In this document: positions 1 to 64,000 of the stretch, piece after piece
Layout of the letters: each line of letters begins with the position of its first letter
How positions within the stretch are numbered: position 1 is the first letter of the stretch
Source of the DNA: Pseudobdellovibrionaceae bacterium
GTDB lineage: Bacteria > Bdellovibrionota > Bdellovibrionia > Bdellovibrionales > Bdellovibrionaceae
Reading direction: 5' to 3'
Assembly: GCA_019637955.1 (NCBI GenBank)
Contig: JAHBUS010000003.1
Span: forward strand, 1 to 64,000
DNA length: 64,000 nt
The notes under the pieces: generated by a model
What the model was told of the DNA's origin: nothing
Database searches by the model: none
What the model saw: only the letters and a program-made list of their open reading frames with translations
Program-made: the position numbers and the translations under genes

Positions 1-114
1 TTCGATCAGAAAAAGTGCCAGAGTCTTTGAGGATGTTCTCCCAAAGAGAGTGCCGATAGAAACAGGGCTATCTTTACCCGTGTCGGTCTGTGAAGAGACT
101 GACGAAAACTATTA

Positions 115-151
115 GAGGGGGCAGCTACTTGCTTCGGGTGCCTGCCCCCTC
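115..151 (-). terminator. Hairpin downstream of the 161-571 gene
   Basis: A perfect 10-base inverted repeat (GAGGGGGCAG at 115-124, CTGCCCCCTC at 142-151) with a 17-base loop lies just past the stop codon of the minus-strand gene ending at 161. On the minus strand it is followed by only a short T run (AGTTTTCG), so it is a plausible but not strong intrinsic terminator. No gene is recognised in 1-160. Confidence 0.5.
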
Positions 152-160
152 GCCCTTCGA

Positions 161-571
161 TCAGGCCGCGAATTTTGAAACGACTCCGAGAGCGTCGCCT
201 AGTGGTTTACAACCTTGATCCCATCGACCAAGTCGGGCCAACAAGCGGAACTCGTTCGCTTTGCCCAGCAACTCGTTCACCATCATACCGGCTTCAAAGT
301 ATGATTTCGGACCAAGCTTTTCCGTAGTTTCGTGAAAGCGGTAGCCCTGGGGGGAAATTTTTCCAGTTTCCCATTGGCGGTATTCAATGGCTGAGACATT
401 CAGCTTTTCCCAGATTTCGCTGTAAGAAATTTTTTGTTCTTCTCGCCAGCGAAATAAATTTCCTCCGACGATGCTGTTGATCTCTGGCCCCAATTCCCTT
501 TGGATCTGCATTGCGGTTAAAACTTCTTCTCTCAAATTTCGGGTGAGTTTTAGCTTAACAACTTTTTCCAT
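161..571 (-). CDS. XRE-like helix-turn-helix protein
   Basis: A 136-residue protein. Residues about 35-80 follow the XRE/Cro pattern: an IVGGNLFRWREEQKIS-like first helix, then SYSEIWEKLNVSAIEYRQWETGK as the helix-turn-helix, with the WETGK ending typical of this fold. The remainder has no recognised domain. The ATG at 571 is chosen because AGGAGG lies a few bases upstream (on the minus strand); the reading frame stays open to 676 without a comparable ribosome site. It is probably a transcriptional regulator acting on nearby accessory genes, but no target is evident. Family membership rests on pattern recognition only. Confidence 0.7.
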   Translation of the reverse strand: MEKVVKLKLTRNLREEVLTAMQIQRELGPEINSIVGGNLFRWREEQKISYSEIWEKLNVSAIEYRQWETGKISPQGYRFHETTEKLGPKSYFEAGMMVNELLGKANEFRLLARLGRWDQGCKPLGDALGVVSKFAA

Positions 572-878
572 GTGTCTTCCTCCTGCGTGCTCAACCTCGG
601 TGAGAGGTCGGTGATGTGCGCTCAGTTGATCTCCAGCGCGGCGAATCCCATCGAGCTGCATCGACGGTACGGCCACTAGAGTTTTATGCTTTAATTTTCT
701 ACTAAAATCTCCAATTATCTCCTTTTTTGTAACATTTTATAACATCTTAACAGGCCCGACGGCTTGAGTTTGAATTGTTAAACGGCGGTAAAACGGGACT
801 AACTACTTAAAATCACGATAAAAATTGACGCATCAAGCGAGAGGCTCATAAAATGGGGTCAATATCGGGGAAAATGCA
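572..878. other. AT-rich intergenic region
   Basis: About 300 bases between divergent genes. The part from 677 to 830 is AT-rich (for example TTTTGTAACATTTTATAACATC near 725-746), and could hold promoters for either flank. I see no convincing -35/-10 pair, RNA gene or small ORF with a ribosome site. Confidence 0.4.
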
Positions 879-1352
879 ATGCGAAAACATCGGGACACCA
901 CAAAGCCACTTAAAAACCGAACCGAAGAACGTCTTCGGGCGACTCCTTTCACGGACACAAAAACGATGGAGGAGGAGCGCCAGCGGATCAAATACCAAAC
1001 ATGGAAAAGGTTGGCTGAAGCTCAGGCGTTTGCCGAACTGCTGACAAAAGAAGATTTCGCTCTGGTGAGGGAAGAAATTGAGGCTGGCCTGTTGTGCAAG
1101 GTGGAAGGCGCCTCGGATAAAAACAAACTTTTCCGCATCTACTCGAAGGGCACGGGACTACTTTTGGATCTCAATGAAAATTACGTTAAAAAATTGGGAG
1201 AGAATCAGGTCCCGTTTTTAAAGGGAACCATTCAGGCCGGAATTGAAGGTTGGGGAAATATGTTCTGGCGAACGAAAGGTCTGCTTCGTTACGACACTGA
1301 AGCCCATAAAGTTCTCGGTGAGAATGGTTTGCCGAAAGAGGGCGACGAGTAG
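879..1352 (+). CDS. Hypothetical accessory protein
   Basis: A 157-residue protein of no recognised family, charged at the N-terminus (many Arg/Lys/Glu to residue 45), followed by a more hydrophobic region with a GTGLLLDLNENYVKKLG stretch. No signal peptide or membrane segment is seen. GGGGA at 867-871 supports ATG 879; an internal ATG at 966 is an alternative. An overlapping frame from 853 (63 codons) is treated as a shadow. The gene sits alone on the plus strand between two minus-strand accessory genes. Composition is typical of a soluble protein and the frame is real-looking, but function is unknown. Confidence 0.6.
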   Translation: MRKHRDTTKPLKNRTEERLRATPFTDTKTMEEERQRIKYQTWKRLAEAQAFAELLTKEDFALVREEIEAGLLCKVEGASDKNKLFRIYSKGTGLLLDLNENYVKKLGENQVPFLKGTIQAGIEGWGNMFWRTKGLLRYDTEAHKVLGENGLPKEGDE

Positions 1353-1442
1353 CTTTTTTGGGTCGGCGTGTGCCGCTCTAACTTTGCACTTTTGTTTAAG
1401 TAGAGAAGGGCAAAGCTTAATCTCAACCTTGCCCTTTCTGGG

Positions 1443-1985
1443 TTAGCGACCGCACGAAGAATAATATTTCGGTTTTCCGTCTGACAAATGGGCTGTTACG
1501 ACATTGTCAATTCGTATGCCGGTGCTGCGGATAATTCTTTTCAGCTCCTCACCGATGAACATCCCTTTCATTGGTTTTGTTTCACTATTTTCGACCTTGG
1601 CGGCGATTTGGCGCAAACGAACCGCGCAACCTTTGATTTGAGTGATCTGATACCACTCAATATTTGTCTGGTCGTAGCCCCAGCAAGTCGAAAAAATAGA
1701 ACCCACTTTAATTTTGTTAAGAAACTCTGACTGCAATTCTTTTTGTCTCTTCTTGTGTTCTTGCTTGTATTGCGCATTAGCTTCGATTCGTTGGAAATAC
1801 TTAGCGACGGCATTGCTGCGTTTTTCCTCGTTTTCAAATCGATAGTGAAAGTCTGGTTTATTGCGACGACCCGAATAAGCGAGAGCGTAAAGAGCGCCGT
1901 TCAAGCTTTCATATGTATAGGCGACAGCCGTCAGATCGTCTCTTTTGATTTCTTTGGAATTTTCGGGAATGTATCGTTTGTTCAT
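1443..1985 (-). CDS. Hypothetical protein, divergent partner of HTH gene
   Basis: A 180-residue soluble protein, rich in Lys, Arg and Glu with a likely helical segment about residues 45-95 (QYKQEHKKRQKELQSEF) and a beta-rich C-terminal half (KVGSIFSTCWGYDQTNIEWYQIT). It resembles the small cytosolic proteins often carried on plasmids and phages, but I recognise no family. The ATG at 1985 has AGGAGAGAAGAA immediately upstream and is preferred over the frame start at 2012. It is divergent from the HTH gene at 2158, and three palindromes in the gap suggest that regulator controls it. Confidence 0.65.
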   Translation of the reverse strand: MNKRYIPENSKEIKRDDLTAVAYTYESLNGALYALAYSGRRNKPDFHYRFENEEKRSNAVAKYFQRIEANAQYKQEHKKRQKELQSEFLNKIKVGSIFSTCWGYDQTNIEWYQITQIKGCAVRLRQIAAKVENSETKPMKGMFIGEELKRIIRSTGIRIDNVVTAHLSDGKPKYYSSCGR

Positions 1986-2022
1986 TTCTTCTCTCCTTTG
2001 TTGCGAGAACAAAAACAGGATA

Positions 2023-2137
2023 TTACGGATTTCCGTAAATAGATAGTTAAAAGTTACGGAAAACCGTAACTTTGCTTATTGGAGTGCGGCAGAGACTTTT
2101 TTAGAATGAATTTGGTTATTTACGGAATTCCGTAAAT
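2023..2137. promoter_or_regulatory. Three-site palindromic operator
   Basis: Three copies of TTACGG-N4-CCGTAA lie between the divergent genes at 1985 and 2158: TTACGGATTTCCGTAA (2023-2038), TTACGGAAAACCGTAA (2054-2069) and TTACGGAATTCCGTAA (2120-2135). The last extends to a perfect 20-base palindrome (2118-2137). Centre spacings are 31 and 66 bases, near whole helical turns for the first pair. The sites bracket where both promoters must lie, so the small HTH protein encoded at 2158 is the obvious candidate ligand and an autorepressor; that assignment is inference. Confidence 0.8.
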
Positions 2138-2157
2138 TTGCTAAGGTGCAGCTATCA

Positions 2158-2418
2158 ATGAAAGATCAAACTGAAGGCATTAAAAAAAAGCTGGTTGAGG
2201 CGATCCGGTCGGAAGTGGACGCATTAGAGGAGTCTGGTCTTACACGGACCAAGATCGCCGAAAAAGCCGACGTGCGCCTCTCGTTTATGTCCAATTTTAT
2301 GCGAGCAAATGAAGACGGAATGAATGGTCTAGCCATTCCAAAGTTGATTCAGATGGCAAGTGGCCTTGACCTAAAGATTGAGTTAAAGGTCCTGAAAAAA
2401 GATTCTTCGGGAAGTTGA
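2158..2418 (+). CDS. Small HTH regulator, putative autorepressor
   Basis: An 86-residue protein. Residues about 25-60 form a helix-turn-helix of XRE/antitoxin type (LTRTKIAEKADVRLSFMSNF), followed by a stretch on selecting a low-level regulator fold (IPKLIQMASGLDLKIELKV) typical of HigA-like proteins. ATG 2158 is preferred because AAGG lies about 10 bases upstream; GTG 2146 would overlap that site. It is divergent from the 1443-1985 gene and the operator palindromes end 21 bases before its start, so autoregulation is likely. No toxin gene is adjacent in an operon, so an antitoxin role is not supported. Confidence 0.7.
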   Translation: MKDQTEGIKKKLVEAIRSEVDALEESGLTRTKIAEKADVRLSFMSNFMRANEDGMNGLAIPKLIQMASGLDLKIELKVLKKDSSGS

Positions 2419-2441
2419 GGTCTTAAACGGCCGTTTTAACA

Positions 2442-2461
2442 GGCCCCGGAAATCCGAGGCC
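2442..2461 (-). terminator. Hairpin between converging genes
   Basis: GGCCCCGGA (2442-2450) and TCCGAGGCC (2453-2461) pair along nine positions; the single mismatch is a G-U pair in minus-strand RNA, which favours use as the end of the 2471 gene. A second perfect palindrome, AAACGGCCGTTT, lies at 2425-2436 and may serve the plus-strand gene. Neither is followed by a long T run. Confidence 0.45.
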
Positions 2462-2470
2462 CTGGACGAC

Positions 2471-2665
2471 TTAATGATCCTGATTTTGAAACTTCTTTTT
2501 CGGCTTCGCACCTAAAAGAGCTTTGGTAAATTTTGAATAGCTGACTTGATCGTGCTGGTGAGCGTGAACTGCGGCTTGGGCCATTTTCTGAGTCTGGCTA
2601 AAAAGGGCCGATCCCACTCCAAGTGCAAGACAGCTTGAAATTATCCATTGCATAAAACGTGGCAT
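2471..2665 (-). CDS. Small secreted protein
   Basis: A 64-residue protein with an N-terminal signal-like segment (MPRFMQWIISSCLALGVGSA) and a short basic, His-containing mature part ending KPKKKFQNQDH. Its ATG shares a base with the stop codon of the upstream HTH gene (TAATG), and AAAGGA lies before it, so the two are translationally coupled. No family is recognised. Export is inferred from the signal-like start only; the Cys in that segment is not in a good lipobox. Confidence 0.55.
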   Translation of the reverse strand: MPRFMQWIISSCLALGVGSALFSQTQKMAQAAVHAHQHDQVSYSKFTKALLGAKPKKKFQNQDH

Positions 2666-2871
2666 TATCTGAGTCCTTTCTCTCTTTCGAGGCGGTGAAC
2701 AGCGTTAATTGCGGTCGTCCTGGGAATTCCCATAATGACCGAAATTCTTCGCGATCCGAGCCCTTCCTCAAATCGCAATCGCGCCAGCTCAGCGATATTG
2801 AGGGTTTGCTTTTTCCAAGTGATCTCGTAAGTTCTTGAAACTACTAGCCCCACTGGTTCGACCAGCTTCAC
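2665..2871 (-). CDS. Small HTH DNA-binding protein
   Basis: A 68-residue protein that is almost only a helix-turn-helix: IAELARLRFEEGLGSRRISVIMG followed by IPRTTAINAVHRLEREKG, resembling the homeodomain-like or sigma region 4-like fold of resolvases and small regulators. The start is GTG 2871 with AGAGGA just upstream. It forms a two-gene minus-strand unit with the secreted peptide at 2471. Regulatory role is inferred from the fold. No catalytic serine or other recombinase domain is present. Confidence 0.6.
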   Translation of the reverse strand: MKLVEPVGLVVSRTYEITWKKQTLNIAELARLRFEEGLGSRRISVIMGIPRTTAINAVHRLEREKGLR

Positions 2872-3000
2872 GCATCCTCTACCAATTTTTCTGTCAGGAC
2901 AATCTTAAGTTCAAACTCACTTAGCAACAAATGACAGCGTTCGAGTCCAGTCGCGACTCGATTTTTTGCCCGCAGGTCAAATCGCAAGCAAAATAAAAAC

Positions 3001-4512
3001 ATGCTTATGAAGGCCGGCGCGTGGTGGCTGAAGATCACCGAGTTCGATCTCAGAAGCCTCGCTTTTGTTCGAATCTCGGTGGGACTGCTTCTGGTTTGGA
3101 TGCAGTTCAACTACATCTTGCAGGCCGATCTCTTTTTTTCGGACTCGGGCGTGTGCACGCGCTCGGCCGTCGCGCTCATGAGAACCGCCAACAAGTTTCC
3201 GTCGATGCACAAGTTCAGCGGCGACGCCGATGCCGTGCGCGTTCTGCTGGCTCTCGGCGTGCTCGCCGGGGTCGCGCTCACCCTCGGTTGGAAAACCCGC
3301 ACCATCACGGTCGTCGCGTGGCTCTTGTCGCGTTCGTCGCACGCGCGCTGCCCGTACATGCTTCAAGGCAGTGACACTGAGCTCGATCTGATTCTGTTCT
3401 TCATGATCTTCCTGCCGTGGGGACGGGTGTGGTCTCTCGATGCGCTTCGAAAAGAGCGTCCCGAAAGTTATGGCTATCGGTCTTGGGCCAATAGCGGGGT
3501 GCTTCTGCAGATTGCGATGATTTATATCTTCGCGGTTTTGCTGAAAATCACCATCGACACCGATTGGACTCAAGGCACCTCGGTCTTCTACGCGCTTCAT
3601 TCCGGCTCGCGCGCCAAGGATTTGGGCGATTTGTTGCTGGACGCGCCGATCTGGGTGCTTCAGCTTTTAAGCCGCGCCTCCCTTCTCTTTGAATTGATCG
3701 GTCCGTTTCTGCTCCTCGCGGGCACGTCTTTGCGTCTTCTCGGCGTCTTTTCATTTGCGCTGATGCACTGGTGCTTTGGGCTTTGCCTCACGCTCGGGAC
3801 GTTCGCGTGGATCTCGCCCACGGCGGCGGCGGCGGCGCTGCCTTCGGCCTTTTGGGGTTGGATCGAGCGCCGGTGCGGACGCACGCCCCTTTCGGCGCCG
3901 CCCGTGATTCGCAAGTTTGCCTGGTCCGATGCGGTGGTCGGAGGCGCCTTGCTCCTCTCGCTTCACATGAACTCGATGTCGCTGCTCACCGGGGAACCGA
4001 ATCGTTTGCAGCGGGCCGCCAGCTGGTTCGGACAAAACATCGGGTTCTCGCAAAAGTGGGCCATGTTCACCACGATCGACCGCAAAGATTTTGGATATTT
4101 TCGCATCGTCGGTCTTCAGGACGGAAAACTCCACAGCCTCTTCGAAGAGCGCGAACTGGCGAGCGTGGACGATCTTCCGGCCCGTGGGTCGGCGACCTAC
4201 CCCTCGATGGAGTGGCGCCGCTTGCTGCTATCGTTCATTCGCGACACGAAATACCAGTCGGTCGGTTTCATGGGACCCGGCCTGTGCCGTCTCTTGGGCG
4301 ACAAAGCCAAAGATGGAGTCCAGATCTGGCAGCACTACCGTCCGCTCAATTACCCCGAGAAGCGTCCCCCTTACCGCAAACGCCTGATTTTGGACTACTC
4401 GTGCGCGGATCAAGATGACCGCTACGAGTTCAGGCTCGACAGCGACGGCGGCGCCTATTCGTTTCCTTTGAGAGAGATCGGAGCTCCCGTCGATGAAAAA
4501 CAAACTCAGTGA
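3001..4512 (+). CDS. HTTM-domain membrane protein (first of pair)
   Basis: A 503-residue multi-pass membrane protein of the HTTM class, the membrane domain shared with vitamin K-dependent gamma-carboxylases. Residues about 15-320 contain the membrane helices and the typical patterns FVRISVGLLLVWMQ, GWKTR, LLQIAMIYIFAVLLKI and TAVFY-like GTSVFYALHSG. The C-terminal 170 residues are soluble and include DRKDFGYFRIVG, YPSMEWRRLL and GPGLCRLLG, shared with the next gene. No ribosome site is evident before ATG 3001; ATG 3007 is an alternative. It overlaps the next gene by 20 bases. Substrate is unknown, and carboxylase activity is not claimed. Confidence 0.75.
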   Translation: MLMKAGAWWLKITEFDLRSLAFVRISVGLLLVWMQFNYILQADLFFSDSGVCTRSAVALMRTANKFPSMHKFSGDADAVRVLLALGVLAGVALTLGWKTRTITVVAWLLSRSSHARCPYMLQGSDTELDLILFFMIFLPWGRVWSLDALRKERPESYGYRSWANSGVLLQIAMIYIFAVLLKITIDTDWTQGTSVFYALHSGSRAKDLGDLLLDAPIWVLQLLSRASLLFELIGPFLLLAGTSLRLLGVFSFALMHWCFGLCLTLGTFAWISPTAAAAALPSAFWGWIERRCGRTPLSAPPVIRKFAWSDAVVGGALLLSLHMNSMSLLTGEPNRLQRAASWFGQNIGFSQKWAMFTTIDRKDFGYFRIVGLQDGKLHSLFEERELASVDDLPARGSATYPSMEWRRLLLSFIRDTKYQSVGFMGPGLCRLLGDKAKDGVQIWQHYRPLNYPEKRPPYRKRLILDYSCADQDDRYEFRLDSDGGAYSFPLREIGAPVDEKQTQ

Positions 4513-5953
4513 GTGGTGGCTGCGGACAACCGAGCTCGACGGGCGCAGCCTTCAGCTGACGCGCGTGCTCCTGGGCCTGGCGATGCTCTATCAGCAGGCG
4601 CGGGATTTTTTATTTGCGGACATCTTCTTCTCGGGTTCGGGCGTGGCGCCGGCCGCGCTGGTGCACACGGTTCGGAATTGGGGCGACTTTCTCTCGATTC
4701 ACCGCTTGAGCGATGACGTTTCGGTTCAGCGGATCCTGTTCGCGCTGGGGGTGGCCACGGCGCTGGCGTTGATTTTTGGTTTTAAGACACGCTTCACGTT
4801 GATCTTGGCTTGGTACCTGACGGCATCGGCGCATGCGCGCAATCCTTTGCTTCTGCAAATCGGCGACACGCAGCTTCGCATGATGCTTTTTTTCATGATG
4901 TTCTTGCCCTGGAACCAAATTCAAAAAGGGACGGTCCGTTCGTGGGCAAACGGCTTTTTACTTCTGCAAGTGGCCTTGAGCTTTTGGTTCGCGGCCGCGC
5001 AAAAGACCGGCATCGACTGGCAGCACGGAACGGCGGTGTTCTACACGCTGCACTCCGGGTCGTTCGCGACCGCGTGGGCCGACGCTCTCTTGGGGAGTCC
5101 TCGAAAAGTTCTTTTGTTCCTGACATGGCTGAGTCCTTACATCGAGGCGCTGATTCCGTTCCTGTTCTTCGCCGGAAGATGGGCCCGGGTGATAGCGGTC
5201 ACCTTGATGATCGCGGCCGCGATCGGCCTGGGACTTTTGTTCGACCTTGAAACCTACGCGCTGATTTCGATCGCGGCGGCCCTGCTGTTACTGCCAGGCG
5301 CTTGCTGGAAGGGACTTTCGGCAAAGCTTGGACGGCAGAAACAAACCGACGTCGCGGCCCCCTTTTCGCCGCGGTGGACGGGGGCCAGCACGGCGGCTTT
5401 GGTGTTCTGGATTCTGTCGCTCTGGGCGAATCTCGCCGTCGTGTCGACGGACTTTCAAGATCTCAATATGCGTCCCTTGCGCGCTTTGATCGGCGGCGTT
5501 GGCTTCGCTCAGAAGTGGGTGCTCTTTCAAAATGTGAACCGCAAAGATTTCGGCTACTACCGCGTCGTCGCGGCCGGGTCCGCGCAAGGGGAGTCCGCAC
5601 CCGTCTGGAGTTTCTTCGAAAACAAATCGGTGGCGCTCGGCGCTTTGCCCGAGCGGGGAGCCGAGATTTACCCTTCCATGGAGTGGCGACGGTTCACCAC
5701 CGCGCTCTTGCGCGAAGTGCGCGGACCGATCGGTTTTATCGGGCCGGGGCTTTGCCGCGCGATGGGCACACAGGCCGGCTCCCACGTCCAGCTCTGGCAG
5801 TATTACCGCCGATTGAAATTTGGCCTGCCCGCAGATTTTTACCAGCGCCGGCTGCTCTTGGATTTCTCGTGCGCCGAGGGTCAGGTTCTCTATGATCTTC
5901 GCGTTGAGACCCCTGAAGACGCGGGTCCCTTTCCGCAAGATGGCGCGACTTAG
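4493..5953 (+). CDS. HTTM-domain membrane protein (second of pair)
   Basis: A 486-residue paralogue of the preceding gene, arising by tandem duplication: the same order of motifs is present (LTRVLLGLAMLYQQ, GFKTRFTLILAWYL, GTAVFYTLHSGS, NRKDFGYYRVVA, YPSMEWRRF, GPGLCRAMG). The membrane part covers about residues 20-310 and the rest is a soluble C-terminal domain. Its ATG lies inside the end of the first gene, so the two are co-translated. The stop overlaps the stop of the convergent caspase-like gene (5950-5953). Possible roles include modification of exported proteins, by analogy with the gamma-carboxylase family; that is inference. Confidence 0.75.
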   Translation: MKNKLSEWWLRTTELDGRSLQLTRVLLGLAMLYQQARDFLFADIFFSGSGVAPAALVHTVRNWGDFLSIHRLSDDVSVQRILFALGVATALALIFGFKTRFTLILAWYLTASAHARNPLLLQIGDTQLRMMLFFMMFLPWNQIQKGTVRSWANGFLLLQVALSFWFAAAQKTGIDWQHGTAVFYTLHSGSFATAWADALLGSPRKVLLFLTWLSPYIEALIPFLFFAGRWARVIAVTLMIAAAIGLGLLFDLETYALISIAAALLLLPGACWKGLSAKLGRQKQTDVAAPFSPRWTGASTAALVFWILSLWANLAVVSTDFQDLNMRPLRALIGGVGFAQKWVLFQNVNRKDFGYYRVVAAGSAQGESAPVWSFFENKSVALGALPERGAEIYPSMEWRRFTTALLREVRGPIGFIGPGLCRAMGTQAGSHVQLWQYYRRLKFGLPADFYQRRLLLDFSCAEGQVLYDLRVETPEDAGPFPQDGAT

Positions 5954-6945
5954 CGTCGATTGCGCGTCGACGTGGTCGTGGGCGATTTTGCGGGTTTCGC
6001 GCCGCCACTCAGTTCGCTCGTCGCGCACTGGCTGCGGGCGAGCATCACGCACGACGCCCAGCTTGTTCCCATCGCGCCGGTTCTTCCGGGGCGTTGAACA
6101 TTGCCGTCCGTTCTCATGACTCCCATCGGTCCATTTCGGGTGTAACCGAGAAAGGCCTGACGTCCCGTCGCTTTCACATGGGTCATGCGTTTGGCCACCT
6201 CACCCAGGGAGAGAAAGCCGTCTTTGTCTTCGTCGCTGTTGCAGTTCAAAAGTCTTTTGTCGAGCGCGGCCGTGAAGGCCCCCCGCTGATCGCCGCGGAT
6301 CTCCGACGCCAGCTCATTGCGCCTCGAGGCCACCATCATCATCGAGTTCTCTCCCAGATCCAAGTCCCCCGAGTGACAAGAGTCTGCGAACCCAAAAACT
6401 TTGCGGTCGCCAAAAATTTCACGCAGCTCCGACTGCGAAACCATATGATTCTTGATCTCCGAACAGTCGGCCAGCTGGGGCTTTACGGGTTTGTCGTTGA
6501 TCTTGTCACGATGGCCCACCTGTTCGGGGTCGCGAAACGCGCTCCCGGCGCACTTTTTGGCCAGATCTTGCGGAATGCTGGGGAGGGCGATTCCGTACTC
6601 GCCGTCGCTCGAGATGAATCCATGACCCGCAAAATTAAAGTTCACGTACTCTTTGCCTTTGACGAGTTCGCGAAGGCGGTTCAGAAATGTTTTTTTGTCT
6701 GGAGCATCGCCGTCACGCAGGACATGTCCTTGATTGGCGACGGTCTCGCCGATGCGTTTCTTGTAATACTCGGCATCCGTTCCCGAGCCGGGCAGGTGAA
6801 TGGCGTCTCCCTTGTAGTTGAATCCGATCGAAATCGACACCACCTTGTTGCGGATGGGCGCGCACGCCTGCGCCCAGGCGGCCGTAGACGCAAAGAATGA
6901 AAGGCTGACGATGAGTCCGCGCGCGGCAAGGTTCTTCAATCCCAC
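5950..6945 (-). CDS. Secreted caspase-fold (C14) protein with EF-hand
   Basis: A 331-residue protein with a signal peptide (residues 1-25, ending TAAWA-QA). The caspase-like p20 core carries the catalytic pair: His108 in NFAGHG and Cys190 in FADSCHSGD, both in their usual places after beta-strands. Residues 238-249 (DEDKDGFLSLGE) are a complete EF-hand calcium loop with acidic residues at positions 1, 3, 5 and 12. The last 50 residues are Pro/Thr/Arg-rich. ATG 6945 has GGAG eight bases upstream. Bacterial relatives are Arg/Lys-specific metacaspase-like peptidases; secretion here points to a periplasmic or outer role, with calcium as possible activator. Confidence 0.8.
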   Translation of the reverse strand: MGLKNLAARGLIVSLSFFASTAAWAQACAPIRNKVVSISIGFNYKGDAIHLPGSGTDAEYYKKRIGETVANQGHVLRDGDAPDKKTFLNRLRELVKGKEYVNFNFAGHGFISSDGEYGIALPSIPQDLAKKCAGSAFRDPEQVGHRDKINDKPVKPQLADCSEIKNHMVSQSELREIFGDRKVFGFADSCHSGDLDLGENSMMMVASRRNELASEIRGDQRGAFTAALDKRLLNCNSDEDKDGFLSLGEVAKRMTHVKATGRQAFLGYTRNGPMGVMRTDGNVQRPGRTGAMGTSWASCVMLARSQCATSELSGGAKPAKSPTTTSTRNRR

Positions 6946-7122
6946 AGTCTCCTATCGGAACAACGCGACCTTGGGCGAGGGGTTGTGCATTTGATTCTCA
7001 TCTTGAGACGTCGGAAATCGTCGGTCTGACGGGCGGGTGTCTCGTTCTTATTCAGCAAGCTCAATCAAGGCGTGCGGCCGACTGGAGCCGCGTTTGCAGC
7101 CTGGTGGGGGATCGGGGGGCCG

Positions 7123-7827
7123 ATGCGCATTTTCATTTTCGCAGTCTTGATCACGTCTTCATTCAATGCCTTCGCGGACACTGTCGAGGTTGTTTTCTTC
7201 GGCGGTCACGCCTCTTCACCGGAGCAGATGAGGTGCTGGGAAAAAGGCGCCCGCGCCGAGTCCAGCCGGCAACACGATTACAACTTTCGCGGCGTCGCCT
7301 ATCCGGCCGGTGCTCACTACTCGCGGCAAGCCGCCTTGTCGGGCTCGCGCGCCGAGGTTCAGCGGCTGGTCAACGAAATCAATGCCAATCCCAACAAACG
7401 CTACGTGATTGCCGGTCACTCCTCCGGCGCGGCGATTTCGAACCAGGTCGCCTCCCTCGTCAAGAACCCGCGCCAGATCGACCTGATCAATCTCGACGGC
7501 TTCGCGCCGTCGAGAGAGCTTCAGGACCGCGTGGGCTCTTCGAAGTGCTGGTACGCCGTCAACCCTGGGAGTGGAGGCACTTCGTTGAACGCGGGTTCGA
7601 TGAGAGGCTGCCGAAACAGCGCCAAGGTGACATCGGCCACCTGCCGCACCAGCATGTGTTTGCACTTTGCCATGGTGAACAGCGGGGCCCCCGCGACCTT
7701 GAGCAACTACCGCAAGGACGGTTACAACTCCTGCCGCACGAATTTGGAATGGCTGCGCGACCTCGAAAACACCTCGGCGGCGGCTCCTCGCCGCAGCACC
7801 GGCCCGCGTGCCAGTTCGGTTCGCTAA
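7123..7827 (+). CDS. Secreted alpha/beta-hydrolase-like protein
   Basis: A 234-residue protein with a signal peptide (MRIFIFAVLITSSFNAFA). The nucleophile elbow GHSSG (Ser100) follows a hydrophobic strand (RYVIAGHSSG), and LINLDGFAPS is the next strand, as in serine hydrolases. Eight or so cysteines in the mature part (CW, CR, CRTSMCLHF, SCRTN) suggest disulfides, consistent with export. ATG 7123 is chosen because a GGGGGG run precedes it and the signal peptide starts there; the frame is open from 7072. Substrate unknown. The stop overlaps that of the convergent DUF1543 gene. Confidence 0.65.
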   Translation: MRIFIFAVLITSSFNAFADTVEVVFFGGHASSPEQMRCWEKGARAESSRQHDYNFRGVAYPAGAHYSRQAALSGSRAEVQRLVNEINANPNKRYVIAGHSSGAAISNQVASLVKNPRQIDLINLDGFAPSRELQDRVGSSKCWYAVNPGSGGTSLNAGSMRGCRNSAKVTSATCRTSMCLHFAMVNSGAPATLSNYRKDGYNSCRTNLEWLRDLENTSAAAPRRSTGPRASSVR

Positions 7828-8114
7828 ATTTCCGACAGCACCGCTTTGCGGCTGCCGATTTTTTGCCCGCGGACGCGGGTTTTGCCCTTCAGCGCGGGCT
7901 TGAACACCAACTTGACCTCGTGGCCTTGCACGGCTTCGATTTCCTGCAAATTGTCGATGTGCATGCGCAGCTCGCGGAATTCCGCGAGTTCGCGCGTGCG
8001 TGCGCGGGCCGCCGCCGGGTCTTCGGCCGCGATCAAATAACTCGTGTGCGCCTCGTAGAGAGCCGATCCCACGCGGGGATCGTAGTAGCCGCAGTGGGCG
8101 ATAAACAGTTTCAT
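7824..8114 (-). CDS. DUF1543-family protein
   Basis: A 96-residue cytosolic protein starting MKLFIAHCGYYDPR and containing YEAHTSYLIAAEDPAAARARTRELAEF, the pattern of the DUF1543 family, a small domain of unknown function. Length agrees with single-domain members. ATG 8114 overlaps the stop of the upstream DUF421 gene by four bases (ATGA) and has GGAAGG upstream, so the two form a unit. No catalytic residues can be assigned. Confidence 0.65.
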   Translation of the reverse strand: MKLFIAHCGYYDPRVGSALYEAHTSYLIAAEDPAAARARTRELAEFRELRMHIDNLQEIEAVQGHEVKLVFKPALKGKTRVRGQKIGSRKAVLSEI

Positions 8115-8617
8115 GAGAGGCCTTCCGTTGTCGATTCGCGTTCAGCGGGAGGTGCAGGGTGGCCTTCAAAGCGGATCACCGACACCTTGCCATTGGTTTC
8201 AAGCACGCCCCATTTGACTTGATCGAGAAACTCCACGCCGTGCTCACGCAAGGTCCCGAATAGTTCACCGCGAGAAATTTTTTGTTTCTCCATGGAGGCT
8301 TTGTTCAATCGACCCTCACGGATAAGAACGACGGGTTTTCCTTCGATGACACGCTCGGCGCGGGCGGACTGAAAAGCCAAGAGGTCGGTGCCGTAGTTGA
8401 GGGCCACGAGCGTCGCCGCGCACACCATTCCGCCGAGCAGCGAATTTTCGCCCCCCAGCAGCGAGTTGCTCACGCCTTCGCTGATAATCAAAAGAAGGAC
8501 GAGGTCAAACGGGGAAAGCTGACCGATCTGTTTTTTTCCGACGAGACGGAGCAGGATAAACACGAACGCGTAAACCACCGCGCCACGAATGATCATTTCA
8601 AGAAGAGGGAGGTCCAT
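8111..8617 (-). CDS. DUF421/YetF-family membrane protein
   Basis: About 168 residues. The N-terminal 85 residues hold three membrane helices with the family signature RLVGKKQIGQLSPFDLVLLL, followed by ISEGVSNSLLGG; the C-terminal cytosolic domain contains GKPVVLIREGRLN and LREHGVEFLDQVKWGVLETNGKVSV, both characteristic of YetF-like proteins. The function of the family is unknown. The start is uncertain: ATG 8617 is about ten bases after GAAGG, ATG 8626 lies too close to it, and the frame extends to 8659. It precedes the DUF1543 gene with a four-base overlap. Confidence 0.75.
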   Translation of the reverse strand: MDLPLLEMIIRGAVVYAFVFILLRLVGKKQIGQLSPFDLVLLLIISEGVSNSLLGGENSLLGGMVCAATLVALNYGTDLLAFQSARAERVIEGKPVVLIREGRLNKASMEKQKISRGELFGTLREHGVEFLDQVKWGVLETNGKVSVIRFEGHPAPPAERESTTEGLS

Positions 8618-8724
8618 CGTCCACATGCCTTCACGTCCGTGCAAAAGCATGACCAGCAAGGGGAGGGGGCAGGGCCGGGTTTTTGGGTCAGGATGCCCGG
8701 TCTCGGGCGGGAATATTGCCCTTG

Positions 8725-9303
8725 TTAGTGGGGCTGGTTGGGTTCCTTCAAACTCTTAACGAACTCGAGCATCTCCAAGCTTTCGGCCTTCGTGGGGGAA
8801 ACTCGGTACTGGAACATCAGCGCGTAGACTTGGCGGCCGACGCCCGTGATGTAAATGTGGCGTTCGCGCGAAATGCTGGTGGCGTCGGGATCCTCCATCG
8901 TGACCAAACAGCCTTGACCGTTGGACGATTGAAAAGTCTCGGAGCGGGTTTTTTTCAGCATGCTGCCTTCGAAGGAACCCACCATTTTTTGCACAAAGGC
9001 TTCGCAGGATCGGCGCGTGAGCGGGTTTGTTTTTTCACCGAATCCATAGAGATAAATCTGTTGGAGCTGGGGAGTGCGCGCGTAAGGCCGTTGCAACACG
9101 CCAATGAACTCCTCACTGCGCGCAAAGCCGAGCATATTGTCCGAATTGGCGGCCATGTAGGAGATGCTGTCGTCCGCGACGAAGGGAAGATCGTCGGCGA
9201 CTTTTCGTTCGGCGGTTTTCTTGCTTGGAGGCGATTTCTGAATGACGCCCGACTGAGCTTCGAAACTGAGAGCCGCGAGAAGGACGAAAACAATTGCTTT
9301 CAT
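8725..9303 (-). CDS. Secreted hypothetical protein
   Basis: A 192-residue protein with a signal peptide (MKAIVFVLLAALSFEAQSG). The mature part shows mixed alpha/beta composition with two cysteines (RRSCEAF and GQGCLV) that could form a disulfide, and a C-terminal segment HIYITGVGRQVYALMFQYRV resembling a beta-sheet. No family is recognised. AAGG lies four bases before ATG 9303; the frame extends to 9339 without a better site. It is divergent from the secreted gene at 9518. Confidence 0.6.
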   Translation of the reverse strand: MKAIVFVLLAALSFEAQSGVIQKSPPSKKTAERKVADDLPFVADDSISYMAANSDNMLGFARSEEFIGVLQRPYARTPQLQQIYLYGFGEKTNPLTRRSCEAFVQKMVGSFEGSMLKKTRSETFQSSNGQGCLVTMEDPDATSISRERHIYITGVGRQVYALMFQYRVSPTKAESLEMLEFVKSLKEPNQPH

Positions 9304-9517
9304 GCCCTTATTAGAACTTGAAATTGAGACAGCCGCCAAAGAAAAGAAGAGAAAATCGCCGCCGTCAAACTTTCAGACGGGTGTTCACAGAACCATTGAC
9401 GTTTATGAATGATCCGGCTCATCTTTCGACCCCGCGAAGGTCCTGACAGACATCACGTCTCAATCCGACCAAAGTCCCAACTCGAGACAAGGACTTCTTC
9501 TTGCAGCAAAAAACGGC

Positions 9518-10948
9518 ATGAGCAACTTTCGCGGACTTTTCATTCTGATGATTTTCTCCCTGAGCACGGTGGCGTCTCAGGTCGAGGCGAAGGATTCGCT
9601 CTTTCTTTCCTTTCAGGATTTCAAATCTCTGAACGCGCAAGACCGCGTTTCGTACCTTGAATCCATGCGCCAAATGGCCGTGAATTCGGAACGGACCGGG
9701 GCGCCGGTTCGCGGGGCTTCGATCTCGTCACCCTCTGAGTTCTGGGCGGCGGTTTTGATGGCGAAAGCCGAGGCCGCGCGCGGGGACTCCTGCATTTATG
9801 CCGGTTACCTTTCTCAGCGCGATTCGAACAACTCGTGCGTGCGACCGGCAGCGGCTTCCGGCAGCTGCGGCGCGGGTCAAACCCAGTGCAACCCGCTACT
9901 TTTCGGTTACGGTCCTTCTTCGGGCGGGATCTGCACCAGCGACCGCTCGTATCCCACGCGCGATTGCGAGAAAAAATACCAAGCTCTTCCCAACTACAAA
10001 GCCTACGATGTCGCCAACGAACTCGTGAAACGCAACATGCAAGGTGAGTTCGACGCGCAGGCGGCGAAGCTGCAGCAGTACTGCTCCGGTTCAACCTCGG
10101 GCGAACAGCGCAACATGTGTAAAATGCTGTCGGCCAAGAGCTCGTTCATGAAAGCCAAGATTGCGGCGTCGGAACAGCGCAAACGCGACAGCGAGCGCCA
10201 GCCCGCCCAAGCACAAGACCGTCCTCAGGCCGCGCCCGCCGCCCCGCAAGTGCAGGCTCCCGCAGCTCCCGCACCGGCACCTCGGAGCGAACCGGCCACT
10301 CCGGCAGCGCCGCCTCGGCAAAGTGACATCGCTTCGCCCGCGGCTCCTGCGCCCTCGCAGCCGGCCCCCGCAGCTGCGCCGGCGGCGAACCCCGCTCCGA
10401 CGGCTCCGGCTCAAGCCGCGCCCCGAGCGGCGGAGCCTCGCCCCACGCAGGCGTCCGACACGCCCCCCGCGGCACCGGCGCCCGCGCGTTCCGCCGATGG
10501 CTGTATCCGCAACATCACCGATTACAAGGCGGTTGAGTCCAAGCTTCCGGAGCCTTTCCGCAAAATGCTCGATCAGCGTTCGAACGGTGTTTTTATGTCG
10601 GGTTCGAAATCGGTCCCGCTGATTATCAATCTGAAAATGGTCATGAATTTGCGTTTCGTCGAAGTGAACGGTGTGAAGAAGCTGAAGTTGCAAAGCGCGA
10701 TTTCGAGTGATGCGCCCTCACTCGCCTCGAACTCGGACTCCGACAGTTACGTGGATAAAATCTGTTTGCAGGGCGATGCGATGCTGGTTCATATTCCCGG
10801 GGCGCCGGTGACCACCGTCAAAATGAACGGCCGTCAGGTGAATATCAGCACCTCCAAAGGCGGGATGGATGTGGACCTCGTCGACAAGCCCTCTTACAAC
10901 ATGCAGCTGGCCGGTGTTCGATCGGCCATCCGCGGCGGCGCGCGCTAA
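9518..10948 (+). CDS. Secreted protein with long Pro/Ala-rich linker
   Basis: A 476-residue protein with a signal peptide (residues 1-24). Residues 25-210 form a Cys-containing domain with CGAGQTQCNPLLFGYG and a run of further cysteines, a pattern I associate with secreted Bdellovibrio-group proteins. Residues about 225-325 are a low-complexity Ala/Pro/Gln linker, and residues 325-476 form a second domain starting with CIRNITDYKAVE. ATG 9518 lacks a clear ribosome site, but the signal peptide begins there. A periplasmic or surface protein with two domains on a stalk-like spacer is likely; no enzyme motif is seen. Confidence 0.65.
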   Translation: MSNFRGLFILMIFSLSTVASQVEAKDSLFLSFQDFKSLNAQDRVSYLESMRQMAVNSERTGAPVRGASISSPSEFWAAVLMAKAEAARGDSCIYAGYLSQRDSNNSCVRPAAASGSCGAGQTQCNPLLFGYGPSSGGICTSDRSYPTRDCEKKYQALPNYKAYDVANELVKRNMQGEFDAQAAKLQQYCSGSTSGEQRNMCKMLSAKSSFMKAKIAASEQRKRDSERQPAQAQDRPQAAPAAPQVQAPAAPAPAPRSEPATPAAPPRQSDIASPAAPAPSQPAPAAAPAANPAPTAPAQAAPRAAEPRPTQASDTPPAAPAPARSADGCIRNITDYKAVESKLPEPFRKMLDQRSNGVFMSGSKSVPLIINLKMVMNLRFVEVNGVKKLKLQSAISSDAPSLASNSDSDSYVDKICLQGDAMLVHIPGAPVTTVKMNGRQVNISTSKGGMDVDLVDKPSYNMQLAGVRSAIRGGAR

Positions 10949-11191
10949 GACCCCTCGCAAGACCCCACGTTTCTGATAACGACGTCATTCTTCCGTGACG
11001 TGTCTTGCCATTCTACAAAGGCAAATCTGCCTAATAAAGCAACAAGGTTTAACGTCAAATCCGCGACAGCGCAGTGTTTGCGACTTTCGGCGGGTTAAGA
11101 AGACGTTACGAGTCTTGAGAGTTTGTTAATGTTTAGCCACGAAACACTTTTTTGTTTTTAAAACATAAAAAACGGGGAAGACTCGCGGTCT

Positions 11192-13000
11192 ATGTCTCGC
11201 TCCACCGTGGCCCGCATCCAAGATATTCTCATCACGTCTGAGCTCGAAAGCCGCAGCGTGCGTCTGCCCAATTTGATGGCCGAGAACATGATGATGGCGT
11301 CGCTCGCTCAGGAACTCGCGCATGGCTCCCAAAGTTTTCTTAACAATGTGGTCATGACGGCGCGGCATCTTTGCAAAGCGGGCGGGGCGGGGATCGCGCT
11401 CGTCAAAGACGAGGATGGACGCCGCCAACTGCATTGGCCCGCCATCGTGGGAGAGTTTTCCTGCTCGGAGGGGCGGCTCACCGCTCTCGAGGACAACCCG
11501 ATTGGTTACACGATCCAGAGCGGTCAGCCTCAGCTCTTTAGCCACCCTTCACGTTATTATCCCACGCTCTCTTTGCATGGTCCCGAGATCGTCGAGGGGC
11601 TGGCCATTCCGATCTTGGCCACGAAAGACGATCAAGTCATCGGCGCGATCTGGGTGGTGTCCCACGATGTCGATCACGGGTTTGACGCCGAAGACCTTCG
11701 GGTGATGCAGGCGCTGACCCGTTACATCGCGGCTTTTCTGGAAGCCTTCGACAAACAAGAGCGCGTGCACCAAGCCTCGTTGAGTAAAAGTTTTTTTCTG
11801 GCCAATATGAGCCATGAGATCCGCACCCCCCTGAGCATCATCCTGGGTTTTAGCGAACTGCTCAAAGACGACAAGGTCCCGGCGCAAGACCGCGCCCAGT
11901 TTTTGTGTTCGATCGAGCGCAACGGCAAACTGCTCACCAAAATCATCGACGAAATTTTGGATCTTTCAAAAGTCGAAGCGGGCAAGGTGCAGCTCGAGGA
12001 GCTTGAGTTCTCGTTGAAATCTCTCGTCGGTGAGGTCGCCGGCGTCTTTGGCGAAAAACTGCAAGCCAAGTCGCTCTCGCTCACGTGCTTTTTTGATGAG
12101 GGCGTCCCGGACCGCGTCTTTTCGGACCCGACACGTCTGCGACAAATTTTGATGAACTTGATCGGCAACGCGGTGAAGTTCACGAGCCGGGGGGGAATCA
12201 CGCTGCGGGTTTCCGCGCTCCCCTCGTCCTCTCCGGGGCACCAGCAACTGATGATCCGTGTGCAAGACTCCGGTGAGGGGATCGAAGCCTCCAGGCAGAA
12301 GCGGCTCTTTGAGCCCTTCACCCAGGCGGAGGCCAGCACCAAGCGCCGTTTTGGCGGAACGGGTTTGGGTCTTCTGCTCTCGAAGAAATTTGCGGTGGCT
12401 CTGGGCGGAGACGTGTCGATCGAATCGTCGGTCCCGGGTCAGGGCACGACGTTCTTGGTTCGTTTAACGGTGCGAGAAGCCGAGGCTGAAAAGTCACCCG
12501 CTCCCGCCGCCATCAAAAAGACCGTCGAAGGGGTCCGTCTGACCGGCGCCCGTGTCCTGGTGGTCGACGACTCTTCGGACAATCTCGCTTTGACCGGAAC
12601 GCTTTTGCGGCGTCATGATGCGACCGTTTGGACCGCCTCCTGCGGTGAGCAGGCCCTTCAGCTTTGCCAAGTCGAGCCGATCGATCTGGTGTTCCTCGAT
12701 ATTCAAATGCCGGGGATGGACGGGTTCGAAACTTTGAAACGCCTCAAAGACATGGGATTTGCAAAACCGGTGGTGGCCATGACCGCTCACGCCATGAACA
12801 ACGAACGCCGCCAGTGCTTTGAAGCGGGATTTTCGTACCACATTCCCAAGCCCTTCAATTTTGACGAGATGCTGGAAACGGTCCGCCACTTTGTCTTCGG
12901 TGCCGGGACCACCGTTTCAGAAACTAAATTTGGCGCGCTTCACTCGCGCCCGCCGTCCGCGCCGCTGCCGTCTCATCGCCCGGCTCCAAGTCCGGAATAA
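11192..13000 (+). CDS. GAF hybrid histidine kinase with receiver
   Basis: A 602-residue soluble hybrid kinase. Residues about 40-185 are a GAF-like sensor; HisKA has the H-box FFLANMSHEIRTPLS with His208; the ATPase region shows NLIGNAVKFTSRGG (N-box), DSGEGI (G1) and FGGTGLGLLLSK (G2). A C-terminal receiver (about 450-570) has VVDDSSDN, phosphoacceptor Asp503 in FLDIQMPGMDG and Lys in PKPFNF. No membrane segments. It is a paralogue of the larger kinase at 56656, sharing the sensor. The last 77 bases overlap the convergent kinase gene. Output partner unknown; the ORF start has a weak GGGGAAG site. Confidence 0.85.
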   Translation: MSRSTVARIQDILITSELESRSVRLPNLMAENMMMASLAQELAHGSQSFLNNVVMTARHLCKAGGAGIALVKDEDGRRQLHWPAIVGEFSCSEGRLTALEDNPIGYTIQSGQPQLFSHPSRYYPTLSLHGPEIVEGLAIPILATKDDQVIGAIWVVSHDVDHGFDAEDLRVMQALTRYIAAFLEAFDKQERVHQASLSKSFFLANMSHEIRTPLSIILGFSELLKDDKVPAQDRAQFLCSIERNGKLLTKIIDEILDLSKVEAGKVQLEELEFSLKSLVGEVAGVFGEKLQAKSLSLTCFFDEGVPDRVFSDPTRLRQILMNLIGNAVKFTSRGGITLRVSALPSSSPGHQQLMIRVQDSGEGIEASRQKRLFEPFTQAEASTKRRFGGTGLGLLLSKKFAVALGGDVSIESSVPGQGTTFLVRLTVREAEAEKSPAPAAIKKTVEGVRLTGARVLVVDDSSDNLALTGTLLRRHDATVWTASCGEQALQLCQVEPIDLVFLDIQMPGMDGFETLKRLKDMGFAKPVVAMTAHAMNNERRQCFEAGFSYHIPKPFNFDEMLETVRHFVFGAGTTVSETKFGALHSRPPSAPLPSHRPAPSPE

Positions 13001-14336
13001 AGAACGTAAATCTTGTGCCAAACTCCGGGGCGCTTTCGGCGCGGATGACGCCGCCATGAGCTTCGACCAAACCTTTACAAATCGCCAGGCCCAAGCCCGC
13101 TCCTTGTTTTTGCGACGAGCGCGGCTGCCAGTACCGGTCGAAGACGTGCGGGAGCACGTCCGCGGGGATCACCGTGCCCGAATTCTCGATGACGAAGCGA
13201 GCGCCCGAAGCGGAATTTTCGCAGGTCACCTGCACGCGGCCACCAGTGGGCGTGTACTTGAGCGCATTGCTGATCAAATTTGAGAGCACCTGCCCGACGC
13301 GCGTTTCATCGCAGTTGAGCGATTCGTTGCCCGACGGAAAGACCACGCGGTAATCCAAAGACTTTTCACGGGCCATGAGGCGAAGCGGTTCGATGTAAAG
13401 ATGGGCGAGTTTTTTAAGCGGGCACCGGTCTTTTTCTAGAACCAAGTTTCCGCTCTCAATTTTGGTGTTGTCCAAAAGTTGGTGGATCAGCTGATTCATG
13501 CTTTGGACCGATCTTTCGGCGATCTCGAGTCCCAATTTGGATTCGCCTTGGCGTGCGCTCTCATCTTCTTGCAAAATGCGAAGGCTCATTTCCATGGTCG
13601 CGAGCGGGCTTTTCAAATCGTGCGCGACGACCTCGACGATCTCTTTGCGGGCCAATGAAAGGCGCCGCTCATTGCGCAAGAGGCGGTCTTGCAAAAGGGC
13701 TTCGCGGCGCTTGGCGCGCGCCGAGTAATAAAGAAGCACGCCGATCACGCCCAAAAAAATCAACGCCAGAAAGCTCAGCGCGACCGCAAATCGCAGATGA
13801 TCCGCCGACACCCGTCGAGCATCGGCTTGGACGTCCAGCAGGCGCCGGTCCATCCGCGACGTCAGCAGATCCAGCTGATGGTCGATCTCCATCGGGCGTG
13901 AGGCCAGCATCTCGCGCACATCCTTTTCGCCCAGCGCGAAAGCGCCCGGCTGCCGGCGTTGGCGCAAGATCGATTCGGCAAAGCTAAAAGTTTCCCGCTC
14001 GGAGGTTCGGATCTTCTGAATTAAGCTCAGCGAATCTTCGTTGGCCGAGAGGGATTCGAGCTTCGCGATCATGGTGGCAAAGGTGCGGTGGGTGTCTTCG
14101 ATGCGCTCAAGTTCCGCGTTCGACGCCTTGAGGGCGATCACGGGAAGCAGCGCGAGCTGAAAATCGTAGAGCGCGCTGATCTTTTCGGCGAGCACGGCCT
14201 TTTGCACTTGGCTGGCCACGCGTTCGGCTTGCTCTGCGTTTCCGCGGGCGAGCGAGACGATCGACGCCGTTCCCAGCACCGCCACCAGGCCAAAAAACAA
14301 AATGAATCCAAAGAGGTATTTGCGATCCATGTTCAT
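12924..14336 (-). CDS. Membrane sensor histidine kinase
   Basis: A 470-residue kinase. An N-terminal membrane helix (about 5-27) and a second near residue 190 (FAVALSFLALIFLGVIGVLL) enclose a helical periplasmic sensor of about 155 residues, similar to four-helix bundle sensors. The H-box is EVVAHDLKSPLATMEMS, followed by the N-box NLISNALKYTPTGG and G2 GAGLGLAICKG. There is no receiver domain and no adjacent regulator, so its partner is elsewhere. ATG 14336 or 14330 is the probable start, after AAAGG; a GTG at 14348 is also in frame. It is divergent from lamB and convergent with the 11192 kinase. Confidence 0.85.
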   Translation of the reverse strand: MNMDRKYLFGFILFFGLVAVLGTASIVSLARGNAEQAERVASQVQKAVLAEKISALYDFQLALLPVIALKASNAELERIEDTHRTFATMIAKLESLSANEDSLSLIQKIRTSERETFSFAESILRQRRQPGAFALGEKDVREMLASRPMEIDHQLDLLTSRMDRRLLDVQADARRVSADHLRFAVALSFLALIFLGVIGVLLYYSARAKRREALLQDRLLRNERRLSLARKEIVEVVAHDLKSPLATMEMSLRILQEDESARQGESKLGLEIAERSVQSMNQLIHQLLDNTKIESGNLVLEKDRCPLKKLAHLYIEPLRLMAREKSLDYRVVFPSGNESLNCDETRVGQVLSNLISNALKYTPTGGRVQVTCENSASGARFVIENSGTVIPADVLPHVFDRYWQPRSSQKQGAGLGLAICKGLVEAHGGVIRAESAPEFGTRFTFFIPDLEPGDETAAARTAGASEARQI

Positions 14337-14479
14337 AGAAAACCGCACCTTTCTCAGGAGTTGCCTCCAGTGTAGACCTCTGGCACCGGCTGTCCAGAGC
14401 CACCTGGGTCGGGCCTTCAGGTTTCTTGATGCTGCGTGTTTTGTCGGGACATTCCGGGCACTTGTGTTACGAAGGCCCC

Positions 14480-15766
14480 ATGCAGAAAACCTCGATCTTT
14501 TTATCCGCCTTCTTTCTTAGCCTGTCCTCTTACGCGGTGACCCCAGACCTCGGCGTCTACCTTCGAGCTGGCAGTGGCAGCAATGCCGCCGGTGGCGCAC
14601 AAGAGTGCATCTCCAACAAAGGCAGCGGCGGCAACGAGTTCCGTCTCGGCAATGAGTGCGGCATCTACGGCGAGTTTGGAATCGGCGCGACGCTGCTCAA
14701 AGCCGAGAACGAGCGCGCGCCGTTCTGGCGTTTGTTCACGAACTTCGCGTTCGCCTACAACAACCGGACGGACTGGGAGGGCAACAATCCCAACAACTGG
14801 GTCTTGCGCGAAGTGTACACCGAAGGTGGCCGCGTCGACGGTCTGGATTTCACCGCGTGGGCGGGGAAACGCTTCTACCGTTGGGGCGACGTTCATATGA
14901 ACGACTTCTATCCCGTCAACTTCAGCGGTCCGGGCGGGGGGATCGGCGGTTTGCATTTTGGAAAGGGCGTTCTCTCCTTCGCCGTCATTCAAAATGCACA
15001 GTCCGATGAAATCAACGGTGCCACCGGACAGGTCACGCGCGTGGGCAATGCGGCCAAATCAACGCTTCACGTGCGCTACGACGACATGCCAACGGCTTTT
15101 GGTGTGTTGTCGCTCTGGGCGGTTGCCGGCACCACGCCTTCGACCAAAACCACGGCCACCCCCGAAACCAATTACAAAGCCGCGACCGGCGGCTTTTTGG
15201 CGGCCCGGCTCAGCAGCGCGCTCACCGAAAAAACCCGGAACGAGTTCGGTCTCGCTTTTGGTCAAAGCATCATGAGCAACATGGGTTCCTCGGGAGATTT
15301 GGTGAAAGATTGCGACACCGCCACCGATGCTTCGTGCAACGTCACGGGGTCTTCGCGCGTGCGCGCTTGGAACAGCGTCGTGTACGAAGGTGAGAGCTGG
15401 TCGGTCGCGGGCGCCCTGATGTTCGACGAACTGAGCAAGGGCACCAGCGCGGACTCTCGCGTGCGTTGGACGTCCGCCGGTGTTCGCCCCACGTATTGGA
15501 TCACCGAGCACATCAGCCTCGCGGGGCAGGCGGGGATTTCAAATGTTGTGGATGAAAGCGACGGCTTGGGCGCGCGCAATTTGTGGCGCGTGACGATCGC
15601 GCCGCAAATTTCGATGAGCAAGGGCTACTTCGCGCGTCCCGTGATCCGCGCTTACTACTCGCGCACGCAGTGGAACGAGAGCAACCAAATCAGCGCGGCC
15701 GGCACCTCGGCGGCCGCGGACAAGTCGATCGATTCGCTGGGATTTCAGACGGAAGTTTGGTTTTAA
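14480..15766 (+). CDS. lamB: Maltoporin-like sugar porin
   Basis: A 428-residue outer-membrane barrel with a signal peptide (MQKTSIFLSAFFLSLSSYA). Features of the LamB family are GVYLRAGSG at the mature start, RLGNECGIYGEFG, AWAGKRFYRWGDVHMNDFY and a final aromatic residue (TEVWF). Length matches maltoporins. The protein would let maltodextrins cross the outer membrane, in agreement with the adjoining minus-strand starch operon, whose last gene ends within four bases of the lamB stop. ATG 14480 follows GAAGG; an earlier in-frame ATG at 14426 would precede the signal peptide and is rejected. Confidence 0.85.
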   Translation: MQKTSIFLSAFFLSLSSYAVTPDLGVYLRAGSGSNAAGGAQECISNKGSGGNEFRLGNECGIYGEFGIGATLLKAENERAPFWRLFTNFAFAYNNRTDWEGNNPNNWVLREVYTEGGRVDGLDFTAWAGKRFYRWGDVHMNDFYPVNFSGPGGGIGGLHFGKGVLSFAVIQNAQSDEINGATGQVTRVGNAAKSTLHVRYDDMPTAFGVLSLWAVAGTTPSTKTTATPETNYKAATGGFLAARLSSALTEKTRNEFGLAFGQSIMSNMGSSGDLVKDCDTATDASCNVTGSSRVRAWNSVVYEGESWSVAGALMFDELSKGTSADSRVRWTSAGVRPTYWITEHISLAGQAGISNVVDESDGLGARNLWRVTIAPQISMSKGYFARPVIRAYYSRTQWNESNQISAAGTSAAADKSIDSLGFQTEVWF

Positions 15767-16641
15767 TACAAACGCACGGCGAGCGGTTCTGCGGGGTGTA
15801 AGTCCTGTTGATGTTCTCGTGCGGGCGCGAAGACGAAGAGCCGCACTTCGCGCGCCGTGATCTCGATCACCACCGGGTTGATTTTTCCGTAAAAATACTT
15901 CGGTTCGCCATGCGCTTCGATCTTGAGATTCGATTCCGGCTGCGTGACGCGCAGAAGATCCGCGATCTCCTTTTGCCACTGCGGGACGTCTCTGAGCAAA
16001 AGGCGGGAGTTGATCGAAAGATCCAGATCCGACGATTTTAAGTTGGCTTTACCATTGATGAAGCTTCCCCCTAAGGTGATCACCGTTGTCGGACCGCCTT
16101 CCGGCAGAAGCGCGAGCTGATGCTGCAAGTACTCGAGGATCGGTTTGATCTCACGCAGTCCGTACGTGGTTCCGAACAAACGGTTTTGACGGTCGAAGAA
16201 CTCGCCCAGGACCTGCTCGGGATTTTTGGTCGTCAGCGCCTGTTGAAACTTGAGATCGTACCGTTCAATGAGAGTGAGCGCGCGGTCGAGAAGCCGTCGG
16301 CCCCCGATATGCCAGGACGCCATCGGGTTGGGATCCTGTTTGGGGATCTGGCGGTAGGCGCGGCCCAGGGAGCGCATCCAGTCCTCGCGCGCGGCCTCGG
16401 GCAAGGCGAGCAGCCCATTGGCCATCTCCCGCGAGATTTGAAACGATTTGGCGCCCTTCTGGAGGGTCTGAATAAGGTGGGCCTCGCGCTCTTCGGTGGT
16501 CTTGAGACGGGCCCAGGCGGGCATGGGATGCGAGGCCGCCGCCTGAAAAAGGCTTCGACACAGGCCCTGGGCGAGGCCCTTCTGCGGCACTCCCGCGACG
16601 AGAGCACCCAATACAATGAGAATCAGCAACGAAGATCGCAT
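15763..16641 (-). CDS. Secreted nucleotidyltransferase-like protein
   Basis: A 292-residue protein with a signal peptide (residues 1-24, ending VPQKGLAQG). Residues 191-207 read GGSFINGKANLKSSDLDLS, the GS-N9-13-DxD active-site pattern of the nucleotidyltransferase fold, with Asp205 and Asp207 as metal ligands. A third acidic residue is not obvious; VIEITA about residue 265 might supply it. The N-terminal half is helical and unlike known families. Being exported is unusual for this fold because nucleoside triphosphates are cytosolic. It is the last gene of the maltodextrin operon, 34 bases after the ROK kinase. Confidence 0.55.
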   Translation of the reverse strand: MRSSLLILIVLGALVAGVPQKGLAQGLCRSLFQAAASHPMPAWARLKTTEEREAHLIQTLQKGAKSFQISREMANGLLALPEAAREDWMRSLGRAYRQIPKQDPNPMASWHIGGRRLLDRALTLIERYDLKFQQALTTKNPEQVLGEFFDRQNRLFGTTYGLREIKPILEYLQHQLALLPEGGPTTVITLGGSFINGKANLKSSDLDLSINSRLLLRDVPQWQKEIADLLRVTQPESNLKIEAHGEPKYFYGKINPVVIEITAREVRLFVFAPAREHQQDLHPAEPLAVRLY

Positions 16642-16675
16642 CGAGGCTTTGGAATGCAGGGGCCGTGCCCCGGGA

Positions 16676-17650
16676 TTACTGCTGCTGGTAAGGCAGGGCG
16701 CCCGCGCCCACGACGCCGGCCTGATTGAGGCATTTGGCGACCGCGAGCCCGCATTTAAAGCCCGGGTTGAACTCGGTGATCAGCGCGTTGTAGCGTGATT
16801 TGAGCCGGTCAAAATACAAGCGCCGGACTTTAATCAAGCCGCCCGAAAACAGAATCTTCTCGAGCCCGAAACCGATGCTCAGGTTGTAGCAAAGAGCCGC
16901 GAGCGTATCGGCGGCCTCGTCGAACAGGATTCTGTATTTGGTTTCGCCCGCGTCGAGCGCGCTCACCAAATCTTCGATCGATTCGCCTTGAAAGCCCATC
17001 TCCTCGCGCGCTCGGCGCAGGATCCCGGTGCCCGAGGCGATGCCTTCGACGGTGAATTTTTTGAGATCTTTGGCCGAATGGATGCGGTCGTTCTGCGCGA
17101 TCAGATGACCGAACTCCGAGCCCATGCCGTTCGTCTGCACGGGAAGACCGCGGAAGATCACGCCCGAGCCGATGCCGGTCCCGATCGTCACGACGGCGTA
17201 GCTCGACAGACCCTCCGCCCAACCGATCCAGCCTTCGGCACGGGCCGCGGCGATGGCGTCATTTTGAAAGACGAGGGGGCCGGCGATCCGGCGGCGCTTC
17301 AGCTCTTTGGCCAACAGGTCGCGAATGGGAACGATCTTCCAGCCCGGAAAGTTCACGGGGTAGATGAGACTGCCCTTGTCGACGTTGAGCGGGCCCGCCG
17401 AGGCCAGACCCACGCCCTTAAAGACGCCCTTCTTAAAGGCTTCCGGAAAACGCGACTGAAACGAGGCGATCATTTCACCCATGAGATGAACGATTTTTTC
17501 GGGGCCTTTTTTGGTGTCGGCCTTCAATTCGAGAATGGACTCTTTTTGAAACGAGAGAATCTGACCTTTGTGGTCGATCAAGGCCGCGGCGAGCTTGGTG
17601 CCGCCCAGGTCGAGGCCCACGGTGTAGGTTTTCTTTTTGCCGGGCTTCAT
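16676..17650 (-). CDS. ROK-family sugar kinase
   Basis: A 324-residue kinase of the ROK family, probably phosphorylating glucose released from maltodextrin. The phosphate-binding loop VGLDLGGTKLAAALID (residues 11-26), the adenosine-region strands and GIGSGVIFRGLPVQTNGMGSEFGH (about residues 150-175) are present. The usual zinc ligand motif CxCGxxGCxE after that His is absent (only Lys, Phe and Val occur), so structure relies on other contacts, as in some other ROK proteins. ATG 17650 overlaps the amylase stop by four bases (ATGA) with AGGA upstream. Glucokinase activity is inferred from context. Confidence 0.75.
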   Translation of the reverse strand: MKPGKKKTYTVGLDLGGTKLAAALIDHKGQILSFQKESILELKADTKKGPEKIVHLMGEMIASFQSRFPEAFKKGVFKGVGLASAGPLNVDKGSLIYPVNFPGWKIVPIRDLLAKELKRRRIAGPLVFQNDAIAAARAEGWIGWAEGLSSYAVVTIGTGIGSGVIFRGLPVQTNGMGSEFGHLIAQNDRIHSAKDLKKFTVEGIASGTGILRRAREEMGFQGESIEDLVSALDAGETKYRILFDEAADTLAALCYNLSIGFGLEKILFSGGLIKVRRLYFDRLKSRYNALITEFNPGFKCGLAVAKCLNQAGVVGAGALPYQQQ

Positions 17651-19083
17651 TTCGATCCTCGAACATTGTGGAGCAAGATCATCGCCGAGCGGGGCGCGAT
17701 CTGCGCGTGGACCTGACCGTTTTGCACCAAAACTTTTTGCGTGCACCGGCGCGAGAGACGGTCATAAGAGGGGTCCAGCAAATTGCAATAAACGCCGTCG
17801 GCCAAATCCGTGGGAATGCGCGCGACCAGCGCCGAGGCGTCCGCATTCAAAGCCGCAAAACCCAAACGCGAGCGGCTAAAAGCCAGCTGTGAGTTGGTCC
17901 CGCGCCAAACGCGGGTGGCAACGAAAGCGCCATCGGTCGCATTGTGAAATTGAACCAGCTCGGCCATGCCCGCAAGGCGGTGCTCGCAACTCCATGGGGC
18001 CTGGCACCCGCCGCGCGCGTCGAAAAGACCGGTGGTGTACCCTTGAGCATCGACGCGGGGGCCCTCGTTGTAATCCTGAAAGCTGTAGCCCGAGAAGACT
18101 TGCGGATAGCCGTAAGGCCAAGTGAGCAAGAAAACCTGCGACAAGAAATGCAACTCCGGATTTTTTTGATAGCTCGGGATGCGCGCGCCCGCGAGGCGCT
18201 GGATGTCATGGTTCTCGCTAAAGACCACGACGCTTTTGCTGTCGAGATACCCGCTCATGATTTGCGGCAGCTGCGCGAGCTGGCCGTCGTAGAGGGCGTT
18301 ACCGAGATCGTAGGTGTAGATGAAATAGTTGACGTCGCCAAAGCCCGTGTACTCTTGGTACTGCACGGGTTCGCCGCCGCCGATCAGGGTTTCGGAGATG
18401 ATGTACACGCTGCGGTTCAAGCGCGACAAGATCGCGGCGATGTCTTCGGCGGGGATGTGTTTGGCCGCATCGATGCGAAAGCCCATCGCGCCCATGTCCA
18501 AAAGCTGGTTCATATAGGCGCCGAGTTTGTCGCGAACGATCTCGCTCTCGGTGCGCAGGTCCGCCAGTCCCACCAGCTCACAGAACTGAACTTCGAAGCG
18601 GTCTTTGTAGTTGCGGATCTCGTTGTCATTGTAGCGCCCGCAATTGTGAAAGTCGGCGGCGCTGTAAAGGCCGGGGTGCGAGTACTTCTCGTAGCGCGTT
18701 CCCGCAAAGCCGACGCCGTTCTCGTGGCGCGCGGCCATGTGGTTCAAGATCACGTCAACGTACACGTCGACGCCCGAAGCGCGGCAGCGTTTGATCATGT
18801 CGCGGAACTCGGCCTCGGTGCCCGAACGCGATTCGAGTTTATAGCTGACGGGCTGGTAGCGCTCCCACCAGTTGTTCTGGCCGAGGCGCACGTGCTCTTG
18901 CGGCGGCGACACCTGGACGGCGGCGTAGCCCTGCGGGCCCAAGACGGTTTCGCATTCGCTGGCAACGGCGGTCCACGGCCATTCGAAGAGCTGCACCATG
19001 ACCGTTCGCGGAGCCGCGTTTGTCAGCTGCGCGAAGGCCTGAAGCGAACTCAACAAAAGAACCAGGACCAAGCCGAGCTTCAT
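17647..19083 (-). CDS. Secreted alpha-amylase (GH13)
   Basis: A 478-residue protein with a signal peptide (residues 1-18, ending LQAFA). The (beta/alpha)8 domain resembles animal and actinobacterial amylases: VMVQLFEWPW, GYAAVQVSPPQEH, WWERYQPVSYKLES, DVILNHMAA (region I), GFRIDAAKHI with nucleophile Asp near residue 205 (region II), IISETL with acid/base Glu near 231 (region III) and FSENHD with the stabilising Asp near 293 (region IV). Region IV usually reads VDNHD, so ENHD is a small variation. It would cut starch to maltodextrins outside the cytosol. The start overlaps the ABC ATPase stop. Confidence 0.9.
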   Translation of the reverse strand: MKLGLVLVLLLSSLQAFAQLTNAAPRTVMVQLFEWPWTAVASECETVLGPQGYAAVQVSPPQEHVRLGQNNWWERYQPVSYKLESRSGTEAEFRDMIKRCRASGVDVYVDVILNHMAARHENGVGFAGTRYEKYSHPGLYSAADFHNCGRYNDNEIRNYKDRFEVQFCELVGLADLRTESEIVRDKLGAYMNQLLDMGAMGFRIDAAKHIPAEDIAAILSRLNRSVYIISETLIGGGEPVQYQEYTGFGDVNYFIYTYDLGNALYDGQLAQLPQIMSGYLDSKSVVVFSENHDIQRLAGARIPSYQKNPELHFLSQVFLLTWPYGYPQVFSGYSFQDYNEGPRVDAQGYTTGLFDARGGCQAPWSCEHRLAGMAELVQFHNATDGAFVATRVWRGTNSQLAFSRSRLGFAALNADASALVARIPTDLADGVYCNLLDPSYDRLSRRCTQKVLVQNGQVHAQIAPRSAMILLHNVRGSK

Positions 19084-20075
19084 GCGTTCACCCGGGCGCC
19101 GCTCTCGCGGTTAAAGACGTGCAGTTTTTCTTTGGGCAGAGCGAGCCGGAGAGTGTCGCCGGTTTTCTTCGCAAGGCTCACGGGCGACATCACGCGGATG
19201 GGTTGACCTTTGATGGTCGCGTGCACCAGGGAGTGCGAGCCCAGATACTCTTGCAGTTCGAAACGAGCCTCGATGTCGCCTTGATCCAAGATAAAGTCTT
19301 CCGGGCGCACGCCGATCTCGGTGCCGGGGCGACCGACGAGATCGCCCGAGAGAAAGTTCATTTCGGGCGTGCCGATGAACGACGCCACGAAGCGGCTCAC
19401 GGGATTTTCGTAGATCTCGCGGGCGGTCGCGATCTGCTCAATGCGCCCGCCGTTCAAGATGGCGATGCGGTCGCCGAGCGTGGTCGCTTCGACTTGGTCG
19501 TGCGTGACGTAGATCATCGTGCTGCCGGTGAGCGCGTGGAGGCGTTTGATTTCGTAGCGCATTTGTCCGCGCAAGGACGCGTCCAGATTCGAGAGCGGCT
19601 CATCGAAGAGAATCAATTTGGTTTTGCGCACGAGCGCGCGGCCCAGGGCCACGCGCTGACGCTGGCCTCCCGAGAGTTCGCGGGGACGGCGGTCCAGCAA
19701 AGGCTCGATTTGCAAGGTGCCCGCGACCTCGCGCACGCGCGCATCGATCTCGGCTTTGGCCAGACCTTGAAGGCGCAGGCCGAACGCGAGATTTTCGTGA
19801 ACGGTCAGGTGAGGGTAAAGAGCGTAGCTCTGGAACACCATCGCCAGATCGCGCTGGCGGGGCTCCAGATTGAGGACGCTTTTGCCGTTGATGAGGATGT
19901 CGCCCGACGTCGGCTGTTCAAGGCCGGCGATGGTGCGCAGAAGGGTCGACTTTCCGCAGCCTGAAGGGCCGACCAAGACCAAAAATTCGCCGGACTTCAC
20001 GTCCAGCGAGATGTCCTTGAGAACCGAGACATCGCCAAAATCCTTTTTAATATTGCGACATTCAACCGACGACAT
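19080..20075 (-). CDS. malK: Maltodextrin ABC transporter ATPase
   Basis: A 331-residue ATPase of the MalK/UgpC group. Walker A (GPSGCGKST), the signature LSGGQRQRVALGRA, Walker B (LILFDEPLSNLD) and the switch His (VTHDQVEA) are complete. The C-terminal part has the regulatory OB-like domain of importers of this type (GVRPEDF). ATG 20075 is chosen since the N-terminus then reads MSSVECRNIKKDFGDV; an upstream extension to 20192 lies in the permease frame region. It is placed between the permease at 20078 and the amylase, with a two-base gap and a four-base overlap. Confidence 0.88.
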   Translation of the reverse strand: MSSVECRNIKKDFGDVSVLKDISLDVKSGEFLVLVGPSGCGKSTLLRTIAGLEQPTSGDILINGKSVLNLEPRQRDLAMVFQSYALYPHLTVHENLAFGLRLQGLAKAEIDARVREVAGTLQIEPLLDRRPRELSGGQRQRVALGRALVRKTKLILFDEPLSNLDASLRGQMRYEIKRLHALTGSTMIYVTHDQVEATTLGDRIAILNGGRIEQIATAREIYENPVSRFVASFIGTPEMNFLSGDLVGRPGTEIGVRPEDFILDQGDIEARFELQEYLGSHSLVHATIKGQPIRVMSPVSLAKKTGDTLRLALPKEKLHVFNRESGARVNA

Positions 20076-20077
20076 GC

Positions 20078-20893
20078 TTATCCTTTTACGCTTCCCAAGG
20101 TGAGACCCGAAATCAGAGCCCGGGACAAGATGGTGAACAGGATCACGACTGGAATCGATACCAAAACCGCCGCCGCGGCGTAAAGCCCCCATTCGGTGGC
20201 CATGCTGGCTTGAAAGCTTTTCAAGCCGACGGGGAGTGTATAAAGCTCAGGGTCCTGCAGAACCACGGCGGCGATGGCGTATTCGCACCACGCGGTCGTG
20301 AATTGAAACAAACCGGTGATCACCATGGCGGGGCCCGAAACCGGCAGAACCACGCGGTAAAACACCTGAAAGCGGTTGCAGCCGTCGACCAGCGCGGCCT
20401 CTTCGAGCTCTTTGGGGAGCGTGTCGAACCACGACTTCATCTGCCAGATGCAGAAGGGCAGCGCGGTCGAAGTGTAGATGATCAAAAGCCCGCCGAAGTG
20501 ATTGGCGAGTTCGAGTTTGGCCAGCAAAATATAGAACGGCAAAAGAAGCATGGTCGCCGGAAACATTTGCGTCGCCAAGAGCGCGACCATCATCATGCCC
20601 TGACCACGGGTGCGAAAGCGCGACAGCGAGTACGCGGCGGTCGCCGACACGGCCAGCCCGATGATCGTGACCGCGAGGCTGACAAGGACCGAATTGCGCA
20701 GCCAAATCGGAAACAGGGTCGACGTGAAGAGCGTGCGGTAGTTGTCCAGCGAGGAGCCCTCATGCCAGAGCGCCCAACTCACGACCTGGAATGCATTGTC
20801 GCCGCGAAACGACACCGCGAGGATGTACCAAACCGGAAAGATCGCGAAGATCGAGAACAGAATCAGCACGATCAACGAAGCGGACTTTTTCAT
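20078..20893 (-). CDS. malG: Maltodextrin ABC permease, MalG type
   Basis: A 271-residue inner-membrane permease with about six helices. The cytoplasmic coupling loop EEAALVDGCNRFQVFYRVVLP is the EAA motif that docks on the ATPase, and SLSRFRTRGQ and LATQMFPATM are typical of MalG. It ends in SKALISGLTLGSVKG-like form (RALISGLTLGSVKG), a hallmark of the MalG C-terminus. It starts within the last codon of the fused binding-protein/permease gene (overlap 20890-20893). Confidence 0.88.
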   Translation of the reverse strand: MKKSASLIVLILFSIFAIFPVWYILAVSFRGDNAFQVVSWALWHEGSSLDNYRTLFTSTLFPIWLRNSVLVSLAVTIIGLAVSATAAYSLSRFRTRGQGMMMVALLATQMFPATMLLLPFYILLAKLELANHFGGLLIIYTSTALPFCIWQMKSWFDTLPKELEEAALVDGCNRFQVFYRVVLPVSGPAMVITGLFQFTTAWCEYAIAAVVLQDPELYTLPVGLKSFQASMATEWGLYAAAAVLVSIPVVILFTILSRALISGLTLGSVKG

Positions 20894-23082
20894 TTGAGTC
20901 CCTTCGTGAGATAGCGGCGCTGCACGCGCAAGTAAAAGAGCGTCGCGATCAGCAAGAGGCCAAAAATCACCATCGACAGCGCGGCCGAGTGGCCGTAGCG
21001 GTACAGATCGAACGCCGATTTGTAGACGTAGCTCACCAGGATGTGGGTTTGATCCGCGGGCTCACCGCCGTTCGACACGAGCCAAACGACATTGAGATTG
21101 TTGAAAGTCCAAATTCCGCCCAGCACGGTCGCGGGGATCAGCACGGGCTGCAAGAGCGGCCAGGTGATGCGCCAGAAGCGCTGCCAAGCATTGGCGCCGT
21201 CCACGCGCGCGGCCTCGTACAACTCCTTGGGAATCGACTGCAACCCGCCGAGGGCGACCATCATCATGAACGGAAAACCGAGCCACACGTTGGTGAGCAC
21301 GCACGCCGAAAACGCTTCGAAGGGTTTGCTGAGCCACTGCACGGGCTCCATCATCAAGTAGTCGCGCAGCACCTGGTTGATGGCGCCAAACTCTTGGTTG
21401 AACATTCCGCGCCACGTGAGCGCGCTGATGTATTGAGGCACCGCCCACGGAATGATGAGCAGCGTGCGCAGCAAAGGCTTCGCGGGCAACGTTTGATCAA
21501 TGAGGATGGCGAGAAAGACGCCCAGGCTCAAATGGAAAAAGATATTCACCGCGGTCCATAAAACTGTTTTCCACAGGATTGTGTAAAACTGGGGGTCCAT
21601 CAAAACGGCGGTGTAGTTTTGAAAGCCGGTGATTTGCCAATCCTGAAAGGTGCGCAGCGAAAGGTTTGAGAAGGAAATAACCAAGTTGTAGATGAACGGA
21701 AACACGATCACCAGTCCGACCGTGAGCAGCGCCGGCATCAAAAAGCCGTAAGCCAAGCGCTGCGGCCCCATCATGTCGCGCATGACGAGCGGTGCTTTTT
21801 TGAAAATGTAAAAGGCCAGCAAGACAAGCGCGATGAGCGCGATGAGCTTCACGACCGAGGCTTGGGCATCGGGCTGCGTGATTTCGTTCATGATGCGGAT
21901 CTGTTTGATCGCTTCGGCCTGAGCGTTCTCGGCGCCCTGTTCCGGCGAGACGCTTCCGCCCAAGACGGCTTGGTACTGCGTGCGCAGCGTGTCCCAGATC
22001 GCTCGCAACTCGGGATCGACCGGCATCGGTGTGCCGACTTCCATCACCGAAGCCGTGGCCAAAAGAAGCGGGTCTTTTCGCACTTCTTCCGAGTTGCGGG
22101 CCGAAAGGCGTGAGGGCAGGGTCGAGACGGCCTGCGAGAACTGAACCTGCACTGGCTCCGAGAGCAAGAAACGCAAAAGTTTGCGGGTGGCTTCAAGCTT
22201 CTCGGGCTTGATGTTGACGTTCATTGAGTAACCCTTGGTCGACACCAACGGCGAGGGCCACTTGCCCGTGCTGCTGATCAAAGGCAAACGCGTGACGCCG
22301 AAGTCGAGCTTCGCTTTTTTATAGTCGCCCCAGCTCCAGTCGCCGTTGATGATCATGGCGGACTTGCCCTCTTTGAAAAGGGCATTGGCGGTCTCGTAGT
22401 CGGCCTCTTTCGGAACAAACCCGGAGTCTTTCAATTGGCGGATAAAGGCGAGCGCCTGCTTCATCGCGGGCGTGTTCAGGCGCGGTTCGGTGTTCGGGCC
22501 CACGAACGACTCGCCAAAGCCGCCCACCCAAGGAACGAAGAAGAAGGGCTCTTGCATCGGCCACACCAGATAGAATCCGTTTTTATAGGCGCGGCCCTGC
22601 GCAAAAAGCTCCTCGGTCGTGCGCGGCGGATTCGCGACGAGCTTTTTGTTGTAAAGAAGCGAGAGGTGATTTCCGACATTGTCGCCGACCATGTACAAAT
22701 GGCCGTGCCGTTTCACCAAACTGAGCGGGTCGAAGTCTTTAAACTCGTCGGCGCTGTAGAGGTCGTCCAAAGGGGCGAGCAAACCCATGGTCGAAAGAGG
22801 TCCGACTTGATCCGAGGGCCCGTAGATCAGTTCGGGTCCGCCGCCCACTTGCGCGGCCGATTGAAACGACGAACGCAGGGATTCGGTATCCCGGTACAGC
22901 GACTCGACACGGATGCCGGGGTTGTGGCGCTCGAACTCGCGCAGCGCCTCGGCTTGGACATCCCGGTGCGCGTACATCAGTTGGTGCCACAGGCGGATCG
23001 TGACCACGGTGTCGGCTTCGGCCTTAGCGCAAATCGGCAAAAGAAACGAGCCCAAGAGCAGGGCGGTGAGGAGTTTCATCAT
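20890..23082 (-). CDS. Fused maltodextrin-binding protein and MalF-type permease
   Basis: A 730-residue fusion. Residues 1-22 are a signal peptide, and about 25-400 form an extracellular solute-binding domain (TIRLWHQLMY, GPELIYGPSDQVG, SAMIINGDWSW). A membrane segment near residue 415 (VVKLIALIALVLLAFYIF) leads into a MalF-like permease (about 440-730) with the EAA loop YEAARVDGANAWQRFWRI. The binding protein is therefore covalently tethered to the permease. The start ATG overlaps the pullulanase stop; an ATG at 23079 follows. A second permease and the ATPase are downstream. Sugar specificity is inferred from the operon. Confidence 0.85.
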   Translation of the reverse strand: MMKLLTALLLGSFLLPICAKAEADTVVTIRLWHQLMYAHRDVQAEALREFERHNPGIRVESLYRDTESLRSSFQSAAQVGGGPELIYGPSDQVGPLSTMGLLAPLDDLYSADEFKDFDPLSLVKRHGHLYMVGDNVGNHLSLLYNKKLVANPPRTTEELFAQGRAYKNGFYLVWPMQEPFFFVPWVGGFGESFVGPNTEPRLNTPAMKQALAFIRQLKDSGFVPKEADYETANALFKEGKSAMIINGDWSWGDYKKAKLDFGVTRLPLISSTGKWPSPLVSTKGYSMNVNIKPEKLEATRKLLRFLLSEPVQVQFSQAVSTLPSRLSARNSEEVRKDPLLLATASVMEVGTPMPVDPELRAIWDTLRTQYQAVLGGSVSPEQGAENAQAEAIKQIRIMNEITQPDAQASVVKLIALIALVLLAFYIFKKAPLVMRDMMGPQRLAYGFLMPALLTVGLVIVFPFIYNLVISFSNLSLRTFQDWQITGFQNYTAVLMDPQFYTILWKTVLWTAVNIFFHLSLGVFLAILIDQTLPAKPLLRTLLIIPWAVPQYISALTWRGMFNQEFGAINQVLRDYLMMEPVQWLSKPFEAFSACVLTNVWLGFPFMMMVALGGLQSIPKELYEAARVDGANAWQRFWRITWPLLQPVLIPATVLGGIWTFNNLNVVWLVSNGGEPADQTHILVSYVYKSAFDLYRYGHSAALSMVIFGLLLIATLFYLRVQRRYLTKGLK

Positions 23083-25772
23083 CGAAGATCCTCAAGCACC
23101 ACGATGGAGCGCGCCGGGATCTCGAGCTTGCCGTTGCTGTTGTTCCACCGAACCCGCGCAAGTTCCGAGTCGACGCTGGCGTCGAACTCGGGTGGCAATC
23201 GCCATTGGCGTCCCGCGAGCGACGAGCTGCGGAAGCTTTGCGTTTCGGTCGCGGCATTGAGCACCACGACCAAGGCGCGGCGGCGGGGGTCGACGAACTG
23301 TTTGTCTTGGATCAGCATCACGACCAGACCCGGTTTGTCGCCGAACACGTCTTCATCCATGGGAAATGACACGTTCTGCTTGATCTCACTCGCGGTCGAG
23401 AGCCTCAACAAAGGCTGTGCCCGGCGCAGACGCAAGAGCGCTTTGAAGTGCTCATTCGTCGAAGCGATGTCCGCGGGCAAAACCTGCAACGCCGGGTCGA
23501 CCAAACGCGGCTGCCAGAACGGCCAATCGGTGAGGTTTTTCCAAGCGGGCGGAAGGCCCACGCCCCAGTTGTTCGACGCGTACGAAAGATCGATGCGGTT
23601 GAACCAGTCTCCGGAATCGTAGCTGTCGACGTCGCCCGATTTTGAGCGCAGCAGTTCGGCGCCGCCCTCGAAGAACGGAATGCCTTGAGCGACGGCGGCG
23701 GTGCCGAGCAAGAATTTTTGCACGCGCACGCGGTCCTCGCGGCTGGCGGTCATGGGTGAACGTCCCGGCGTGCGGAAGGGCAGCTTGGCTTGAACCGTGT
23801 CCCACAAGCAGTAGCCGTCATGCGCCGACACGTAGGTGATGGTTTCCATCGGCTCGGCCGCGTAACCGGCCGCGACGCCGCGGTAATTCAAATCGCCCGC
23901 GCGCACTTGGTTGCCGAGGTGATCGCGCACGATGAAATCGCGCAGGTTCCCCATCAGCCCCACCTTGACGATGTCGCCGTAGTGCAAAAGTTTTCCGCTC
24001 TGGCTCGGGCGGTCGATCGGCGTGTTGGTGTTCGCGGGCTCTTGGTTGAAGTCCCAGTAAAGACCGGTCGCGAAACCTTGATCGGATTTTTCTTTGTTGT
24101 CGGTCGTACCGCCGCGAAGGACGTCGCGGAAGCGGTCGTTGAAGACGCCCACGCCCAAGCCCGCGCTGCGAAGCTGGGTGAAGGAGCTGCCGGGAGCGGT
24201 GTCTTCAAGCGAACCGAACGGCCAAGCCTCGGCGTAAATCAGAATTTTTGATCCCTCGACGCCGTCACGGCGCAAAGTCAGCTCGGCCAGCGCATCGCGA
24301 ATGCGCGCGACCTGCGTGCGCGGATGCAGGTTCATCAGGTCAAAGCGAAAGCCGTCGATCTTGTACGTCTTCGCCAAGAACACGAGCGAGTCGATGACGA
24401 GTTTTTCGACCATGATGTTTTCGGTCGCCACGTCCGCGCAGCAAGAACTCTTCAGGAGTTCGCCGCGCTCGTTGTAGCGGTGATAGTAGTAGGGAACGAT
24501 GCGGTCAAAGACGCTGTAATCTTCAAGTCCCGAAGCGTAGGTGTGATTGAAGACGACGTCGAAAACCACGCGCAGGCCGATTTGGTTCAGTCGCTGCATC
24601 ATCAGGCGCATCTCGCGGATGCGTTCGGGGCCGTCGGGTTGGTTCGAGTACGAGCCTTCGGGCACCATCCAATGCACGGGGTTGTAGCCCCAGTTGTAAG
24701 GGTCTTGGTACCGGACTTTGCCGATCTCTTCTTGCGGTGAGCTGGAGTCGGCCGACGGCGCGAGACTCTCGGCCAAAGGGGCGATGGTGTTCAGCTCCGG
24801 GACGCCCGCGAAATCGAACATGGGCAAAAGATGCACGTGCGTGAGGCCCGCTTTCGCAAGATCACGAAGATGGGCGTAAGCACGCGAGCTCGGGTGAACG
24901 AGGCCCAAGTACTTGCCCTTGGCCAGCGGGCTCAGCGCGGGGTCCCCGGTGGTGAAGTCGCGCACGTGCATTTCGTAGAGCACGGCATCGGTCGGGCGCT
25001 CGAGCGCGGGTTTGGCGAGGCTCTTCCAATTCGGCGGCATCAAGCTCTCGTCATTGAGGTTGACGATTTGACTGCGCTCGCTGCCGCGCGAAAGCGAAAC
25101 CGAAGCGGGGTCGGTGACCTCATGAGTTTCGATGCGGCCATTGGCGGGAGAAAACGCGGTCACGCGGTACTTGTAAAAGTGGCCGTTCCAGGAAGGCTCG
25201 CCCGTGAGGGACCAGAAACCTTGCGACTCTTCGGTCATGGCGTGAACGGCGATGGGCGGCTCCCACGAACTTTCGTAGCGGAGCAGCTCCACTTTTTGCG
25301 CGGTCGGCGCCCACACACGCAAGGCCGGCTTTCCCGAGATCCACTCAAGCCCCAGGGGCCGCTTGGGATCGGCGTAGGATTGATCCAAAAGACCGGTGAG
25401 GCGCACGGTGGTTTTGTAAACTTCTTGCGAGCGTTCGTTGAGAACGCGCACCCACATGGGGCGCTTGATCCACGCCTCGAAGCGCACCCGCGCGGGGTCC
25501 ATCGACAGCTGCCACAGATCACCGCGGCGGCTGACCACCGGCAAGGCCACGATCGATGTGGAATCGTCGCTGATGAGTTCGAAACGGATGTCGCCCAAGG
25601 GACGAAGCCGCGGAGACTCGGATGGCTGCCACAGCTGGGTCACTTGCAAGGATGGAACGTAGATTTGAATTTGCTTGTCAGAAAGCCAATGAGCGGACGG
25701 CGCGGCCTGAACCGCCGGCCCCAGCAAAACGCAAAGCCAACCGAAAAGAAAAGAAAAGCAAACACCCCTCAC
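23079..25772 (-). CDS. Secreted pullulanase (type I, GH13)
   Basis: An 897-residue protein with a signal peptide (MRGVCFSFLFGWLCVLLG... to about residue 23). An N-terminal beta domain and a CBM48-like domain precede the catalytic barrel. The YNWGYNP signature of debranching enzymes is at about residue 360. Catalytic residues are visible in GFRFDLMNLH (nucleophile Asp near 476), IYAEAWPF (acid/base Glu near 513) and YVSAHDGY. It cuts alpha-1,6 branches of pullulan, starch or glycogen oligomers. It starts with GTG 25772 lacking an obvious ribosome site and is followed at once by the transporter gene. Confidence 0.88.
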   Translation of the reverse strand: MRGVCFSFLFGWLCVLLGPAVQAAPSAHWLSDKQIQIYVPSLQVTQLWQPSESPRLRPLGDIRFELISDDSTSIVALPVVSRRGDLWQLSMDPARVRFEAWIKRPMWVRVLNERSQEVYKTTVRLTGLLDQSYADPKRPLGLEWISGKPALRVWAPTAQKVELLRYESSWEPPIAVHAMTEESQGFWSLTGEPSWNGHFYKYRVTAFSPANGRIETHEVTDPASVSLSRGSERSQIVNLNDESLMPPNWKSLAKPALERPTDAVLYEMHVRDFTTGDPALSPLAKGKYLGLVHPSSRAYAHLRDLAKAGLTHVHLLPMFDFAGVPELNTIAPLAESLAPSADSSSPQEEIGKVRYQDPYNWGYNPVHWMVPEGSYSNQPDGPERIREMRLMMQRLNQIGLRVVFDVVFNHTYASGLEDYSVFDRIVPYYYHRYNERGELLKSSCCADVATENIMVEKLVIDSLVFLAKTYKIDGFRFDLMNLHPRTQVARIRDALAELTLRRDGVEGSKILIYAEAWPFGSLEDTAPGSSFTQLRSAGLGVGVFNDRFRDVLRGGTTDNKEKSDQGFATGLYWDFNQEPANTNTPIDRPSQSGKLLHYGDIVKVGLMGNLRDFIVRDHLGNQVRAGDLNYRGVAAGYAAEPMETITYVSAHDGYCLWDTVQAKLPFRTPGRSPMTASREDRVRVQKFLLGTAAVAQGIPFFEGGAELLRSKSGDVDSYDSGDWFNRIDLSYASNNWGVGLPPAWKNLTDWPFWQPRLVDPALQVLPADIASTNEHFKALLRLRRAQPLLRLSTASEIKQNVSFPMDEDVFGDKPGLVVMLIQDKQFVDPRRRALVVVLNAATETQSFRSSSLAGRQWRLPPEFDASVDSELARVRWNNSNGKLEIPARSIVVLEDLR

Positions 25773-25789
25773 GGGGGAGGAAGATAGGG

Positions 25790-27748
25790 TTATGAACGCG
25801 ATTTCGCAAGCAAAGAAAAGGCGTTTTTCAGGCCGTTATTTTGGCCCCATTTTTCCAAGGGAATCACGAATTTACGCCGCCAATTGGGCACTTCACGGTA
25901 GGTCCCCGGAATGTTCTGCGGACGGGCTTCGTGCCAGGCGTCTTCAGGGTTCAAAATCACGTAGTGGGCGCGGCTTTCTGCCATGTTTTTAAGCACATTA
26001 AAAAAGAGATCTTGGTCCTCTTTGGCGCCCACGGCGGCTTTCCAGCGCTCTTTGCCTGCCAGGCGGGCGGCCTTGAACTGCTCCGTGTAGGCGGGGTTCA
26101 AGATTCCCAGCTGTGTGACTTGATCCAAGTCTTCGCCGGTGAGAAAGGCGGCGAACAGCGGCATGTCGTGCGTGTTCAAGCAGGCCAGCGTTTTCTCGGG
26201 AAACATCTCTTTGAATTTCGCGGGCGGTTCTTCAAACAAGAACTGGCCGACGGTCATCGTTTTGAAATTTCGTTTCACCAAAATGTCGTCGACCGCGGCC
26301 GGAACCGTGCCGAGATTCTCGCCGATCAAATCGGCGCCGGCACGGGTGGCTTCCAAACACGCGAGCGCGAAAAACTCTTGCGGCTTGTAGCGAAGGTAAA
26401 CGCCGTCTTTGGGTTTTTTGCCCGAAGGCACGACGAACACGCGGTGAAGACCCATGACGTGATCCAGGCGCAGAATGCGGCTGTAGCGGAAATGGTTTTC
26501 GAGCGTGCGGCGCACGTAAGCGTAGCGCGACTCGCGCAGGCGCTGCGGGTGGTAGCTCGGAAATCCCCAGCCTTGGCCCAATTGAAACACCGGCTCCGGA
26601 GGCGCGCCGACTTCGACGCCCGAAAAGAAAATGTCGCGGTACCGCTGAAAGTCGAAGCCCGACTCGTTCACGCCGACCGGGTAATCCATGTAAAGACCGA
26701 CCGATTTCAAATGCGTGAGCGCGAGGTGCGTTTGGAACTGCACGTAGCGGTGAAAGTTTTGGTGCTCCGGCGAAGGCGTGCGGAACTGAACGTACGCGTC
26801 CAAGTCCGGAAAGAGCTTCAAGAAGGCGGCGTACTCGTCGGAGGCGTCTTTTTTGGACTCAAAAAATTCGCGCGCCAGCACCGTCAGGATTTTTCGCTTC
26901 AGTTGGTAGGCCGGGTGGTAGTCCACGTACTCGGCGCCGCGCAGGCGCTGCAATTCTTTTTGGGTGTCGGGATGTTCGAGCAGGGCTAGGGCCTCGCGCG
27001 AACCAGATTCGCGCACCAACGTCTCGACGTCGAGATAGATTTCGTTCCAGAACAAACGCGTGAGCGCCGAGTAGGGGCTCGGATCGCAATCGGGAGCGTC
27101 GAAGTTGCCCGCGAGCAGCGGCAGCGAGCTGATCCATTTTCCGTTCGCGGCTTGGATCAAGCGGCTCAGCGTTTTTAAATCGCGGTAGCTGCCCAGTCCC
27201 CAATCCGAATCACTGCGAACCGCGTACAGCGGCGCAAAAATTCCCCACGAGCGTTTGAGATCCGGAGGGTCGTGGATCGTTTTCGGCGCGCACACGATCA
27301 GCGTGCTGAGTTCGCGCGCAGGCGTGCGCAAGGTCAAGGTGTGGTAGCCCATCGGCAGATCGGCCGGGAGCTTGAGGCGGGGTCGGCGGTCGTGACCCAC
27401 GTGCCACTGGCTTTGATGAACGTGGCCCTCTTCGCCCTCGATGCGGACGTCAAGAGTCTGGCCCCTTTCGGCGGGTTGAGGAATCAGCGTGATGTGCGCG
27501 TCCTCGCCCACCCACTTGACGTGAACGGGCTCAAGGCCCTGCGTTTCGAACTGCTCGTGGCGAAGTTGGCAGAGCGCTTCAAGATCTTGATTGGATTCGA
27601 TGGGGCGTCCCGCGAGCCCGGAGATCACCTGGAGGAGCGACGAGGCCGGCGCTTCATGAACGCCTCCTTGCTGATCCAGGTAGGAGGTTTGCACGCCCCA
27701 GAGGCGGGAGGTTCGGCGCAAAAGCAGACGGTCCGGCTGAAAATTCAT
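25790..27748 (-). CDS. malQ: 4-alpha-glucanotransferase (amylomaltase)
   Basis: A 652-residue GH77 enzyme, transferring glucan segments between maltodextrins and freeing glucose. An N-terminal beta domain of about 150 residues is followed by the catalytic barrel with SLPLLAGNFDAPDCDPSPYS, LRLDHVMGLHRVF (nucleophile Asp), DLIGENLGTVP (acid/base Glu) and NTHDMPLF. No signal peptide is present after trimming to M at 27748, so it acts in the cytosol on imported dextrins. It is the first gene of the maltodextrin operon; no clear promoter is seen in the 80 bases before it. Confidence 0.88.
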   Translation of the reverse strand: MNFQPDRLLLRRTSRLWGVQTSYLDQQGGVHEAPASSLLQVISGLAGRPIESNQDLEALCQLRHEQFETQGLEPVHVKWVGEDAHITLIPQPAERGQTLDVRIEGEEGHVHQSQWHVGHDRRPRLKLPADLPMGYHTLTLRTPARELSTLIVCAPKTIHDPPDLKRSWGIFAPLYAVRSDSDWGLGSYRDLKTLSRLIQAANGKWISSLPLLAGNFDAPDCDPSPYSALTRLFWNEIYLDVETLVRESGSREALALLEHPDTQKELQRLRGAEYVDYHPAYQLKRKILTVLAREFFESKKDASDEYAAFLKLFPDLDAYVQFRTPSPEHQNFHRYVQFQTHLALTHLKSVGLYMDYPVGVNESGFDFQRYRDIFFSGVEVGAPPEPVFQLGQGWGFPSYHPQRLRESRYAYVRRTLENHFRYSRILRLDHVMGLHRVFVVPSGKKPKDGVYLRYKPQEFFALACLEATRAGADLIGENLGTVPAAVDDILVKRNFKTMTVGQFLFEEPPAKFKEMFPEKTLACLNTHDMPLFAAFLTGEDLDQVTQLGILNPAYTEQFKAARLAGKERWKAAVGAKEDQDLFFNVLKNMAESRAHYVILNPEDAWHEARPQNIPGTYREVPNWRRKFVIPLEKWGQNNGLKNAFSLLAKSRS

Positions 27749-27832
27749 GGCGTTATCTAGCGGTACAAAAAGCGGGGGGTCAACAGCTAGCTTGGCGCGA
27801 AGAGCCCACATGAGAGCCTCGTCGCCGCTCGC

Positions 27833-29029
27833 TCAGCGCGCATTTTTAATCCGGCGCCAGCGCATGCTGAGGCGGACCCGGCGGTCGATCCGCTCGCTCA
27901 TCAAGGCCGCGAGCCAAACCAACCAGCGGTGGCCCGAATGCTCAAGAAGGATTTTAATCACGGCGGTGATCGGGATGGCGAGCAAAAGACCGACGCCGCC
28001 CCAGAGCAAACTCCAGGCGACGATGCAAATCGTGGCGGCCGACGCGTTGATGTTCACCTTCGACCCCAAAATCTTCGGTGTCACAAAGTTGGCAACCACG
28101 AAGTGAATAAGCGCGCAGACGATGTAAAGCCACACCGCCGCGGTCGCGTCCAAACGCTGCGACAAGAGCATCAAAGCCGGAAGCGCTCCCGTGAGGACGG
28201 CCCCCACGAACGGGATGGCGTTCAGAAGACTCGCCAGGAGCGCGATCGTCAGGATCGACTTCAGTTGGAACAGTTCGAACGTCAGTAAAAAGATCGGCAG
28301 GGTGCCTAAAAATAAAAGAAGGTTTCCCAAGAAAAAGGCGCGGATCGCGACGCCCATCTTGGCCCAGATGAGCCCGAGCTGTTCGGGTTTGGACGAGCCG
28401 CGGGTGAAAACTTTGGCCAGGGCATCGCGCTCGAGCATCAAGAAAAAGGTGAGGATCGGCCACAAGAAAAAGTAGGCCATCGCGGTCATCGCGTTGCCCA
28501 GGCCTGAACGGATCGTCTCGCCCAGGAACCCGCCGAACGGGGAGCCCTCAACGACTTCGACCCGGGGGATCGGTTTTCCGGTCACCATATCTTTGGCCGC
28601 AGCCGAGCCCGACAGCGAATTCAAGCCGTCGGTCAGGCCTTTCACCGATTGCATCAGTTGGTGGTAATAGTCGGCGAAGATTTTTTTGGACTCTTGCAGA
28701 TCCACGATCACATCGGCCGAAAAGTGCAAAAACGTGTAGATGAACGACGCGATCACGATCACCGAAATCAGAATCAAAACGACGGCACTAAAAAACTGCG
28801 GCAGACCGCGGCGTCTGAGAGCCATGTACCAGGGGTCAAGAAACGCCATGAGCATGAAGGAACACATCACCCAGATAAAAAGCGGGGCGGCGACCTTCAA
28901 TAAAAATCCGAACATGCCGATGGCGATCGCCCACACGGGAAAAAGAAGGTAGCGGGAGGCCGAATTTTCTTGGGATTGTTTGAGCGTGTCCACGGATCGA
29001 AAAATGCGCCACCGACCGGCGAAACGCAA
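27833..29029 (-). CDS. AI-2E family transporter (PerM-like)
   Basis: A 398-residue membrane protein. The C-terminal half carries the family motifs: SLLNAIPFVGAVLTGALPALML, ATPK-like VTPKILGSKVNINASAATI and GGVGLLLAIPITAVIKI. About eight membrane helices are visible, with a central soluble part (residues 125-175). The start is uncertain: TTG 29029 has a weak GGGG site and GTG 28993 is an alternative. Family members export autoinducer-2 in one case and sodium or other solutes in others, so substrate is not assigned. No gene partner is apparent. Confidence 0.85.
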   Translation of the reverse strand: MRFAGRWRIFRSVDTLKQSQENSASRYLLFPVWAIAIGMFGFLLKVAAPLFIWVMCSFMLMAFLDPWYMALRRRGLPQFFSAVVLILISVIVIASFIYTFLHFSADVIVDLQESKKIFADYYHQLMQSVKGLTDGLNSLSGSAAAKDMVTGKPIPRVEVVEGSPFGGFLGETIRSGLGNAMTAMAYFFLWPILTFFLMLERDALAKVFTRGSSKPEQLGLIWAKMGVAIRAFFLGNLLLFLGTLPIFLLTFELFQLKSILTIALLASLLNAIPFVGAVLTGALPALMLLSQRLDATAAVWLYIVCALIHFVVANFVTPKILGSKVNINASAATICIVAWSLLWGGVGLLLAIPITAVIKILLEHSGHRWLVWLAALMSERIDRRVRLSMRWRRIKNAR

Positions 29030-29066
29030 GGCCCCATTGAGATCTCAAGACAAATTATCAGATCGC

Positions 29067-30056
29067 TTATTTCGAAGAGACTTCGACTTCGCCGGTTCGG
29101 GGATCGCCGGTGAACGAGCGGCCCTGAGCCAGGTCTTTGCTTTTACCGAGGATCGCGTTGATCCAGGCGGCCGCGAACTCGGGCTGCGATTCGGGGATCT
29201 TGTGCTCCGAGCGCAGGATGACGAGTTTGCTGGCGCGGGCCTTTTCGGGAACCTGCGACCAGAATTTTTCCATGACGGGACGCTCGATGTACTGATCTTG
29301 ACCGGCGATCACGAGGTGAACGCTGGCGGCCGGGAACTTTTGCGAGGCTTTATAAGCGTCAAACTTGCGAATGCCTTGGGTCATCTGAAAGACCGCCTCG
29401 GGCTTGTACGAGTTCTCGAGCATCGAGGGTTCGGTCAAGGGATAGACGTAAAAGACGTTTTGGCGCAGGAAATACGCGTACAAATCATCGTCTGAAGCGG
29501 GGTTTAAAGGAAAGGTCAGGCGGGTCCACGCGATCTGCGAACGGATCATCGTGTCTTGGCCTTTGAGCGGCTCGGTGAAGGGCGCCATCAAAATCGCGTT
29601 GTCCACGCGCTCGGCGTAGTCGCGCGCGAACGCGATCGCCAAGCCGCCGCCGTACGAAAGACCGACTAGATTCAATTTGCCGCGCAGGCCGATTTTCTTG
29701 GTCAAAAGATCCAGATCGCGGGCTTGGTCTTCAATGCGAACGATGCCGTGAACGCCTTGATCGAGCAAGAGCGTCTCGCCCATGCCGGTGGGGTCGTAGC
29801 GGAGGATGCCGTAGTTGAACTGCGCAGCCGCCGCCACCAGTTGGTTCCAGGAGGCGATGTTGTAGGTCAAGCCATGAAGGAGAACGATGGTCGGCGCGCC
29901 GGGAGCGGCCTTTTTCCAGTCAATGTAGAGCGAGCGGCCGGCTTCGATTTCGATAAAGCCTTTAAAAGAGGCGTCGGTGGTGGTGTTTGAGGCTTGGGCA
30001 GGAGCGCCGGCGGTCCAACAACAAACCAAAACCAAAAGAACAAAAAACCGTTTCAT
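29067..30056 (-). CDS. Secreted alpha/beta hydrolase
   Basis: A 329-residue protein with a signal peptide (MKRFFVLLVLVCCWTAGAPAQA). Alpha/beta-hydrolase features are LLHGLTYN (oxyanion strand), YDPTGMGET, the nucleophile elbow VGLSYGGGLA and acid-strand VIAGQDQYI followed by His in RSEHKIPESQ. AGGGGGG precedes ATG 30056. It is the first of three consecutive secreted hydrolases (the others are divergent at 30285 and 31430), suggesting a shared role such as ester or lipid breakdown. Substrate unknown. Confidence 0.8.
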   Translation of the reverse strand: MKRFFVLLVLVCCWTAGAPAQASNTTTDASFKGFIEIEAGRSLYIDWKKAAPGAPTIVLLHGLTYNIASWNQLVAAAAQFNYGILRYDPTGMGETLLLDQGVHGIVRIEDQARDLDLLTKKIGLRGKLNLVGLSYGGGLAIAFARDYAERVDNAILMAPFTEPLKGQDTMIRSQIAWTRLTFPLNPASDDDLYAYFLRQNVFYVYPLTEPSMLENSYKPEAVFQMTQGIRKFDAYKASQKFPAASVHLVIAGQDQYIERPVMEKFWSQVPEKARASKLVILRSEHKIPESQPEFAAAWINAILGKSKDLAQGRSFTGDPRTGEVEVSSK

Positions 30057-30177
30057 CAAGGCCCCCCTCGAAAGTGGTTCCAGTTTGTAACCACCTTCCC
30101 GGAGGCTGGCAACCATTCGAGTGAAGTACCCACTCGAGTCGCGCCGCAATAACGCCCCTGTTTAAAACTTTGATAGC

Positions 30178-30220
30178 GATCCCGCCGCCAACTCCAATAG
30201 GCGGGATCACAAGGCTTTTT
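30178..30220 (+). terminator. Terminator-like hairpin in leader of 30285 gene
   Basis: GATCCCGCC (30178-30186) and GGCGGGATC (30200-30208) pair perfectly with a 13-base loop and are followed by AAGGC and a T run (30216-30220), oriented on the plus strand. It lies in the untranslated region before the 30285 gene, not after a plus-strand gene, so it could be an attenuator or end of a small RNA. Confidence 0.45.
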
Positions 30221-30284
30221 GGGGTGGCCAAGATTCTGCTTAACAGTGGCGGCTCCAGGTGGGGCCTTGCGTTAGCGAGGGATT

Positions 30285-31427
30285 ATGCGTCTTTTGATCA
30301 CTGCTTTTGTCTTCATGTCGTTGGCTGCACCCGCTTGGGCCGACGCCGTGGTCGCGCCCAAGTGCGCCCAGATTCTGATCCAGAATCCCGCCGCGGAGGC
30401 CCTGCTCAAGCAAGTCGCCGCGCTCAAATCCCGCCTTGATGCCGTTAAAAACGAAGTCGTGCGGCTCGGCACCGGCCGCCAGTTAACGGTGCAATCCATC
30501 AAGCCCGCGACCGCGAGTGACCCCGTTCTGCTCTTGATGCCCGGGGTGAACCGCGCCCTCTTGGCGAGCGATCCCACCGTGACCATGCTCGCGGCGCAGG
30601 GTTACGGGGTGATGATTTTCAATCTGAGCCCTCAGCCCTTGTCGGTCGCCACGCTCGCGAAAAACGAGCGCCCCGCGTTTCGCGATCACAAATTTGAACT
30701 GCAAGACCTCGCCAATGAGGTGCAAGCTCTGGCCGAGCGGGCCAAAAAAGACATGGGCACCGACAACGTGATTCCCGTGTCGCTCTCGTACACGGGCGCG
30801 GTGTCGGCGCATTTGAAAGGCTTTCCGCTGATCTTTGAAACCGTGCCGATGACCTCCTCGGCGGCGACCAATCCCAAGCTCGAAGAGTACCGTCAGTTGC
30901 TCAAGTCGGGTGAGTTCTTCAATCCCATTTTTGGTCCCGGTATCACCCGCAACATGCTCGACACGGCTTATAGACAGCAGTGGTCGCAGCAGGTGGAGAC
31001 GATGACCAAGCAGTTCAATCTGCCGAAAGAGCGCCGCGACGACATGATCGAGGGCTACACCGTTTTGAGCCGCGCGACCGAAGGCTTTGCCTGGAACCTC
31101 AAAGACTTGAGTCCCGGCACCCGCCGCGTGTTCTTGCTCGCGGGCAACGAAGCGCCGCCGCTCTTGCGCCACCAAATCGACACCTTCGAGGCTTTGCTCA
31201 AAACCCGTGAAGACGCGCTGGCGTTTTTGGTTTTGGAGACCGGCCACGTGATCCCCTCGGAGCGCCCCGAGATCTACTCGGCCGCTCTGAAGATGGTGAC
31301 GTCCGGATCGCTCCCGATGAAATCGGGTCTCGTGGTGATTCAGCCGTCGACCAATGAAACGAAAATGTTCCCCGGCGCGCAAGCGATCGAAGTGCTCAAT
31401 AAAATCCGCGAGCAGCTGGGAAAATAA
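30285..31427 (+). CDS. Secreted alpha/beta-hydrolase-like protein, degenerate elbow
   Basis: A 380-residue protein with a signal peptide (MRLLITAFVFMSLAAPAWA). Residues 30-70 are helical. LLLMPGVNRALLAS replaces the usual oxyanion strand, and the elbow is SLSYTG (PVSLSYTGAVSA), lacking the two glycines of GxSxG; a His in ETGHVIPSE sits where the catalytic His belongs. It may therefore be a weak or altered hydrolase. It is separated by two bases from the next hydrolase gene, so the two are an operon. ATG 30285 lacks a clear ribosome site. Confidence 0.65.
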   Translation: MRLLITAFVFMSLAAPAWADAVVAPKCAQILIQNPAAEALLKQVAALKSRLDAVKNEVVRLGTGRQLTVQSIKPATASDPVLLLMPGVNRALLASDPTVTMLAAQGYGVMIFNLSPQPLSVATLAKNERPAFRDHKFELQDLANEVQALAERAKKDMGTDNVIPVSLSYTGAVSAHLKGFPLIFETVPMTSSAATNPKLEEYRQLLKSGEFFNPIFGPGITRNMLDTAYRQQWSQQVETMTKQFNLPKERRDDMIEGYTVLSRATEGFAWNLKDLSPGTRRVFLLAGNEAPPLLRHQIDTFEALLKTREDALAFLVLETGHVIPSERPEIYSAALKMVTSGSLPMKSGLVVIQPSTNETKMFPGAQAIEVLNKIREQLGK

Positions 31428-31429
31428 AG

Positions 31430-32383
31430 ATGAAACTCCTCGCACGCCTTTTACCCCTGATTTTGATGGCCCTCACGTTCATCCTGGTGCGTGAAGCGTC
31501 GGCTTCGGGCGTGGCGTGCCGGGCGGTTCACCGCCTGGACACCGATCACCTCTCGAGCGTCAGCGCCAATGGCAAACGCATCGTCTTTGAATCGTTCGGT
31601 GCGCCGAATGCCGAGACCCAGGTCCTCTTCTTGAACGGAATCGACAAGGGTCTTTCACAGTGGACGCGCGTGCGCGAAAGCCTGCAGTTCAAGCATCCCG
31701 ATTGGGGTTTCACGCAGGTGGATCTGCTCGGTCAGGGGAAAACCGCCGAGCTCAATCCCACCGAGGGTGCCTCGATTTCGTACCGTGCTCAGGTCGACGC
31801 CCTGAAAATCTTGATTCAAGACCGTGGCCTTTCCGGCAAAAAACTCATTCTCGTGGGCCATTCGTACGGCGGTGGCATCGCGGCACGTTTGATCAAAGAG
31901 AATCCGGGTCTCGTGAAAGAGGCCGTTCTGGTCTCGCCCTTCGTGGACCACCTCGAGACGCATCAACCGGGCGTGGGGCCCGTGATGTGGTGGGCCAAGC
32001 AGTGGTCCGAGATGATGGGCCTTCGCGGTCTTTATGAAGCCAATGTGCAGATGGGGTCGGATGCCGGCGCGATGATGACCTGGCCGATGTACTCCTTCTG
32101 GCATTCGACAAATTCTCGTTTAACCGACGTGATGGCGCTGTCGCGCGGGATTCGCGATCTGCAAATGGATCAGAGTCTTCGCGGTGCGGGTTCCACGCGC
32201 ATCAGCATTTTGAGCGCGCAAATGGACGAGCTGATTCCCGTCACGGCCCACGCGGCCCTGTGGTCGCAGATTCCCGCCAGCGCGCGCGGCCGCTTTGGCC
32301 TTTTAACCACGACGCACGAATCCGTGACCACGGCGCCCGATCTCGTGGCGCGCGAAATCTTGCGCACTCTTGACGCCCCCTAG
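31430..32383 (+). CDS. Secreted alpha/beta hydrolase
   Basis: A 317-residue protein with a signal peptide (residues 1-26) and a complete hydrolase fold: VLFLNGIDKG, DLLGQGKT, nucleophile elbow LVGHSYGGG, acid strand SAQMDELIPV and TTTHESV for the catalytic His. A cap domain rich in Trp and Met lies between (about residues 180-235). It is co-transcribed with the preceding degenerate hydrolase. Periplasmic esterase or lipase-like activity is likely, but substrate is unknown. Confidence 0.8.
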   Translation: MKLLARLLPLILMALTFILVREASASGVACRAVHRLDTDHLSSVSANGKRIVFESFGAPNAETQVLFLNGIDKGLSQWTRVRESLQFKHPDWGFTQVDLLGQGKTAELNPTEGASISYRAQVDALKILIQDRGLSGKKLILVGHSYGGGIAARLIKENPGLVKEAVLVSPFVDHLETHQPGVGPVMWWAKQWSEMMGLRGLYEANVQMGSDAGAMMTWPMYSFWHSTNSRLTDVMALSRGIRDLQMDQSLRGAGSTRISILSAQMDELIPVTAHAALWSQIPASARGRFGLLTTTHESVTTAPDLVAREILRTLDAP

Positions 32384-32403
32384 TTTCGCAGAGACGATGG
32401 CGC

Positions 32404-33099
32404 ATGCTTTTTCATCAGCTCTTCGAAAAAGAGTCGTCCACTTACACTTATTTGATCGCCGATCCCGCCACGCGTGAGGCGGCGCTGATCGACCCCGTTC
32501 TCGAGACGGCGGACCGCGATCTCAAGCTTCTTCAAGAACTGGGGCTTCAGCTTCGCTACGTTCTCGACACCCACATTCACGCCGATCACATCACCGGCGC
32601 GGCCGTTCTAAAAAAGGCCACGGGCGCGAAGAGCGCGGTGAGTGCCGCTGCGGGCGTGAGCCTTGCCGACCTGCCCTTGCACGACAATCAGGAGATCTCT
32701 CTCGGAAACCTCAAAATCCGGGTGATCGCAACCCCGGGTCATACCGACACCTGCGTGTGCTACCTGGTCGAGGGCCGCCTTTTCTCGGGGGACACGCTTT
32801 TGATTCGCGGGTGTGGACGCACGGACTTTCAGCAAGGCTCGAACGAAAAGATGTTTCACAGCGTGCGCACCAAGCTCTTCGCGCTGCCCGAAGACACGCT
32901 CGTCTATCCCGCTCACGACTATAGCGGCCACACGTCCTCGACGATCGGTCAAGAAAAACGCTGGAACAAAAATCTCGCCGAGTCGATCCCTTTCGAGCAG
33001 TTCGCCGAGATCATGAAAAATAAAAAACTCGATCCGCCCAAAAAAATTCAAGTGGCGGTGCCGGCCAACCTCGCCGGCGGACACGTGGGAGCGTCATGA
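32404..33099 (+). CDS. ETHE1-type persulfide dioxygenase / MBL-fold
   Basis: A 231-residue metallo-beta-lactamase-fold protein. The metal site is LDTHIHADH (residues 55-62) with GHT at about 113-115, FSGDTLL and VYPAHDY. RGCGRTDFQ is the sequence typical of the ETHE1/Blh persulfide dioxygenases, which use one iron to oxidise glutathione persulfide to sulfite. It precedes two YeeE/YedE genes with a four-base overlap, a combination seen in sulfide-detoxification operons. A BigR-type regulator is not adjacent. Function is well supported by motif and context. Confidence 0.85.
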   Translation: MLFHQLFEKESSTYTYLIADPATREAALIDPVLETADRDLKLLQELGLQLRYVLDTHIHADHITGAAVLKKATGAKSAVSAAAGVSLADLPLHDNQEISLGNLKIRVIATPGHTDTCVCYLVEGRLFSGDTLLIRGCGRTDFQQGSNEKMFHSVRTKLFALPEDTLVYPAHDYSGHTSSTIGQEKRWNKNLAESIPFEQFAEIMKNKKLDPPKKIQVAVPANLAGGHVGAS

Positions 33100-33518
33100 T
33101 GGAACCTTTGATCCGGCCCCTCTTGGGGGGATTGATGATCGGATTTGCGGCCGCGCTCTTCTGGATTTTGAACGGACGGGTGGCCGGGGTGAGCGGGATT
33201 TTGGACAAGCTCACGTGGGACCGGCCCGAAGGCCGCGGCTGGCGCGCGAGTTTCGTGGGCGGGCTCTTGGTGGGAGGATTGTTGCTCCGGCTTTTCGATC
33301 CCGCGTTTCTTGAGGGCCATTTGCAAAAAACGATTTGGGTGGTCGCGCTGGCCGGGCTCTTGGTCGGCGTGGGCACGGCGATGGCGCGCGGTTGCACCAG
33401 CGGTCACGGCATTTGCGGCGTGGGCCGTCTCTCGAAGCGCTCTCTGGTGGCCACGATGGTCTTTATCGCGGCGGGCGTTCTGACGGTCGCGCTCATTTCG
33501 CGGGTGGGGGTGCTATGA
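33096..33518 (+). CDS. YeeE/YedE-type sulfur transporter subunit
   Basis: A 140-residue membrane protein with about four helices. The conserved block RGCTSGHGICGVGRLSKRSLVATMVF is present in YeeE/YedE proteins, whose cysteines contact thiosulfate or other sulfur anions. Its ATG is inside the stop of the dioxygenase gene (ATGATG at 33096-33101). It is a half-size member that probably pairs with the next gene to make a full transporter. Confidence 0.8.
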   Translation: MMEPLIRPLLGGLMIGFAAALFWILNGRVAGVSGILDKLTWDRPEGRGWRASFVGGLLVGGLLLRLFDPAFLEGHLQKTIWVVALAGLLVGVGTAMARGCTSGHGICGVGRLSKRSLVATMVFIAAGVLTVALISRVGVL

Positions 33519-33928
33519 GGCTCGCGCTCTCGGCTTTTTTGGTGGGTTTGATCTTCGCTCTGGGTCTTGGCGTCTCGGGCATGACCGATCCGCGCAAGGT
33601 GATCGGGTTTTTGGACGTCTTCGGCGCTTGGGACCCGTCGCTTTTGATGGTGATGATCGGTGCGCTCGCGGTCTACGTGCCGGTTTATCATTTCACTCGC
33701 GCCTGGCGCACGCCGGTTCTGGAGTCTCAGTGGCACAAGCCCGAGGCCACCGGGATCACGCGCGGTCTCGTCGTGGGTTCGCTTTTATTCGGGATCGGCT
33801 GGGGCTTGGCCGGCTATTGTCCCGGGCCGGCGGTCGTGTCTTTGATGAAATTCACCGGGCAGCCGCTGGCGTTCGTGCTCGCGATGCTGCTGGGATTCTT
33901 CGTCGCGCGGAGATTGCCGTGGAGCTAA
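33515..33928 (+). CDS. YeeE/YedE (DUF6691-like) sulfur transporter subunit
   Basis: A 137-residue membrane protein starting MRLALSAFLVGLIFALGLG with GMTDPRKVIGFLDVFGAWDPSL and GWGLAGYCPGPAVVSL, the patterns of the second half of YeeE/YedE transporters. The Cys in GYCPGPA matches the sulfur-contacting residue. ATG 33515 overlaps the preceding stop (ATGA). The pair with the previous gene makes a split transporter supplying or exporting sulfur compounds for the dioxygenase. Confidence 0.8.
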   Translation: MRLALSAFLVGLIFALGLGVSGMTDPRKVIGFLDVFGAWDPSLLMVMIGALAVYVPVYHFTRAWRTPVLESQWHKPEATGITRGLVVGSLLFGIGWGLAGYCPGPAVVSLMKFTGQPLAFVLAMLLGFFVARRLPWS

Positions 33929-34572
33929 AGAACGGCCTTTGGGCATTGGTGCTGCTGGTGGGCTGCGCGAGTTCGATTCCGAAAGACCCCGAAGATCCGC
34001 CGCAGGTCAGTCAACAGGTTTACAATTTTGATCTCTTGGGAACCACGTCGATGCGCATTCCGGAGGCGCCTCCCTGGGCGGGTGTTCCGCCGCAAAGCCG
34101 GCGGATCGTGGTGGAGTGCGATTTTCAATCACTCTCGCCCAGTGCCCAAGACAGCAAAAAACAAGTTCGCAACAACGGCTACTCCGATTACGGACGGCGC
34201 GAGTGCCAGCGCCTGGCCGGAAAACTCTTGCCCGCGAAGGGCGCGATTCTTTTGAGCTCACCCACCAAAACGAGCGAGCGCTGGGTGTACCGCTTTGAAG
34301 AGGTGCGTGCGAACTCCAGTGGCCTCATCGAAAATTTCGCGCGCGCGCCGACCAACCGCATGTGGGGCACGCTCACGCGGTTCGAGGTGGGCGCCACAAA
34401 ACCCTCGGCCCACGTGTTCGTGACGGGCGAGGCGCAGTATTTTGCGGGCAAGGTGCCGCCGAGGGCGGACGCCACCCCCACGAAAGAGACCCTGCTAGAA
34501 GCGCTGATGCGGGCGCTGACCACCAAGGCTCTTCTCAACCCGAACGCCGGTGCGGACCTTATCGAAGACTGA
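33919..34572 (+). CDS. Lipoprotein of unknown function
   Basis: A 217-residue lipoprotein with GTG start at 33919, ten bases inside the previous gene and preceded by GGAG. The lipobox ALVLLVGC-ASS is clear, so the mature protein begins at Cys near residue 14. The mature part contains two cysteines (ECDFQS and RECQRL) and ends acidic (ADLIED). No family is recognised. The longer frame from 33628 antisense-overlaps the transporter and is not used. Confidence 0.65.
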   Translation: MELKNGLWALVLLVGCASSIPKDPEDPPQVSQQVYNFDLLGTTSMRIPEAPPWAGVPPQSRRIVVECDFQSLSPSAQDSKKQVRNNGYSDYGRRECQRLAGKLLPAKGAILLSSPTKTSERWVYRFEEVRANSSGLIENFARAPTNRMWGTLTRFEVGATKPSAHVFVTGEAQYFAGKVPPRADATPTKETLLEALMRALTTKALLNPNAGADLIED

Positions 34573-34645
34573 GGACTTTTTGTCATGATGACGCACAAAG
34601 TCTGCGCCTGTCGTGCGCGGGTTTTTGAGGTAGTGTCGCCGAACC

Positions 34646-35857
34646 ATGACCGTCGATACCATGCGCGTGATTGATTACTACGTTGGGGTTCCGCTTTGTG
34701 CGTTGGCCAGCCTCTGGCTGCGCCTCGTGAACTTTTTTTCGTTCTCGCGGTCGATCGAGGGCAAACCCAAGCGCGTGGCGTTCTTGGAACTCTCGGAGAT
34801 GGGGAGCACCATTCTCGCGGACTCGGCCCTGCGGTGGACCAAAGAGCAGGGCGCCGAGATTTACTTCGTTATATTTAAGCGCAATGTCGGCAGTCTCAAA
34901 CTTCTGGGCACGGTTCCAGAAAAGAACTTCTTTTTGATCCGTGAGAACAATCTCTGGATCTTCGCGTGGGATTCGCTGCAGTACCTGCTCTGGTGCCGCC
35001 GGACGAAGATCGACGCCATCGTCGATCTCGAGCTGTTTTCGCGCTACACGTCGCTTCTCACGGCGTTTTCGGGCGCGCGCGAGCGCATCGGGTTTCACGC
35101 GTTTCACAACGAAGGTCTTTACCGCGGCGAAGTGCTCACGCGCAAAGTCGCTTACAATCCGCACATTCACATCGCCAAAAACTTCATGGCCCTCGTGAAA
35201 TCTCTCTTTGAAGACGGCACCGACGTTCCGTTTTATAAAGGCGAAATCAAAGACAGCGAAATTCCGGCGGCGCAGTCCGTTGTCACCGAAAGCGCCAAGG
35301 GCCGAGTGACCGCCGCTCTGGGAAAATACGCCGAGCGCCCCGAGCAAGTGAACTGGGTGCTGCTCAATTGCGCGGGCGGGGAGTTTCTTCCGCAGCGGCG
35401 ATGGCCGGTGCCTCACTACGCAAAACTGGCGCAAATGATTTTGGACCGTCACCCGAACACCAAGATTCTTTTGACCGGCTCTCCCGCCGAGCGCGACGAG
35501 GTCGACCCGATCCGCGTGCGCGCCAGCCGGGACAACTTGATCAACTTCGCGGGCGACATTTTATTCGAAGATTTGACCGCGCTCTACACCATGTCAAAGG
35601 TCTTAATCTCCAACGATTCAGGGCCCGCGCATTTTGCCAGCACGACGCAAATTCCGACGTACGTGTTCTTCGGCCCCGAAACGCCCAAGCTTTACGGCGC
35701 GCTCGGTGAGAACTTCACGCCCATCTACGCCCATTTCGCTTGTTCTCCCTGCGTGACGGCGTTCAATCACCGTAAAACGCCGTGCGAGGACAACCGCTGT
35801 TTGCAGGTGATCACGCCCGAACAGGTTTACGAAATGGTTCGGCCTTGTCTCGGCTGA
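34646..35857 (+). CDS. Heptosyltransferase-like glycosyltransferase (GT9)
   Basis: A 403-residue enzyme of the GT9 group (heptosyltransferases WaaC/WaaF). N-terminal motif RVAFLELSEMGSTILA and C-terminal donor-binding motif LISNDSGPAHFAS are diagnostic; FFGPETPKLYG and the final Cys pair (FACSPCVTAF, CEDNRC) are conserved in a subgroup. It probably adds a sugar to lipopolysaccharide core or another lipid-linked glycan at the inner membrane. It overlaps the following membrane glycosyltransferase gene. Confidence 0.8.
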   Translation: MTVDTMRVIDYYVGVPLCALASLWLRLVNFFSFSRSIEGKPKRVAFLELSEMGSTILADSALRWTKEQGAEIYFVIFKRNVGSLKLLGTVPEKNFFLIRENNLWIFAWDSLQYLLWCRRTKIDAIVDLELFSRYTSLLTAFSGARERIGFHAFHNEGLYRGEVLTRKVAYNPHIHIAKNFMALVKSLFEDGTDVPFYKGEIKDSEIPAAQSVVTESAKGRVTAALGKYAERPEQVNWVLLNCAGGEFLPQRRWPVPHYAKLAQMILDRHPNTKILLTGSPAERDEVDPIRVRASRDNLINFAGDILFEDLTALYTMSKVLISNDSGPAHFASTTQIPTYVFFGPETPKLYGALGENFTPIYAHFACSPCVTAFNHRKTPCEDNRCLQVITPEQVYEMVRPCLG

Positions 35858-37254
35858 CGCTTCTCTTCATCGCCCTGCCGGCCCTTTTGGGTCTTGCGAT
35901 CTGCACGAGCTTCGGTTTGGGCGTTGATGAAGCGCACTACATGCTCTACGCGCGCCATCTGGACTTGAGTTACTTCGACCATCCGCCGCTGGTGGGTTGG
36001 ACGCACGCGTTGTTCAATGCGGTTCTCGGCGAGTCGCTGTTCTCGGCCCGATTGCCCGCGATTTTGATCGGCCTTTTTTCGAATTGGCAGCTGTTTCTTT
36101 TCTTGCGCCGTTTGGGCTTTAGCGAGGAGCGTTCGCGCTGGGCGACGCTTGCCTCGGGGCTTTGTTTTCAGTTTTTTGTGCTCTTCGTCTTCTTACTTCC
36201 GGACACGCTTTGCCTTTTGCTGTTCTGGCCCTTGCTCGCGGTGACCTCCAGCCTCGTCGAGAAGCCCACGGTTAAAAAGTGGCTGCTGCTCGGCCTCGTG
36301 CTCGGACTACTGGGACTTGCCAAGTACACGGCGCTCTTTTTCTTGGTGCCGGTCGCCATCGCGCTCATAAAGCGCCAAGGTCTTTCGTTCTTGCGGGGGC
36401 CAGGGTTTTATCTGGGCGTTGTGCTCGCGGGGCTTTTGATTTTGCCCGTGATCATTTGGAATCAAGAGCACGGTTGGATCAGCTTCCTGTACCAGATGGG
36501 TCACGTCGCGGGCGGGGGAGACGGTTGGCAGGGATTTCTGAAATCCTGGGCCTTGCAGTTCGTCCTGTACTCTCCGTTCTTGTGGCCGTTCGCGTTCGTT
36601 GGCCTCTGGCATCTTTGGCGGCGTTCGAGCGTCCATGCCGAGTTCGCGCTTTGGACCGCGCTGACGTTCGGTTTGTTTTTTCTCTGGAGCTCGTGGCGTG
36701 AGGTGGTGCTGCCGCATTGGCCCGCCCTGTTTTATCTTCTGACCATTTCCGTGGGTCTGGCCAAGACGCTCGAGACGCGTGCCCGTGCTTGGGCGCTGAC
36801 GATGATCGCGCTGACCGGAGTTTTTGTTTTGCTGCTTGTGGTGACCTTGGTGTCGGGGGTGGCCTACCGCATTCCGGGAGCGCTTCGTGAGGTGGCGGGC
36901 TGGGACGAAGCCATGCACCTGGCGGGCGAAAAGCTCACGGGTCCCAAAGACCGCATCGCCGTTTTAAATTGGACCTACGCAAGCCGCGCGCTTTACTACG
37001 GGCCCGAGGTCGAAAAGCGGGTGGTCGTCTTGGATGACCGCTTCGATCAGTTCGACGTGTGGAACCCCGAGAGCATCGAGGGCCTCGATTTGTGGATCTT
37101 GCAGTTCTCTTATGACGAAAAGGATCTCACCGGCATCGTCAAATGCCAGAGCCTGTCCGAAAAAGAACGAAGCCCCGTGATGATCCGGGGCTTCGAGATG
37201 TTCCAGGTGATTTTGCAAAAATGCGTTACGGCTTCGAAGCCTTCAGGATCTTGA
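35845..37254 (+). CDS. ArnT/PMT-like membrane glycosyltransferase (GT39/GT83)
   Basis: About 469 residues with about ten membrane helices. The first periplasmic loop holds GLGVDEAHYMLYARHLDLSYFDHPPLVGW, the DE and FDHPP catalytic region of ArnT/PMT-type enzymes that use polyprenyl-phosphate sugar donors. A soluble C-terminal tail follows (about 375-469). The start is uncertain: TTG 35845 would leave a 13-base overlap with the GT9 gene, while GTG 35782 is further in. With the GT9 gene it probably modifies lipid A or other envelope glycans. Its end overlaps the convergent VWA gene. Confidence 0.75.
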   Translation: MSRLTLLFIALPALLGLAICTSFGLGVDEAHYMLYARHLDLSYFDHPPLVGWTHALFNAVLGESLFSARLPAILIGLFSNWQLFLFLRRLGFSEERSRWATLASGLCFQFFVLFVFLLPDTLCLLLFWPLLAVTSSLVEKPTVKKWLLLGLVLGLLGLAKYTALFFLVPVAIALIKRQGLSFLRGPGFYLGVVLAGLLILPVIIWNQEHGWISFLYQMGHVAGGGDGWQGFLKSWALQFVLYSPFLWPFAFVGLWHLWRRSSVHAEFALWTALTFGLFFLWSSWREVVLPHWPALFYLLTISVGLAKTLETRARAWALTMIALTGVFVLLLVVTLVSGVAYRIPGALREVAGWDEAMHLAGEKLTGPKDRIAVLNWTYASRALYYGPEVEKRVVVLDDRFDQFDVWNPESIEGLDLWILQFSYDEKDLTGIVKCQSLSEKERSPVMIRGFEMFQVILQKCVTASKPSGS

Positions 37255-38770
37255 TCGTGAGACCGCCATTTTTGCGGATCTCGTAAGGATCGGCTTCCGA
37301 AAGAACGGTGTCGCTGGGACGGATCGTCCAGTGACCTTCGAGCGAGCGCTCGAACACGATGTCGGGGCCTTTGGCCTTTTTACCGTTGAGCACGATCGCC
37401 AGCGCGTTCAAATCTTCGTTCGCGTTCAAAACCATGGGCGTCAGCTGCAAGGCATCTTTGAGCGAGGCGTATTGGAAGGTGACTTCGATCTTCACGCCTT
37501 TGATGGGCGGCAGAACGAACACGAGTGAGCCCGCCAAGAGCGCGAAGCCTTCGCGGATTTCGACGCCGTTGATTTTCACGCGCAGAGAATCGGCCAGGAT
37601 GGGTTTGTCCGAGATCTTCCAGGCTTTCAGGTATTCGGCGCGGCCCGAGGGCAGATTGCTCTGTTTGGTTTGCGACACGATCGTGCCGGTCAGGCCCGAG
37701 CGCAGCACGACTTTGATGTCGCGCTTCGAGAGTTCGAGGGCCGGGTTGAGGCCCGAAATTTCGTCGGCCACGTATTCAACCAGGTAAGTGGTTTTCACGC
37801 GCGAGATGATGCGGTTCAAGATGGTGTCGAGCGTGATGCTGCCGTTGATCAAGTTGTTGAACAAGAAGAACTCGCCGCCGCTGGCTTCGACGATGCCGGG
37901 CTGAGTTTGGAATTTTTTGTCGTAGCCCGCGAGCGAAGGCGTCGCCGCGAAGATCTTCATCTGAGACGTTTGGATCGCCGTCAAGACTTCGCTCCAGCGC
38001 GGAGCCAGGCTGCCCACTGAACCGGTATTGCCGGGTGAGTACAAGAAGCCGTCATCGGTGATGAGAATCATGAATCGCTGCGAGGTTTCGCCCCAGGGAG
38101 CGTTGGCCGAATCGATCACGGCCCGCATGGGGTTTTCGTTGAAGTCGCTACCGCCGGGGTCTTCGGCGCCTTTCAGGGCGCGGAGTTTGGTGATCTCCGA
38201 GATCAACTCCTGCACCTGAGTTTCGGTGGCCGGATCGGTGGGATCATTGTCGTAAAACTTGTTACATTTTTGGACGGTGTAATCGCCAAAGGTCACCAAG
38301 CACATGCGTGTGTGGTAGCCGCGGGCGCGGGTGCCGTTCACAAAGTTGATCAAACGGGTCTTGGCCGACTCGATGGTCGACGTCATTGAGCCCGTAACGT
38401 CAACGGCGAAGACGATGTCGACGGTTTGGACGATACTCTGAGCATTCGAAGACAATTTGAAGTCGGTGACGGGAGTGCCGTTTTCGGTGAGAACAAAGTC
38501 CGAAGCGTGCAGATCATTGAGATAGGTGCCATCGGCAAGCTGGACCTGGAACGAAGTCGAGGTGCGGTTCTCATCCAAGTTGGATTGTTCAAAAACTGTC
38601 GAAGAGTCCGAAAGCTTATAAAAGTTCGACGAAAGATCGTCATTCAAGGGGTCGTTGAAGTTGATTCCTTCGGCCACGTTTTCAAACTTCTGCGGAGCGC
38701 AGGCTGAGAGGACAGAAGCGCCGACAAGTGCGACCACCAGATGTTTGTATTTATAAGTTCCGCTTGTCAT
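37226..38770 (-). CDS. VWA-domain lipoprotein
   Basis: A 514-residue lipoprotein: ATG 38770 gives the lipobox VLSAC-AP near residue 24, with GGGGGAAC upstream. Residues about 115-320 form a von Willebrand A domain with a MIDAS motif DVTGSM (the usual DxSxS has Thr in the second position) and LITDDGF later. The C-terminal 180 residues are beta-rich. Metal-dependent adhesion at the outer surface or periplasmic assembly is plausible. The last 29 bases overlap the convergent membrane glycosyltransferase. Confidence 0.8.
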   Translation of the reverse strand: MTSGTYKYKHLVVALVGASVLSACAPQKFENVAEGINFNDPLNDDLSSNFYKLSDSSTVFEQSNLDENRTSTSFQVQLADGTYLNDLHASDFVLTENGTPVTDFKLSSNAQSIVQTVDIVFAVDVTGSMTSTIESAKTRLINFVNGTRARGYHTRMCLVTFGDYTVQKCNKFYDNDPTDPATETQVQELISEITKLRALKGAEDPGGSDFNENPMRAVIDSANAPWGETSQRFMILITDDGFLYSPGNTGSVGSLAPRWSEVLTAIQTSQMKIFAATPSLAGYDKKFQTQPGIVEASGGEFFLFNNLINGSITLDTILNRIISRVKTTYLVEYVADEISGLNPALELSKRDIKVVLRSGLTGTIVSQTKQSNLPSGRAEYLKAWKISDKPILADSLRVKINGVEIREGFALLAGSLVFVLPPIKGVKIEVTFQYASLKDALQLTPMVLNANEDLNALAIVLNGKKAKGPDIVFERSLEGHWTIRPSDTVLSEADPYEIRKNGGLTIKILKASKP

Positions 38771-39125
38771 GAGTTCCCCCAATACCTTCTCTCTATGCAA
38801 ATGCATGCCAAACTGGACCTTGTTGATGAAACAAAAAAGATCTCGCGCACTTAACTTCGAATTCTCAAGACGGGAAAGTTTTGTTTTCTGATTTCTGTTT
38901 TGACGAAACTGTGGATTCCGAGAATTTCGGTGAAATATTTCTGCACACATCTGCAGATGTTCGCGTCACTTCAGATGTTTGATCGCAAGAATCGCCGAAA
39001 GCTGATCGCGCAGAGGGGATCTCGCGCGATTTTGGAAAAGATTTTTACAGGACCAGGGGCTCTCGACTCCACTTTCGACGCGGAAGCCGTCTGCGTCAAC
39101 GGTGGTGAGGGCCGCCGCTCCTGGC
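38771..39125. other. Intergenic region with palindrome
   Basis: A 355-base gap between hemB (minus) and the VWA lipoprotein start (minus). It is less GC-rich than the flanks. It holds a perfect 14-base palindrome ACATCTGCAGATGT (38947-38960) followed by a half-copy AGATGT (38973-38978), a candidate operator for the VWA gene. A short plus-strand frame beginning with TTG at 38900 has no ribosome site and is not called. Confidence 0.5.
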
Positions 39126-40091
39126 TTACTTGAGAAGTTTCGACGCTTCGATGGCGGCGTACGTGAAGATCAGATCCGCGCCGGCACGGCGGATACTCAA
39201 GAGAGACTCCAGCATCACCTTGTCACCGTCGATCCAATTGTTGAGCGCGGCGGCCTTGATCATCGCGAATTCGCCGCTGACTTGGTAAGCGGCGATCGGC
39301 AGGTCCGAGAACTCGCGCAGATCGCGGATCACGTCCAAGTAGGCGAGCGCGGGTTTGACCATCAAGAGATCGGCGCCCTCGGCGGTATCCAGGCGCGCTT
39401 CGCGCAAAGCCTCGCGGCGGTTGGCGGGGTCCATCTGGTACGTCTTCTTGTCGCCAAAGCGGGGGGCGGAATCCAAAGCTTCGCGGAACGGACCATAGAA
39501 GCTCGAGGCGTATTTCGCGCAGTAAGAGATGATTCCGGTGTGCGTAAAGCCTTTGGCGTCGAGAGCTTTGCGGATAGCGCCGATGCGCCCATCCATCATG
39601 TCGCTGGGAGCGACGAAGTCGGCACCAGCTTCGGCCTGCATCACGGCCTGCTTGCACAAGACCTCGACGGTTTCGTCGTTCAAGATAAGGCCGTCTCTGA
39701 CGATCCCGTCGTGCCCGTCCGATGAATAGGGATCCAGCGCGACGTCAGTGACCACGAGAAGGTTCGGAAATTTCTTTTTGATCGCGCGGACGCATTCCGG
39801 TACCAACCCTTGAGGATTCCAGGACTCATCACCGAGCGAATTTTTTTTCCCCTCGGGGACGACCGGAAACAGCGCGATCCCGGCGACGCCGAGGGACGAG
39901 GCGGTCTCGCAGACTTTCAAAAGCTCATCCAGCGACAGACGCGACTGGCCGGGCATGGACTTGATCGGGTCGATCTTGCCGTGGCCTTCTTGAACGAAGA
40001 CCGGGTAGACCATGTGCGCCGGCGAGAGGTAGGCCTCGCGCAGCGAAGCGCGGATCGCATCAGAGCGGCGGTTGCGGCGAGGTCTTTCCAT
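39126..40091 (-). CDS. hemB: Delta-aminolevulinate dehydratase
   Basis: A 321-residue enzyme that joins two 5-aminolevulinate molecules into porphobilinogen in the cytosol. The two active-site lysines are in SYCAKYASSFYGPFR and LLMVKPALAYLD. The metal-binding stretch is DVALDPYSSDGHDGIV, the aspartate-rich form that lacks the zinc-binding cysteines, so a magnesium/potassium-type enzyme is expected. Length is usual. The start overlaps the end of hemH by 32 bases, at the end of the heme operon. Confidence 0.95.
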   Translation of the reverse strand: MERPRRNRRSDAIRASLREAYLSPAHMVYPVFVQEGHGKIDPIKSMPGQSRLSLDELLKVCETASSLGVAGIALFPVVPEGKKNSLGDESWNPQGLVPECVRAIKKKFPNLLVVTDVALDPYSSDGHDGIVRDGLILNDETVEVLCKQAVMQAEAGADFVAPSDMMDGRIGAIRKALDAKGFTHTGIISYCAKYASSFYGPFREALDSAPRFGDKKTYQMDPANRREALREARLDTAEGADLLMVKPALAYLDVIRDLREFSDLPIAAYQVSGEFAMIKAAALNNWIDGDKVMLESLLSIRRAGADLIFTYAAIEASKLLK

Positions 40092-41106
40092 CGTTCATCT
40101 CCTTCAATTGGCGGTTCAAGTAGTGGCCCAACTGGTCCACCCAGTGAGGCTCCGAGTTCAAACACATCACGCGGGTCCATTTTTGCCCGCCCGCGGCCTT
40201 AAAGACCTCATGCAGTTCGACGTCCATTTCTTCCAAGGTCTCGAGACAATCGGCCGAGAACCCGGGCGCCACCAAGGTGAGGTCCTTCACGCCTTTTTGC
40301 ACCAGCTCGCCGATCTTGTCGGTGGTCGAAGGCATCAGCCACCGCGCGCGTCCCAAGCGGGATTGGAAGCTGAGCGACCAATCTTTGGCTTCGAGACCCA
40401 AGCGCTGGGCGACGGCTTCGGCGGTTTCGGTGCACTGGCGCTTGTAGCAAAGGGCGTCTCCGGTCTTTTGGCACATCACGCTCTGCACGCAAGTGCCGCA
40501 GCCTTGGTGGTTGTCGGTGACGTGCGCTTCGGGAATGCCGTGAAAGCTAAAAACCAAGTGCGAAGGCGGCGAGAATTTCTCGCGGATCATCTTTGTCACC
40601 GAGTCGAGATAGAACTCTTGATCGTGGTACGAGTCGATAAAACGCACGTTCTTGAAGCGCGTCCAGGCGCCGAGGCGCTCAAGCTCGGTTTTGCTGGTGC
40701 GCTGGGTGCTGGTCGCGTACTGCGGGTACAGCGGCAGGATCAACAGGTTTTCGTGCCCGTCGCGCTCGATTTGATCCAGAACTTCCGCGAACGACGGGTG
40801 CCCGTAGCGAAACGCGCTGTACACGGGACGTGTGTCATCGTCCATGCGCAGGTCGTTGATCAAGTCCTCGGTGTGAAATGCCAAGGGAGAGCCGCGGGGG
40901 GACCAAATTTTTTGGTACAGATTCGCGGACTTGGATTTTCGAAAAGGCACGATCAGCACGCGCACCAAAAATTGGCGCAGAAGCCACGGGCCGTTGATGA
41001 CTTCGGGATCGAGCAAAAACTCTTTCAAATAGCGTCCCACCGCGCGGGGCGTAGGGGCGTCGGGTGTTCCGAGATTGAGAATCAGAACTGCCGTGGATCC
41101 GCTCAT
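40060..41106 (-). CDS. hemH: Ferrochelatase
   Basis: A 348-residue enzyme that inserts ferrous iron in protoporphyrin IX. The start VLILNLGTPDAPTP, the metal-site His in FSFHGIPEAHV and the ending segment LTLVAPGFSADCLETLEE (catalytic Glu near the end) are diagnostic. A cysteine group (QGCGTCVQSVMC, CYKRQC) could bind an iron-sulfur cluster, as reported for several bacterial ferrochelatases, though here the position is central. It overlaps hemG by four bases and hemB by 32. Confidence 0.93.
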   Translation of the reverse strand: MSGSTAVLILNLGTPDAPTPRAVGRYLKEFLLDPEVINGPWLLRQFLVRVLIVPFRKSKSANLYQKIWSPRGSPLAFHTEDLINDLRMDDDTRPVYSAFRYGHPSFAEVLDQIERDGHENLLILPLYPQYATSTQRTSKTELERLGAWTRFKNVRFIDSYHDQEFYLDSVTKMIREKFSPPSHLVFSFHGIPEAHVTDNHQGCGTCVQSVMCQKTGDALCYKRQCTETAEAVAQRLGLEAKDWSLSFQSRLGRARWLMPSTTDKIGELVQKGVKDLTLVAPGFSADCLETLEEMDVELHEVFKAAGGQKWTRVMCLNSEPHWVDQLGHYLNRQLKEMNDGKTSPQPPL

Positions 41107-42308
41107 CGTTGTCCTTCCGAAGCGGCCTGTGCCGCCATCTCGCGAACCAGGTCGCGGGCGCGAAGCCCCAAGCTGGTCAAACCGATATCTCCCAGCTCGT
41201 TGCCGATCAAGTAAATGTGCTTGGCTTTGAGTTCGGGCGTCAGGCCCTTGAGTTTGATCAAAAGACTTTCGTGATCGGTGTTGTAAAGAGGCAGCGCCTC
41301 GACGGCGTGGGTGACTCGAAGCGCGAGCATCGAGCCTTGCAGGCCGAGACGGGCGCGGTCTTCAAGAACAGCTTCGCGGGCCTCGCTCTCACTCAAAACG
41401 CGGTCGAAGATCCATGTTTCTGAGCGGTGGGGGCCGCGATTTTCAAAGATTTGATCATTGAACAAAACGCCCGCGGCTTTCCAGCGGTGGTCGGGATGAA
41501 ATAAAATGCCAAACCCGGGATACGCGCTCTCGCCCGTGCGCGCGAAGTGCGCGGTCGCGCTGGTCAGGCTGGTCGCGCGCATTTGCCGGTAGAGTTCGGC
41601 CGCCATCGGTGAGAAGCCTTGCAGGAGATCGGCCTTTTGCTTCCAAGAGGTCGCCAGCACCAGAAACCCGTCGTTGATCGTCACGCGCGAGTCTTCGATC
41701 TTCATCACCACGCCCTGCGATTGGAGGTGACGAACGAGGGCGTCGATCCAGACCTGCAAACCACCTTGGGGCGAGACCGAGCCTTTGCGGCGCTCGCGCT
41801 TTTTTTGGAACATCGGCGCCAGAATCAAGGACGCCGAAAGTTGATCGGCACTCACGCCCCACACGCCGCGCGTGGCGGGACGCAAAGTTTTCTCGGTGAA
41901 TTCGGGGCCCAGAACGCGCCGGCCCCAGCCGGTGAGAGTCTCGAGCGGAAAGGGCCGGTGGTGACGGCGCACGGCCGCCTTGATAAAATTCCAGACCGCC
42001 GGCAAGAACTGCCGCGGCGCCAGCGGCCGCGGAATGTCGGTGGCCACGTAACGCTTTTTCGCCGAGGCGAGCGTGCGCTGAAGCGGAACGCCGATCACCG
42101 AGCTGACGCGCTCAAGTTCCGCGGTCCACAAAAAGGCGTTCGCGGCCTCTTCAACCAGCCCTTCGGGCGTGGTCTTCGTTCCGAGCAGGCCGCCCCAGCG
42201 GTTTTTCTCGGACAGATGCACCTCGAAGCCCGCTTCACGGGCGTAAAACGCGGTGATCAGACCCGAGAAACCGCCACCAATAATATGAACGCGAGGTTTC
42301 GGTTTCAT
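41103..42308 (-). CDS. hemG: Protoporphyrinogen oxidase, FAD type
   Basis: A 401-residue flavoprotein, similar to HemY/PPOX and other amine-oxidase-fold enzymes, oxidising protoporphyrinogen IX (or coproporphyrinogen III in another route). The dinucleotide-binding start VHIIGGGFSGLITAFYAREAG, ending in acidic LSEKN, and the substrate-contact LVEEAANAF are present. ATG 42308 overlaps the hemN stop (ATGA). Symbol hemG is used for the oxygen-dependent oxidase; hemY is also used. The classical decarboxylation by HemN would make its product, so the protoporphyrin route is likely. Confidence 0.85.
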   Translation of the reverse strand: MKPKPRVHIIGGGFSGLITAFYAREAGFEVHLSEKNRWGGLLGTKTTPEGLVEEAANAFLWTAELERVSSVIGVPLQRTLASAKKRYVATDIPRPLAPRQFLPAVWNFIKAAVRRHHRPFPLETLTGWGRRVLGPEFTEKTLRPATRGVWGVSADQLSASLILAPMFQKKRERRKGSVSPQGGLQVWIDALVRHLQSQGVVMKIEDSRVTINDGFLVLATSWKQKADLLQGFSPMAAELYRQMRATSLTSATAHFARTGESAYPGFGILFHPDHRWKAAGVLFNDQIFENRGPHRSETWIFDRVLSESEAREAVLEDRARLGLQGSMLALRVTHAVEALPLYNTDHESLLIKLKGLTPELKAKHIYLIGNELGDIGLTSLGLRARDLVREMAAQAASEGQR

Positions 42309-43657
42309 ATCGAAGACGAAAAAATCCGAGTTTCGGGTTGAGACGAAAAGAAGCGGCGGTCGAACGCCAAGCACAAGTTGCGCAAGAACGGGCGGCCTTC
42401 CGGCAGGATCTCGACCTTGTCGCCGTCGACACGCGCCAGGCCGTCTTTGACCATCTCTTGCACGCGCTCAACGATCACGCCTTGATCTTTGTCGCCTTGA
42501 AGCGAGGTCTCTCCGCGGGTCATCAATTCCAAGATTTGCTTTCGCACGTGGCGGTCTTCTTTGCTGAGCACGTGGCCACGAAAAGGAGCGAAGCCGGTTT
42601 GATCGATCAGGCTTTCGAATTTGGGAAGAATCTTCTCGTTCTGAAAGAACATGTGCGGAGACTCCGAGATCGCGCTCACGCCGAGCCCTAAAAGGATGTC
42701 GGTGCGCTGATCGGTGTAGCCCATAAAATTGCGGTGCAGAGCTTTGCGCTGCGACGACTTGGCGAGCTCGTCACTGGGAAGCGCGAAGTGATCCATCCCG
42801 ATATCGAGGTAGCCCTCGGCCAGGAGCATCTCGCGCGCCTTTTCGTAAAGCTCACGTTTTTCTTCGCCTTTGGGAAGATCCTCGTCTTTAAACAGGCGCT
42901 GACCGGGTTTGATCCAGGGAACCAGCGCGAAGCTGTAAAGCGCGATGCGGTCCGGGCGGAGCTGCGCGGTTTTTTCGATCATGTGCGAAATGGTCGTCAG
43001 GTTCTGCTTCGGCAGGCCGTAGATCAAATCGAAGTTCACCGAGGTGAACCCCAAACGGCGCGCTTCGTCGGTGATGAGCTTGGTTTGTTCAAAGCTTTGC
43101 TCGCGGTGGATCAACCGCTGCACCTCGGGGTCGAAGTCCTGAACGCCCAAGCTCACGCGGTTGAAGCCGAATTCACGCAGCACCTCAAGTTGGGTCACGC
43201 GCGTGCGGCGAGGATCGACCTCGATCGAGCCCTCGAAGTGCTCGTCTTTGACGAGGCCGCCGAGCAAACCCTGCAGAAGGGCGCGCAGATGCTCCTCCGA
43301 GAGAAATGTGGGCGTGCCGCCGCCCAAGTGCAGCTGACTGAGAGGGCGGCTTTGAAAGTCGGGAGCCGCTTTGAAGTACGCGTCTTTTTCTTTTAAAAGA
43401 CGTGCAACATAAGGGTTCTCAAGCTTGTGGTTTTTGGTGATCGTCGTGTTGCAGCCGCAAAAGGTGCAGAGGGTTTCGCAAAAGGGGATGTGAATGTACA
43501 TCGACCACTTGCTGCCGGGCTCTTGCAACGTCTGGCGCAAAGACTCCAGCCACGCCTCGAGCGTGGGGGTTTCACTCCAGTACGGCACCGTGGGGTAGCT
43601 CGTGTAACGGGGGGCGGGGATATCGTATTTTTTAAAAAGGGCCGAGGGCGTGCTCAT
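42305..43657 (-). CDS. hemN: Oxygen-independent coproporphyrinogen III oxidase
   Basis: A 450-residue radical SAM enzyme. PRYTSYPTVPYWS at the start, YIHIPFCETLCTFCGC with the three cysteines of the 4Fe-4S cluster, and LGGGTPTFL are classical HemN features. It decarboxylates coproporphyrinogen III to protoporphyrinogen IX. ATG 43657 overlaps the hemE stop (ATGA) and has AGGAGG ten bases upstream. No oxygen-dependent HemF is in the operon. Confidence 0.95.
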   Translation of the reverse strand: MSTPSALFKKYDIPAPRYTSYPTVPYWSETPTLEAWLESLRQTLQEPGSKWSMYIHIPFCETLCTFCGCNTTITKNHKLENPYVARLLKEKDAYFKAAPDFQSRPLSQLHLGGGTPTFLSEEHLRALLQGLLGGLVKDEHFEGSIEVDPRRTRVTQLEVLREFGFNRVSLGVQDFDPEVQRLIHREQSFEQTKLITDEARRLGFTSVNFDLIYGLPKQNLTTISHMIEKTAQLRPDRIALYSFALVPWIKPGQRLFKDEDLPKGEEKRELYEKAREMLLAEGYLDIGMDHFALPSDELAKSSQRKALHRNFMGYTDQRTDILLGLGVSAISESPHMFFQNEKILPKFESLIDQTGFAPFRGHVLSKEDRHVRKQILELMTRGETSLQGDKDQGVIVERVQEMVKDGLARVDGDKVEILPEGRPFLRNLCLAFDRRFFSSQPETRIFSSSI

Positions 43658-44694
43658 CGCGACTGAACCTCCTGGCATTTTTCACGCACCCACTTCACGA
43701 AGTGGCGCACGTTTTCTTCGGGCGTGGGTGGAAGCAAGCCGTGACCGAGGCCGCAGACCCATCCGGTCCACTCTTCGGGCTTTTGAAAGTTCAACGAGGA
43801 CCACCACATCTCGAGCTGGCGGCGGAACTGTTCGGGCGGCAGGATGATCAGTTCGGGATCGAAGTTGCCTTGCACGAAGCCGCGCGACGACTGGATCACG
43901 GATTTGATCGGGGCGCGGTGATCCATGCCGACGCCGGCAAGACCGGGGATCTCGCGCTGAATGTGCAGCATCGCTTCGGTCGAAATGCCTTTGGCGTAGT
44001 AGCCGAGCTTTCCGGGAAACGTCGCGGCCAGAATTTTGAGCGGCAGAATCACTTTGGCTTGCAGCTCCTCGTAAGCCAGCTCTCCCGAAGCGGTGTCCAG
44101 AATCATCACGACCTCGGCGCCGCCATCGAATTGCAGCTGAATATTTTGCGACAGGAGCGGAACGAAGAGCTCTTCAAAGCCGTTCCAGAGCGAGGGCGCC
44201 GCCAACTTGGCTTCGCGGATGCCATTCTTGTGCGTGCCTTGAATCGCGAACGTGAAGAGGGTCCAAGGTCCACCGACAAAGCCGATCAGGTTTTTGTTTT
44301 TCGGCAGCACTTTGCGGGTTTCTTGCATGGCCTCTTTTTGAAAGAGCATGTGCTGAATCGCCTGATCCAAGGGCGGCGCGTTCTTCAGCGTTTGCAGGCT
44401 CATCGGCGTTTTCAGTTTAGGGCCGCCGAAGTCTTCGAACACGATGTCCACGCCCATCGCCATCAACGGAAAGAGAATGTCGCTGAATAAAATCGCGACG
44501 TCGAAATCAAAATCCTCGATGGGACCCATCGCGACTTCGGCCGCGAGCTTGGGCGAGAGGCAGAGCTGCGAAAAGGTGTAGGTCTTTTTCAGGTTTTGGT
44601 AATGCGAATGGTAGCGGCCCGCTTGGCGCATCATCCAGATTGGAGGCGCGTCGTTGGGTTGGCGTTTCAGAGCATTCACAAATTTTGTATTCAT
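43654..44694 (-). CDS. hemE: Uroporphyrinogen decarboxylase
   Basis: A 346-residue enzyme that decarboxylates uroporphyrinogen III to coproporphyrinogen III. The N-terminal PPIWMMRQAGRY (conserved Arg pair), FSDILFPLMAMG and GFVGGPWTL are diagnostic. ATG 44694 is preferred since GGGAGA lies at a suitable distance; the ATG at 44700 abuts that site. It follows the response regulator gene across a 69-base gap holding two hairpin-forming repeats. Confidence 0.95.
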   Translation of the reverse strand: MNTKFVNALKRQPNDAPPIWMMRQAGRYHSHYQNLKKTYTFSQLCLSPKLAAEVAMGPIEDFDFDVAILFSDILFPLMAMGVDIVFEDFGGPKLKTPMSLQTLKNAPPLDQAIQHMLFQKEAMQETRKVLPKNKNLIGFVGGPWTLFTFAIQGTHKNGIREAKLAAPSLWNGFEELFVPLLSQNIQLQFDGGAEVVMILDTASGELAYEELQAKVILPLKILAATFPGKLGYYAKGISTEAMLHIQREIPGLAGVGMDHRAPIKSVIQSSRGFVQGNFDPELIILPPEQFRRQLEMWWSSLNFQKPEEWTGWVCGLGHGLLPPTPEENVRHFVKWVREKCQEVQSR

Positions 44695-44707
44695 AACCAT
44701 TCTCCCT

Positions 44708-44765
44708 GGCGCGGGGCGACCCGCACCGGTCTGTTTCTCGGGCGCGGGGCGACCCGCACCGGTCT
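44708..44765. repeat. Two 25-base direct repeats with hairpin between regulator and hemE
   Basis: The 25-base unit beginning GGCGCGGGGCGACCCGCACC occurs at 44708-44732 and 44741-44765, a 33-base period. Each copy contains the inverted repeat GCGGG-N4-CCCGC followed by the palindrome ACCGGT. The second copy covers the regulator stop codon. They lie on the transcript between the regulator and hemE and may act as RNA structure or a protein site. Confidence 0.75.
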
Positions 44766-45432
44766 ATTCCCCTAAAATCCACTGGTAGCCGAGCCCGCGC
44801 ACCGAACGGATCAAGTGACCTTGTTCGTCGCGCAGAGCCTGACGGAGTCGCAAAATTGAATTGTCCACCGTGCGGTGGCTCGGAAAAGATTCAAGCCCCC
44901 AAACCTTGTCCAGGATCTCGTCGCGGGTCACGGGCTTGGGGCTGCTTTCGATGAGCAGCTGCAAAACCTGAAAATCGCGGTTGGCCAAAAAGGTCATCTG
45001 GCCGTTGTCATCTTGAAAACACATCTTTTCGAGATCGAGCAGGCCCTGCGGCAGCTTGATTTGGCTCGTCACCTGATGGTTTTGCAACACGTGGTTAAGA
45101 CGCAGCAGGAGCTCGCGGAAGTGAAACGGTTTGGGAATAAACTCCTCGGCGCCGATCTCGTAACCCTCAAGGCGGTTCTCGGCGGTGTTCCACGCGGTCA
45201 TAAAAATAATCGGCAGGGCGCTCTTGTCTTTGATTTCACGTGCCAGATCCAGACCCGAACCGTCGGGAAGTCCGATGTCCAAAATGACGAGATCCGGTTT
45301 GTGCGTTTGCAAGGAGGTGCGCGCCTCGGCGAGCGACTGGGCCCAAACCACGTCGAAAGATTCGGCCTTGAGCAGCTCAAGCAGGCTTGAACCCAAAGAG
45401 GAGTCGTCTTCGACGAGAAGCAGGCGGTTCAT
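44764..45432 (-). CDS. OmpR-type response regulator in heme operon
   Basis: A 222-residue protein with receiver (residues 1-115; VEDDSS acidic pocket, phosphoacceptor Asp in VILDIGLPDGSG, Lys in PKPF) and winged-helix domain (about 130-220, with VTRDEILDKVWGLES and RTVDNSILRLRQAL, ending GLGYQW). Its ATG overlaps the stop of the kinase gene. Position inside the heme operon suggests control of heme genes or of envelope genes in response to heme or iron. A tandem 11-base repeat upstream of hemA fits its expected binding style. Confidence 0.9.
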   Translation of the reverse strand: MNRLLLVEDDSSLGSSLLELLKAESFDVVWAQSLAEARTSLQTHKPDLVILDIGLPDGSGLDLAREIKDKSALPIIFMTAWNTAENRLEGYEIGAEEFIPKPFHFRELLLRLNHVLQNHQVTSQIKLPQGLLDLEKMCFQDDNGQMTFLANRDFQVLQLLIESSPKPVTRDEILDKVWGLESFPSHRTVDNSILRLRQALRDEQGHLIRSVRGLGYQWILGE

Positions 45433-46358
45433 CGGCGAGCTCCCAGGCCTTGCGCGGGACCGCTGCCCTTGGGCGGGGCTTGCAGCGAGCCAGGAAGATT
45501 CATCTTCACCGCGAAACCTTGCGTGAGCGAAACGAACTCGGCGTCGCCGCCCATCAAGCGGGTGAGCTTTTTGACCAAGAACAGACCCAGGCCCGTGCCG
45601 CTCGTTTTGGTGTGGCGGCGGAAGAGCTCGCCCAATTGGTCCAAGGGGCCTTGGTAACCCCTGCCGTCATCACGCACGGTGATTTCGATATGCCCGGCAT
45701 CAAGGTTTTTCACTTCAAGCCAAAGATTCTCCGCGCCGCCATGAACGACGGCGTTCTGAAACAAATTCTTGAGCAGGCTTTCCATCGCGCGGCGGTCGGC
45801 CTGCACAAAGGCTTCGCTCGAAAGGTGCACTTGCACCGGAAACTGGGGCGCCAACTCCGAAAGCGTGCGTGAGAGCGGGAGAGTCTCGATCAAGAACTTG
45901 TCCTCATCCGCGCGGGCCACCCACAGCGAGTTTTCGAGCTGCACTTCGAGTTTGCCCATGTCGTCCAAGAGTCGAAGCGTGGGTCCGGCGCGCCCCGACT
46001 TTTTGAGATCGTCTTGCAGGCCCTCGGCTTGAAGGCGCAGGCGCGAGAGCGAGGTTTTCAGTTCGTGCGAAAAGACGGCAAAAAACTGACGGATCTGTTC
46101 CGAGCGCACGCGCTCGCGAAAAATAAAATAGAACAGGCCCACGCCGCCCATCAAAAGAGCGACGATCATGGTCATCAACTCGTAGGCGACCATTTTGTTG
46201 TGCTTCCAAATCGCCTGCGCCTCGGGCGTCCCGAGAGCTTCGATCGAAGCAAAGAGGCGGGCGTGAAAAATCAAGAGCCACACCGCCAGGGCGATCGTAA
46301 AGATCATCCAGATGACGGCGACGGCCAATTTGAAATCCCAAGCCTTCTGTCGGTTCAT
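45429..46358 (-). CDS. Sensor histidine kinase in heme operon
   Basis: A 309-residue kinase with two N-terminal membrane helices (about residues 10-33 and 60-82) and only about 25 residues between them outside, so ligand sensing may occur in the membrane. The H-box is FFAVFSHELKTSLSRLRLQ, N-box NLFQNAVVHGG (Asn present), G1 RDDGRG and G2 GTGLGLFLVKK. No HAMP domain is recognisable. It overlaps the regulator by four bases and hemL by four bases, so all are co-expressed. Confidence 0.88.
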   Translation of the reverse strand: MNRQKAWDFKLAVAVIWMIFTIALAVWLLIFHARLFASIEALGTPEAQAIWKHNKMVAYELMTMIVALLMGGVGLFYFIFRERVRSEQIRQFFAVFSHELKTSLSRLRLQAEGLQDDLKKSGRAGPTLRLLDDMGKLEVQLENSLWVARADEDKFLIETLPLSRTLSELAPQFPVQVHLSSEAFVQADRRAMESLLKNLFQNAVVHGGAENLWLEVKNLDAGHIEITVRDDGRGYQGPLDQLGELFRRHTKTSGTGLGLFLVKKLTRLMGGDAEFVSLTQGFAVKMNLPGSLQAPPKGSGPAQGLGARR

Positions 46359-47656
46359 GCTTTGAAAACTCCCAGGGCTTTGTCAAAAGCGTTCAGCGTT
46401 TCGCCCAAGACGGCTTCGGTGTGCGCAAAGGACAAGAAGCCGACCTCGTAGCCGCTCGGCGCGAGATACACGCGCTGCTGCAAGAGATGGTGAAAGAGTT
46501 TGGCGAAGTTTTCTTTTTGCCCCTCGGGGATCTGGCTCAAGTGGCGGATGGTTTTGTCGGTGCGCCCGTGGATCCAGAACAGCGACTCGAAGTGCGCGAC
46601 CTGAAAGGGCGCCGAGTGCTTGTCGAATAGGGCCTGCATCTCTTTGGTGAACATCGCCGTGCGCGAGCGCAAAACGGTGTAGACGTCGTTCTTCTCGACC
46701 TGCTCGAGCGTGGTGAGGCCCGCGCGCATGCCAACGGGATTCGCGCTCAAGGTGCCCGCTTGGTAAACGGGACCGCTCGGCGCGATCCAGTCCATCAAGT
46801 CCTGGCGTCCACCGTAGGCCGCGACGTTAAAGCCGCCACCCAAAACTTTGCCGTAGGCCACGAGGTCGGGTTGAATGTTCCACAAACCCGCCAGGCCTTG
46901 CGGGCCCACGCGAAAACCCGTGATGACTTCGTCAAAGATCAAAAGCGAGCCGTGCTGCTTGGTGATGTCGCGCAGGAAACGCAAAAACTCCTGACGCTGG
47001 ATCAAGAGACCGTAGTTCGCGGGCACGGGCTCGATGATCACGGCCGCAATTTGCGAGCCGTACTTGCTGAAGAGCTCGGTCACCGCTTTTTCGTCGTCGA
47101 GTTCCGCGACCAGCGTTTCGCCCGCGATCTCTTGCGAGACGCCGGCGGAGTCGGAACTGGCCAGGCCCGCAAGCCCGCTGCCGGATTTCACGAGCATCGA
47201 ATCGACGTGGCCGTGGTAGCAGCCGTTGAATTTCAAAAGATATTTGCGGCCAGTGGTGGCCTTCGACAGGCGGGCGAGCGACATGACGGCCTCGGTTCCC
47301 GACGAAACAAAGCGCAGGCGCTCAACGAACGGGATCCACGACTTGATTTTTTCGCCCAAGGCGAGCGAGTAGGGCTCGCACGCGCCAAAACTCCAAGCGG
47401 TGTCGATCATCTCGAGCACGGCTTTTTGCACCTCGGGATTGCGGTGACCCAAGATCAAGGGGCCAAAGCTTTGGCAGAAGTCGATGTACCGATCGCCCTC
47501 CACCGACGTCAGGTGCGCGCCTTGTCCTTTTTGAAAAAAGATGGGCGTGCCGCCCACGCTGCGAAACGCGCGCACGGGACTGTGCACGCCACCGGGAGCG
47601 ACTTTTTGCGAGCGTTCAAAGAGTTCTTTCGAGGATCCAAAGTTGTTAGAAGCCAT
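46355..47656 (-). CDS. hemL: Glutamate-1-semialdehyde 2,1-aminomutase
   Basis: A 433-residue PLP enzyme that makes 5-aminolevulinate from glutamate-1-semialdehyde. PGGVHSPVRAF at the start, LRFVSSGTEAVMSLARL (PLP phosphate contact), LIFDEVITGFRVG and VAYGKVLGGGFNVAAYGG with the Schiff-base Lys are all present. ATG 47656 with GGAG upstream gives MASNNFGSS; an ATG at 47680 lies inside hemC. It overlaps hemC by 11 bases and the kinase gene by four. Confidence 0.95.
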   Translation of the reverse strand: MASNNFGSSKELFERSQKVAPGGVHSPVRAFRSVGGTPIFFQKGQGAHLTSVEGDRYIDFCQSFGPLILGHRNPEVQKAVLEMIDTAWSFGACEPYSLALGEKIKSWIPFVERLRFVSSGTEAVMSLARLSKATTGRKYLLKFNGCYHGHVDSMLVKSGSGLAGLASSDSAGVSQEIAGETLVAELDDEKAVTELFSKYGSQIAAVIIEPVPANYGLLIQRQEFLRFLRDITKQHGSLLIFDEVITGFRVGPQGLAGLWNIQPDLVAYGKVLGGGFNVAAYGGRQDLMDWIAPSGPVYQAGTLSANPVGMRAGLTTLEQVEKNDVYTVLRSRTAMFTKEMQALFDKHSAPFQVAHFESLFWIHGRTDKTIRHLSQIPEGQKENFAKLFHHLLQQRVYLAPSGYEVGFLSFAHTEAVLGETLNAFDKALGVFKA

Positions 47657-49133
47657 AGAAGCGTCTCCAGTCCGATTCATTTAAAAAGAGTTGATCCGCG
47701 CTTAAGCTGCCGAGGCGCTGCTGCAGGTGTTCGCGCGTGTTGCCCAGGCCCGAGCTGTGGTGCTTGGTGCGGATCGCGGGAACAAATTTTTCGGCGGCAT
47801 CAAAGATCGCGCCGGCGTGCCAGAAAAAATGCGTGGCGGTCTCAAGCTGATGGCGCACCTCGGGTGAGATGTCAGTCTTCAGCACCATTCGGTACGTGGT
47901 GAGCTTGGGCATCGAATCGGCGGGAGCCGAGTCGTGGCTGAGTTTGAGCCACGAGAGTTTTTGGCCCGCGAGTTCGTCGACGTTCGGGCGTGCCTCGCCC
48001 CAACCTTCGCTCGAACCATTCACCCAGACGCCTTTTTCGGCCAAGAACTCCCAAGCCGCCAGGCCCGAGGTCCAAACATACTCGGCCTGCGCGTGGTAAG
48101 CCGCGGACCAAGCCCGTTTGTGACTGACGTACAAAGCCGTCTCAAGCATGGTGGCGGGAAGCGCTTCGAGATCGTAAAAGTCCTCGCTGCGGAAAGTGCC
48201 GGGGACCCGTGAGCCGGATCCGGCCACCGCTTCCGGCTTTTCGAGCCAGATTTTTTCGACGGGTTCTCCTTGAGGAGGCGCGCCCATCACCAGACGAAGT
48301 TGAAAGCCTTGCAGTTCCGCTTGCAGGGCGCCGAGTTTGAGATGGCAGCCACCGCCAAAGGTGGCGAGCTGCGAGCGCTCCCACTGGGCCGCCGCGAACG
48401 TCTCGGGACAGTGAATGGCTTTGAGGAGTTCGCGAAGATCCGTGCGGTCTTTGCGGATCTCGATCGCCAGCGCGCCTTGCGCGGGGGCCGGGGGTTCGAT
48501 TTGCAGCGGAATCACCATGAAGCGCGAGTCGTTCAAGACTTTGCGGATCACGCCCTGAGCGTCGCCGAACTCTTCGCGCGTCGACGACATCAAACGGTCG
48601 AGCGCGGCTTTGGCGACGATCAAGGCTTCGCCCTGGCCTTCGTGCAGTTTGGTGAGGCGGGTGGGAATATTTCCGCGCACGGAGTGAAACTCGAGCGGCG
48701 GGTTGTTCTTGGGCGCCAGTCTCGGCCACGCTTTTTGCAAAAAGTAGCTCCGGCGCGGCGACGAGCTGAGCACGCGCCAAGTTTTGAGGTTCTCGGTGAA
48801 AGCGGCCTTGCGCACGAGCAAAACGTCGCGGGCATCGGCACGCTTCATCGTCGCGACGACTTCGGTCTTCTCGCGTTTCTCGGTGGGAAGATCTTTCCAC
48901 GAGTGCACGACGAGGTCGAACTCGCCGGACTCAAGGCCGCCGACAAAATCTTCGGTGAAGACGCCTTTGGCGGGCATTTGCCAAAGCGGGTTTGACTGCT
49001 CACGGTCGCCCAGGCTTTCGCGGAAGTGGTATTGAACTTGGATCTGCGGGTGCGCTTTTTGGAGGGCTTCGCCGACTTGGTAGGCTTGCAGCCTTGCTAA
49101 ATCCGATTTTCTCGCGGCGACTATGAGACGCAC
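47646..49133 (-). CDS. hemC: Hydroxymethylbilane synthase with C-terminal extension
   Basis: A 495-residue protein. Residues 1-310 are porphobilinogen deaminase: ARKSDLARLQAYQV start, VVHSWKDLPT, RRSYFL, HSVRGNIPTRL and the cofactor Cys in FGGGCHLKLGALQ. Normal deaminases have about 310 residues. The last 185 residues (about 310-495) contain YVSHKRAWSA, VWTSGLAAWEFLAEKGVWVNG and FFWHAGAIFDA, resembling uroporphyrinogen III synthase (HemD) strands, but divergent. GTG 49133 is chosen since GGAGG lies just upstream; the frame begins at 49163. It overlaps hemA by 13 bases. No other hemD is in the operon. Confidence 0.85.
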   Translation of the reverse strand: MRLIVAARKSDLARLQAYQVGEALQKAHPQIQVQYHFRESLGDREQSNPLWQMPAKGVFTEDFVGGLESGEFDLVVHSWKDLPTEKREKTEVVATMKRADARDVLLVRKAAFTENLKTWRVLSSSPRRSYFLQKAWPRLAPKNNPPLEFHSVRGNIPTRLTKLHEGQGEALIVAKAALDRLMSSTREEFGDAQGVIRKVLNDSRFMVIPLQIEPPAPAQGALAIEIRKDRTDLRELLKAIHCPETFAAAQWERSQLATFGGGCHLKLGALQAELQGFQLRLVMGAPPQGEPVEKIWLEKPEAVAGSGSRVPGTFRSEDFYDLEALPATMLETALYVSHKRAWSAAYHAQAEYVWTSGLAAWEFLAEKGVWVNGSSEGWGEARPNVDELAGQKLSWLKLSHDSAPADSMPKLTTYRMVLKTDISPEVRHQLETATHFFWHAGAIFDAAEKFVPAIRTKHHSSGLGNTREHLQQRLGSLSADQLFLNESDWRRFYGF

Positions 49134-49996
49134 AGATCCTCCCAGCCTAAAGGTCGAAACCACGCTTTCTCATAGCGCAAGGCTGAGAGTTGTACCACCG
49201 TCGAGTGAATTTCATGTTTCAAGGCGTTAATGTGCTCTTGATTTTGCTGGATCTCGGCGAAGAGATCTTTGAGTTCAAAAAGGGCGGGACGCAAGGAGGC
49301 CGCCGAAGTCGCCATCGGCGTGAGTTCGCGCTCCTCATGAGCCCCTTTATCGCGCAAATCGATCCACGAGTTCTCGCAATTCTCTAAGACGCCCGCGAGT
49401 TCGTTCTCCGAGAGCGGAGCGGCGACCAAAACCCACGAGCCGGCCGCGGGTTTTTCACCCAAGGCTTTGACGGGCATGCCGGGGAACTTGGCTTTCGATT
49501 TTTGTGGGTTGCGCACCCAGAGATCGGTGGGGCTTTGCGAAAGCCAAGGCAGAATCGATTCGGTGAGCAGGCCGGCGCCCAGGATCGTCACGCTCTGGCC
49601 TTGCGGAATTTTTTTTCGCAAAAGTGATCCGTACGACTGCGACGTGTGACCGCGCAGGTAATCCGAACGGATCTGCTTGGTGTCTTCCAGCAGGCCTTGG
49701 CCCCAAGGTTTGAAGAACGAAAACTCCGGATTGACGGTTTGGTGCGCGAGGAACTGTTTGAACTGTCCCAAGATTTCGGTCTCGCCAAAGAGGGGAGACT
49801 TCAGTCCGCAGATGGTTTCCAGGAGAAAGCGGTAGGCCTCGGGCCCGCGCAAGAGCGAGCCGTCCAAAACGGTCTCTTCGGTCTCGCGCTGGATCCAAAT
49901 CTTGCGCATGCAGGTTTCAAACAAGACGCCTTCGCTCACGATCACATCGTGAGCGCCGTTCTCCTTGAGAAAGTGGCGGATTTGGAATCCAAACAT
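49121..49996 (-). CDS. hemA: Short glutamyl-tRNA reductase
   Basis: A 291-residue divergent member of the glutamyl-tRNA reductase family, starting the C5 pathway. The catalytic region FETCMRKIWI (usual LSTCNRTE) supplies the thioester Cys, and GLKSPLFGETEILGQFKQFL matches the conserved GLDSxxxGExQILGQ stretch. A nucleotide-binding strand with GAGLLTES follows. Typical enzymes are about 410-430 residues; the shorter length reflects a compact N-terminal domain and reduced dimerisation domain (residues about 240-290). ATG 49996 has GAGGGC upstream. It is the first heme operon gene. Confidence 0.85.
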   Translation of the reverse strand: MFGFQIRHFLKENGAHDVIVSEGVLFETCMRKIWIQRETEETVLDGSLLRGPEAYRFLLETICGLKSPLFGETEILGQFKQFLAHQTVNPEFSFFKPWGQGLLEDTKQIRSDYLRGHTSQSYGSLLRKKIPQGQSVTILGAGLLTESILPWLSQSPTDLWVRNPQKSKAKFPGMPVKALGEKPAAGSWVLVAAPLSENELAGVLENCENSWIDLRDKGAHEERELTPMATSAASLRPALFELKDLFAEIQQNQEHINALKHEIHSTVVQLSALRYEKAWFRPLGWEDLCVS

Positions 49997-50028
49997 GCCC
50001 TCAAACTAACTCGGAAACGCTGCGTAAT

Positions 50029-50045
50029 TGTCACAGAAATGTCAC
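50029..50045. promoter_or_regulatory. 11-base tandem repeat upstream of hemA
   Basis: TGTCACAGAAATGTCAC contains two TGTCAC copies with an 11-base period, in the 146-base gap between divergent hemA and the barrel gene. OmpR-family regulators bind tandem repeats with this spacing, and the heme operon encodes one, so this is a candidate site. The minus-strand reading is GTGACA-N5-GTGACA. It lies 33 bases before the hemA start. Confidence 0.45.
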
Positions 50046-50142
50046 CGGACCCCGGTTCGTTTCATTTTGAGAAGGGTTTTCGTGCTGATAGGATTCGAGA
50101 GTGATTCTCGCGTGATTGGGTGGCTCTCGAGCCGGAGGTACG

Positions 50143-50661
50143 ATGAAAAAGATAATGATTCTCATGTTCTGCTTAAGCCTCCCGGCCGCCTCCTGGGCCC
50201 AGCGCCGGGCTTCGGGAAGCAGCACCAGTGGCGGCTCGCGCCTGACTTACGACCTGGGCGCCAGCACCGGTTCTTACGGTGGATACAGTTACAGCGAGAT
50301 CAATCTGGGTCTGAACTGGTATTTCGCCGACTGGATGTCGTGGCGAAACGCGGTCTTCACGCGCCAGGGAAAAGAGCAGAACACCACGGGTCTCGACACG
50401 TCCCTGCGCTTTGAGTACAACGCCGTCGGCGAGGACTTCGGCGTGAAGGCCTTTGCGGGTCCCGGTTACCGGTTCGCCTCCAAATCCCTGTCGGCGGCCT
50501 TTGCCGAAGCGGGCTTGGTCTTCAAGCTCGGCGGTCTGTCGATCGGCGCGGGCGCCAAGACCATGATGTATCAAAATCCCGGCGAGGACTCGTCGGGAGG
50601 CACGCTGCCGAAACAGGACACGAGCTACTTCTTGATCTTGGGCGGCGGCGGGGTGTTGTGA
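50143..50661 (+). CDS. Small outer-membrane beta-barrel protein
   Basis: A 172-residue protein with a signal peptide (MKKIMILMFCLSLPAASWAQ). The mature part alternates hydrophobic and polar residues with many Gly, Tyr and Ser (GGYSYSEINLGLNWYFADW, GVKAFAGPGYRFASKSL) and ends GGGGVL, like eight-strand barrels. GGAGG precedes ATG 50143. It is followed by the antiporter gene with one shared base (TGATG), so co-translation is likely. Function unknown. Confidence 0.7.
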   Translation: MKKIMILMFCLSLPAASWAQRRASGSSTSGGSRLTYDLGASTGSYGGYSYSEINLGLNWYFADWMSWRNAVFTRQGKEQNTTGLDTSLRFEYNAVGEDFGVKAFAGPGYRFASKSLSAAFAEAGLVFKLGGLSIGAGAKTMMYQNPGEDSSGGTLPKQDTSYFLILGGGGVL

Positions 50662-51941
50662 TGAACCCTTCGACGGTTGAGCTCTTAGGTGCGGTGCTTT
50701 TTGGTTTGGCCGTTTTCCACACCTTCATGGTCGGAAAGATTTTGGATTTTTCCCACCGCTTTCCCAAAGACTCGGCCGCCGCGTCGCTTTTGCATTTTGC
50801 CGGCGAAATCGAAGTCGTTTTCGGCTTGTGGGGCGCCCTGCTCTTGATCGTCATGGGCGTGATGAACGGTTTCGGTTCGGTCGTCGAGTACCAGTCGCAG
50901 CTTCATTTCACCGAGCCGATCTTTGTTTTTTGCATCATGGTCATCGCGGCGACCAAGCCCGTGCTCTGGCTGGCGCAAAAGCTCATTCAAGGTTTGTCGC
51001 TCGTTCTCGCGCACGCGACCAAGCTTCCTCAGGTCTTGGTGGACGTCTTTATCCTTTTGGTCGTCGGGCCCTTGGCGGGGAGTTTCATCACCGAGCCCGC
51101 GGCGATGACGGTCACGGCGCTGCTGCTCGCGCGGATGATCCACCGGGTGAATGAAAATCTCATGTACGTCGCTTTGGCCGTGCTGTTCGTCAACGTGTCG
51201 ATCGGCGGCGCGCTCACTCCCTACGCAGCGCCGCCGATTTTGATGGTGGCCTCGAAATGGGGATGGGATTTGGCCACGGTGTTCTCGCACTTCGGTTGGA
51301 AGGCGGCGAGCGCGGTCACCATCAACGCGTTTTTCTTCGTGCTCTTTTTCAGGCTCAAGCTCCGCTCGCACCTGCATCCGCTCAAGGTCGTCGCGGATAG
51401 TGAGACCATGCCCTTTTCGGTGGTGGGCCTTCACTACGCTTTTTTGGTGCTCGTGGTTTTGTGCGCTCACTACCCGGCGCTGGCGATGGGAACGTTTTTG
51501 TTTTTCCTCGGGATGACGGCCGTCACGAGTCAATACCAAGACCGCATCCGCTTGAAAGAAGCTTTGCTCGTCGCCTTTTTCTTGGGAGGGATCATCGTCT
51601 TCGGACCCTTGCAGGCGTGGTGGCTCACGCCGGTCTTAAAATCGCTCAACTCGATCGGTCTGTTCTTGAGCGCGACGGCGCTCACGGCGGTGACCGACAA
51701 TGCGGCACTCACGTTCTTGGGCTCGCAGGTCGAAGGGCTTTCGGAGTCGTCGAAGTACTTCTTGGTCGCGGGCGCGATCGCCGGCGGCGGTCTGACGATC
51801 ATCGCCAACGCCCCGAACGCGGCAGGCTTTTCGATCTTGCAAGACAAGTTCCCGAACGGCGTCCACCCCGGCCGCCTCTTGATCGCCGCCCTCGCCCCCA
51901 CCCTGATCGCCGTCCTCTTCCTAGGCTTCATGCCCGGTTAA
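50661..51941 (+). CDS. Putative Na+/H+ antiporter
   Basis: A 426-residue membrane protein with ten or more helices. It resembles the putative Na+/H+ antiporter family: FHTFMVGKILDFSHRFPKDSA, FITEPAAMTVTALLLA, NVSIGGALTPYAAPPILMVA, ATALTAVTDNAALTFLGSQV and GGGLTIIANAPNAAG, including a charged TDNAA motif in a membrane helix. Start at ATG 50661 shares one base with the previous stop. Cation specificity is inferred from the family. A likely terminator overlaps its stop. Confidence 0.8.
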   Translation: MNPSTVELLGAVLFGLAVFHTFMVGKILDFSHRFPKDSAAASLLHFAGEIEVVFGLWGALLLIVMGVMNGFGSVVEYQSQLHFTEPIFVFCIMVIAATKPVLWLAQKLIQGLSLVLAHATKLPQVLVDVFILLVVGPLAGSFITEPAAMTVTALLLARMIHRVNENLMYVALAVLFVNVSIGGALTPYAAPPILMVASKWGWDLATVFSHFGWKAASAVTINAFFFVLFFRLKLRSHLHPLKVVADSETMPFSVVGLHYAFLVLVVLCAHYPALAMGTFLFFLGMTAVTSQYQDRIRLKEALLVAFFLGGIIVFGPLQAWWLTPVLKSLNSIGLFLSATALTAVTDNAALTFLGSQVEGLSESSKYFLVAGAIAGGGLTIIANAPNAAGFSILQDKFPNGVHPGRLLIAALAPTLIAVLFLGFMPG

Positions 51942-51975
51942 GGTGCCTGCCGGGGTCGCGACCGACCACCTTTTT
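51940..51975 (+). terminator. Terminator after antiporter gene
   Basis: AAGGTG (51940-51945) pairs with CACCTT (51967-51972), and the second arm runs into TTTTT (51971-51975). The loop contains GGTCGCGACC, itself a palindrome. It overlaps the antiporter stop codon. Confidence 0.55.
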
Positions 51976-52003
51976 GAAATGCGGAGAGTCGAAAGGACTT
52001 TTT

Positions 52004-52924
52004 GTGAAGTTTGAGCGCTTAAGAATTTTGTTGGTGACGACGCCGTTGATCGGGTTGATGGCGGGATGCACGCATGCCGAAAAGCGCAGGCCTAGCGGCG
52101 CGCCTGAGGACGTTCTCTTTCAGTCGCGCGATTTTCTGCCAGAGGGCAGCTTTGTGCGCAATGCCGATGGCCCCGAGTTCGACACTCAAGGCAATCTCTA
52201 CGTCGCCAGTCCCAACAAAAAAGGCTCCATCGGCGTTTTGAAAGCGGGCGATTCCGAGATGACGATTCTGTTCGATCTTCCGGACGGCGGTGCCTCGGCG
52301 GGAATGCGCTTTAGCCGTCAGGGTCACTTGTACATCTGCGATTACGTCAAACACCGCATCCACCGCTATGATCCGATGACGGGGAGTTTGACGACGTTCG
52401 TGGATCAACCCGATATGAATCAGCCCAACGACCTGACGATCACCGCGGACGGCACGCTTTACGTCAGCGATCCTTCGTGGCATTCGAAAAAACCAGGGCA
52501 TCTCTGGAAAGTCTCGCCGTCGGGCGAAGTCACGCGTTTGCTCACCGGCGTGCGGGCCGCGAACGGGATCGAGCTCAGTCCCGACGAATCGAAGCTTTAC
52601 TTCACCGAATCCATCTCGGGCGCCCTGTTGGTGTTGGATTTGAATGGCCCCGCCGACGAAGGCCCGCGCCGCCTCTACAAGTTTGCCCCCGACACCGTCG
52701 ACGGCATCCGCACGGATAAGAACGGCGTGATCTACGTCGCGCGCATCAAAGACGGTTCGATCGACCGCATCTCGCCCGAAGGCGCACTGCTGTCACGCAT
52801 TCCGTTGATCGGCAAAGACCCCACAAACATGACCTTCGGTGGCCCCGATGGCCGCACGGTTGTGGTCACGGTTCGTGACCGCAAAAATGTGGAAGTCTTC
52901 CGCGCCGATCAACCGGCGCGGTAG
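52004..52924 (+). CDS. SMP-30/gluconolactonase-like lipoprotein
   Basis: A 306-residue lipoprotein with GTG start at 52004 and AAAGGA upstream. The lipobox LMAGC-TH is near residue 21. The rest is a six-bladed beta-propeller of the SMP-30/gluconolactonase type: EGPEF-like DGPEFDTQGNLYVAS, NDLTITADGTLYVSD, ANGIELSPDESKLYFTES and DGIRTDKNGVIYVAR. The acidic and Asn metal ligands are therefore conserved. A periplasmic lactonase or sugar-acid esterase is a plausible role. Confidence 0.8.
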   Translation: MKFERLRILLVTTPLIGLMAGCTHAEKRRPSGAPEDVLFQSRDFLPEGSFVRNADGPEFDTQGNLYVASPNKKGSIGVLKAGDSEMTILFDLPDGGASAGMRFSRQGHLYICDYVKHRIHRYDPMTGSLTTFVDQPDMNQPNDLTITADGTLYVSDPSWHSKKPGHLWKVSPSGEVTRLLTGVRAANGIELSPDESKLYFTESISGALLVLDLNGPADEGPRRLYKFAPDTVDGIRTDKNGVIYVARIKDGSIDRISPEGALLSRIPLIGKDPTNMTFGGPDGRTVVVTVRDRKNVEVFRADQPAR

Positions 52925-52979
52925 GCGAATTCATGATCCCGTGAAAAACACCAGGAACTCGTACTATTTTTCTCGCTAC

Positions 52980-53648
52980 TTACTTGAGCAGATCGAACAG
53001 GCGACGGTATTCTCTTTCATATAAGGTAATTTGATCCAAGGGGTGGTTGCCCTTCTGAGGTCTCCGCGGCTTTCTAGGAATTGTATTGGCAGACTCAAGC
53101 AAGCCTTTTTTTAAAAAGACCTTGTCTTCTTCAGTCTTCAAAATCGTCAATATACGCTCAATTTCATTATTTACCTTTTCAAAATACCTATTGATGCGTC
53201 GAATTCCAGAATTCTCTGTGGCAAGTGAGATGCTTTCCAGGCCTTTCACAATTCTATGCACTGATCCAATCACACCTACCCTAGCTTCGACCCTAAGAAA
53301 ATCAACGGATCTCGCTCCGAACTCATATAGACTTTCGCCGATCATCAACTCGGATAAACGTTTTACATCGGAATAGATTAGAATTACGCCCTCACGGAAG
53401 CTACTATAGTTAGAGATACCTATTGCCGCTAGGGTTCCGTAAACAGTGATTTTGTTTTTGATCGATCCGCTGGTTACTTCAATCTCAACCTGTGTGTCAG
53501 ATTCGATGAAGAAATTAGTTCTTGCTCGTGCAAACTCGAGGAGGTGAGATTCGATTTTCGATCGCTTCGTTGGGGGGATTTTCTTAAGATCTTTATCTAT
53601 GTTGATGTAGGCCTGAAGAATGATGTTCTTGTCGATGTAATCAGCCAA
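52980..53648 (-). CDS. AT-rich island protein A, unknown
   Basis: A 222-residue protein, no signal peptide or membrane segment. It begins with TTG 53648, supported by AGGAG eight bases upstream. A helical N-terminus (residues 1-45), a beta-strand block (about 50-95; VEIEVTSGSIKNKITVYG) and a helical half with RVEARVGVIGSVHRIVKGL and EKVNNEIERILTILKTEEDK are seen, ending basic (RKPRRPQKGN). Codon use is AT-biased (many AGA, ATA, TTA), unlike neighbours. It is divergent from the membrane protein at 53787. No family recognised. Confidence 0.65.
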   Translation of the reverse strand: MADYIDKNIILQAYINIDKDLKKIPPTKRSKIESHLLEFARARTNFFIESDTQVEIEVTSGSIKNKITVYGTLAAIGISNYSSFREGVILIYSDVKRLSELMIGESLYEFGARSVDFLRVEARVGVIGSVHRIVKGLESISLATENSGIRRINRYFEKVNNEIERILTILKTEEDKVFLKKGLLESANTIPRKPRRPQKGNHPLDQITLYEREYRRLFDLLK

Positions 53649-53786
53649 ATCTTATGCTCCTGTTTTTTTAGAATTTAAGGGCACATGTCCCTAAAATTAT
53701 CTGGTAGATCTCTAGGAAATATATATTATTTGAATATATAAACTTAAATATATCTGTTTGTCTAGGTTCGGCCAGATAAGGAGCTT
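53649..53786. promoter_or_regulatory. Divergent promoter region of AT-rich island
   Basis: A 138-base, strongly AT-rich gap between the two divergent island genes, with a TATATATTATTTGAATATATA-like stretch at about 53716-53740. It must hold both promoters. The plus-strand gene is preceded by AAGGAG at 53777-53782. A GGGCACATGTCCC near-palindrome lies at about 53680. Confidence 0.4.
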
Positions 53787-54548
53787 ATGGTTGCTCAAGT
53801 GACAGCGTCAGCAAAAGAAGCTATAAAGGGACGTTTCGGTGATCCAGTAGTTGGGACCTATTCGTTCACTTTTTTGGTTTGGAACTATGAAGTTCTTTTT
53901 TTTGCGGCTTCAGATCTGCCGGTACGAGAAAGAATTAGCGAGATCAGTCGGATCGTATCTTCAGCGCAGTCATTTTTGGTGCCAGCTGCAATTGTGGTGG
54001 GAATATTCTCAATGCCGCACTTTCTGCCTTTCCTATACAGATTTATTGAAAATGGGAGGGTTAAGAAAAATAACGTCAGGGTGCATGCAGAACGAGATTT
54101 GATTTCTCACAGACAGGAAGTTGAATTTTTGGAAAAAAGATTTCAAACCGAGGTTAATAAAGTTGATGCTCTAAATAGAGTTATTTCTGACAAGGATCAG
54201 GAAATCGGATCTCTTAGGAAAACCGTTTTTGATATTGAAAAGGAGACAGGCAAGGACCTTTCTGAAGACCTGGTCTTTGCGAGAGGTAATGCTGTTCCAA
54301 GTGAGATTCGCGCGGGGGTGTCGCAAATATTGAAGACAGGCCTAAGGGATTTGCTCATCACCATAGTGGGTAAATCCCTGGCATCTACTGCACTCATTTC
54401 CGAGTATGATGAGCTTGGTGTCGGAAAGCTAATAGGGCTCGGATACCTGGAGAGGCAGGGACGGACTGTCGCGCCAACCGAATCAGGGTTAGACTTGTTT
54501 AAGTTCTTTGTGTCGATGGATACCGAGGGTAGCTCTGAACAATTTTAA
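53787..54548 (+). CDS. AT-rich island protein B, membrane protein with coiled coil
   Basis: A 253-residue protein. Residues 1-20 are amphipathic, then two membrane helices (about residues 23-42, VGTYSFTFLVWNYEVLFFAA, and about 58-80) flank a short loop. Residues 90-165 form a charged coiled coil (RQEVEFLEKRFQTEVNKVDALN). The C-terminal domain (about 180-250) looks like a winged helix: LLITIVGKSLAST, VGKLIGLGYLERQGRTVAPTESGLDLFKF. AT-rich codon use shows recent transfer. A receptor or membrane-anchored regulator is plausible; no family recognised. Confidence 0.65.
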   Translation: MVAQVTASAKEAIKGRFGDPVVGTYSFTFLVWNYEVLFFAASDLPVRERISEISRIVSSAQSFLVPAAIVVGIFSMPHFLPFLYRFIENGRVKKNNVRVHAERDLISHRQEVEFLEKRFQTEVNKVDALNRVISDKDQEIGSLRKTVFDIEKETGKDLSEDLVFARGNAVPSEIRAGVSQILKTGLRDLLITIVGKSLASTALISEYDELGVGKLIGLGYLERQGRTVAPTESGLDLFKFFVSMDTEGSSEQF

Positions 54549-54599
54549 TTCAACAGAATGCTACCAGTTCGTATCGCGGCGAAGGTTTTTTAAGGGAAA

Positions 54600-55037
54600 T
54601 CACTCTTCTTGAGCCTCGGGGTTCGCGGGCTCGTCTTCAGAGACGGGCGCTTCTTCCGGCGGAAGATCCGGTTTTTTCTCTTTCACTTCGTCTTTGGACG
54701 AAGGCGTTTTGGCGAGAACCGCATTGCAGGGCGGTTTGGTCGTAAAGAAATGCTTCCAAAGCTGGTGCCCGTCGCTGGAGTCCAACGGAGAATCTTGGAG
54801 CTCCGAACCCAAGTAGCCACCCGATTTTTTGTAAGGGTCCATCTTCTTCAGCTTGCGGGGGACTTTGGCTTCGCCATCACACTCGGCCTGCGAGGCTTTG
54901 TCATTTTCGGTCAGAAAGCTGTACGCGCGCATCGGCGTTTTTCGGCGGGCGTGAGCGTAAGATCCCGCGTCGATCATGGGTTGAAGCAAAAGCACACTCA
55001 GAGCCATCAAAAAACCTTGAAAGAGGGGCGTTTTCAT
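54600..55037 (-). CDS. Secreted hypothetical protein with acidic tail
   Basis: A 145-residue protein with a signal-like N-terminus (MKTPLFQGFLMALSVLLLQ). The mature part has two cysteines (QAECDGE, KPPCNAV) and ends in a low-complexity Glu/Pro-rich tail (DLPPEEAPVSEDEPAN). ATG 55037 follows GGAT; a TTG at 55043 is in frame. No family recognised. Three adjacent minus-strand genes (54600, 55090, 55504) may form a loose group. Confidence 0.6.
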   Translation of the reverse strand: MKTPLFQGFLMALSVLLLQPMIDAGSYAHARRKTPMRAYSFLTENDKASQAECDGEAKVPRKLKKMDPYKKSGGYLGSELQDSPLDSSDGHQLWKHFFTTKPPCNAVLAKTPSSKDEVKEKKPDLPPEEAPVSEDEPANPEAQEE

Positions 55038-55089
55038 ATCCAAAGATCGTAGCAGAAAGTCGCCGCAGGAAAAGCGAAATCGCAGGCTT

Positions 55090-55458
55090 TCACTTCGTGC
55101 ACACGAGCATCACGTTGATAGTCTCATCATAATATTCGAGGTGGGCGTACTTCTTACCGGGATCGCTATCCCGGGTGCGAAAACGCCCCTCGGCATGGAC
55201 CGCGGGCTTGAAAGTGGGGAGTTTTTCGATCAAAGCCCAGTAGTCCTCGAAGTCGTCAGGCTTAAAAATCACCGTGTAGTTGTACCGGGCCGAGCTGCCG
55301 ACAAAGATCAAATCGCCCATGATCGACACTGTCGAGGTCAGCTTCATGGCCTCGACGTTGGCGCCCGCCGTCTCGATGGCTTGGCAAGAGATCGCCTCGT
55401 CTGGCAAGGCCGGGGCCGCGGCGGCCAGAAACCCTGTCATGAAAACCGCAAGCAACAT
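55090..55458 (-). CDS. Small secreted hypothetical protein
   Basis: A 122-residue protein with a signal peptide (MLLAVFMTGFLAAAAPALP) and two cysteines (ISCQAI and the near-terminal LVCTK) that could form a disulfide joining the ends. The middle is beta-rich (STVSIMGDLIFVGSSARYNYTVIF). ATG 55458 has GGAGG upstream. No family recognised. Confidence 0.6.
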   Translation of the reverse strand: MLLAVFMTGFLAAAAPALPDEAISCQAIETAGANVEAMKLTSTVSIMGDLIFVGSSARYNYTVIFKPDDFEDYWALIEKLPTFKPAVHAEGRFRTRDSDPGKKYAHLEYYDETINVMLVCTK

Positions 55459-55503
55459 AAATCCTCCGCCCTTATTTAAGGTCGGACGCCAGGTCCTTGT
55501 AAA

Positions 55504-55956
55504 TTAGAAATGCGTTCGCGGGGAAGGATCGCCCTCGATTTTCTGCGTCGTTCCTTCGGACGGTGAGTTCAAAATCAAGTACCGCTTGTGCTCGAGAAGT
55601 TCGCGCTCCGCCTCGATTTCAGATCGAGTGCGGTACCCCATCCGTCGAAGACCCGGGTAAGCAAAGTTCCAAGGACGCGTCTTGTTCTGCAGGTAGAGCC
55701 CACCGGCCAGCACGGGGAGCGCGAGCCAACGCTTTCGGCCCATCATCGCCAAAACCAATCCTCCCGCCGCCAGCAGCGCGGCTTGGGCTTTGAGAGCCTC
55801 ATCCGTGCTCCATTCCAAGCGAAGCTGGTGCAGGCGGTCTTCGACGTACTGAAGATCCTGTCCGATAAAGTCGGCGTACTGTTGGGCCTCGCGCTGGTGG
55901 CGAGCGCCGATGGACCGGTCCTCGATGAAGTTGAAAAGGTGATCGATGAGTTTCAT
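55504..55956 (-). CDS. Small membrane protein, unknown
   Basis: A 150-residue protein. A charged helical N-terminus (residues 1-55) precedes two membrane helices (about 57-72, ALLAAGGLVLAMMG, and 76-90, LALPVLAGGLYLQN), and a charged tail (about 100-150; SEIEAERELLEHKRYLIL). ATG 55956 has GGAGG upstream. The pattern resembles small DUF3618-like or membrane-stress proteins, but no family is assigned. Confidence 0.55.
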   Translation of the reverse strand: MKLIDHLFNFIEDRSIGARHQREAQQYADFIGQDLQYVEDRLHQLRLEWSTDEALKAQAALLAAGGLVLAMMGRKRWLALPVLAGGLYLQNKTRPWNFAYPGLRRMGYRTRSEIEAERELLEHKRYLILNSPSEGTTQKIEGDPSPRTHF

Positions 55957-56167
55957 AAGCGTGTCCTCCGTCGAAAGACGATGCAACCTGAGGACCGTCG
56001 TCGATGCCGATCACGCCCACCCAGCCCCAAAAGTCGGGGAAAAGATCCGCTCGCGGTCAAAGGAACGTCCCAAGTCTGCCCCGAAACGGTGGGTTTCTTC
56101 TGGGTCTAAGGCTTGCAATTGCGTGTCGGTGCTGATGACAGCAACAACACAATTCCTGGAGGGAATC

Positions 56168-56431
56168 ATGGCAACACAAAATCAAGAACAAGCACGCACT
56201 GACAAATCGCAAGACGCTATCAAAGCGGGTCATGCACGTCCCGAGCGTTCGGACCGCGAAGGTTTCCAAGCCGAAGACGTTGAGATGCAAGCCGCTGGCC
56301 GCAAAGGTTCGGTTGAAACCGAAACTTCGGAAGAGCGCGCTGAAGACGCTGATCTCGACATGGACACCGAAGAAGAGCTCTCTTCTGACGAAGACGAAGA
56401 GGCTCCTGTTCGCTCGAACACCAAAATGTAA
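56168..56431 (+). CDS. Small acidic protein
   Basis: An 87-residue, strongly acidic, hydrophilic protein without hydrophobic core: Gln/Lys start (MATQNQEQARTDKSQ), then many Glu and Asp (EELSSDEDEE). It is likely intrinsically disordered. GGAGGG precedes ATG 56168, giving a strong ribosome site, so good expression is expected. A long inverted repeat follows the stop. Confidence 0.65.
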   Translation: MATQNQEQARTDKSQDAIKAGHARPERSDREGFQAEDVEMQAAGRKGSVETETSEERAEDADLDMDTEEELSSDEDEEAPVRSNTKM

Positions 56432-56440
56432 TTGAGCCCC

Positions 56441-56488
56441 AGCGCGGGCGGGCTTTGAGTCTTTTTTCGAATCCAACCCGCCCGCGCT
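56441..56488. terminator. Large inverted repeat after acidic-protein gene
   Basis: AGCGCGGGCGGG (56441-56452) and CCCGCCCGCGCT (56477-56488) pair perfectly over 12 bases with a 24-base loop that contains TTTTTT (56462-56467). The T run is inside the loop, so it may end transcription early or form a structured intercistronic spacer before the small gene at 56526. Confidence 0.5.
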
Positions 56489-56525
56489 CTCTTGAGCCTT
56501 CGGCTTTCATCTTAAAGGAGATTTT

Positions 56526-56642
56526 ATGAATGAAAAAAATCCGGCCAGTCCCGAGTGCCCGATCACCAAAATCCGTAAGATTCTCAAAGCCAAAAAAGAA
56601 TGGATCAGCACCTTCTGGGGAACCCCCGCGGGCGCGTTCTAA
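56526..56642 (+). CDS. 38-residue small protein
   Basis: A short frame of 38 residues (start MNEKNPASPECPITKIRK, end WGTPAGAF) with AAGGAG six bases before ATG. It has a basic middle (ILKAKKEWISTFW) and aromatic residues that could form an amphipathic helix. It stops 13 bases before the end of the convergent kinase gene. No homologue is recognised. The strong ribosome site and clean coding look support translation. Confidence 0.5.
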   Translation: MNEKNPASPECPITKIRKILKAKKEWISTFWGTPAGAF

Positions 56643-56655
56643 AAATCTGATTTAA

Positions 56656-59316
56656 TCAATTCACTTCGCCGCGCACGCAATCCGACAGCGCGCCCACGAG
56701 CGAATCTCGGTTTACCGGTTTGGTCAGAAATCCCGTAAAACCGGCCTCGACGGCCCGGTCGCGCTCTTCCTTCATGGCGTGAGCCGTCAGCGCAAAGATG
56801 GGCTTGGCGTAGCCACGCTCGCGCAATTCGCGGATCACGGCGTAGCCATCCATCCGCGGCATCTGGATATCACACAAAATCGCATCGTAGTCCGCGGTCA
56901 AGGCCATATTGACGCCCTCGTAACCGTCGGTTCCGATCTCCACTTTCGCTCCCAGTTTGTTCAGCACCAGACGAAAGAGGACCTGATTGTCTTCGGAGTC
57001 TTCGATCACCAGAACGCGCAGATCTTTGAGCGGCTCCCCGGGTTGCGAGAGCATGGCAGAAAGGCTGTGCGCACTTTCGAAGCGGGCCGTTGAGGCCACC
57101 GAGGCCGGCGCGACTTGAAGGGTCGCGACAAAAACGCTTCCTTGGAGCGGAACGCTGCGCTCGAGCTGGAAGTCTCCGCCCATCAGGTGCGCCAGTCTTC
57201 GTGTCAGAACAAGCCCCAATCCCGTTCCGCCGAATTGACGTGTGGTTGAGACGTCGGCCTGCTGGAAGGGTTTGAAAAGCCTCGAAGCCTGCCCGGGCGT
57301 GATGCCGCGTCCGGTGTCGACAACCTTGAACTCAAGCTGGTGGTCTTGATGAGAAACCAGCAGCTGAACGCGCCCCCGGTCGGTGAACTTGATGGCGTTG
57401 CCGACGACGTTGTTCAAAATCTGCCGGATGCGGGTCGGGTCCGAATTGACCATTTTGGGGATCGGCGTCAGGTATTTGAGTTCGAACAAAATCCCTTTTT
57501 CACGGGCTTTCAAATTCATCAACGAGCTGAAGTCCGTCATGAGCGAAGGGAGCGAGAATTCGATGGACTCGATCTCCATTTTTCCGGCTTCAACTTTGGA
57601 GAGATCCAAGATGTCGTCGATCAATCTGAGCAGGTGATTCGCATTGCGGTCGATGACCGAGACGAAGTGCTGTTGATCGTCTCGGGACAAGGACGGCGAT
57701 TTTAAAAGGTCCGCAAAACCCATGATCGCCCCCAACGGCGAGCGGATTTCGTGGCTCATGTTGGCCAAGAAAGCGCTCTTCGAGGCGCTCGCGGATTCGG
57801 CCTCATTCTTGGCGGCGAGAACCGAGTCCTCGGACCGTTTGCGGTCAATGATCAGCGCGGCCGTGCGCGCCGCCACGTGCGCGACTTCGAGTTCGGTCTG
57901 GCTGGGAACGCATTTGCGTTTCGAGTAACAGGCAAAGGTGCCGAGCAAGTCGCCGTGAGGACTCAAGATGGGCGTGGACCAGCAAGAGGCGAGTCCAAAT
58001 TGCGACGTGAGTTCGGTGTAAGGCGCCCATAACGGATCCGTCATGATGTCGGAGACAATCACGGGCTCTTTGCGGTGGGCCGCGGTTCCGCACGAGCCGA
58101 CGCCCTCGCCCACCGGCACGCCGCTAATCGCTTCATTGTAGGCGGTCGGAAGATTCGGCGCGGCCCCATGGTAAAGACGTTTGCCGTCTCTGTCGGCGAG
58201 CATGAGTGAAGCAATCAAGCCGTTGCCAACCTGATCCTCAACCATGCGAACCAGAACGCTGAAAACGTCGGTCATGGCCGAGCCGTTCAGCGCGAGTTCG
58301 AGCGCGTCTCGCTGAAGTTGAAAGCCCTGTTTCGTCAAGACTTGGTCGGTGACTTCGGAACCCATGACCATGACGCCGTCGATTTTCTGCGAGTGATCGC
58401 GGCGGGGCGTGTAGATAAAATTGAAATACCGGGTCCGTTCGCCGACTTTGACCGCGGCTTCGCGGAAGGCGGCGGGTTTTCCCGTTTGAAAAACGCCGTT
58501 CAGAATGCCGATCAACCCGTCGGCCTCGGGCTGTGCCTCGGCGACCGTCATCCCGGTGGCGTCGAATCCCAAGATCGCCTTGTGCGCCTCGTTCACGTAT
58601 TCGAAGCGGTGTTTTGATCCTGCCAGGACGCAAACGAACTCGGCGGTGTTTTCAAAAAGGCGACGGTAGTTTTCGCGTTCTTGCTGAACTTGATTAAGAG
58701 CCTTCACCAAACTGGAGTCGGCTTGCTTCAACAAAGATTCACTTTTTTCGAGGTGAATCGCATCGAAATACGACTGGGTGATCCCCGAGGTGAATTGGGC
58801 GAGAGACTTGAGCACCCGCAGATCTTCAAGGTCGAACGACTTTTCGGGCGAGTGCGAGGCGGCCCAGATGGTGCCGATCGCGACGCCGTCGTGGTAAAAA
58901 GGCACCAAAAGCACTTCCGGAAACTCGAGCCCCAGCTGAGCGACATAGTCGTAATGGCGACTGAGTGCTCCCATAAGGATGGGTTCATCCCGGTCCAGAA
59001 CCGCGCCGCAGGGGCTGAAGTGGCGGGGGAGGGTTCCGTTCACATGCGCTGAGAGTTGGCCGGCGACGGCATGCCATCGGAACACGTCTTGGCCTTCGTG
59101 GGTCTCGGCGATGCTGATCCCGGCCGAACCCGCGCCGCAGACGCGGACGGCTTGGTGGGTGAGCTCTTGAAGAGCGGCCTTCGGAGATTCGCCGAGCTTT
59201 TGCGCGAGAGCCAAAAGCGCCGAGTTCTCGATTTCAAAATTGGGAACGCGGGAGCCGCGCTTGTGAAGCTCGGCATTGAGGATGATGCGTTCTAACGGCC
59301 ATGTTTCGGAGGGCAT
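56656..59316 (-). CDS. Large GAF-PAS-GAF hybrid histidine kinase
   Basis: An 886-residue soluble kinase. Domain order: GAF (about 30-185, similar to the 11192 kinase), PAS (about 215-330, FENTAEFVCVLAGS), second GAF (about 350-490, AVPSGEGVGSC-like GVPVGEGVGSCGTAA), HisKA (FLANMSHEIRSPLGAIMGF), ATPase (NVVGNAIKFTDRGR, DTGRGI, FGGTGLGLVLT) and a C-terminal receiver (DLRVLVIEDSEDN, ILCDIQMPRMDG). No membrane segments. M at 59316 lacks a clear ribosome site; a TTG at 59352 is in frame. The receiver-only gene at 59931 may be its partner. Confidence 0.88.
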   Translation of the reverse strand: MPSETWPLERIILNAELHKRGSRVPNFEIENSALLALAQKLGESPKAALQELTHQAVRVCGAGSAGISIAETHEGQDVFRWHAVAGQLSAHVNGTLPRHFSPCGAVLDRDEPILMGALSRHYDYVAQLGLEFPEVLLVPFYHDGVAIGTIWAASHSPEKSFDLEDLRVLKSLAQFTSGITQSYFDAIHLEKSESLLKQADSSLVKALNQVQQERENYRRLFENTAEFVCVLAGSKHRFEYVNEAHKAILGFDATGMTVAEAQPEADGLIGILNGVFQTGKPAAFREAAVKVGERTRYFNFIYTPRRDHSQKIDGVMVMGSEVTDQVLTKQGFQLQRDALELALNGSAMTDVFSVLVRMVEDQVGNGLIASLMLADRDGKRLYHGAAPNLPTAYNEAISGVPVGEGVGSCGTAAHRKEPVIVSDIMTDPLWAPYTELTSQFGLASCWSTPILSPHGDLLGTFACYSKRKCVPSQTELEVAHVAARTAALIIDRKRSEDSVLAAKNEAESASASKSAFLANMSHEIRSPLGAIMGFADLLKSPSLSRDDQQHFVSVIDRNANHLLRLIDDILDLSKVEAGKMEIESIEFSLPSLMTDFSSLMNLKAREKGILFELKYLTPIPKMVNSDPTRIRQILNNVVGNAIKFTDRGRVQLLVSHQDHQLEFKVVDTGRGITPGQASRLFKPFQQADVSTTRQFGGTGLGLVLTRRLAHLMGGDFQLERSVPLQGSVFVATLQVAPASVASTARFESAHSLSAMLSQPGEPLKDLRVLVIEDSEDNQVLFRLVLNKLGAKVEIGTDGYEGVNMALTADYDAILCDIQMPRMDGYAVIRELRERGYAKPIFALTAHAMKEERDRAVEAGFTGFLTKPVNRDSLVGALSDCVRGEVN

Positions 59317-59930
59317 GCAATAGGAACTAGCAACGAGCCACGCGGAAAGCAATCGGAGGCGGGTGAAGATGTCTTGAGGCTTCCCGAGGGGTTTGCTTCG
59401 ATCTAAGGCTTTTCTACCAGATAGAGGACTTCAACACAGGTCTCGCCCCGCTGGCGAATGCCCTGAATTTTCATCGGCAACCCGGTTCGACGGGCGAAAA
59501 GGGGTTTGCCTTCGTTCAAAAACACGGAAACTGTTTGAATCTGCATCTGGTCGATCAGACCGTGGTCATGAAACTGCCCTGCCAGTTTTTTCATCTCTCG
59601 ATGGTGGCCGTTGACGTCACCTTGAACGAAGCGGACGTCAGCACCCTCCATCACGTGGAAGCGCCGGTGGGTCCCATGGCAATCGCGCCAACTGTTGCAA
59701 CAAAGTCATCGATAAAGCTGAGATCCGTCGGTCCATGACGAACGGCACGAATGGGCGGCGAATCCAACCGCGAATGTGTCGGTTGTTCTTAACAGTCGAA
59801 CCGAAACCGAGGCCGGCGGCCGCGGCGCTTGAGAAAAAGCTAGAAACTTGAGCGCAAATCCTTCGGTGGACGCTCTTTCTTCTATCTTTTGAAGGCATGT
59901 GTCTATAGTACCGTATCAGGGTAGGTGACG
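59317..59930. other. Region between hybrid kinase and receiver gene
   Basis: A 614-base stretch between divergent genes. The one frame that looks protein-like is at 59403-59651 (minus). Others overlapping here are Arg/Pro-rich and look like shadows. No promoter motif or RNA structure stands out. Confidence 0.4.
59403..59651 (-). CDS. Possible small hypothetical protein
   Basis: An 82-residue frame with balanced composition and alternating hydrophobic pattern (VRFVQGDVNGHH, IQTVSVFLNEGKPLFARR, ETCVEVLYLVEK), more protein-like than the overlapping frames. ATG 59651 lacks a ribosome site, and the frame can extend upstream to about 59711 without a start codon, so it may be a remnant or use an unusual start. 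No family recognised. Confidence 0.35.
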   Translation of the reverse strand: MEGADVRFVQGDVNGHHREMKKLAGQFHDHGLIDQMQIQTVSVFLNEGKPLFARRTGLPMKIQGIRQRGETCVEVLYLVEKP

Positions 59931-60347
59931 ATGAGCCAGGGTTCCGAAAAAGGCGGCGAAGTTCTCGGCGGACGGCGCGTGCTGGTGATCGAAGATTGCG
60001 ATGATCACCTCTTGCTGTATTCAAACTACCTCAAGTTGGCGGGCGCTCAGGTGGCCGCCGCTTGCACGGAAGCCGAAGCTTATGCCCGTTTGGGCGAAGC
60101 GAACTACGATGCCATTCTCATCGATGTTAAAATCACCGGAGTTCTGTCTTTTGAACTGATGAGCGAAATCCGCAAACGGGGGCATCGGGGTGCGCTGATC
60201 GCCATCAGCATTTACGATGCGTCCGCGATCCAGCAAAAATGCTTCGCCTCGGGCTGCACGGGGTTCATCCAGAAACCCGTTCTTTACCGGCCTTTCATCC
60301 AAGCGATCTGGGCCGACATTCAAACCACCAGCGACATTCAGAGCTGA
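59931..60347 (+). CDS. Stand-alone receiver-domain protein
   Basis: A 138-residue protein that is a single CheY-like receiver: VLVIEDCDDH (acidic pocket), phosphoacceptor Asp in AILIDVKITG, ISIYDAS (Thr/Ser position has Ser) and Lys in IQKPVLYRP. No output domain. ATG 59931 follows AGGTGA. It is divergent from the large hybrid kinase, which lacks another partner nearby, so a phosphorelay link is possible. The insert after the Asp, lacking MPxMxG, is a small deviation. Confidence 0.8.
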   Translation: MSQGSEKGGEVLGGRRVLVIEDCDDHLLLYSNYLKLAGAQVAAACTEAEAYARLGEANYDAILIDVKITGVLSFELMSEIRKRGHRGALIAISIYDASAIQQKCFASGCTGFIQKPVLYRPFIQAIWADIQTTSDIQS

Positions 60348-60523
60348 TTCTCAGCGCCCTTTCATTTTCAACACGCGTTCACTTTCTATTCATTGAGCTT
60401 CCATCGGGTTTGCGACTCGTGAGCATTTGTCATCCCCCGTGGGCGCCGACTTGAGAATTTTTCAGGACGGGCGCAACTTCAAAGCAAATTCGCCGCGAAT
60501 CTTGGGCCACGGATGGAGGAGAG

Positions 60524-60649
60524 ATGTCGAGTCGACGCACGATTGGGACCTTGCGATTTTGTCCCGTCATTCTACTTGAAAGGTTACGAGCCTATGAAAA
60601 GAACCGGAAAAACTCCGCGCTTCAAAAGACAAAGACGACTGATGGTTGA
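60524..60649 (+). CDS. Leader ORF overlapping rpsD start
   Basis: A 41-residue frame (start MSSRRTIGTLRFCPV) with a strong GGAGGAGAG site just before ATG 60524. It overlaps the start of the S4-type gene in another frame and ends at TGA 60647. Its ribosome site is stronger than that of the S4 gene, whose AAAGG is ten bases away. It may be a regulatory leader frame or only chance. Confidence 0.3.
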   Translation: MSSRRTIGTLRFCPVILLERLRAYEKNRKNSALQKTKTTDG

Positions 60650-61223
60650 ACTTCCCGGCATGGGAAAAGCGGGCGCGCTCGAGCGCAAGCCCTATCCCCC
60701 GGGAGAGCACGGCCAGAAACGCAAGAAGTTCTCGGAATTCGGTCTTCAGCTCGAAGAAAAACAAAAGGTTCTCTATCACTACGGGCTGCGCGAGTCGCAG
60801 CTCCGACGCATGATCGGCGTGGCCAAACGCAAGGCCGATATCAACTGGGTCGACACGATGATCAACCTTCTCGAAAAGCGCATCGACAATGTCGTGTTCC
60901 GGTTGGGATTTGCGTCTTCGATTCCGGCGGCGAAGCAGATCGTGAATCACGGCAAAGTTTTGGTGAACGGTAAAAAGGTCACCATCCGCTCGGCCGTCCT
61001 GAAAAAGGGCGACAGCATCACTTTGACCACGGCCGGTTACAAAGGCCAGACGTACTTGATGGCGAAAGAGGCGCCCCGTTTGCCGCTCCCGGATTATTTG
61101 CGTAAAGAAATGCACAACGACGTTGAAGTGGGCATCATCGCGGACGAGCCCGGACCCGGCGATTTCCCGGTTCCGTTCGATCAGGGTCTGTTCACGAGCT
61201 TCTACAACTTGCGAGGCGGATGA
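60594..61223 (+). CDS. rpsD: 30S ribosomal protein S4, cysteine-less type
   Basis: A 209-residue S4 protein. The N-terminal domain begins MKRTGKTPRFKRQRRL and lacks the zinc-binding Cys residues (no CxxC) of the classical form; PGEHGQKRKKFSEFG and QLEEKQKVLYHYGLRESQLRR are typical of S4. The S4 RNA-binding domain follows (RIDNVVFRLGFASSIPAAKQIVNHGKVLVNGK). S4 binds 16S rRNA early in assembly and can repress its own mRNA. It is alone here, not in an alpha operon (no S13, S11, rpoA), so it may be a second copy. Confidence 0.88.
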   Translation: MKRTGKTPRFKRQRRLMVELPGMGKAGALERKPYPPGEHGQKRKKFSEFGLQLEEKQKVLYHYGLRESQLRRMIGVAKRKADINWVDTMINLLEKRIDNVVFRLGFASSIPAAKQIVNHGKVLVNGKKVTIRSAVLKKGDSITLTTAGYKGQTYLMAKEAPRLPLPDYLRKEMHNDVEVGIIADEPGPGDFPVPFDQGLFTSFYNLRGG

Positions 61224-61435
61224 TGAGCAAAGAATTTCTCGAACAAGGCGAAGACTTGATGATCTCGCGCGTGGGCGAGGATTCGTGCCTGATCCAGACT
61301 CAGAAAGCCTCGTTGGTTCTTTCGTACGACGCCGCTTACGATTTGGCGCTGCGAATGGCTTCGTGGCTCGAAACGGTTCAGAACGATTCTCCCGAATCGC
61401 GCCCCGATTGCCTCTGCCGTGAAGTCCGTCACTAG
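61223..61435 (+). CDS. Small hypothetical protein after S4
   Basis: A 70-residue soluble protein (MSKEFLEQGEDLMISRVGED...), starting at the overlapping ATGATG at the rpsD stop, which suggests translational coupling. It is mixed alpha/beta with CLIQTQKASLVLSYDAAYDL and a Cys pair near the end (DCLCREV). No family recognised. A hairpin follows its stop. Confidence 0.6.
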   Translation: MSKEFLEQGEDLMISRVGEDSCLIQTQKASLVLSYDAAYDLALRMASWLETVQNDSPESRPDCLCREVRH

Positions 61436-61450
61436 GACGCTAAAAAAGAA

Positions 61451-61482
61451 AAAGGCCCGGTCGCCAAAGCCACCGAGCCTTT
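61451..61482 (-). terminator. Intrinsic terminator between converging genes
   Basis: AAAGGCCCGGT (61451-61461) pairs with ACCGAGCCTTT (61472-61482) with a single mismatch that becomes G-U in minus-strand RNA. On the minus strand it is followed by TTTTTCTTTTTT-type sequence, so it fits the gene ending at 61524; on the plus strand a shorter T run could serve the 61223 gene. Confidence 0.75.
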
Positions 61483-61523
61483 GATTCAACAAGGATCTCC
61501 GAAGAGATCGCTGCTAAAACGAA

Positions 61524-61748
61524 TTACTTCGTCTCAGTTGTTTCTTTTGTTTCTTTTTTGCCGTGTTTCTTTTTGCCGTGGTGTTTTTCGGCTTTCATCT
61601 CTTTGCCAGCTTCAGCTGTTTTAGCGCCTTCAACCGCGGGAGCTGTGTGAGCAGCAGGTGCAGCGGGAGCGGCAGGAGCAACGGGTTGATTTGCCGAAGC
61701 AACAGAAACGAAAGCCAAAGCAGCAACAACAGTCATGATCGATTTCAT
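61524..61748 (-). CDS. Secreted His/Lys-rich small protein
   Basis: A 74-residue protein with a signal peptide (MKSIMTVVAALAFVSVASA). The mature part is Ala/Pro-rich then rich in His, Lys and Glu (EKHHGKKKHGKKETK), a low-complexity tail that could bind metal or nucleic acid. ATG 61748 has AAGGAG six bases upstream. A strong terminator follows. It is upstream of the 61842 kinase on the same strand but separated by about 90 bases. Function unknown. Confidence 0.65.
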   Translation of the reverse strand: MKSIMTVVAALAFVSVASANQPVAPAAPAAPAAHTAPAVEGAKTAEAGKEMKAEKHHGKKKHGKKETKETTETK

Positions 61749-61841
61749 GTGAAATCTCCTTCTTATGGGGAACGCCGTAAGGGCGCTCCTGGTTATGAAC
61801 TCAAGATACACGAGGGAGTTAAAAGCCCGCTTAAAAGGGAA

Positions 61842-63308
61842 TTAAAAGTTTTTTAGGTCAAAATGAAAGGCCGCGCCGGTCACGGAACCCTCGGAATTGA
61901 CTTGGTTTTCGGCCCAGAGACGCGCCTTGTGCAAATGCGCGATTTGCTGGGCGATGGCCAGACCCAGACCATAGCCGGAGATCATGCCCGCCGTTTTTCC
62001 GCGTCTGAAACGCTCGAAAATGAGCCGCTCTTCGCCTTCGGGGATCCCTTTGCCAGAGTCCTTCACCGTCAGGTGCTGGCCGTCACGCGCCTGTTCGAGC
62101 GTCACCGCGACGGTGCCGTCGTCGGGCGAGTATTTCACCGCATTTTCGACGAGATTCAACACGAGATGAAACAGCAGATCTTCCGCGCCCTCGAAGGACG
62201 AGTCTTCTTCGGCCTCGCTGCCGGTGATATTGAACGAGATCTTGATTCCGCGAGCGCGCGCGATTTTCTCGGTCCGGGCAATCGCCTCGAGAACGATATC
62301 CTCGAGCTGCACGGCGCGGAACTCCAGGCGCGACTGCCCGGCATCCACGCGCGCGAGCAAGAGCAGGTCCTGCACAAGTTTGGTGAGACGGTCGACCTCT
62401 TGAAGGAGCGAGGAGATGTCGGTGGGCGTGGTCCCGCCATGACGCTGGGCCTGTTCAAGCTCGCCCTTGAGGATCGTGAGCGGCGTGAGCAGTTGATGAG
62501 AGGCATCGGCAACGAAGCGCTCTTGGCTTAAGAAAGACTTCTCCAGGCGGTCGAGCATGCCGTTGATGGTGATCGCCAACGCTTGGACCTCGTCGCGCGC
62601 TCCCGGCGTGGGGAGCCGCTCCGAGAGGTTGGTCGCGCCCACCACGCGGGCCTTTTCGATCATCTCGTTGATCGGGCGCAGGGCCCGCGAGGACAAAAAG
62701 TAGGAGGCCATCGAGGCGATCAAAAGAATGAGCGGGATCCCAAACTCAAAAGCCCACTTGCGATTGGTGAGCTGATTCTCGAGCAGGGTCATCGGCACCG
62801 CGATTTGTAAAATCAACTGCGGCGGATTGCTCGTGTCGATGGCAAAGCTGATCACGCGGTAACTTTCGGCCTCTTTCGAAGGCAGGCCCTCGACTTTGCT
62901 GATCGTGCGGTAAACGGCGTCCTCACCCTTCGATAAACGTTCGACCTCGTGCTTGTAGGGGAGTTCGAAGTTTCCGAAGTTGTCGAGCTGCTCCAGGATT
63001 TTACCGCTGCGGTGACGGATCTGAATGAGCGCCGTGCCGAGCGAAAAGGGATAAACTTTAAACCGATCGAGCTGAGGCGGCGTGAGCGACAGATCGCCCG
63101 AGGGGTCGAGCGTGACCGACTCGGTCACGTCGACCGCGTAGTTGTAAAGAGCGTCGTCGAATTCTTTGGCCAGCGAGTTGGCCAGGTACTCGAAGGTCAC
63201 GATCCCGAAAGCGGTGAGGCTCGCCCCGAAAATTGCCACGAAAAGCAGCGAGAGGCGCAGCCGGATCGAAACGCGTTTGGTGAGATTACGGAGATTCTTT
63301 AAGAACAT
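61842..63308 (-). CDS. HAMP-containing sensor histidine kinase
   Basis: A 488-residue membrane kinase of the heavy-metal sensor type. Two membrane helices (about residues 18-40 and 190-212) flank a periplasmic domain of about 150 residues; HAMP (LSSRALRPINEMIEKA, about 215-265) leads to HisKA with FVADASHQLLTPLTILKGE, N-box NLVENAVKYSPDDG, G1 DSGKGI and G2 GYGLGLAIAQQ. The H-box with LTP and position of HAMP recall CusS. It overlaps the regulator by 23 bases. Stimulus is unknown. Confidence 0.9.
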   Translation of the reverse strand: MFLKNLRNLTKRVSIRLRLSLLFVAIFGASLTAFGIVTFEYLANSLAKEFDDALYNYAVDVTESVTLDPSGDLSLTPPQLDRFKVYPFSLGTALIQIRHRSGKILEQLDNFGNFELPYKHEVERLSKGEDAVYRTISKVEGLPSKEAESYRVISFAIDTSNPPQLILQIAVPMTLLENQLTNRKWAFEFGIPLILLIASMASYFLSSRALRPINEMIEKARVVGATNLSERLPTPGARDEVQALAITINGMLDRLEKSFLSQERFVADASHQLLTPLTILKGELEQAQRHGGTTPTDISSLLQEVDRLTKLVQDLLLLARVDAGQSRLEFRAVQLEDIVLEAIARTEKIARARGIKISFNITGSEAEEDSSFEGAEDLLFHLVLNLVENAVKYSPDDGTVAVTLEQARDGQHLTVKDSGKGIPEGEERLIFERFRRGKTAGMISGYGLGLAIAQQIAHLHKARLWAENQVNSEGSVTGAAFHFDLKNF

Positions 63309-63972
63309 AACCGACGCCCACCAGCGTCTGGATCAGCTTTTTATTGAAGGGCGCATCGATCTTTTTACGAAGCAGGTTGATGTACACGTCGATCACGTTC
63401 GACTCGCTATCGAAGTGAATGTCCCAGACGTGTTCGGCGATGTTCACGCGGCCCAGCGGCCTTTCGGCATTGCGCATGAGATACTCGAGGAGCGAAAACT
63501 CTTTGGCGGTGAGCGAGATCTCTTTGGACTGGCGCTTGGCTTTGCGTGAAATCAAATCCAGTTCAAGGTCCGCATAGCGAAGCGAGGAGCCCGTGCTGGA
63601 GGTGTGGGCGCCGGGTTTGCGGCGCAGGAGCGCGCGCACACGTGCGAGCAGTTCGTCGAACGAGTAGGGCTTCGTCAAATAATCATCGGCCCCCGCGTCC
63701 AGGCCATGAACCTTGTCTTTGGTGGTCGAGAGGGCGGTCACCATGAGGATCGGCCCCTCAAAGCCGTCGCGCCGCAAGTGCCTGGCGGTGTCGATCCCAT
63801 TTTGATCGGGGAGCATGAGATCCAAGATGATCAGGTCGTAGTCATTTTCGGAGGCGAGCGCTTCGGTCGAGAGGCCCCCCTCGGCGATATCCACGCTGTA
63901 GCCCACCTCTTGCAGGCCACGCTTTAAAAATTGCGCCATTTTAGCTTCGTCGTCGACGACCAAGATCCTCAT
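63286..63972 (-). CDS. OmpR/PhoB-type response regulator
   Basis: A 228-residue regulator paired with the kinase at 61842. The receiver (1-115) has VVDDEAKM, phosphoacceptor Asp in IILDLMLPDQNG, VTALST and Lys in TKPYSF; the winged helix (about 130-225) contains ISLTAKEFSLLEYLMRN and VIDVYINLLRKKID and ends VGVGYVLKE, as in CusR/QseB-like regulators. GAGGACGGG precedes ATG 63972. It is the first gene of the pair; its targets are unknown. Confidence 0.92.
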   Translation of the reverse strand: MRILVVDDEAKMAQFLKRGLQEVGYSVDIAEGGLSTEALASENDYDLIILDLMLPDQNGIDTARHLRRDGFEGPILMVTALSTTKDKVHGLDAGADDYLTKPYSFDELLARVRALLRRKPGAHTSSTGSSLRYADLELDLISRKAKRQSKEISLTAKEFSLLEYLMRNAERPLGRVNIAEHVWDIHFDSESNVIDVYINLLRKKIDAPFNKKLIQTLVGVGYVLKESP

Positions 63973-64000
63973 AAACCCGTCCTCAAACCATGTTTGCGCT

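What the first reader, a model, noticed from the sequence alone, without database searches (positions are those of the whole stretch)
52980..54548. AT-rich divergent gene pair: candidate undescribed system
Two genes of unknown family with codon use unlike the rest form an isolated island between normal chromosomal genes. Protein B has an N-terminal membrane anchor, a coiled coil and a winged-helix-like end; protein A is soluble with a basic tail. Divergent transcription and a shared promoter region, a recent transfer signature, and a membrane/soluble pairing resemble defence or signalling modules. No known defence gene is recognised.
Basis: partly seen in the sequence, partly recalled or inferred. 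Interest (0 to 1): 0.65.

Follow-up and report, generated by a model that had tools for sequence, protein, structure and literature searches.

The report
Two separate mobile defence-island genes
The two AT-rich genes are real foreign DNA, but related sequences show they are two independent hitch-hiking genes that each tend to sit among phage-defence genes; one moves around on its own as an integron cassette and a prophage passenger, and they are not a conserved two-gene system.

Summary
Genes A (52980-53648, -) and B (53787-54548, +) are an AT-rich divergent pair in a GC-rich chromosome, with no named family except PHROGs of unknown function. The claim that they form one system is not supported. 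A (222 aa) has 28-45% identical relatives in Gammaproteobacteria, Nitrosomonas, a Verrucomicrobia bin, P2-like prophages and 3-kb E. coli plasmids. None of 20 loci examined has B beside A. Pairwise comparison shows the mobile unit is A alone: about 745 bp as an integron cassette with attC-like hairpins in Vibrio/Ferrimonas, and about 800 bp at different sites in P2-like phages. A often sits near known defence genes (HerA-DUF4297, type I R-M, AbiE, an AriA/AriB-like pair, dGTPase, DUF262+HEPN). A is predicted to be an RRM/ferredoxin-like domain plus a helical tail. An invariant Gly-Ser in its beta2-beta3 turn matches the signature published for TRADD-N adaptor domains; that membership is unproven. 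B belongs to a separate, commoner family: a conserved two-TM module with variable ends, sometimes beside Gabija, AbiE or SNIPE (PD-Lambda-1). The likeliest reading is two independently acquired accessory genes, both candidate defence factors. No activity was tested.

The parts
52980..53648 (-). Gene A: 222 aa, phrog_31894 family (unknown function). Predicted RRM/ferredoxin-like domain (about residues 8-122) plus a helical C-terminal part; invariant Gly60-Ser61 in the beta2-beta3 turn (model numbering without the first Met).
   Evidence: PHROG E 6e-19; 19-row alignment; AlphaFold2, mean pLDDT 86.8
53649..53786 (.). 138-bp AT-rich intergenic region shared by the divergent genes, holding both ribosome-binding sites
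   Evidence: no sigma-70 consensus match
53787..54548 (+). Gene B: 253 aa. N-terminal RFGDPxxGTYxxxFxxWN module with hydrophobic segments at residues 26-42 and 64-80, coiled-coil-like middle (about 95-155), winged-helix-like C-terminus

Best explanation
The island holds two independently acquired accessory genes, not one two-component system. Gene A is a stand-alone, highly mobile single-gene cargo family that travels as an integron cassette, P2-like prophage passenger and plasmid gene. Inferred: it protects its carrier against phages or competing elements, using its RRM/TRADD-N-like domain as the recognition or adaptor surface and its helical tail to oligomerise or bind a target. Gene B is a member of a separate, commoner family. 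It is anchored in the inner membrane by a two-helix hairpin, with a coiled coil and a winged-helix-like domain predicted to lie in the cytoplasm. Inferred: it acts at the membrane, in the general manner of other membrane-tethered defence proteins. Shown: mobility of A alone, lack of co-occurrence, and the location of both families among defence genes. Not shown: any activity.
For: A relatives stand alone in very different contexts. The DNA shared between Vibrio/Ferrimonas copies is 743-759 bp, A only, ending at attC-like hairpins. The DNA shared between P2-like prophages, a Klebsiella element and an E. coli prophage is 791-969 bp around A alone, at different insertion points. A is AT-richer than its flanks in 12 of 12 loci. 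Neighbours of A in PADLOC: HerA-DUF4297, type I REase 26 nt upstream, PD-T4-2/NsnA-like DUF262 beside a HEPN protein, dGTPase, AbiEi-AbiEii, AriA/AriB-like. Neighbours of B relatives: Gabija GajA/GajB, AbiEii, PD-Lambda-1, PDC-M36A. No B beside any A.
Against: No background rate was measured for defence genes near random accessory genes, and prophages, integrons and islands are rich in them anyway. The relatives of A nearest in sequence are still only 35-45% identical, so this copy could have acquired a partner. A and B share one intergenic region and one composition, which fits joint acquisition. Homologues without B do not exclude a local interaction.
Confidence: 0.72

Rival explanations
1. 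A and B form a genuine two-gene system (soluble sensor A plus membrane effector B) that arose locally and has too few sequenced relatives to show conservation.
For: Divergent genes with one shared 138-bp promoter region and matching AT-rich composition; a soluble plus membrane pairing.
Against: A moves alone and is kept alone in every other carrier examined; B relatives occur without A; 1 of 10 A-carrying genomes has a B-type gene, not adjacent.
Confidence: 0.1
2. A and/or B are not defence genes but other element-borne functions: superinfection exclusion serving the prophage, plasmid or element stabilisation, or a toxin-like gene.
For: A sits on P2-like prophages and on 2.8-3.8-kb E. coli plasmids with only one other annotated gene; near ParE/RelE-type modules in Vibrio and Pseudomonas plasmids; a B-like protein is an accessory gene of a Klebsiella podophage (weak match).
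Against: A is also found in chromosomes with no recognisable element, directly downstream of a type I restriction gene, and has no conserved antitoxin-like partner.
Confidence: 0.25
3. Gene remnants: recently arrived genes with no selected function in this host.
For: AT-rich, isolated, and A is a singleton in the sampled relatives.
Against: Both ORFs are intact with good ribosome-binding sites, and A keeps all 20 columns that are invariant across its family.
Confidence: 0.08

Closest known systems
phrog_31894 (PHROGs, unknown function)
   Same: Gene A matches it at E 6e-19; the Klebsiella relative at E 3e-53 over its full length.
   Different: The window copy aligns over residues 1-147 only; the C-terminal part has diverged. 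The family has no known function.
TRADD-N adaptor domain (TRADD-like_N, PF20694; Kaur et al. 2021, PMC8195603)
   Same: Predicted RRM-like two-layer fold; invariant Gly-Ser exactly in the beta2-beta3 turn, the signature reported for TRADD-N; found in conflict-gene settings.
   Different: No profile match seen. Bacterial TRADD-N domains are described as parts of multidomain proteins, whereas A is a stand-alone domain with a helical tail.
Single-gene defence cargo of P2-like prophages (hotspots of Rousset et al. 2022, PMC9122126)
   Same: A is a one-gene passenger in P2-like prophages among tail genes, one of them near HerA-DUF4297.
   Different: Activity is not tested, and the insertion points vary and were not matched to the hotspot analysed in that paper.
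SNIPE / PD-Lambda-1 membrane-bound nuclease (PMC13190303)
   Same: A B relative lies 27 nt downstream of a PD-Lambda-1-like gene. Both proteins combine a membrane anchor with a cytoplasmic domain.
   Different: B has no nuclease domain and no DUF4041; its winged-helix-like end is different.
phrog_4780 / phrog_13369 (unknown function)
   Same: Share the N-terminal membrane module of B and its relatives.
   Different: The match covers mainly the first 75-100 residues and is weak for B itself (E 1e-4).

Membership tests
   0 of 20 A loci with B within 4 kb; B-type gene in 1 of 10 A genomes, not adjacent
phrog_31894 | Significant profile match | tested here: met
   E 6.2e-19, residues 1-147
TRADD-N domain | RRM-like alpha/beta sandwich fold | tested here: inconclusive
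   Predicted beta-alpha-beta-beta-alpha-beta order at pLDDT 87; best matches are generic ferredoxin-like folds, Z 8.3 or less; TRADD itself was not among the rows
TRADD-N domain | Tiny residue (usually Gly) plus Ser in the beta2-beta3 turn | tested here: met
   Gly60-Ser61 invariant in 19 of 19 sequences, between strands 52-58 and 62-69; signature from PMC8195603
TRADD-N domain | Profile match to PF20694 or PF09034 | tested here: inconclusive
   Neither appears among the matches shown for 19 members (25 of 29 families shown) or for the family consensus; the PF20694 search found no bacterial member here for a profile-profile test
TRADD-N domain | Embedded in multidomain effector proteins | tested here: not met
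   All A relatives seen are 222-246 aa stand-alone proteins (L021, at a contig end, has a 150-aa frame)
Integron gene cassette (A in Vibrio/Ferrimonas) | One gene plus attC, with flanking sequence unrelated between copies | tested here: met
   Shared segment 743-759 bp; attC-like hairpins, L024 z -4.0, L025 z -1.5; integron integrase not looked for
Known defence protein (PADLOC) | PADLOC profile match of A or B itself | tested here: not met
   0 families for both
Known defence protein (PADLOC) | Protects against phage | not testable with these tools
   no experiment possible
Two-TM, variable-end family of B | Conserved N-terminal RFxxPxxGTYxxSFxxxNW module with two hydrophobic segments | tested here: met

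The most novel reading that the evidence does not exclude
Gene A is the founder of an undescribed single-gene defence family: a stand-alone TRADD-N-like adaptor domain with a helical tail, the part otherwise known from multidomain bacterial conflict proteins and animal death signalling, spread between phyla as an integron cassette and prophage passenger.
Probability: 0.2. Interest if true: 0.65.

Novelty: new member of a known kind. Interest (0 to 1): 0.4.

Why it matters
A is an uncharacterised single-gene family that integrons, prophages and small plasmids have spread repeatedly between distant bacteria and that keeps appearing near anti-phage systems, so it is a compact, testable defence candidate. 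A TRADD-N-like fold in a one-gene unit would give a minimal model for a domain shared with animal immune signalling. For B, the result points to a recurring membrane module worth testing on its own.

Tried and rejected
The weak in-phylum hit for A (G158) lies inside a GlmU-like gene and is chance. Pfam hits of B (Sec3_CC, Cast, SlyX) are coiled-coil similarity, E 0.06 or worse. Two blastp hits of B to A-neighbours (E 0.10 and 0.55) are chance. tblastn of A, B and most B relatives in phages found nothing; one B relative gave a weak match, E 0.02, in a Klebsiella phage. Viral-contig scans for A alone, B and B relatives found nothing confirmed, and two B alignments were too variable to scan with. 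Foldseek for A: nothing below E 0.001; VIA-align rows are generic ferredoxin-like folds (HMG-CoA reductase, MoaC, designed proteins), Z 8.3 or less, so no function is read from them, and TRADD was not among the rows. The model of B, made without an alignment, is unusable (pLDDT 41). An empty-site test failed because the flanking lipoprotein gene has unrelated neighbours in the relatives that have it. PF20694 was searched in a Verrucomicrobia sample and one cyanobacterial plasmid to obtain bacterial TRADD-N sequences; no match. No paper in the library names the A accessions.

Full report
Observation. The window holds two intact divergent genes, A (52980-53648, minus, 222 aa) and B (53787-54548, plus, 253 aa), separated by 138 bp. 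They have the lowest third-position GC of 44 long ORFs (0.46 and 0.42; mean 0.70, SD 0.08) and lie in the only strongly AT-rich kilobases between about 3 kb and the end of the window. The upstream neighbour is an SMP-30/NHL-like lipoprotein gene and the downstream one a small exported-protein-like gene; both names are read from sequence and were not searched. Relatives of the first (44% and 39% identical, G007 and G017) have unrelated neighbours, so an empty site could not be shown.

Gene A, relatives. Pfam, PADLOC and NCBIfam give nothing; PHROGs gives phrog_31894 at E 6e-19. tblastn finds A on seven plasmid records, including 2.8-3.8-kb E. coli plasmids. Alignment-based scans found 6 viral contigs and 14 genome loci in the 84,980-genome collection (a two-peptide pattern scan, so a lower bound). 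These are mostly Gammaproteobacteria (Halomonas, Acinetobacter, Chromohalobacter, Vibrio, Aliivibrio, Ferrimonas, Pseudomonas, Cedecea, Aeromonas), plus Nitrosomonas and a Verrucomicrobia bin. A is absent from 197 relatives of the window's genome and from a sample of 368 other genomes of the class of the Halomonas carrier, and is single-copy in ten carriers. In a tree the window copy has a long branch of uncertain place, with Nitrosomonas and Halomonas nearest by path.

Gene A, mobility. Neighbours of A are unrelated from locus to locus; the one recurring neighbour is a 106-aa protein of no family in L004, L016 and L017. Pairwise blastn shows what is shared: 743-759 bp (A plus about 20-40 bp on each side) between Ferrimonas and three Vibrio loci, and 791-969 bp around A between three P2-like prophages, a Klebsiella element and an E. 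coli Qin-like prophage. In the Vibrio loci the segment ends at GTTAACAAA...CGTTA hairpins typical of integron attC sites (L024 z -4.0; L025 z -1.5). In the P2-like prophages A sits at three different places among tail genes (tube FII, sheath FI, S). A is AT-richer than its flanks in 12 of 12 loci (difference 0.02-0.29). So A is a one-gene mobile unit.

Gene A, setting. PADLOC identifies, near A, DUF4297 plus HerA (L014), a type I restriction enzyme ending 26 nt before A (L018), a PD-T4-2/NsnA-like DUF262 protein next to a HEPN protein (L009), a dGTPase (L003), AbiEi/AbiEii (L024) and an AriA/AriB-like pair (L016). L014 also has a RelA/SpoT-domain gene. No background rate was measured, so this is an association, not an enrichment.

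Gene A, structure. AlphaFold2 with 19 sequences gives mean pLDDT 86.8 and the order beta-alpha-beta-beta-alpha-beta (8-122), then helices 124-220. Solved structures give only generic ferredoxin-like matches. Twenty alignment columns are invariant, among them Gly60-Ser61, which falls in the turn between beta2 (52-58) and beta3 (62-69). Kaur et al. 2021 (PMC8195603) report for TRADD-N an RRM-like fold and a strongly conserved tiny-residue-plus-Ser motif in that same turn, with bacterial members in multidomain conflict proteins. The resemblance is specific but unproven: no Pfam profile match seen, no bacterial TRADD-N sequence obtained for a profile comparison, and A is not multidomain.

Gene B. 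B shares an N-terminal module (RFGDPxxGTYxxSFxxWN, hydrophobic segments 26-42 and 64-80) with two other genes of its own genome (C8:262842 and C8:323708) and with genes in 15 of 291 genomes of the phylum. Long forms (L053, L054, L056, L057, L060) also have a coiled coil and, by sequence, a winged-helix-like end; short forms end differently. Matches to phrog_4780 and phrog_13369 cover mainly the N-terminal module. Neighbours of B relatives include GajA/GajB (L063), AbiEii (L061), PD-Lambda-1 27 nt upstream (L054), PDC-M36A (L058) and an ASCH-domain gene (L053). PD-Lambda-1 is SNIPE, a membrane-bound nuclease that cuts phage DNA at injection (PMC13190303). This makes a membrane-localised defence role plausible for B but does not show it.

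Are A and B a system? None of 20 A loci has a B relative within 4 kb; tblastn of B in plasmids, where A occurs, finds none; of ten A-carrying genomes one has a B-type gene (427 aa, other contig). A travels alone, B relatives live without A, and the pairing is known only from this window.

Mechanism, with what is shown and inferred. Shown: foreign composition, one-gene mobility of A, family-wide conservation, location among defence genes, no co-occurrence. Inferred: both are defence or inter-element conflict factors; A binds a partner or ligand through its RRM/TRADD-N-like face and invariant Gly-Ser turn; B works at the inner membrane with its coiled coil and winged helix in the cytoplasm. No activity has been tested.

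Verdict. Real foreign DNA; two separate accessory genes of uncharacterised families; the two-gene-system reading is unlikely. Interest is moderate and rests mainly on A.

Noticed in passing
window 1-3000: A second AT-rich stretch (GC 0.45-0.47) with small HTH-type and unknown ORFs at the start of the window, so foreign DNA is not limited to the A/B island.
   Followed up: no
L004 147-467, L016 5524-5850, L017 5531-5851: A 106-108-aa protein of no Pfam or PHROGs family lies directly upstream of A on tiny E. coli plasmids and in two integrase-bearing viral contigs; it is the only recurring neighbour of A.
   Followed up: partly
L005 (NZ_CP139815.1, 3842 bp): The E. coli FLI21 plasmid record holds two places matching the A gene while its sister plasmid (2885 bp) holds one; possibly a partly duplicated assembly of a small circle.
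   Followed up: no
L014 6966-8264 and 9036-11970: In one P2-like prophage, A lies near a 432-aa RelA/SpoT-domain gene (no PADLOC match) and a DUF4297-HerA defence pair.
   Followed up: partly
G000:C8:262842-263135 and C8:323708-324010 (loci L068, L067): Two further genes with the B-type membrane module in the same genome, with different C-terminal parts and low third-position GC (0.43-0.44).
   Followed up: partly
L063 5028-9470: A B-type membrane protein sits 92 bp upstream of a complete Gabija pair (GajA, GajB); worth checking whether it is a recurrent accessory gene.
   Followed up: no
L054 3946-5943: A long-form B relative lies 27 nt downstream of a PD-Lambda-1 (SNIPE)-like gene in a genome of the window's family, probably one operon.
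   Followed up: no
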